A stretch of DNA of 24,296 nucleotides, from IMG/VR virus record IMGVR_UViG_3300047994_000303, positions 1 to 24,296 of that record. The stretch is one strand, 5' to 3'. Below, in pieces: positions 1 through 24,296 of this stretch (its first letter is position 1; every line of letters starts with the position of its first letter). A program made the position numbers and the translations under genes. The notes under the pieces are model-generated. The model searched no databases and had not been told where the DNA came from. It worked only from the letters and a program-made list of their open reading frames with translations. The DNA comes from a virus.

Positions 1-60
1 GGATGGAAACTCTCCACGGAGGAACTGGCCGAAGTCGATCGCCTGACGTCTTCCACATGA
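1..60 (+). CDS. C-terminal end of an upstream gene (partial)
   Basis: The first frame is open from the window edge and reads GWKLSTEELAEVDRLTSST before a TGA at 58-60. The stop overlaps the ATG of the next gene in an ATGA arrangement, which suggests translational coupling in one operon. The fragment resembles the C-terminal helix of aldo/keto reductases (pattern GWxLSxEEhxxhD), but nineteen residues are too few to assign a family. Function is therefore left open. Confidence 0.45.
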   Translation, partial: GWKLSTEELAEVDRLTSST

Positions 61-1460
61 GCAAGGAACCAGTCGGCGCACCAGTGGCAGAAGCAGGTGC
101 GCCACCTGAAACGATCGATCAAACCTTGGTCCGCGCCCAGATAGCCGCGAAGGCACGACGACACGACGAAGCCACAATAATTTGCAATGACGTGCTAACG
201 CGCGTTCCAGACCATCCTGCCGCGATCGCCCTGCTCGGCATGATCGCGGCAAACACGGGTCGAATGGCGGAAGGCTGCGAACTGCTGGAACGCGCCGTTG
301 CCGCACGGCCGAACATCCCGGCTTTTCGCAGCGCGCTGGCCGCAGTCTATCAGAAGCAATGCCGCATGCAGGACGCATTGCGGGAGGCGGCCACCGCCGT
401 CAATGCGCAATCAACCAGTGCCGAGTTTCTCGTGGGCTTGGCAATGATCCAGATAGACCTGGATCAGCAGGAACAGGCAGCTATCAGCTTGCTACGTGCC
501 ATCGGCCACAAACACGATAGCCCTGAGGCGCATCTGGCCCTAGCCCAGGTTCTGCTGGCGCAGGGCGAAACGGCGCCTGGTTGGATGGAATACGAATGGC
601 GCAACCGCATCGACGTGCCGAACAACACGCTGCCGCGGATGACTTCACCAACCTGGAACGGTATGCGGATCCCGCGGGGTCGTATCCTGTTGGTTGGCGA
701 TCAGGGCTATGGCGATACGCTTCAGTTCTCCCGCTATATTCCTATGGTCAGAGAACGCTGCCAGGAGGTCGTCCTGGGCTGTAGCGCCGAGTTGGCGGAA
801 TTGTTGCGGACCATCCCGGGTGTCGCGCAATGCCATGCTCGCTGGGATGCCATCCCGCCACACGCCGCGCATTGCCGGTTGTCGAGCCTGCCGCTGATGT
901 TCCAGACGACAACCGACACTATTCCCGGCCCATCGCCGTACTTAACCGCTGATCCCACGCGCGTCGCTGCGTGGGCCGCCCGCATGGGGCGCAGGTCCGC
1001 CCCGCGCATAGGAATTGCCTGGACCGGACGCCCAACCCACCCAAACGATATGCGTCGTTCGATCGCGCTGGAGCGCCTTTTACCGCTGGCCGCCGCGCAT
1101 GCCGGCGAGTTCGTGTGCTTGCAGAAACCTGTTCCAGTCCGCGACGCGCCGGCAATGGCAAGTTTTCCAGGCTTGAAAGATTTGTCCGAGGAGCTTGGCG
1201 ACTTCGCCGAAACGGCGGCACTGATCAGCAATCTCGATCTGGTGATCACTATCGATAGCGCCGTTGCCCATCTGGCCGGCGCGCTTGGCAAGCCGGCATG
1301 GGTGATGCTCCCCAAGGCGGCGGATTGGCGGTGGATGCTGAACCGCTCGGATACGCCGTGGTATCCCACGCTGCGATTGTTCCGTCAGAAAACACCCGGC
1401 GCCTGGGATGCGCTGATCGCCGAAGTCTCCAATACATTGCGCAGCGAGGCGCCGTGGTAG
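57..1460 (+). CDS. TPR-repeat protein with glycosyltransferase family 9-like C-terminal domain
   Basis: From the ATG at 57 the protein has 467 residues. Residues about 20-175 form TPR-like helical repeats (for example DHPAAIALLGMIAANTGRMA). Residues about 205-467 match the GT9/heptosyltransferase-like fold usually fused to such repeats: GDQGYGDTLQFSRYIP at the start of the domain, PRIGIAWTGRPTHPNDMRRS in the middle, and TIDSAVAHLAGALGKP followed by DWRWMLNRSDTPWYPTLRLF near the end. Proteins of this architecture act in the cytoplasm in polysaccharide or protein glycosylation, but donor and acceptor cannot be read from sequence. An ATG at 3 is in frame; 57 is preferred because it overlaps the upstream stop (ATGA), although no clear Shine-Dalgarno sequence precedes it. 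It overlaps the next gene by a few bases. Confidence 0.85.
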   Translation: MSKEPVGAPVAEAGAPPETIDQTLVRAQIAAKARRHDEATIICNDVLTRVPDHPAAIALLGMIAANTGRMAEGCELLERAVAARPNIPAFRSALAAVYQKQCRMQDALREAATAVNAQSTSAEFLVGLAMIQIDLDQQEQAAISLLRAIGHKHDSPEAHLALAQVLLAQGETAPGWMEYEWRNRIDVPNNTLPRMTSPTWNGMRIPRGRILLVGDQGYGDTLQFSRYIPMVRERCQEVVLGCSAELAELLRTIPGVAQCHARWDAIPPHAAHCRLSSLPLMFQTTTDTIPGPSPYLTADPTRVAAWAARMGRRSAPRIGIAWTGRPTHPNDMRRSIALERLLPLAAAHAGEFVCLQKPVPVRDAPAMASFPGLKDLSEELGDFAETAALISNLDLVITIDSAVAHLAGALGKPAWVMLPKAADWRWMLNRSDTPWYPTLRLFRQKTPGAWDALIAEVSNTLRSEAPW

Positions 1461-2563
1461 CTGGATTAGGCTCCGGGATCGCGGAGTTCGCTGTCGATAA
1501 ACTGGTTGATCCGGAATGGTACTTGGACTGCCATCCGGATGTTCGGGCATCGGGGCTCGCCCCGACGGAGCATTTTTGCCGCTACGGCTGGCACGAAAAC
1601 AGAGCGCCTAATCCCTGGTTCGATCCCGCATGGTACGTCGCGGCCAATCCGGACGTGGCTGCCGCCGGCCTCAATCCGCTGTTGCATTACATCAACCACG
1701 GCGAACGCGAAGGACGCCACCCCACTGCATATTTCGATCCGATCTGGTATCGGAAGGCCTATGGTTTGGTCGCCGATACCTCCCCGCTCCTACATTACCT
1801 TAATGCTCGTCGCAGCGGGAAATTCAGCCCTTGCGCAACTCTCTATGCGGCACCCTACCTGCCCGAGTACACGGGCCGCGATGCCGCCGTCTGGTCAGAC
1901 CCCTATCTGGAGTGCCGCGAGGCGGCCAAGCGTACCGGCGCAGCTCCCCGTCCGGATGTAGCTTTGATCGAACGAACCAGTCTGCTCGATCCGAACTACT
2001 ATCTGATCAATGGTGGCGATGTCCGGGATGCCGTGCTGAATCCGATCGAGCATTTCTGTAGCTATGGATGGCGGGAGCAGCGCAAACCCAACATTCTTTT
2101 TCACACAGAATGGTATGCCGACACCAACCCAGTCGTGAGGCGGATGCAAATCAATCCGCTGCTACATTACATCACCGAAGGCGAGGCTGCTGGACGCCGG
2201 CCCGCCGTGTATTTCGACCCAGTATGGTATCGGGCAAACTATGCCGACGCCTTGCAGGCAACAAAGCTAGCTCCCCTCGCCCATTATTTGACCCACCGCC
2301 GTACGCAAGCATTTAGTCCGAATGGGCATTTCGATGTCACTTGGTATGTCAACCGATATGGTAGCGAGTTTGGCCCCAACCGCGACCCCTTCGCCCACTA
2401 CCTGCAAATGGGAACAACGCAGGATCTTGACCCGTCTCCTATCTTCAATGCCGCTGCTTATCGACGCCGGAACCTCGGCCGGGTCTCCAGGGCATTCAGG
2501 CAAATAGCGCACCCCGATCGCGACAATCCGCTGGTTCATTATCTCCGGCGACACTATTCGTGA
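1454..2563 (+). CDS. DPxWY/NPDV tandem-repeat protein, surface-polysaccharide context
   Basis: The likely start is the GTG at 1454, inside the last codons of the preceding gene, giving 369 residues; the only nearby Shine-Dalgarno-like element is a weak GAGG. Almost the whole protein is a series of about nine units of 36-45 residues. The clearest unit reads FDPAWYVAANPDVAAAGLNP followed by LLHYINHGEREGRHP. Such repeats are known from proteins encoded with rhamnan-synthesis and other glycosyltransferase genes in alphaproteobacteria, where they may be fused to a catalytic domain. Here no catalytic domain, signal peptide or membrane segment is visible. The overlap with the TPR-glycosyltransferase gene suggests a joint role, perhaps as scaffold or carbohydrate-binding partner; that is inference. 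The two halves are internally duplicated (see the repeat entry). Confidence 0.75.
   Translation: MVAGLGSGIAEFAVDKLVDPEWYLDCHPDVRASGLAPTEHFCRYGWHENRAPNPWFDPAWYVAANPDVAAAGLNPLLHYINHGEREGRHPTAYFDPIWYRKAYGLVADTSPLLHYLNARRSGKFSPCATLYAAPYLPEYTGRDAAVWSDPYLECREAAKRTGAAPRPDVALIERTSLLDPNYYLINGGDVRDAVLNPIEHFCSYGWREQRKPNILFHTEWYADTNPVVRRMQINPLLHYITEGEAAGRRPAVYFDPVWYRANYADALQATKLAPLAHYLTHRRTQAFSPNGHFDVTWYVNRYGSEFGPNRDPFAHYLQMGTTQDLDPSPIFNAAAYRRRNLGRVSRAFRQIAHPDRDNPLVHYLRRHYS
1505..2464 (+). repeat. Internal 480-bp duplication of a four-unit repeat block
   Basis: Residues 18-177 and 178-337 of the repeat protein line up with an exact 160-residue (480-bp) offset and no indels at the anchor points. FDPAWY at residue 56 matches FHTEWY at 216, and FDPIWYR at 94 matches FDPVWYR at 254. 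EHFCRYGWHENR pairs with EHFCSYGWREQR. The fourth unit of the first block is degenerate. By eye the best-conserved DNA stretch (about 1671-1752 against 2151-2232) is roughly three-quarters identical. Confidence 0.8.
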
Positions 2564-2574
2564 GCGACTAGAAC

Positions 2575-3621
2575 TCAAGCCAAACTCCAAAATTCCGCGA
2601 TGCGCCGTGTCGTCGGCAGGTTCACATCAAGGATATATGGCGCAGCCTCGCCTGATTTTCCGTCGATAGGGTAACCATGCCCCATACCTTTGATGCTCCA
2701 CTGCTCCATGAGCGTCCTGCCCTTTCCGGCCCAAGTCCGGTGACGTACCGCCCCAATAGTTGCATCGATGTCGCACGCCAAGCCTAGGCCATGGACGGTG
2801 CCCCACTGGGTCGCCAGAAGATCAGCGTTGTGCGGATCGACCACGGTGTCCGATGCACCGTGCCAGATGGAGATGCGCGGCCATCTGCGCCAATAGCCGG
2901 GAGGAGCAGCGCCCCTGACCTGGGCTGCCCACTCGTCTGGCGTTCGCTTCGGCCCGGCATGCGCCATGCGCATCAGCGCTTGCGCCCCCGTCGCCGCAGC
3001 ACCAACCGGCAGCCCTGCCACAACAGCACCACCGGCGAAGACATCCGGGTATGCCGCCAACAATGCCGCTGTCATGGCGCCGCCAGCCGACAATCCGACA
3101 ACGAAGACCCGCTGCTTATCCGTTTGAAAAAGTTTGATCCCACTATCGACCATCTGACGGATCGACAGCGCCTCCCCCTCGCCACGCCCCGTTTGTGCCG
3201 GCTGGAACCACTGAAAGCACCGACCGTGGTTGTTGCGACCGCTTTGCTCCGGCATCACAAGCGACAACCGCAATTCATCGGCCAGTGCGATCCACCCGCT
3301 GCCCTGGGCAAACTCAGCAGCGCCCTGGCCACAGCCATGCAGTACGACGACCAGCGGTGCACCGGACGGCACCCCCCCTGGCGGCGTATAGACCAGCATC
3401 CGCAAACGCCCCGGGTTGGCGCCAAACTCGTCAATTTCCTCGATACCCGGGGCTTGAAAAGAGGACGAGGCGGGAGTCGTCGGGATGGTGAAATTCGGAA
3501 GCCGCATTTCCTTGATCAGCGGCGAAGGCACTCGCATCTGTCCACCAACCTGGGATGACACTGCCCGCAGCATCGTTTGCATACTGCGTTTGGCGATATC
3601 TACATCGCGTGACCACTTCAT
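2575..3621 (-). CDS. PHB depolymerase-family esterase (alpha/beta hydrolase)
   Basis: 348 residues. The core is that of the Esterase_PHB family: an oxyanion-region motif LHGCGQ at 94-99, FQWFQP at 136-141, the nucleophile elbow GLSAGG with Ser178, a probable acidic residue in GASDTVVDP (Asp258 or Asp262), and the catalytic His315 in GMGHGYP. Members hydrolyse poly- or oligo-3-hydroxybutyrate or other short esters such as feruloyl or acetyl esters on sugars; the substrate cannot be decided here. No signal peptide is evident in the first 55 residues, which favours a cytoplasmic location or an unusual export route. GGAGG lies 12 bases before the ATG, a long but usable spacing. The gene converges on the repeat protein with only 11 bases between the stops, and no terminator is visible there. 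Confidence 0.88.
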   Translation of the reverse strand: MKWSRDVDIAKRSMQTMLRAVSSQVGGQMRVPSPLIKEMRLPNFTIPTTPASSSFQAPGIEEIDEFGANPGRLRMLVYTPPGGVPSGAPLVVVLHGCGQGAAEFAQGSGWIALADELRLSLVMPEQSGRNNHGRCFQWFQPAQTGRGEGEALSIRQMVDSGIKLFQTDKQRVFVVGLSAGGAMTAALLAAYPDVFAGGAVVAGLPVGAAATGAQALMRMAHAGPKRTPDEWAAQVRGAAPPGYWRRWPRISIWHGASDTVVDPHNADLLATQWGTVHGLGLACDIDATIGAVRHRTWAGKGRTLMEQWSIKGMGHGYPIDGKSGEAAPYILDVNLPTTRRIAEFWSLA

Positions 3622-3678
3622 CGGGTACCAAGGCCTCCGTTTGTGACGCCCCAGGGGCCACGTGACCTCGGAACACCC

Positions 3679-3706
3679 TCTATATGGGGGTTATGCTGCG
3701 TCGCAA
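3679..3706 (-). promoter_or_regulatory. Candidate sigma-70-type promoter for the esterase gene
   Basis: On the - strand TTGCGA (3706-3701) and TATAGA (3684-3679) are separated by 16 bases, upstream of the esterase start at 3621. The match is moderate and found by eye, so this is only a candidate. Confidence 0.3.
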
Positions 3707-3723
3707 CACGGCATCACAGCTCG

Positions 3724-4239
3724 TCACGGATGCTTGTGAATCGGATCCACCCAGAAAACAGCCTCCGGCTTCTCCACAGGCTCTATATCCAGGTTGACGA
3801 CCACTGCATCATTGTCGCTGCGGACCAACACACATTCCAGTGTCTCGTGTGAGCTTGCGTTGATTTCCTGGTGCGGCACATAAGGTGGCACGAAGATAAA
3901 ATCGCCGGCTTCCGCCTCGGCGACGAATTCCAATTGCTCACCCCACCGCATGCGCGCCTTCCCGCTCACCACGTAGATCACGCTTTCGAGCGCACCGTGA
4001 TGATGGGCGCCGGTCTTCGCGTTGGCATGGATGCTGACGGTGCCGGCCCAGATTTTCTGCGCGCCCACACGTGCCGCGTTGATCGCGGCGGCGCGGTTCA
4101 TGCCAGCGGTCTGAGCGGTATTCGGGTCAAGCTGATTGGCCTTAATGACCCGAACGCCATTATGACGCCAATCAACCCCACCGGCCGCGGGCGGTGCTTC
4201 ATGCTGGTGATCATCGTCGCGGCGTTGTCCTTGGGTCAT
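3724..4239 (-). CDS. Cupin-domain protein
   Basis: 171 residues from the ATG at 4239, chosen because GGAGG stands six to seven bases upstream; the frame stays open to 4320 but that region lacks a ribosome site. Cupin motif 1 is visible as GAHHHGALESVIYVVSGKAR (metal-binding histidines, then Glu and Gly at cupin spacing), and motif 2 as GDFIFVPPYVPHQEIN. This is a single-domain beta-barrel cupin, probably cytoplasmic and metal-binding. Enzyme, sugar-binding or sensor roles are all possible in this family and the sequence does not choose among them. The first 20 residues are polar and His/Asp-rich. The gene is divergent from the NUDIX gene. Confidence 0.82.
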   Translation of the reverse strand: MTQGQRRDDDHQHEAPPAAGGVDWRHNGVRVIKANQLDPNTAQTAGMNRAAAINAARVGAQKIWAGTVSIHANAKTGAHHHGALESVIYVVSGKARMRWGEQLEFVAEAEAGDFIFVPPYVPHQEINASSHETLECVLVRSDNDAVVVNLDIEPVEKPEAVFWVDPIHKHP

Positions 4240-4250
4240 AGTCCGCCTCC

Positions 4251-4301
4251 GAAGTGTGGAAACCGATCTTGCCGTTTCACTTCGCGGATGGAAACGTCCG
4301 C
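4251..4301. promoter_or_regulatory. Cluster of inverted and direct repeats upstream of the cupin gene
   Basis: GAAGTGTGGAAAC (4251-4263) faces GTTTCACTTC (4274-4283), an inverted repeat interrupted by three bases. TGGAAAC recurs at 4289-4295, 32 bases after its first copy at 4257, close to three helical turns. GCGGA (4284-4288) also pairs with TCCGC (4297-4301). The cluster sits in the 154-bp divergent intergenic region, just outside the cupin ribosome site, as an operator would. No regulator is identified. Confidence 0.35.
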
Positions 4302-4393
4302 ATTTGTGAGCGCGATCCATGGGGAGCAGGAGTTTGGCCGAATTCTTAGTGCATCCTCTGCTAGCCTCGGTAAGCGTGTCGGTTGAATATGCA

Positions 4394-5077
4394 ATGTCCG
4401 CACTGGATGCAACGCTGGAAGCCGAAATCGACCGGCTGTGGGATGTTGCTCAGTTACGGATTAAGTCGGGCGGTGCCGGCAGCTTATTTAATGGCCAAGT
4501 CTTCAGCGCCGATTACATTACAAAAAGCCATATCTGCGGCCATATGACCGAATTCCGCCGCATTGTAGCGCAAATCAGCCGCCCAGAGCTATACGAAGTC
4601 TTAGGACTGCGCCCGCTGGCGGTCTGCGGCGTGCTGCAATGCGTGAGCGGTGTGGTGATAGGCCGCCGGCACACCGGAGCGATTTATCAGGCCGGCATGT
4701 GGCAGTTACCCCCGGCAGGGAGCGTTGACGCAGGCGCGGTACGAATCGACGGCAGCATCGACCTCGCAGGCCAGCTTTTGAAGGAATTGCGTGAAGAACT
4801 AGGCATTTCGGCATCGCTGGTCGATCGGCCAACCCCACTTTGCCTCGTGGAACATCCTGGGACCCACATCTCCGACCTGGGCATGGCTATGACAACCGCG
4901 CTAGACGCCGCCGCCGTGCTTGCCATGCACCGAGTTGGCGGTAACAACGAGTATGATCCGCTGCTTGTGGTAGCCAAAGCGGATGTCCAGGCCTTTGTTC
5001 GCCGCGCCGGCAGTAAACTGGTGCCGCCCGCCGTGGAATTCCTACGCTGCGGAGGATTGCTGCCTTCGCAGGAGTAA
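4394..5077 (+). CDS. NUDIX hydrolase
   Basis: From the ATG at 4394 the protein has 227 residues. The frame is open back to 4319, and the start is uncertain because no good ribosome site precedes either ATG. The Nudix helix is clear in LLKELREELGI (residues about 128-138). It follows WQLPPAGSVD, and an insertion makes the spacing between the Gly and the REUxEE part longer than in the standard box; the usual upstream Glu is replaced (SIDL). An LFNG motif near residue 31 and a conserved-looking LGLRPLAVCGVL segment precede the box, a layout reminiscent of NUDT22-like UDP-sugar hydrolases; that comparison is from memory and weak. The expected activity is hydrolysis of a nucleoside diphosphate linked to another moiety. 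Confidence 0.75.
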   Translation: MSALDATLEAEIDRLWDVAQLRIKSGGAGSLFNGQVFSADYITKSHICGHMTEFRRIVAQISRPELYEVLGLRPLAVCGVLQCVSGVVIGRRHTGAIYQAGMWQLPPAGSVDAGAVRIDGSIDLAGQLLKELREELGISASLVDRPTPLCLVEHPGTHISDLGMAMTTALDAAAVLAMHRVGGNNEYDPLLVVAKADVQAFVRRAGSKLVPPAVEFLRCGGLLPSQE

Positions 5078-5097
5078 TCTGGTACCGCGAACCAGAT
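5077..5097. terminator. Seven-bp hairpin directly after the NUDIX stop
   Basis: ATCTGGT (5077-5083) and ACCAGAT (5091-5097) are perfect complements around a 7-base loop and begin at the last base of the NUDIX TAA. Only a short, mixed T tract follows (ACTTTCGTCT), so termination would be weak. An operator role is the alternative. Confidence 0.4.
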
Positions 5098-5200
5098 ACT
5101 TTCGTCTCAGTCGCCACCATCATCGCCGTCGGCGTAAGATTTGGCACTATATCAGGCGTCAAACCGATTTCTGAATTTTCCATAAACAAACTCTCAAAGC

Positions 5201-5216
5201 TGTGATGTTCGTCACA
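5201..5216. promoter_or_regulatory. Perfect CRP-type palindrome TGTGA-N6-TCACA
   Basis: TGTGATGTTCGTCACA is an exact match to the core consensus of CRP-family binding sites. It lies 60 bases before the start of the GNAT-like gene. If class II spacing applies, the -10 region would fall near TAGCTT at 5238-5243, a modest match. Binding by a CRP/FNR-family regulator is inferred. Confidence 0.5.
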
Positions 5217-5276
5217 TCTTTGGGCACCGGACCTGACTAGCTTCCATTGAAGTTCGTTCTGCCGGGAGTACACTCA

Positions 5277-6095
5277 ATGGACCACGTTATCGCCAGCTCT
5301 GGTCTAAAGCTGACCTACTTGCGCGATTGGGCGTCCATTGAATTATTGGATTCGAATAAGATTTTGGATGACTTGGTAGAGGTCGCGACGGGCCACGCCT
5401 TGTGCAACTGGTTTGCTCGGGTGTCGTTAACCGATTTCGACCATGTAACGCTGGCGACGAATATTAAGACCGGCCGCCACGTCGGTCTTTTAGTTGCGAA
5501 AGACGGCGCTGCCGATTTTGGCTCCTACCTCAATCTTCGAGCTGCCATGGTAATCGACGCTGTGCGAGGAACGATGCTCATGCGCCGCATGCTGGCCTAC
5601 ACTTTGCTGCGCATCGACAGCCTCGACACGATGCCGCGCGTGATCGTTGCACAAACATCCATGCCCGCATGCTATCAGCTTTTGTCCCTGTTCACGCAAA
5701 CTATCCCTGGCGCAGCGATATTTCCAAAAGTCATGCCAGAGGTCATCGACATAGAGCAGGCCCGGCTCGCACGGCAAATAGTACGTAGTATATTGCCGCG
5801 CCTGCCTTATGACTGTGGCACTGGTGTGATCAGGGGGGCAAAGCTGACAAATGCAACATGCTTCACAAGGAAGGCTCGAATTGAACATTCGGTGGAGGCA
5901 ATGTTCGAGCGGCATCTCGGCAGCGACGATCAGATAATGGTAGCCGTAGATATGCAGAGATGTGACAGCCAAACAGTGGCAGCAGAAACGAGGACACTGG
6001 TGCGCTCCCGCTGGAAGGTTCCATCGACGCATATGGAACACGTCGCAATGCCCCAATCCCATAGCCGACGCCGCAAGCCGACTCTTACAGCCTGA
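5277..6095 (+). CDS. GNAT-like protein of unknown function
   Basis: 272 residues from the ATG at 5277, chosen because GGGAG lies eight bases upstream; the ATG at 5247 has no such signal. The middle of the protein (HVGLLVAKDG, then LNLRAAMVIDAVRGTMLMRR and a following helix) resembles beta strands 4-5 and the pyrophosphate-binding loop of GNAT acyltransferases, but the Q/RxxGxG/A signature is not intact (VRGTMLMRR). The C-terminal 50 residues are basic and low in hydrophobicity. No autoinducer-synthase motifs are seen. The gene follows a 199-bp intergenic region with two palindromes, so it is probably transcribed separately from the NUDIX gene. It is the last chromosomal gene before the phage block. 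Confidence 0.5.
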   Translation: MDHVIASSGLKLTYLRDWASIELLDSNKILDDLVEVATGHALCNWFARVSLTDFDHVTLATNIKTGRHVGLLVAKDGAADFGSYLNLRAAMVIDAVRGTMLMRRMLAYTLLRIDSLDTMPRVIVAQTSMPACYQLLSLFTQTIPGAAIFPKVMPEVIDIEQARLARQIVRSILPRLPYDCGTGVIRGAKLTNATCFTRKARIEHSVEAMFERHLGSDDQIMVAVDMQRCDSQTVAAETRTLVRSRWKVPSTHMEHVAMPQSHSRRRKPTLTA

Positions 6096-6128
6096 AGTGC
6101 CGCGACAAAGCTGGCAACGCCACAGGGG

Positions 6129-6458
6129 TCAGCGGTGCATGCCGACGAGGGTATTCCAACCGTATGCCAATAGCGCCAGCATCCAGGCAGTGAGTAGGCT
6201 TTTCCAGAATGCCCAGTCTTCACGACTGACAAACTTGCCAGTGACGTCTTGCAAGCTTTCGCGAAAGGTTTCCGCTTGGCTTGCCAGAGCCAGAGTAAAC
6301 CGGTCGGACATTGCGCGAAACGATGCATCCAGTTCGGCATCACGCGTACCTAGCCTTTCGACCGCCGACACTACATATCGCATCTGTTCTTCCAGCCGTG
6401 CCAAGCGATCGATCAGTTCGTCATTCATCTGGGGATTGATAATCGGACTTGGTGTCAT
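6129..6458 (-). CDS. Small coiled-coil, C-terminally membrane-anchored phage protein (XhlA-like)
   Basis: 109 residues. Residues 11-75 are a charged heptad-rich coiled coil (DELIDRLARLEEQMRYVVSA). Near the C-terminus one membrane span is likely, in WKSLLTAWMLALLAYGW (about residues 85-101). This layout resembles XhlA-type haemolysin or holin-accessory proteins placed at the end of phage late operons, but the match is architectural only. The ATG at 6458 has a close GGAA; Met11 is an alternative start without a ribosome site. It is the last gene of the phage block, 68 bases after the esterase-like tail protein. A lysis accessory role is inference. Confidence 0.6.
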   Translation of the reverse strand: MTPSPIINPQMNDELIDRLARLEEQMRYVVSAVERLGTRDAELDASFRAMSDRFTLALASQAETFRESLQDVTGKFVSREDWAFWKSLLTAWMLALLAYGWNTLVGMHR

Positions 6459-6526
6459 GGCTTCCGTCTATTCGAAAGTACAACTTAATGCCTCCCTGCT
6501 TTGTCGCAGACTGAACGGACGTTCCT

Positions 6527-8644
6527 TCAGGAGGGATCGGCGGAAACAGGCATAGGTGTTGTGGTCGCTGCCAGGGGGCAATTGAGCGCCCAGGCGCTAC
6601 CAAGATCGGCCGCAATGTCCCACCCAGTTGGCTTGCTTACGGTCGCGAAGTTGTCGGTGACGGCGTTGCCTCGGAAGATATTGCCATATCCGTAAGGATA
6701 AAAAAGTGAGAGCTTCGACTGCGGATTGACGGGCGCACTGGCGAGCGTGACCTGTAGATGCGTAGCATCGATGCGAACGCACGCTATCGCGGAGATGATT
6801 GGGCCCGGCGACGCCGTTGTGCCGCCATCCATGATGGCGAAGCCCTGGCCTGCGGCCGCCAAAAGTGGCACGATCAAATCACTGCCCGCATCGTGCACAA
6901 TGGTGAGCAATAATATTTGAGTGTTCGCCACCGCCTGATAGACATGGGCAATGGTGGGGCCACCAATCCTGGGAATACCTGATGGAATTGCTATCTCAGT
7001 ATCGCCGCCCATGGCCGCCAGAACAGCGCGAGCAGCCACCGGAGCCGCAAGACGTCCAAAACGTAAATTGTCAGTTGCGTCGCGGTGATTGAAGTCGCCT
7101 CCGGTCGAGACTCCCGTGGCGGGACTCCATGATGAGCCACGAGGATTGCTGTCCGCAGTTTGCGGTAATCCGACAAAGACATTCTGGGTCGGATCGCCAG
7201 CAACCTCAGCTGCTACTTCGCGTACCATTTGGATGCCGCCAACGCTGCCGCTACCGAAGGGAATTGCATTCCACCACATAAGGGGTAGCGATGAGGCACT
7301 TCTCATAAGCGTGGAACGCATAAGGCCTAGCAACCGTTTGAATGCGTTTTCGTACCGTGCCTTTTCGTCGTAATTTCGCGCGCTGTCGCTTTCCGTCCAG
7401 GGCCAGACAAGAAGAGAAATATCCTGTAGATCAATTGCCAGCTGCGATCCAAGATAGGTCTGCACCGCAGTACCGTCCGTCCCGAGCGGCCAGTTTGCAG
7501 GATCACTGCCATCTTCAGGGTCGGTTAGGAAGGCCCCTGGATAGACAACGAATCCGCTAAAGGGGACATTGCTGATTCCATGGCCAGAAACGCAGGTATA
7601 GCTATCTCCGCCACCCCACAATCCAATGACGTTGTAGGCCAAAGCGCCGATATGCCATGCAATTCCCTGCGCCATCAGATGCCAAGCCCCATCCGTCAGA
7701 GAATATCCGGCATTGGATTGACCCATGACAACAAGCTGTACTCCCTTGCGCGGCCCGCGGCTCCACCTGGTCGCGCAGGAGAGCAGGGTGGTCACGTCGC
7801 TTGCAGAGAGGGCCCGTACCCAAATTGCCGCCTCATGAAACCAACATTGCGCCGCACCATGAGGCGCGCCGGAGTGTAGAAACAGCAACGGTCCAGCAAG
7901 CACCGATGGGCAAGGGTTAGCCGCGGCGGTAGCTACCTGGGTTGCGTCAAGCCATACGTCGGTCCCGACGCCAGGCGTATTTCGGATGATAATCGAGTGT
8001 GTGTGTCGCCTCTCAAGGTTGGCTGTCAGCACGGTTTGTGACGCGCCAGGAAACAGAATCAACCTCGATACGCTCCCCGACTGCGCATCAGCCGAGAGTA
8101 TGACATCGCCGCCGCACTTAAGGAGCGCGATCGAGGTCAGGCTAGAGCCCTGGACGAAATTCGGCCGTGACCACACAAAATACAGCGTCCAGGCCACGGA
8201 TGAACCGAGATTTGCCGACGCCAGCGAGAACCCGGTGTCCTGGTCCATCAGCGGCAAGAGCATTCCGCTCTGCGGCGCAGCCGGTGGCAGGACCGTGTTC
8301 AGACCTAGGCCGCCCAGCGTGCCATTGAGCCGTGGCGTCGCCTGTGGCGCGCTACCGTTCCCCGCTTGGTGATAGACACCGATGTTGGCATTGGCTCCCG
8401 ACTTATCGACTATGCTGGACGCGGGATTGCCCCAGCCCGGCAGCGGGAGGCCATTGCCATCGACCATGCCCGCATAACTGCCAGCATCCCACCACCCCGA
8501 CAGCCCGGAAATGGCGATAGGAAAAGGACCGGCGAATAGACCAATACTTTCATTCGCGGCTGCGCTTGGCATGCTCCGCCACAGCACCGGCCGCCCACGA
8601 TCCGCCAGCATAATTCTGCTTGGACTTATCCGTGCAACGCCCAT
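6527..8644 (-). CDS. LamG-like plus SGNH/GDSL esterase tail protein
   Basis: 705 residues from the ATG at 8644, two bases after the preceding stop; the frame is open to 8722 but that would run into the upstream gene. Residues about 45-290 look like a LamG/concanavalin-type lectin domain (GLSGWWDAGSY at the start; FHEAAIWVRALSASDVTTLL at the end, a typical LamG closing strand). Residues about 302-545 look like an SGNH hydrolase of the sialate O-acetylesterase type: VVMGQSN with nucleophile Ser310, LLVWPWTESDSA where the family has WxQGExD, and GDFNHRD giving a DxxH pair, Asp517 and His520. The C-terminal 160 residues are beta-rich. The likely role is a virion-bound esterase that binds and de-esterifies a surface polysaccharide. 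Fold assignments are from motifs only. Confidence 0.72.
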   Translation of the reverse strand: MGVARISPSRIMLADRGRPVLWRSMPSAAANESIGLFAGPFPIAISGLSGWWDAGSYAGMVDGNGLPLPGWGNPASSIVDKSGANANIGVYHQAGNGSAPQATPRLNGTLGGLGLNTVLPPAAPQSGMLLPLMDQDTGFSLASANLGSSVAWTLYFVWSRPNFVQGSSLTSIALLKCGGDVILSADAQSGSVSRLILFPGASQTVLTANLERRHTHSIIIRNTPGVGTDVWLDATQVATAAANPCPSVLAGPLLFLHSGAPHGAAQCWFHEAAIWVRALSASDVTTLLSCATRWSRGPRKGVQLVVMGQSNAGYSLTDGAWHLMAQGIAWHIGALAYNVIGLWGGGDSYTCVSGHGISNVPFSGFVVYPGAFLTDPEDGSDPANWPLGTDGTAVQTYLGSQLAIDLQDISLLVWPWTESDSARNYDEKARYENAFKRLLGLMRSTLMRSASSLPLMWWNAIPFGSGSVGGIQMVREVAAEVAGDPTQNVFVGLPQTADSNPRGSSWSPATGVSTGGDFNHRDATDNLRFGRLAAPVAARAVLAAMGGDTEIAIPSGIPRIGGPTIAHVYQAVANTQILLLTIVHDAGSDLIVPLLAAAGQGFAIMDGGTTASPGPIISAIACVRIDATHLQVTLASAPVNPQSKLSLFYPYGYGNIFRGNAVTDNFATVSKPTGWDIAADLGSAWALNCPLAATTTPMPVSADPS

Positions 8645-8646
8645 TG

Positions 8647-11121
8647 CTAGGTGGCCGTTACGGTATATGGGCTGACATAGGTTGCAACGACCGCGCCGGC
8701 ACTGCTGAGGGCTTGAAACCAAAGATAATATACGCCCGCCACCGCAGGCGCATTGGCATACATGGTTTCAAGATTGTGACCGCCAGTGGACCAGATTCCA
8801 GTTGTCATCGGCGCCCAGGACGTAGGCGCAACGGTTGTACTTGTGCTGTAGCCGTACTCGACTACAGCGGGCGCAGTATAGGAACCGTCTCCCACTGATG
8901 TGTTGATGTTGACGTTGATCGCATTGCCTCCGCTGCCATGCGCCCACGACACGTTGGCTGACGGGTTAATGCCGGCGGTGAGCAGATACGAACTGGGCGC
9001 GCTGGTCGTCGCCGAGATTGCCGACGTCCAGCCGCTCGTGCCGCCCGTGTTGACCGCCTCAACCTGGTAGTCATAGGCGGTGCTGGGGGTTAGCCCGGAA
9101 ATGGTTGCAGCCGTGGTCAGCACGCCAGTGATCGTCGTCCAGGAGTTCATCCCGTGGGGGCTGTATGCTATAGTGTAACTTACAGCCGATCCGCCAGATC
9201 CTGGCGCAATCCAGGCTAGAGACTGAGTCGTGCTGGTCGGGGACCCAGCCACCAAGCCAGTTGGGATACCCGGTGGGGCGACAGCCGTTGTTGCGGTCGT
9301 CGTCATGGAGAATGCACTTATTCCACCAGTATTGCTGGCCGCGACTTGAACGTCGTATCCAGTACCCGAGGCAAGCCCACTGATCGTATAGGCTGTTCCG
9401 GATACCCCGGTGATCTGCGTCCAAGCACCGGAGCCCGTAACCCGATATTGCAGGACGTAGGTCACGACCGGGCCACCGGTGATGGGGATACCCCAGGATA
9501 GAGGTAGGGTCGTCTGGGTTGCGGTCCCGACAACCGGCGGCGGCGGCACACCTGGGGCAGCGATTGTGGTGGTTCCATTCACCACCGGGCTCGGCGAACC
9601 TGAACCTGCGCTGTTCACACCGAATACCTGGAAGTCGTACTCGGTGCTGGAAGTCAAACCCGTCACGGCGACCGTGTCTGCAGTAATTCCCGTGGCAAAG
9701 GTAATCCAACTCGACTGCCCGGTGACACGGTACTGAGCGGTGTAGGCCCCGACCGTTCCGCCTGTCGTGGGCGGGGACCAAGCCAATGACACGGCATTGG
9801 CGGTCGGAGCCGATGCAACAAGACCGGTAACAGCACCCGGTGCGACCGTCGGCGCCGCCCCAGTTGTCGCATTGACCATCGATGAGGCAGGCCCGAAACC
9901 GCCAGCGTTATAAGCCAACAACTGGATGTCATACTCTGTCGCAGCCACCAATCCGGTGATGACAGTAGTTGCGACAGACACGGTCTGAGTTATCCAGGTT
10001 GACTGGCCTGTGACCCGATACTGAACGACAAATCCGGTTGGCGTTCCACCACCTACTGGGATCGACCAACTCAACGCGATCGAGCCGTAAGTGATCGTTC
10101 CAACGGCAAGGGCGCTAACCTGACCAGGTACCGGTGACGCGGAGGGTCCGGATACCCAGCCTATATTTAGCGATCCTCCGGAATACGTCAGAGCATAGAG
10201 CTCCGCGCACTGCCCGTTTGCTACCGTTTGCAGGCCGCTAGTTGTTGTTATGGAGCTATCGAGTGTCACGACGCCGCCCGACACATTTACGAGCTTGCAA
10301 GCAAATCCCGAACCCTCAGTGGCGGAATGGGTAAGCGTGATCGGCTTCGAAATGACGAGAATGGCGCCGTTATGCACGCTACCGTCTAGAGTCGTATTGA
10401 CCGTGAGCTCTACAACGGGCTGCCTATAGCCGGGTAGATGACCAGCGATCCACGACCACATCGCGGCGAAGGTCTGGACCAGCATGGTGCTGCTGCCCTG
10501 ACCGACCCAAAATGTGTCCGTATCAGCCGCCGCGCCAGCAACCGCTCCGTTATCGATCGTTTCGCCGTCGATGAGGTTGGCATAAGAAATAGAGTGGTCG
10601 ACTCCGCTCTGGCTAACCGCTACTAGGTCACTGCCTACAAGAGCATCCACTTGGGTCAAACCGGCAATGCTGCTACTACTGCCAGACGCGGGCCCGCCCG
10701 CTGTTACTGTCCCCGTCGCTGAAATGACCCCGGAAGAATCGATCGTTACGTTTTCACCCGCGGAAAACAGGCCCCTCAGTATAGACAACTCTAATAGCGC
10801 GGGCGTACCGTTGCTGTTGAGCACCGCTTGATCCGTCGGTGTCAGACTTGCCTTGACCGGAAAACTCGCGTGATCCGACCCATTGGCCTCCAAGCTAGCA
10901 TCGACGACAGCCAATCCCGTCCCGACACCAATGGGCTCCGGGCCACCAGCCCCCAGGCTCATGCGTCCGAGAAGCGACCCAGTGGGAGCCATAATCGCCG
11001 GTTGGCTGCTAGCCAGCAAGGAGCCGACCGGCACGGAGCGTGTCGCTCCGGCTTGACTGACCAGTACTTCATCAGATGGCGCGACCGTCTGCGCAACGGG
11101 CAGTTGATTAATCGTCGGCAT
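8647..11121 (-). CDS. Tail fibre with four fibronectin type III domains
   Basis: 824 residues. The N-terminus (MPTINQLPVA, then SDEVLVSQAG) matches the N-terminus of the neighbouring 1111-residue fibre and is probably the particle-attachment module. A second copy of the same short motif is SDLVAVSQSG at 164-173. Residues about 329-421, 426-518, 521-611 and 614-707 are four FnIII domains, recognisable by LSW near strand B, YRVTGxxxW and TEYDxQV. The last 117 residues are a separate, possibly receptor-binding, domain. AAAGGG precedes the ATG by four bases. FnIII domains are common spacers or carbohydrate binders on phage tails. Confidence 0.85.
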   Translation of the reverse strand: MPTINQLPVAQTVAPSDEVLVSQAGATRSVPVGSLLASSQPAIMAPTGSLLGRMSLGAGGPEPIGVGTGLAVVDASLEANGSDHASFPVKASLTPTDQAVLNSNGTPALLELSILRGLFSAGENVTIDSSGVISATGTVTAGGPASGSSSSIAGLTQVDALVGSDLVAVSQSGVDHSISYANLIDGETIDNGAVAGAAADTDTFWVGQGSSTMLVQTFAAMWSWIAGHLPGYRQPVVELTVNTTLDGSVHNGAILVISKPITLTHSATEGSGFACKLVNVSGGVVTLDSSITTTSGLQTVANGQCAELYALTYSGGSLNIGWVSGPSASPVPGQVSALAVGTITYGSIALSWSIPVGGGTPTGFVVQYRVTGQSTWITQTVSVATTVITGLVAATEYDIQLLAYNAGGFGPASSMVNATTGAAPTVAPGAVTGLVASAPTANAVSLAWSPPTTGGTVGAYTAQYRVTGQSSWITFATGITADTVAVTGLTSSTEYDFQVFGVNSAGSGSPSPVVNGTTTIAAPGVPPPPVVGTATQTTLPLSWGIPITGGPVVTYVLQYRVTGSGAWTQITGVSGTAYTISGLASGTGYDVQVAASNTGGISAFSMTTTATTAVAPPGIPTGLVAGSPTSTTQSLAWIAPGSGGSAVSYTIAYSPHGMNSWTTITGVLTTAATISGLTPSTAYDYQVEAVNTGGTSGWTSAISATTSAPSSYLLTAGINPSANVSWAHGSGGNAINVNINTSVGDGSYTAPAVVEYGYSTSTTVAPTSWAPMTTGIWSTGGHNLETMYANAPAVAGVYYLWFQALSSAGAVVATYVSPYTVTAT
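9001..10137 (-). repeat. Four tandem fibronectin III units
   Basis: The units are about 95 codons each and diverged. The segment QYRVTGQSTWIT of unit 1 recurs as QYRVTGQSSWIT in unit 2 and QYRVTGSGAWTQ in unit 3. Unit 4 is more distant (IAYSPHGMNSWTT). Confidence 0.8.
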
Positions 11122-11173
11122 AGGTACCCTTTACGAAGCCAGTCCAGGTTAAGATTTCCGTTGGGGCGACCAC

Positions 11174-14100
11174 TTACGAACCCACACTGCACCACCAGGA
11201 TCCAGCAGCAGCGTTCCATTGGGCAGAAAAAGCCCCACCAGCAGCAAGCGAGGTAGGCGGTGTCTGGATATCGACGAGGCCACCGCCGCTGTCTTTGACG
11301 ATCAAGCTCTGAACGGCGATCTGAGAGCTGACACGGATCAGCTGCCCGTTGGTCGGGATCGCAGGAAGAGCCACAATTAACGAATTCAGGCTGCTTGATC
11401 CCAGTATCCGAAAGTCAGATGTCTCGTATGGGATGCCGATCGTCTGACCGGACGAAGGCGTAGCGGTCGCCATTGCCTGGCGTTCGATAACACTCGCAAA
11501 CGAGACAGGTCCTCCGAAATTCGTGACACCGCCGTTGGGATTTATTGATATTATACGGGGTAGCAGCGTCAACGCACCCGTGTTCGTGTTAAGTGTAAAG
11601 TCTGTGGGAGAGCCGTTAAAGGAATTGCCGATAATAGCATTTGTATTTTGCAGATTTGATACAACAACCGCGTTAGCCCCGTTAATTGCGTTCGCGACAA
11701 CCGTTGTATTCGATACCGTACCTCCTGCAATCGCAGTACTCGTTCCGCCAAGAGCGACACCCGCACCCGTGACACTACTAATAACGTTCGACGATATGAT
11801 ATTAGGCGTTACGCCCTGCTGACCTAGACTGCTGACGATAATGCCCGTCTCTGTCCCGGAAAAAGCCCCTAATATTGTATTTCCGGATATTACGTTGTTG
11901 TTGCACTCTTCCAGGTCTATTGCCGCCCAAGTCGCGCTAGCACTATTAAAACGCACGAAGGTGCTGCCCGATATGGTCGATAATGAGCCCCAGCTCACGA
12001 GAATGTCACGGTATTGGGCGTTGAATGTACTGTTGACGACATTCAACTGTTCGCTAGTGGTTATAGTCTGGAATGAAATGCTCTCGCCACTCGTTACCGT
12101 CCCTATTGTATTGGGAAGAAGCGTTATTTGGCCATTGGACTTATTGATCGCGGTAATGCGACTTTGCGGTGCTATACCAGTCCCATTAACAACCATACCC
12201 ACGGCAAGAAGGGGCGCGACGTTCGCCGAAACTATGATTGGGCTGCCCGCCACAGTCGTGGTAGTGGCTGTATAAGATACGGCGGGCGTGATGCCGCCCC
12301 AATTGATACCCCACCAATTTCCAATGATGGTGCAGCCCGAAACCGTCACGCCCTGCACATATCCATAGACATTAAGACCCGTCGAGTAACCTTGAATGAT
12401 ACAATCTGTGAGCGCGATAGACACGGCAAATAAATTGGCGCTCGGTGCCGCTATCGACAACCCAACGTCAGGCCCAGCGCTAGAGGCTCCCGGTGCTTGG
12501 ATATTAACGTTGCGAAGCTCAAAGCAAGTAAGGTTTTCAAGAACGATCCCTGTCAGCCAGCCTGAGGCTTGGGTCGGCCCACGAACGAAAATGTCTGATA
12601 AACCGCTGTTTCCGTAGTAAAGAGAGTTGGCTGTTGGATCGACAACAATCGAGAGACCGGTTCCATAAAGCACCGGTGATGTAGCGGATCTGACGATGTC
12701 GAGATCGGATACGCGTACCGATCCCCAGGAGCCAGACTTCTGCTTCAAAGTAAGCATCATGCCGTTGGTGGTACCGACAAACGAGAGCACGGTGTTGCCC
12801 GCTCCAGCGCCCTTAATGCTGATCGCGGTTCCAGCGATCGTTTGGATCAGCGCCTGACTGATGAGGTAACATCCGCTAGGCACAAAACCTGTTCCGCCTT
12901 GCGATGCAAGCGCTGACAGCCAACTTTGGATCGCTGCGGTATCGTCTGTGATCCCATCTCCCTTGGCACCAAAGTTTTTCGCATTCAGAGCATCGGCAAA
13001 ATAGGCAGCCAGTGTGCGATAGGAGGAGCCGCTCGTCGCAATCACCGTCGAAGCTGACGCGTCACTGCCTTTGAGAAGACGCTGCGCGATGGCATTGCCT
13101 AACATCGAAGCAGTTCCGGTGTCGCTTGGCGTCACATCGCCATTGCTTAAATCCACTCCGGACGTGGCGATCGAAAGGCTGCCACCAGTCAGCGATAGCC
13201 CGCCATTGGGAGCGAGGCCCACTGCCGTGAATTTTCCACCAGTCGCACCAATAATTGGCGATGTTGGCAGCGATGACAGTACTGTACCGACCTGAGCGTC
13301 GACGTACTGCTTCGGCGCTGCCTGTAGACTTGCAGTAGGATTCGCCGCCAGCGCCAGCGGACCCGTCATCGTTCCCCCAGACAGAGGAAGCGCAGTCAGA
13401 ATTTGAGTGTCAACGTAGTGCTTGGTCGTGGCCTGCACCGATGCCACAGGATCGCCGGCGAGTGCCAGCATTCCTGTCATTGTGCCGCCGCTTCTGGGGA
13501 GCACTGTTCCGATCTGGGTATCGACGTAGTCCTTGGTCGCCGCTTGAAGCGGTGTCACAGGGTCGGCCGACAGTGTTAAGGAACCAGTCATCGTGCCGCC
13601 AGCAAGCGGCAGGGCTGCTACGGTATGTGCATCAACGTATTGCTTGGTGGCTGCCTGCAGCGATGTCACGGGATCTGTCGCGAGAGTTAGCAACCCGCGC
13701 ATTGTTCCGCCGGTCAGCGGCAGTGACGTTCCGACTTGGCTATCGACGTAATGCTTGGTGGCTGCCTGGCTTGCCGCAACGGGATCGGCAGCCAGCGCGA
13801 GCACCCCGGTCATTACACCGCCAGTCGTTGGGAGAGCTTTCGCGACATTGGCATCGACGTATCCCTTCGTCGCGGCCTGCAAAGCGCTGCCGGGATCCGC
13901 CGCAAGCGTAAGCGGGCCCGTCAAAATGCCCCCAGCAAGCGGAAGCAGCCCCAAAGCTGCCAAGTCGACATATTGCTTCGTACTGGCCTGCAAAGCGGCC
14001 GTCGGATTAGTTGCAAGCATGAGAGCGCCGCTCATCGTACCGCCGGTTTTCGACAGCAGATTGGCCGCCATGTCGGCAAGCCGTTCACCCGTCGTTGTGC

Positions 14101-14509
14101 CGGTGGGGGTCACCAACAACTGCGAGATATCAAGACCCGACATCCCGGAGAGGCCGCTCATAAACTGCCAGTATGGGACGGCGGTATTCGTCCCCCCTTG
14201 GCTGAGGGGCACCAAATCCCCGCTAGCCGGAACGGTTCCAGTAGGGAGTCCGCTGACGACGTAGTTCGTGGTGGCCGAGAGAGTTCCCCCGTTCAGGACC
14301 AGATTCGCGCCAATCGTCAACGTTTCCGGTGCGCCAGTGCCGGCTGACTCACGGCCAAGGATTGTGCCTGTCGGCAGCGAAAGGGATGCCTGTAGGCCGG
14401 CCACGATCTGCGCACGGGTGACCTTGCGCGCAATGCCGCTTTGGCTTGCGAGCACTTCATCCGTATCGGAGGCCGCAGTAGCGGGCGCCAGTTCGTCAAT
14501 GGTGGGCAT
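11174..14509 (-). CDS. Long tail fibre/tailspike with 37-residue repeats and beta-helix domain
   Basis: 1111 residues. The N-terminal 85 residues (MPTIDELAPA, SDTDEVLASQSG, PTGTILGRESAGTGAPE) are paralogous to the start of the FnIII fibre. GDLVPLSQGGTNTAVPY at 97-113 repeats the short SQxG motif. Residues 151-409 hold seven 37-residue repeats with core GGTMTGxLxLAxDP and ATKxYVD, a familiar phage fibre shaft repeat. At about 512 NFGAKGDGITDDTAAIQ opens a pectate-lyase-3-like right-handed beta-helix of about 450 residues. It is followed by a C-terminal beta-rich tip ending WWCSVGS. Catalytic residues of a depolymerase cannot be picked out, so binding and degrading roles are both possible. A Shine-Dalgarno GGAG is present but 11 bases away. 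Confidence 0.87.
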   Translation of the reverse strand: MPTIDELAPATAASDTDEVLASQSGIARKVTRAQIVAGLQASLSLPTGTILGRESAGTGAPETLTIGANLVLNGGTLSATTNYVVSGLPTGTVPASGDLVPLSQGGTNTAVPYWQFMSGLSGMSGLDISQLLVTPTGTTTGERLADMAANLLSKTGGTMSGALMLATNPTAALQASTKQYVDLAALGLLPLAGGILTGPLTLAADPGSALQAATKGYVDANVAKALPTTGGVMTGVLALAADPVAASQAATKHYVDSQVGTSLPLTGGTMRGLLTLATDPVTSLQAATKQYVDAHTVAALPLAGGTMTGSLTLSADPVTPLQAATKDYVDTQIGTVLPRSGGTMTGMLALAGDPVASVQATTKHYVDTQILTALPLSGGTMTGPLALAANPTASLQAAPKQYVDAQVGTVLSSLPTSPIIGATGGKFTAVGLAPNGGLSLTGGSLSIATSGVDLSNGDVTPSDTGTASMLGNAIAQRLLKGSDASASTVIATSGSSYRTLAAYFADALNAKNFGAKGDGITDDTAAIQSWLSALASQGGTGFVPSGCYLISQALIQTIAGTAISIKGAGAGNTVLSFVGTTNGMMLTLKQKSGSWGSVRVSDLDIVRSATSPVLYGTGLSIVVDPTANSLYYGNSGLSDIFVRGPTQASGWLTGIVLENLTCFELRNVNIQAPGASSAGPDVGLSIAAPSANLFAVSIALTDCIIQGYSTGLNVYGYVQGVTVSGCTIIGNWWGINWGGITPAVSYTATTTTVAGSPIIVSANVAPLLAVGMVVNGTGIAPQSRITAINKSNGQITLLPNTIGTVTSGESISFQTITTSEQLNVVNSTFNAQYRDILVSWGSLSTISGSTFVRFNSASATWAAIDLEECNNNVISGNTILGAFSGTETGIIVSSLGQQGVTPNIISSNVISSVTGAGVALGGTSTAIAGGTVSNTTVVANAINGANAVVVSNLQNTNAIIGNSFNGSPTDFTLNTNTGALTLLPRIISINPNGGVTNFGGPVSFASVIERQAMATATPSSGQTIGIPYETSDFRILGSSSLNSLIVALPAIPTNGQLIRVSSQIAVQSLIVKDSGGGLVDIQTPPTSLAAGGAFSAQWNAAAGSWWCSVGS
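13283..14059 (-). repeat. Seven 111-bp in-frame tandem repeats in the fibre gene
   Basis: The repeat period is exactly 37 codons. Equivalent ATCRACGTA sites on the + strand at 13631 and 13742 are 111 bases apart. The protein repeats differ at several positions, with GGTMTG and QAATKxYVD best conserved; the first copy (SKTGGTMSG) and the last (QAAPKQYVD) are the most diverged. Confidence 0.9.
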
Positions 14510-14542
14510 AGGAAACTTGACTCCGGAAGGAGTAGGAGCGCT

Positions 14543-15025
14543 TCAGCTTGAAAGGATGGGATTACCGTTCTGATCTGTGATCACCAGGCCGGTATCAGTC
14601 TCCAGGGCCGTGACGGGGACAGATGGCGCGGAGAGCATAAGGACCGGGAGCAGAACGCTTCGTTGGATTGTGCGACCATTCGTCGTGCCTATAATAATGG
14701 TTATCGTATAGACTGTCCCGGCCTGGCCCCCCGAAAGCCAAAATACTGCCACTGCGCCGTCCGCGGTCGACAAAGCCAGCGTGAGGTCGCCCGGATTTGC
14801 CGGGCTGATTGTCGCATCTAGTGTCTGGATCGAGTCTCCATCGTTTCCAACGAAGGCGGGCGATATGTCGAACTGATAGTCAAGCACATCGGCAGGGTCT
14901 TTTGTTGGCCAGTTCAGTGGTGGCGGCGCCGATGCGATCGCACCTCTAGCGACGGGAATGAAGCTGTCTAGTATGACCGTACGCGCGTTACTCGGTTTCC
15001 AGACATGCGTTGCTTGCGTCGGCAT
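14543..15025 (-). CDS. Phage fibre-tail adaptor-like protein
   Basis: 160 residues. The segment WPTKDPADVLDYQFDIS followed by DGDSIQTLDATIS and WLSGGQAGTVYTITIIIGTT matches my recollection of phage fibre-tail adaptor proteins: a small beta-sandwich that joins fibres to the baseplate or closes the tail. It lies just before the two fibres, which fits. GGAG stands seven bases before the ATG. Adaptor function is inferred from family resemblance and position. Confidence 0.6.
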   Translation of the reverse strand: MPTQATHVWKPSNARTVILDSFIPVARGAIASAPPPLNWPTKDPADVLDYQFDISPAFVGNDGDSIQTLDATISPANPGDLTLALSTADGAVAVFWLSGGQAGTVYTITIIIGTTNGRTIQRSVLLPVLMLSAPSVPVTALETDTGLVITDQNGNPILSS

Positions 15026-15078
15026 GACGTGCTCCAGGCTGCAATTTTCAGTCGAGGAAATCGCTGTCGCGCCTTGCG

Positions 15079-15315
15079 CTAGGGAACCCGCGCCCGGGCT
15101 GGCCCCATCGGACGCTCAACACCTTCTTGGGTGGGGACGGTCTCGCCGGGTCCTGCCGCCACAACCCCCTCGACGCAGCGCAAACCGCAGGCAACGCCGT
15201 GCATGTCGGTGATGTCTATCCATGTAAGATCGGCGTGAAACATGCTCTTGACATCACCCGGCGTCGCAAGGAGCTCGACGACAGTGTTATCGTGAATCCG
15301 AGCGTAGGTTCTCAT
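15079..15315 (-). CDS. Small fibre-associated phage protein
   Basis: 78 residues from the ATG at 15315; a GTG at 15327 is a less likely start because it overlaps the preceding gene. The pattern YARIHDNTVVELLAT, then HADLTWIDIT, is common in small proteins encoded beside tail fibres in proteobacterial phages, some of them fibre assembly factors. No catalytic motif is visible. It lies between the glycine-rich tail protein and the adaptor-like protein, five bases after the former's stop. Confidence 0.6.
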   Translation of the reverse strand: MRTYARIHDNTVVELLATPGDVKSMFHADLTWIDITDMHGVACGLRCVEGVVAAGPGETVPTQEGVERPMGPARARVP

Positions 15316-15320
15316 TTTTT

Positions 15321-16577
15321 CTACCACCGTACGATGACCAAGCCAGGAGCGCCTGCCGCTCCTGACTGAGAGGTGTTGCCGCCTAGGCCGGTGCCAGCAC
15401 CGGAGGCGCCCCCGCCAGGGGTCTGGCCGGTTGTCGCAAAGCTGGTGGCCACATAGGTCGCCCCGCCACCCAGCGCCGCAGCGCCACCAGCACCTCCGAT
15501 ATTATTTATGCCGTTGCTGCCAGTGCTGCCTGCAACGTTGATATCACCGCCGATACCAATCCCCTGAACCGAGGCACCGAGCCAGGGTGCGGTGAGGGTC
15601 GCTAATGGGTTCAGGCCACCGCCGGTTGCCGATAGATAGCTGCCGAAGCTACTGGTTCCGCCAGGCATTGGTGGCGAACTTGATGTGCCTGCCGCACCTC
15701 CGAGGCCAATCGTCACCGGAATGACTTGCCCGGCGTTCAGTCCGCTAACGCGCTTGCGGGCATAGCCACCGCCCGAGCCACCTCCGCTGGGATAAGTGTT
15801 CGATGAGGCATATGAGCCACTACCGGCGCCCCAGACCTCGACCTCGATTTGCGACACGCCATACGGGACCACGAAGGTGCTGGAAGAGGTGATGCTCTGC
15901 ACGCCGGAACCGAACCCCGGCCTGAGCGCCGGCAGCTTCCAGCCAAGAAACGGTGCGCTCGGTATGGTGGCGATTGATGTAGCGGTTATCGCAGTTTGGC
16001 CGTAACTTGCAGTGATCACGTAAAGTCCAACCCAGCCGTTGTCCACTGGTGGCGTCACCTGCGAACCAGCCGTGGCAGCCGCACCAGCCTTAAGCTGGAG
16101 CTGGACTCGCTGCGTCCGCATGGTGTTCTGTGCGACACTAGAGTTGTTGGGCCCGCTGTATGGCTGCGACGGGTTGGCAGCGTTGTAGTACGGCAAGACC
16201 AAGGGCGCGCCATCGGCCTCCTGCAGAGCGGCCTGGATCAGGAAATTCGCGGACTGGCCAGATGTGGTAGGTGGAGTAACGGTAAAGCTGGTAGCCTGGA
16301 GATTGATCCCCATTTTCAACAAAGGATCGGTGCTATCCGCCGGTAACGACCCGTACGCAAGGGCGTCCACCACCGACATCTGAGTAATACTTCCCGGCCC
16401 GATCGAGACATTCAGCGATGCGGGGGTCGTAGGTGTGCACGCAAGTCCGTCCACGATGGTGTTAGTTCCTAATACCATCTGGGCCAAATAGCCGAGCGCA
16501 ATCATTGCGTAGCGATTGGCGGAGAGGAGGTCGCTGTCGAGTGGAATCGCGCCAGGGTAGACAATAGTCCTGTCCAT
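15321..16577 (-). CDS. Glycine-rich tail protein, possible tip adhesin
   Basis: 418 residues from the ATG at 16577, supported by GAGG six bases upstream; the frame extends to 16601 without a ribosome site. The N-terminal half (TIVYPGAIPLDSDLLSANRY onward) is typical of a baseplate-attached fibre protein. From about residue 250 the sequence becomes a glycine-rich beta-sandwich: VEVWGAGSG, GGGSGGGYARKRVSGLNAGQ, then many GG pairs up to the C-terminal GLVIVRW. Similar glycine-rich domains occur in phage tail proteins. Some phage tip adhesins use polyglycine helices to expose variable loops. Host recognition is inferred. Confidence 0.75.
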   Translation of the reverse strand: MDRTIVYPGAIPLDSDLLSANRYAMIALGYLAQMVLGTNTIVDGLACTPTTPASLNVSIGPGSITQMSVVDALAYGSLPADSTDPLLKMGINLQATSFTVTPPTTSGQSANFLIQAALQEADGAPLVLPYYNAANPSQPYSGPNNSSVAQNTMRTQRVQLQLKAGAAATAGSQVTPPVDNGWVGLYVITASYGQTAITATSIATIPSAPFLGWKLPALRPGFGSGVQSITSSSTFVVPYGVSQIEVEVWGAGSGSYASSNTYPSGGGSGGGYARKRVSGLNAGQVIPVTIGLGGAAGTSSSPPMPGGTSSFGSYLSATGGGLNPLATLTAPWLGASVQGIGIGGDINVAGSTGSNGINNIGGAGGAAALGGGATYVATSFATTGQTPGGGASGAGTGLGGNTSQSGAAGAPGLVIVRW

Positions 16578-16653
16578 GAATTTCCTCGTGACTTTGCGCA
16601 AGCCTTAGATCGGGTATTTCTGCCGTCGATGACTTGCCTTGAGTACCGACCAA

Positions 16654-17313
16654 TCAGTTTTGAATACGGGTCCAGGCAATCGAGGCAACGGGTAGCACCT
16701 CCGCGACAGCCGCCATGATGTCACCGTCGGTCACTTGCCCCTGAACCATCGCAAGACTCGCGTACTCGAGTGCGCCGGCGCGGTAGCCACCAACGGGGCA
16801 CCCCCAGCCGGAAACCAGTGCGATTCCGATCCCGGAAGGACGAAACGCGGTGACAAAACATTGAAAAGGCAGTGACAGATTGCCCCAGCCTCCGGCGCTG
16901 CCGTAGCCAACGCCGCCGAGTGTGTATCCGCCCGTGTCGGTGGTCCGCATCGGCTCGAAGACAGCGGGCGCGCGTCCCGTCAGATTGCGCAGGGCGCTTA
17001 TGATGGACGCCCGCGTCCCATGTTCCCTCAGCAAATTGGTCTGGATCAAAAGCCGAAAGGCATCGTCACTTTGGCCAGTCCGGCGCTGGAGACGATTGCC
17101 AAAGAAATCGTTGGCCACGACATCGAGCCACACATCAGTCGCGGTTGCTATCCGGGTTTGCATCCGCACATAGGTCAAAAGCGAATAGACCCAAGACCAA
17201 GCCCAGGCTAATCCAGCAATAAGACCGTCGAGGACAGGGGTAGTATCGGCGAACCATCTACCCGGCAACACGGCCTTGATACGGGTCGCTATATCAGCCT
17301 GGTCCCCGGTCAT
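16654..17313 (-). CDS. Tail protein I-like baseplate wedge protein
   Basis: 219 residues, starting one base after the stop of baseplate J, with GGTGA six bases upstream. The region ATDVWLDVVANDFFGNRLQR, followed by FRLLIQTNLLREHGTRASI and LTGRAPAVFEP, is typical of tail protein I/wedge proteins in myovirus-type prophages. In P2-like phages protein I follows J and lies at the outer edge of the baseplate where fibres attach; the same order is seen here. The C-terminal part is rich in Gly, Tyr and Trp. Confidence 0.7.
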   Translation of the reverse strand: MTGDQADIATRIKAVLPGRWFADTTPVLDGLIAGLAWAWSWVYSLLTYVRMQTRIATATDVWLDVVANDFFGNRLQRRTGQSDDAFRLLIQTNLLREHGTRASIISALRNLTGRAPAVFEPMRTTDTGGYTLGGVGYGSAGGWGNLSLPFQCFVTAFRPSGIGIALVSGWGCPVGGYRAGALEYASLAMVQGQVTDGDIMAAVAEVLPVASIAWTRIQN

Positions 17314-17314
17314 A

Positions 17315-18439
17315 TCAGTTCACCGTGATCAAACCGGCCTTGATTACGCCGTTTGGTACCGCCGCAATGTCAGCGGTCTGGCCGTTGATCTGTACTTGAG
17401 TGACATTGGCTACTTCCGACGACGCGCTATAGGCCAGTTGAATGACTCGGCTGATCGGCAGCGACGCACCAATTGGAAGACTATTTATAAAAAGCGTCAG
17501 TGCTCGCGAGACAGGAGCCGCAAGCTGCGCGCTGGTCACGGAACCGGAAACAGTCAACGTGAGCGTTACCCCGACGATGGTTACTGTGGGCGCCTGAACG
17601 GTGAACGTCGATCCGACCGGACGGACCGCGTCGACAGCCGTTTGAACTGTACTCAACAGGCTGGTAGAAGGATAGCCGCTGCCATCATCGACCGTGACAA
17701 CAAAGTTTCCCATCGACAGGTTGCCATAGACATCCTGATTCTCCTGGATCGTGTACAGCAGACCCTGCTGTATACTATTGACCGCATATCCGACCGCCAC
17801 TGCGGTGGCACGTGACCGGCTATCTATATAGTTCTGAAATCGAAGACGGAATGCTACGTCCGTCTCGGCATCAAGGCCGTTCGAGAATGCCGAAAGGTTT
17901 GTCACGGTATCAATCCCCGGCACCGCGGACGCCAGCAAAGTGATCGAACCCGCTTGCACGTTACCGCTCGAGCCTGGGAGGGTTGCGATGACGGGAACGT
18001 TCATCGTTGCTGCGCTGGCTCCCATTACATAGCCATTCTGAACTGCGTTCCATGAGGCATTCGTTGTGTCAGCGGCCACAGAAAATGTCTGCGTTCCGTC
18101 AGACGTCCGAACCAAAGATCCAACCGGAACGAGAGCTGTTCCAATCACCGTAAAGCGGGTGACCGTCACTACCCCGGTAGCGGCAGCGGCTGGCAGGCGA
18201 GTAAGCGCGAAATCCCCCATCCATGTGTCGAGGTCGCTTCCGGCACTCGTGGCGGCTCGGGTCGTCTGCAGCACGAGTAGTATTAGCCACTGTATCCACA
18301 GGGCAACCGACGCATTGGCTTCCAGTATGGCGCGAAGCGTTGAACCAACCGTCAGATCGAGGAGCTGTGTCGCCGCAGATTGTACGGAGGCCGCCATATT
18401 CTGAATCAGCGTGGAAAAGTTCTGCAGAGAGAGTTGCAT
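17315..18439 (-). CDS. Baseplate J/gp47-like protein
   Basis: 374 residues. The N-terminal helical part, GSDLDTWMGDFALTRLPAAA at about 68-87 and NGLDAETDVAFRLRFQNYID in the middle are hallmark segments of the baseplate J family, with the usual C-terminal beta domain containing VGVTLTLTVSG. This wedge component forms part of the baseplate rim in contractile tails. It starts three bases after the stop of the gp25-like gene. Confidence 0.9.
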   Translation of the reverse strand: MQLSLQNFSTLIQNMAASVQSAATQLLDLTVGSTLRAILEANASVALWIQWLILLVLQTTRAATSAGSDLDTWMGDFALTRLPAAAATGVVTVTRFTVIGTALVPVGSLVRTSDGTQTFSVAADTTNASWNAVQNGYVMGASAATMNVPVIATLPGSSGNVQAGSITLLASAVPGIDTVTNLSAFSNGLDAETDVAFRLRFQNYIDSRSRATAVAVGYAVNSIQQGLLYTIQENQDVYGNLSMGNFVVTVDDGSGYPSTSLLSTVQTAVDAVRPVGSTFTVQAPTVTIVGVTLTLTVSGSVTSAQLAAPVSRALTLFINSLPIGASLPISRVIQLAYSASSEVANVTQVQINGQTADIAAVPNGVIKAGLITVN

Positions 18440-18442
18440 GCT

Positions 18443-18820
18443 TCAACCGTTCATCAGGAATGACAAGACTTCGGTCTTGCCGGATGGTGCATCCACGTAT
18501 CGGATCTGCACATACACGGTACCAGCGCCGCTAGCTGGGTTGAACTGGACGTCGATTTCTGGCTCGGGTGTGCGAGAAACGGTTGCTTCCTTAAAGATTT
18601 GACTCCGTATAACCGCTTGTATCTGCGCAGCGTTACCGGGCTGGCCAATGAACTGCGCAAGACCAGCGCCATAGTCGACCTGCCATATGTAATCGCCAGG
18701 ATTGGTCATCAGGCGCCGCAAGACCCGTTGCTGGCCCGAAGTGGTCCCGGTCACGAGTGCCAGGTCCCCGGTGGGCCCGACCGAAAGGTCACTGCCCCAC
18801 AGGTGCGACAAGTCAACCAC
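18443..18820 (-). CDS. GpW/gp25-like baseplate wedge protein
   Basis: 125 residues from a GTG at 18820, two bases after the spike gene stop. DLSVGPTGDLALVTG at the start, then QRVLRRLMTNPGDYIWQVDY and GAGLAQFIGQ, fit the gp25/gpW-like (Mu gp46, DUF2634-type) wedge proteins. These initiate sheath polymerisation at the baseplate. Position between the spike and J is the standard one. Confidence 0.82.
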   Translation of the reverse strand: MVDLSHLWGSDLSVGPTGDLALVTGTTSGQQRVLRRLMTNPGDYIWQVDYGAGLAQFIGQPGNAAQIQAVIRSQIFKEATVSRTPEPEIDVQFNPASGAGTVYVQIRYVDAPSGKTEVLSFLMNG

Positions 18821-18822
18821 GA

Positions 18823-19338
18823 TCAGGCCTGTGACTCGGTGGTCGATGTCGCGCCACCACGCGAGTCCGTATGTATATGCCCATCATACCGCGTCCGCAG
18901 CGAGTTGAGTGACCCGACCTTGTCGTAAACGTCACCGGCTACGTGCAGATCACCCGATATCTGGACGCTGCCATCGCTGACCAGCTTTAGGAAGCTACCC
19001 GATTTGTGGACCAGCCACAGCTCGCCAGCCGGCGCCGGCGGTGCATTGGCCACGCTGCTGAAGGCGCGGCCGACGACGACCCCGTGCTCAGCATCGCCTT
19101 CCTGCGCCAACACCAGGACCTGATCACCTGGCGATGGCGGACAGCTCATGCCCCAACCGGCACCAACCCATGGGGACAGGATCGGCAGCCAGCCGGACAG
19201 GACGGCCTCCGGCTGCATCATGACCCTGACGGTGGCATTCACCGGATCGACGGACGTCACGAGGCCGAAACGCGGTTGCGCTTGAATCTGGTCAAGGCGG
19301 CCCGCCTCACCTTTCAGCGCGTTCACAAAGCGGTCCAT
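18823..19338 (-). CDS. Baseplate assembly protein V (tail spike)
   Basis: 171 residues. The N-terminal OB-fold segment is RFGLVTSVDPVNATVRVMM. PSPGDQVLVLAQEGDAEHGV closes the domain. A short beta-helical stretch (VQISGDLHVAGDV) follows. The C-terminus carries GHIHTDSRGG with His154 and His156, the HxH motif that binds a metal ion at the tip of P2-type spikes. The protein would form the trimeric membrane-piercing spike below the hub. Confidence 0.87.
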   Translation of the reverse strand: MDRFVNALKGEAGRLDQIQAQPRFGLVTSVDPVNATVRVMMQPEAVLSGWLPILSPWVGAGWGMSCPPSPGDQVLVLAQEGDAEHGVVVGRAFSSVANAPPAPAGELWLVHKSGSFLKLVSDGSVQISGDLHVAGDVYDKVGSLNSLRTRYDGHIHTDSRGGATSTTESQA

Positions 19339-19342
19339 AAGA

Positions 19343-20536
19343 TTAACCCGTCACGCTGCCGACAATATCCGCTGGCGTGGTAGTACTTGTTCTCGGCGAT
19401 GTGTTCTTCGCCCGAATTCGCTGTACAAACCCCTGCGGCATCGATAGATGTCGGTCGATCCGATCAATGAAATAGATTTGGTCGAAATCGGTCCCAGTCC
19501 CGGCTAGCTGGACCATGTGTCGAGGCGTAAGTGAGAGATCGCCGGGCATCGTCGCCTCCCATACACGCTCATGTTGGGTCAGTTCCGTAGCCTTCTGCTG
19601 CGCGAGCTTGAGGGCGTCGTTCATCGTCAGATTTGGCCTGACGAATATATAATGCTGCGCCTCACCCATGCCGCCAGACCCCAGGCCGCTTCCACCCACC
19701 CGGGATCCGCTTCCCTGTTGACCGGATGCCCGCACCGTCTGGGAGAAGGCATTCTGCTGGCGGCTATTCCAACTCTTGACCGTAACCACGATGTCCCGAG
19801 CGAGCGTCAAGGATCGCTCGAGACGCAAATCCTGAAGCTGGCTCGGCACCATGGCGACGGAGCTAATTGTCCCGATAGAGGCAGGTTGAAAAAAGAGGGA
19901 GGTGCCGCTAATGAAGACATCGAACTCTTCCTGACCGGCTAGAAAGACGAGGAGATCCCATTCCGTCATGGATCGGCTGAACTGGTTAAGTACGACCCGG
20001 TCATGTTCATTCTGATAGTAACGGCCGACAGGAGTTGTTGTTGATGTAACGACCGGTATTAGATTATGACGAAGCGACAACAGAGTGGCGATTTCACTTG
20101 AGGTCCTGTTGGCAAACGTCTCCTGAGTTCGACTTTCGATCAGTAAGGCTGTGAGATCGCGTCCTTCTATCCGCAACACTCCGGATATCACATCAATCGA
20201 TACCGTATCGACTAGACCTTGAATCAGGCTCGTGAAGGTATTCCCGGCATCGAGACTGAATTGAACGTCGATCAAAACGGTCGTTTGCGATGACCAGAAC
20301 GCCGCGCTGGCCCATATATCCGCACCCAACGCTATGCTGGCGCTCAAACGGTCGGCCGCGTAGTGATTGTTCGACTGCACCTCGGCTTCAATGGCTCCAG
20401 TGATGGGCAGGCCATTCGCCACAAGACGGAGACGCGGTGCTCGCCACGACTCCAGCGACGAGAGGATACCGCCGGGCAAACCACTGGCATATGTCAAGAA
20501 GGCCGTCCCGCCGGTTATGTCAGTTACGCCGCTCAT
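19343..20536 (-). CDS. Baseplate hub protein (Mu P/P2 D-like)
   Basis: 397 residues. The protein has the features of gpP/gpD-type hub proteins: a beta-barrel N-terminal part (RLRLVANGLPITGAIEAEVQ), SIDVISGVLRIEGRDLTALL, and a later domain with SMTEWDLLVFLAGQEEFDVF. A glycine-serine linker lies between residues about 285 and 305 (GSGSRVGGSGLGSGGMG). It sits between the LysM protein X and the spike, which is the canonical hub position. The hub trimer connects tube and spike. The start follows the preceding stop by four bases. Confidence 0.78.
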   Translation of the reverse strand: MSGVTDITGGTAFLTYASGLPGGILSSLESWRAPRLRLVANGLPITGAIEAEVQSNNHYAADRLSASIALGADIWASAAFWSSQTTVLIDVQFSLDAGNTFTSLIQGLVDTVSIDVISGVLRIEGRDLTALLIESRTQETFANRTSSEIATLLSLRHNLIPVVTSTTTPVGRYYQNEHDRVVLNQFSRSMTEWDLLVFLAGQEEFDVFISGTSLFFQPASIGTISSVAMVPSQLQDLRLERSLTLARDIVVTVKSWNSRQQNAFSQTVRASGQQGSGSRVGGSGLGSGGMGEAQHYIFVRPNLTMNDALKLAQQKATELTQHERVWEATMPGDLSLTPRHMVQLAGTGTDFDQIYFIDRIDRHLSMPQGFVQRIRAKNTSPRTSTTTPADIVGSVTG

Positions 20537-20540
20537 GATA

Positions 20541-20726
20541 CTACTGTTGTGCTATGCCACCGCCGGCGTTAGAATCTACGTCGGGAATCAGCAGAGTTAC
20601 AACACCGGTGAGGACTGGATCATCGAGATCGTTCAGCTGTGCGATTCGTATCCACTGCGTTGCATCATTTAGATGCTGTGCCGCAATCTGGAAGAGATTT
20701 CCCCCGGCAACAGTGACAGACTTCAT
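20541..20726 (-). CDS. LysM-like tail protein X
   Basis: 61 residues that make up a single LysM-type fold: GGNLFQIAAQHLNDATQWI followed by IAQLNDLDDP and a final LLIPD strand. In P2-like phages tail protein X binds between hub components and helps them assemble or contact peptidoglycan. It is two bases from the upstream stop and four bases from the hub gene. Confidence 0.8.
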   Translation of the reverse strand: MKSVTVAGGNLFQIAAQHLNDATQWIRIAQLNDLDDPVLTGVVTLLIPDVDSNAGGGIAQQ

Positions 20727-20728
20727 AA

Positions 20729-21469
20729 CTAAGTGCTCGCGTTGGCAAGGTTGATTGCTGCACGGCCGGCGTAGGCTCGTGCGATGACGAGCGCACTGAG
20801 TTGCTGTGAGCTACTGATAGCATCGTTCAAACCCGCTACGCCAGCTGCCGCCGGTCCCGGCGAGGTTATAGTTGTCATCGGAAGTGATGCTTGAGCGCTT
20901 CCAATAGCGCTGGATAGACTCGATTGCGCACCTTCCAGGCTATACTGTGCGGCGCCATAAGTTGCGGTGTCACGTACCGTAGCCGTGGGCGCGGCAAGCG
21001 CTGTCTGCGCAGACGATATGTCAAGGCCAGCCGCGCTGGCTTGGCTGACGGAGCTGGCAACATCATTGAGAACAGATGCGCCGAGGGAGAGGGCCGTCGC
21101 GATCAGAGCGCTCGCTTCGTCACGCAACACTGTACAGGTGATCTTGTAAGGTATCCAGTTCGTGTTCGTGTACTGGGCCTGAAATTGTTTAATAAAGACG
21201 GTGTAAAAAAAGACATCCCACGTGAGCGGCAGCAGCGTACCAAAAGCACGCATCTCGTCTAGTACTCGGGCCCGGAGGGTCGCATTGTCGCCGCTGAATA
21301 TCCCCGCAAAACAAATATCGGCGTCTTCACGACCGAGCGAGTCGATTACCCGCACGCCACCCGGCAGAGTGTGTATGGCCAGACGTTGTAACCCACCGAA
21401 GTTGATACCGCAGGGGATTTCATAGTCCTGAAAGACAATTGGACCGAGGATCAGCGTTGTGTTCGACAT
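20729..21469 (-). CDS. N-like (DNA-circularisation N-terminal-type) tail protein
   Basis: 246 residues from the ATG at 21469, which has GGGA just upstream. The frame runs to 21544, but the upstream part overlaps a separate 51-codon ORF. The N-terminal 115 residues (FQDYEIPCGINFGGLQRLAI, then GGVRVIDSLGREDADICFAG and an LPLTWDVFFYTVFIKQF strand) resemble the beta domain of the Mu N/DNA-circularisation family, which belongs to the tail hub and not to DNA metabolism. The C-terminal half is Ala/Ser-rich and helical. Position after the tape-measure candidate agrees. Confidence 0.65.
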   Translation of the reverse strand: MSNTTLILGPIVFQDYEIPCGINFGGLQRLAIHTLPGGVRVIDSLGREDADICFAGIFSGDNATLRARVLDEMRAFGTLLPLTWDVFFYTVFIKQFQAQYTNTNWIPYKITCTVLRDEASALIATALSLGASVLNDVASSVSQASAAGLDISSAQTALAAPTATVRDTATYGAAQYSLEGAQSSLSSAIGSAQASLPMTTITSPGPAAAGVAGLNDAISSSQQLSALVIARAYAGRAAINLANAST

Positions 21470-21483
21470 AAATCCCGCTTGAA

Positions 21484-21639
21484 TTACGAGCGAGTGGTTG
21501 GCTGCTTGATGAGCTCGCGCCATACGATCCGAACTGGGCAACACACAGCATCAGACGCGTATGGCGAATGAGCCGGTTTGCTGTTGATGGAAAGTGTCAG
21601 CACCGCTTCAAGTTTAAGATCATCCCAAAGGATGTTCAT
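21484..21639 (-). CDS. 51-residue ORF between tape-measure candidate and N-like gene
   Basis: An ATG at 21639 opens MNILWDDLKLEAVLTLSI and ends with TAA at 21486-21484. It fills the gap between the two flanking genes: it starts 12 bases after the upstream stop and ends 14 bases before the next start. The ribosome site is poor (CCGAG). The product is unrecognised and has no membrane span. It may be a real small tail protein or chance. Confidence 0.45.
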   Translation of the reverse strand: MNILWDDLKLEAVLTLSINSKPAHSPYASDAVCCPVRIVWRELIKQPTTRS

Positions 21640-21651
21640 CTCGGAAGACCA

Positions 21652-22812
21652 TTAGTTGCCAATGGGCGCGCCGGGCCACGATGGTGTCATCCGGGGGTCG
21701 AACCCTGTCGCCCCGGCTTGCGGCCGAGCGATCTGCCGCTCCAGATGCCGGGTGATCCAGCGGCCCAGGGCCGCTCCGTCCAGGTGAATTTCTGCATATA
21801 CTGGCCTATTTTCCTGCGGCGCATCAGCGCTGGGAAGGTTGTCTGCCGGCCGCTTGGCGTCGGGCTGTCGGTCTGCAACAGTGAACCGTGGCTTTTCGGC
21901 TTGGAGGACTGGTGCGGTCGGTTCGCGTTGGCTGCCAATGAGAGGCTCCGAGTCCGGATAGGACGACAGGGGAGCGGCCGGCGCTGGTATGGAGGTGGCA
22001 TCTTGCGGCGTCTTTGCATGAAGGCCGAACGGCTCAAACCGCGATAGTGGCACACTCGGTTTGCGATCAGCGACCGGCGACGGGGTAGCGGGAGGTACGA
22101 AACTTACTGCAGGGGGCGTGAGATCAATCGTGGCCGCCGGCCGCTGCAGAGCAGGCGCGGCAACTCGTTCCGATACCGCTGCCGCGCGGTACAACAGGGG
22201 CATAGCGGTTGGCGATGGCATAGCAGTCGGGGGCGATATCGGCTTTCCGACAGCTAAAGGATCGGGTGCGCGCGAGCCCACGACATGCGCCGTCACAGCC
22301 GGCGGGACAGCAGGCTGCGCAATCGGCTGGGGCGTTGGGGGAATGGGCTGGCGGGCGGCGGGTGATGCTGCGGGCGCGGGTGCCACCTTGCCCGGCGCCG
22401 CCGGAGCGATTGGACTGGTCGGTTGCTTATCACCGCCATCTGGCGCGGTAGCCGTTGTTGGACGGTCCGTGGGCTCCGGCATCGACTGCCGGACGATGGT
22501 GGCCGCCGGCCGCCTATCCCGTGGCGCCTCGTCCTTCGATTGTGTTGTTTGCGGTTCAGCGGAGATAGTCGGGGCCAACGTCGGCTGTACGCGAAGCATG
22601 GCGGGTCTAGCGGCGGCCGGCCGAGCGATTGGCCGATCGGCGGGAGAAGGCACCGCAAGGCTGCGTGCAAGGTCGCGTAGTTCTAAAAGCCGAGCTGCGC
22701 TACCGGCAACTGCAACGTCGAGCGCGGCGAGATCCCGGCGTATGGCAAGAATGCCTTCCGAAACGCCGTCCTCCAGTGCTAGCGTGATGCCGATTGTGTA
22801 GGCATCGATCAT
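21652..22812 (-). CDS. Pro/Ala-rich protein in the tape-measure position
   Basis: 386 residues from the ATG at 22812, which overlaps the preceding stop as ATGA; the longer frame to 23028 lies over another gene. Residues 1-55 are helical (ITLALEDGVSEGILAIRRDL, AALDVAVAGSAARLLELRDL). Residues about 55-335 are low-complexity Pro/Ala/Thr with PTAMPSPTAMP and many PxP motifs. The last 50 residues are ordered (EIHLDGAALGRWITRHLERQ, then GFDPRMTPSWPG). It lies where a tape measure is expected, but it is short and lacks the long coiled coil and hydrophobic segments of usual tape measures. It could be a reduced tape measure or a linker protein. Confidence 0.6.
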   Translation of the reverse strand: MIDAYTIGITLALEDGVSEGILAIRRDLAALDVAVAGSAARLLELRDLARSLAVPSPADRPIARPAAARPAMLRVQPTLAPTISAEPQTTQSKDEAPRDRRPAATIVRQSMPEPTDRPTTATAPDGGDKQPTSPIAPAAPGKVAPAPAASPAARQPIPPTPQPIAQPAVPPAVTAHVVGSRAPDPLAVGKPISPPTAMPSPTAMPLLYRAAAVSERVAAPALQRPAATIDLTPPAVSFVPPATPSPVADRKPSVPLSRFEPFGLHAKTPQDATSIPAPAAPLSSYPDSEPLIGSQREPTAPVLQAEKPRFTVADRQPDAKRPADNLPSADAPQENRPVYAEIHLDGAALGRWITRHLERQIARPQAGATGFDPRMTPSWPGAPIGN

Positions 22813-23186
22813 GTGCGAGCCGCCAGGGCGTGAGCAATAGCGTCCGCGACACATGCCACGACGCTTTCGGCTTCCGCAGATGCCGTGGACGCGAGAAACG
22901 ACCGTGGCGGAATCGCGGCGGTCCCAAGTTCCTGATCTACCGCGACGTCGCTTGCCGATCCAATCACGGCCATGTTGACATCCGTTTCGTGGGAGATCGA
23001 GGCGCGCAAGGCACCGGTGCGCAGCCACGGCGCGCTATGATCCTGCCCTGATACGAAAGACAGCCCCTCTTTCACCTTTGCTTCCAGACTCCGCGCCGCC
23101 GCAGCGATGCCACCGGCGACGGCACCCGGAACGTCAAGGTTGGCGAGCCTGTCGTCAGCCTTGCGCAGCCCATCCAGTACGATCAC
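22809..23186 (-). CDS. HK97 gp10-like phage protein
   Basis: 125 residues from a GTG at 23186, with GGAGGG about nine bases upstream; the GTG overlaps the stop of the chaperone extension (GTGA). The pattern APWLRTGALRASISHETDV, then DQELGTAAIPPRSFLAST, matches the HK97 gp10-type minor tail/completion proteins. These usually lie in the head-tail junction cluster; here the gene stands between chaperone and tape-measure candidate, which is less usual. Confidence 0.65.
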   Translation of the reverse strand: MIVLDGLRKADDRLANLDVPGAVAGGIAAAARSLEAKVKEGLSFVSGQDHSAPWLRTGALRASISHETDVNMAVIGSASDVAVDQELGTAAIPPRSFLASTASAEAESVVACVADAIAHALAART

Positions 23187-23700
23187 GGCTGATCCCTCCA
23201 GCGCATCGTGTGCCAGTCGAAGATATGACCCGCCAAGGTGCCGAGTACGACGACGTACGCGAGCCGCTCATCATCGGGAAGATTGAAAGCGACGTCGAAA
23301 GGCACCCCGTTCTTAACCAGAAACAGACAGTCGATAAGATCGGGGTGCCTACTCAGTTTCCCGCCGTGGCCGCAATTTCGGCCGAGGTTGGTGACAGGTC
23401 GGGACGCAATGCACCCGCGACGGCCGAGATGCCAGCATCGCCAAGCCGCGCTACCATAGCCTCGATGTGGGATTCAGTTGTCGGCAACGGCACAGGCACG
23501 CCATCGACGGCCACAACCGACGATGCGAGAAGCGCCATACCGAGCCAGGGCTCGTTCTGGGCCAGGACGGGACCGGCCGCTTTGAACAGGCGCAGCTTGT
23601 CGAGCGCGTTCAAACGCCGCAGAGTCAAGTGGCTTCCAGTGCTTGTGACAGCAATTTGCTCGCCCACTGCAGCGGCCGAGATGCCAGGATTTGGCTCCAT
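23183..23700 (-). CDS. Tail assembly chaperone GT-type fusion made by -1 frameshift
   Basis: Reading the 115 codons of the chaperone gene and then shifting -1 at GGGAAAC gives 57 more codons, LSRHPDLIDCLFLVKNGVPF onward to FDWHTMRWRDQP, with TGA at 23185-23183. The product would be 172 residues. The extension has the look of conserved phage protein (hydrophobic core, no stop in that frame) and lacks an ATG that could start it independently; the only ATG is nine codons before its end. This is the lambda G/GT arrangement, in which the extended form makes a minority product needed for tape-measure loading. Confidence 0.82.
23353..23700 (-). CDS. Tail assembly chaperone (G-type, unshifted product)
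   Basis: 115 residues from the ATG at 23700, with AGGAG seven bases upstream; the longer frame to 23790 overlaps the tube gene and lacks a ribosome site. The helical part TLRRLNALDKLRLFKAAGPV and position between tail tube and tape-measure region fit tail assembly chaperones. The last codons are GGA AAC TGA, directly within the slippery site. Confidence 0.78.
   Translation of the reverse strand: MEPNPGISAAAVGEQIAVTSTGSHLTLRRLNALDKLRLFKAAGPVLAQNEPWLGMALLASSVVAVDGVPVPLPTTESHIEAMVARLGDAGISAVAGALRPDLSPTSAEIAATAGN
23356..23362 (-). promoter_or_regulatory. Slippery heptamer GGGAAAC for -1 frameshifting
   Basis: In the zero frame the bases are G GGA AAC, a perfect X XXY YYZ heptamer; after slippage both tRNAs re-pair as GGG AAA. 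The next zero-frame codon is the TGA stop, so a ribosome meets the stop at the moment of slippage. The lambda G/GT site is GGGAAAG. Confidence 0.82.
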
Positions 23701-23713
23701 TACCTGTCTCCTG

Positions 23714-24142
23714 TCAGATCCGCATACGACGCGATGCAAAGAAGTCGAGCTTCTGCTTAACGCTCGAGTCGCCTTTCCACTGACCCGCACTCGATAGTTT
23801 GAACGATACGCTGTCGTACTGGTATGTTGATGTCGAACCGTCTGTTTCGGCTATGTACTGATACATTGTACCGAGCGCTGCCAAACTGCCGCCGTAATAG
23901 GTCTGCTCGGCGGCTGCGATGAAGTCGTCCGCCACGGAATTGCCACGCTCGATATCGAAACTTCCTTCCCACCCTTTGGGCAGTTCGGTTCCCATCTGCT
24001 TGCCGTCAAGCCGATCCACGCGTACAGATTGGGTGACTTGGCGCGCTTCGAAGCCTGTGACATGCGATAGGTCAACGCGGCCCGAAGGACCAATAACAAC
24101 GAGCTGGGTGTCGCGGCCAACGGAGAAGTTGTTCAGTGCCAT
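23714..24142 (-). CDS. Phage tail tube protein
   Basis: 142 residues. The beta-rich sequence SVGRDTQLVVIGPSGRVDLS, then GTELPKGWEGSFDIERGN and a C-terminal FKLSSAGQWKGDSSVKQKLD, is typical of small tail tube proteins that follow the sheath gene in myovirus-type prophages. It would polymerise inside the sheath as hexameric rings. AGGA stands nine bases before the ATG. The sheath gene stop is 12 bases upstream and the chaperone gene starts 13 bases after its stop. Confidence 0.78.
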   Translation of the reverse strand: MALNNFSVGRDTQLVVIGPSGRVDLSHVTGFEARQVTQSVRVDRLDGKQMGTELPKGWEGSFDIERGNSVADDFIAAAEQTYYGGSLAALGTMYQYIAETDGSTSTYQYDSVSFKLSSAGQWKGDSSVKQKLDFFASRRMRI

Positions 24143-24154
24143 TTATGGAATTCC

Positions 24155-24296
24155 TTAAGCTGCTTGTCCGGTAGGCAGCGTCTGAACTGACACCTGCACG
24201 GTCTGGCCGCCTTCGATGTTGACGATGAATTTCTCGTTTATGGCCTGGTACTGGACCTGTGCGTCGGACTGCACATAGCCGAGCCCGGTGCGCGAT
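24155..24296 (-). CDS. C-terminal end of probable tail sheath protein (partial)
   Basis: A - strand frame is open from the right edge to TAA at 24157-24155 and gives 46 residues, including YQAINEKFIVNIEGGQTVQV and ending TLPTGQAA. Its place immediately before the tube gene, and the C-terminal strand pattern, fit a DUF3383-type sheath protein. Most of the gene lies outside the window, so the identity rests mainly on order. Confidence 0.55.
   Translation of the reverse strand, partial: SRTGLGYVQSDAQVQYQAINEKFIVNIEGGQTVQVSVQTLPTGQAA

What the first reader, a model, noticed from the sequence alone, without database searches (positions are those of the whole stretch)
23183..23700. Programmed -1 frameshift GGGAAAC at the chaperone stop, with a start-less 57-codon extension
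Seen directly: a perfect X XXY YYZ heptamer in the correct phase, the zero-frame TGA next to it, and a -1 frame open for 57 codons that ends in a GTGA overlap with the next gene. Established: lambda-type G/GT tail chaperones use exactly this device, with GGGAAAG. The extension has no usable ATG, so frameshifting is the simplest way to make it, and gene callers would miss it. The stop codon immediately after the slip site may tune efficiency.
Basis: partly seen in the sequence, partly recalled or inferred. Interest (0 to 1): 0.75.

Follow-up and report, generated by a model that had tools for sequence, protein, structure and literature searches.

The report
Phage tail-chaperone frameshift with conserved RNA hairpin
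A phage gene for a tail-building helper protein ends in a built-in "slip" signal (GGGAAAC next to the stop codon, followed by an RNA hairpin) that should let some ribosomes change frame and make a 57-residue-longer version; this is a known trick of tailed phages, shown here by comparison to be kept across hundreds of relatives.

Summary
On the minus strand a 115-codon gene ends G_GGA_AAC|TGA (23362-23353). The -1 frame runs 57 more codons to a GTGA overlap with the next gene and has no usable start.

A query that excludes the slip site (codons 22 on) still found relatives with XXXAAAN exactly 63 nt upstream in 78 of 79 loci. Over all data, 230 of 235 distinct junctions carry it (137 GGGAAAC, 85 AAAAAAC, 8 others).

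Its codon third positions are frozen, and it covaries in several lineages; one relative has GGGACGTTG...CAACGTCCC instead. The adjacent stop is usual, not universal.

The zero-frame product looks like a tail assembly chaperone: 21 of 76 relatives weakly match a chaperone PHROG, and the top two structural matches are YqbN and the HK97 chaperone. The extension is a confidently predicted helical domain of no known family.

It is widespread in Acetobacterales (159 of 397 genomes sampled). It is a new member of a known kind; Burkholderia phage KL1 has the same GGGAAAC-TGA arrangement. Two loci instead give the extension its own start.

The parts
23356..23700 (-). Zero-frame product: probable tail assembly chaperone (G-like), 115 codons from ATG 23700
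   Evidence: phrog_20383 in 76/76 relatives, phrog_508 (tail assembly chaperone) weakly in 21/76; AlphaFold pLDDT 86; best solved-structure matches YqbN 3klu and HK97 chaperone 2ob9 (Z 4.8 and 4.7, below a safe threshold)
23356..23362 (-). Slippery heptamer G_GGA_AAC
   Evidence: Sequence; 230 of 235 distinct junctions keep an XXXAAAN heptamer at this position (exceptions)
23353..23355 (-). Zero-frame stop TGA directly after the heptamer
   Evidence: adjacent stop in 114 of 132 unique junctions
23341..23350 (-). 5' arm of the hairpin (AGGCACCCCG; conserved core GGCACCCCG at 23349-23341, +7 to +15 after the heptamer)
   Evidence: (window: -26.2 kcal/mol, z -4.96)
23300..23309 (-). 3' arm of the hairpin (CGGGGTGCCT; core CGGGGTGCC at 23309-23301)
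   Evidence: codons Gly GGG 97/99 and Val GTG 100/101 against background 24% and 39%
23186..23356 (-). -1 frame extension, 57 codons (T-like domain); stop TGA 23185-23183
   Evidence: AlphaFold pLDDT 93.5, pTM 0.76, three helices; no Pfam or PHROG family for the window copy
22809..23186 (-). Next gene, starting at the GTGA overlap: tail completion / neck protein (125 aa)
   Evidence: phrog_5 7e-06, phrog_26 7.5e-06
23714..24142 (-). Gene upstream of the chaperone, in the tail tube position (142 aa); function inferred from gene order
   Evidence: phrog_12993, 2e-43, unknown function
21652..22830 (-). 392-aa Pro/Ala-rich ORF in the tape-measure position (identity inferred from order only)
   Evidence: No Pfam or PHROG match

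Best explanation
This is a programmed -1 ribosomal frameshift cassette of a contractile-tailed phage whose relatives are mostly found in Acetobacterales. Most ribosomes translate the 115-residue chaperone and stop at the TGA after GGGAAAC. While GGA is in the P site and AAC in the A site, a hairpin beginning 6 nt downstream holds the ribosome at the mRNA entrance; a minority of ribosomes slip back one base (GGA to GGG, AAC to AAA), skip the stop and add 57 residues. The short form would coat the tape measure protein and the rare long form would bring in the tail tube protein, as gpG and gpGT do in lambda. Shown here by sequence: the open frame, the lack of starts, the conserved heptamer, phase and hairpin, and the protein-level constraint on the extension. 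Inferred: that slippage occurs, its rate, the hairpin's stimulatory action, and the roles of the two products.
For: (1) Heptamer at a fixed place: all 80 loci found with the extension; 78 of 79 loci found with a query lacking the slip site; 59 of 60 further genome loci. 230 distinct junctions: GGGAAAC 137, AAAAAAC 85, AAAAAAT 4, AAAAAAA 2, AAAAAAG 1, GGGAAAT 1. (2) The zero-frame stop lies within 39 nt of the heptamer in all of them that were measured. (3) Extension under protein constraint: 21 invariant columns in 25 sequences, confident fold. (4) Hairpin: 97.6% of 909 cells paired in 101 sequences at 90% identity or less, 0 of 500 shuffles; with divergent rows added, 90.4% and 30 double changes, 0 of 500. 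Covarying rows L161, L432, L444, L427, L410, L306, L413, L407. (5) Frozen third positions: Gly19 GGG 97/99, Val20 GTG 100/101, His6 CAC 93/99, Lys2 AAA 101/101, against 24%, 39%, 26%, 44% elsewhere in the same extensions. (6) The 6-nt spacer fits the 5-8 nt given for stimulatory structures (PMC4066793). (7) Tail gene context and chaperone-like fold.
Against: No reporter, mass spectrometry or ribosome profiling. G_GGA_AAC is not among the best heptamers in E. coli, where AAG motifs are strongest (PMC4066793). The chaperone identity rests on weak profile matches (best window E 0.078), structural Z below 5 and gene order. Two loci (L321, L409) encode the extension as a separate ORF with an ATG and a Shine-Dalgarno-like GGAG in the +1 phase. 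One clade (L433, L438-L441, L443, L445, L446) keeps heptamer and stop but has no hairpin in this register, so the hairpin is not essential everywhere. Rows of the alignments are related, so shuffle counts are not probabilities.
Confidence: 0.92

Rival explanations
1. The extension is made by independent internal initiation, most plausibly at the GTG of codon 20.
For: GTG at codon 20 is nearly invariant (100/101), and some relatives have AGGA a few bases upstream. L321 and L409 do have what look like their own ATG starts.
Against: The GTG is part of the hairpin arm, and L161 changes it to GTC while changing the opposite arm to match, so the base is kept for pairing. Starting there would drop the conserved first 19 codons and helix 7-17 of the model, and would not explain the frozen GGGAAA or AAAAAA.
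Confidence: 0.03
2. Termination-coupled slippage ('shifty stop'): the shift happens after AAC has moved to the P site while the stop waits in the A site, so release factor level sets the yield.
For: Stop directly after the heptamer in 114 of 132 unique junctions, using TGA, TAA and TAG.
Against: About one junction in seven has the stop 3 to 39 nt further on yet keeps heptamer and usually the hairpin. With the stop in the A site the hairpin would be only 3 nt away, less than the usual 5-8 nt (inference using PMC4066793).
Confidence: 0.1
3. Transcriptional slippage by RNA polymerase on the A-run makes mRNAs in the other frame.
For: Many relatives have AAAAAAC.
Against: GGGAAAC has only three A's and is the commonest form (137 of 230); neither the hairpin nor the G-run is explained.
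Confidence: 0.01
4. Sequencing error or decay split one gene into two.
For: L204 has a 1-nt deletion at the site, L172 lacks heptamer and intact stem.
Against: The same junction occurs in 230 distinct sequences from isolates, genomes and viral contigs, with a stop and a covarying hairpin.
Confidence: 0.005

Closest known systems
Burkholderia phage KL1 gp18/gp19 (PMC3483164)
   Same: Predicted GGGAAAC immediately upstream of the zero-frame TGA in a tail chaperone gene; an intervening tail gene before the tape measure; mfold stem-loop within 35 nt
   Different: Siphovirus; longer extension (264 against 142 aa); prediction from one genome; homology to our proteins not tested
Lambda gpG/gpGT (PMC5009743)
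   Same: -1 frameshift in a chaperone gene between tail protein and tape measure, longer product carrying a C-terminal domain
Caulobacter phages phiCbK (AAAAAAC) and Colossus (GGGAAAC) (PMC3556154)
   Same: The same two heptamers, in pre-tape-measure chaperone genes of phages of another Alphaproteobacterium
   Different: Hairpin and sequence relation not tested here
Komagataeibacter phages phiKX1/phiKX2 (LC644975/6; PMC8566455)
   Same: Homologous pair; phiKX1 has AAAAAAC-TGA and the same hairpin arms; myovirus
   Different: Deposited as two separate hypothetical proteins, the extension started at an internal ATG; the word frameshift does not occur in the paper
Phage Mu-type -2 shift (as cited in PMC2628397)
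   Same: Contractile tail, frameshifted chaperone pair
   Different: -2 rather than -1; only the exceptional loci L321 and L409 are in a phase compatible with -2/+1

Membership tests
[quoted passage not shown]
Tail assembly chaperone -1 frameshift pair (G/GT type) | Second ORF open in the -1 frame without its own start | tested here: met
Tail assembly chaperone -1 frameshift pair (G/GT type) | Located between major tail protein and tape measure genes | tested here: inconclusive
   Tube-position ORF upstream and a tape-measure-position ORF downstream after one intervening gene; neither named by a family; phiKX1 has an annotated sheath upstream
Tail assembly chaperone -1 frameshift pair (G/GT type) | Zero-frame product is a tail assembly chaperone | tested here: inconclusive
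   phrog_508 weak in 21/76; top structural rows YqbN and HK97 chaperone, Z 4.8 and 4.7; viral structure hits include tail assembly chaperones
Tail assembly chaperone -1 frameshift pair (G/GT type) | Both products are made in a fixed ratio and needed for tails | not testable with these tools
   Needs experiment
Stimulated -1 frameshift element | Structured RNA starting 5-8 nt after the heptamer, conserved | tested here: met
   6-nt spacer; spacing rule from PMC4066793
Stimulated -1 frameshift element | Upstream Shine-Dalgarno-like stimulator (optional feature) | tested here: not met
   No conserved SD-like sequence in the 40 nt upstream of the heptamer
Any Rfam family | Match to a described RNA family | tested here: not met
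   Nothing above gathering score in 23150-23450

The most novel reading that the evidence does not exclude
The heptamer, directly adjacent stop and hairpin at +7 form one inherited recoding element specific to this phage lineage, in which termination and slippage compete at the same codon, and whose AAC choice is dictated by host tRNA: one Acetobacterales genome (G429) carries tRNA-Lys CUU beside UUU, so AAG would be read by a tRNA that re-pairs poorly with AAA.
Probability: 0.2. Interest if true: 0.5.

Novelty: new member of a known kind. Interest (0 to 1): 0.35.

Why it matters
It corrects the annotation of a widespread gene pair (159 of 397 Acetobacterales genomes sampled; phiKX1 and phiKX2 in GenBank), which gene callers split or miss. 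It gives a large comparative set for a phage frameshift site, with a covarying hairpin, natural hairpin-less relatives and two natural replacements by a separate start, so the role of each signal can be tested. It also offers a bacterial case where A_AAC, weaker than A_AAG in E. coli, is nearly always chosen.

Tried and rejected
Upper helix in the hairpin loop (CCUGAUC/GGUCAGG): present in some but in shifting register, not conserved. Pseudoknot: no second helix of six pairs in more than 52% of sequences. Upstream Shine-Dalgarno stimulator: none conserved. Pfam, PHROG and PDB sequence searches for the extension: nothing convincing; Foldseek gave only weak matches (best viral match an unnamed 49-aa phage protein at E 0.095). 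Order of L161: 1 of 9 genomes; Planctomycetes: 1 of 392; class sample: 2 of 385. Long open -1 frames upstream in some loci (up to 201 codons) looked like in-frame fusions, but those read have heptamer and zero-frame stop, apart from L408, which is L172. L172/L408 has neither heptamer nor an intact stem and may be decayed. L447 has no heptamer at the usual place but CCCTTTG in phase 15 nt upstream.

Full report
WHAT IS THERE. The feature lies on the minus strand. A gene starting at ATG 23700 runs 115 codons and ends ...GCG GGA AAC TGA; the heptamer G_GGA_AAC occupies 23362-23356 and the stop 23355-23353. One base back, the frame reads CTG AGT AGG CAC CCC GAT ... CAG CCG TGA, 57 codons ending at 23183, four bases into the next gene's GTG start. 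In L044, which is identical here, no ATG, GTG or TTG lies in the 38 codons open upstream of the heptamer; the first start inside is GTG at codon 20. The window is a 24,296-base linear virus record. Only five in-phase heptamers of this kind occur in 6377 codons of its minus-strand genes, one of them here.

CONSERVATION OF THE SLIP SITE. A search with the extension gave 244 relatives, of which 80 were kept; all 80 carry the heptamer at the same place, 78 GGGAAAC and 2 AAAAAAC. Because the first codons were part of that query, the search was repeated with only the part after codon 21 (alignment A1). Of 79 new loci checked, 78 carry XXXAAAN exactly 63 nt upstream of the query start (55 GGGAAAC, 22 AAAAAAC, 1 AAAAAAA). 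Chaperone-based loci agree. Sixty further genome loci gave 59. In total 230 distinct junctions have the heptamer; five do not: L172 (same as L408), L204 (one-base deletion), L321, L409 and L447.

THE STOP. Among 132 unique junctions the zero-frame stop follows the heptamer directly in 114, after 3 nt in 3 and after 18 nt in 15; in the genome set it is direct in 58 of 59; a few divergent loci have it at 21 or 39 nt. TGA, TAA and TAG all occur. The stop is close in all cases, but adjacency is not obligatory.

THE HAIRPIN. Six bases after the heptamer lies GGCACCCCG, pairing with CGGGGTGCC 31 bases further on; in the window a tenth A-U pair closes it. The 58-nt segment folds at -26.2 kcal/mol, z -4.96 against dinucleotide shuffles. 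In 101 sequences no more than 90% identical, 97.6% of cells in the nine pairs are standard, five pairs show changes on both sides, and none of 500 shuffles reached the observed covariation. With the most divergent relatives added (116 sequences, 88% cut), 90.4% are paired and 30 cells changed on both sides, against a shuffle mean of 5.7. Slid registers also show many double changes (up to 38) but pair only 39-50% of cells, so the paired fraction together with the named replacements carries the argument. L161 (Elstera) has GGGACGTTG...CAACGTCCC, L432 AGGGGATGCC...GGCATCCCCT and L444 GGACGCCG...CGGCGTCC at the same register. L427, L410, L306, L413 and L407 show further compensations; on a protein tree these rows are spread over several branches, though L161 and L444 join as long branches.

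SYNONYMOUS CONSTRAINT. In the diverse set codon 19 is GGG in 97 of 99 Gly, codon 20 GTG in 100 of 101 Val, codon 6 CAC in 93 of 99 His and codon 2 AAA in 101 of 101 Lys; the same amino acids use these codons in 24, 39, 26 and 44% of cases elsewhere in the extension. This is constraint on the RNA, not on the protein. The near-invariant GTG is explained by pairing, because L161 has GTC there with a matching change opposite.

THE PROTEINS. The zero-frame product matches phrog_20383 (unknown function) in all 76 members and, weakly, phrog_508 (tail assembly chaperone) in 21. Its model (pLDDT 86) gives YqbN (3klu) and the HK97 chaperone (2ob9) as the two best solved structures, Z 4.8 and 4.7, rmsd 4.5 and 5.5 over 87 and 96 residues; these scores alone would not suffice. 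The extension alone is predicted with confidence (pLDDT 93.5, pTM 0.76, three helices) but belongs to no Pfam or PHROG family. Nearby genes are of a contractile tail: Baseplate_J and Phage_base_V clearly, Mu gp45 and sheath initiator weakly.

DISTRIBUTION. 159 of 397 genomes of the order of G005 (Limobrevibacterium, an Acetobacteraceae member) carry it, against 2 of 385 in a class-wide sample and 1 of 392 Planctomycetes. Planctomycete copies (Limnoglobus, Zavarzinella) keep heptamer and hairpin. Induced phages of acetic acid bacteria are all myoviruses (PMC8566455); phiKX1 carries the pair annotated as two separate hypothetical proteins.

WHY AAC. AAC is used in 222 of 230 and AAG once. In E. 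coli AAG heptamers are the most efficient (PMC4066793), and E. coli has one lysine tRNA for AAA and AAG (PMC5009743). The one Acetobacterales genome examined, G429, has both tRNA-Lys UUU and CUU. A CUU tRNA on AAG should re-pair poorly with AAA, which would explain the avoidance of AAG; this is inference from one genome.

ALTERNATIVES. Internal initiation at GTG 20, transcriptional slippage and sequencing error fit poorly (see rivals). Termination-coupled slippage is not excluded; the 6-nt spacer suits a ribosome with AAC in the A site better than one with the stop there. In L321 and L409 the extension has an ATG preceded by GGAG, in the +1 (or -2) phase and without heptamer: a natural replacement of frameshifting by a start codon, or a Mu-like -2 shift.

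NOVELTY. Frameshifted tail chaperones are well known (Xu et al. 2004 as cited in PMC5009743 and PMC3556154). GGGAAAC directly before TGA was predicted in phage KL1 (PMC3483164), and conserved hairpins are reported for 3 of 5 phage clusters in a bacterial survey (PMC4066793). What is new is this family, its covarying hairpin (no Rfam match) and its breadth. Frameshifting remains unmeasured.

Noticed in passing
L321 556-774; L409 427-771: The extension appears as a separate ORF with its own ATG and GGAG upstream, in the +1/-2 phase, without heptamer: a natural replacement of the frameshift or a Mu-like -2 shift.
   Followed up: partly
L433, L438-L441, L443, L445, L446: A clade (KKLASSPS...) that keeps AAAAAAC or AAAAAAT and an adjacent stop but has lost the hairpin.
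   Followed up: partly
window 17315-18439 (-): A second in-phase GGGAAAC inside the baseplate J gene, 387 nt before its stop; probably chance, a natural control.
   Followed up: no
window 21652-22830 (-): A 392-aa Pro/Ala-rich ORF sits where the tape measure should be; no family match, and it is short next to the 742-aa ORF in that position in phiKX1.
   Followed up: no
window 11174-14509 (-): Tail fibre-like ORF with about eight repeats of a TGGxMTGxLxLAxDPxxxxQAATKxYVD motif.
   Followed up: no
window 2575-3621 (-) and 4319-5077 (+): Esterase/PHB-depolymerase-like and NUDIX-like ORFs (read by eye), host-like genes at the left side of the record.
   Followed up: no
L447 (G733): No heptamer at the usual place but an in-phase CCCTTTG 15 nt upstream: possible alternative slip site.
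   Followed up: partly
L360, L365, L367 (tRNA loci of G429): An Acetobacterales genome carries tRNA-Lys UUU and CUU plus tRNA-Asn GUU, a possible reason why AAC replaces AAG in the heptamer.
   Followed up: partly
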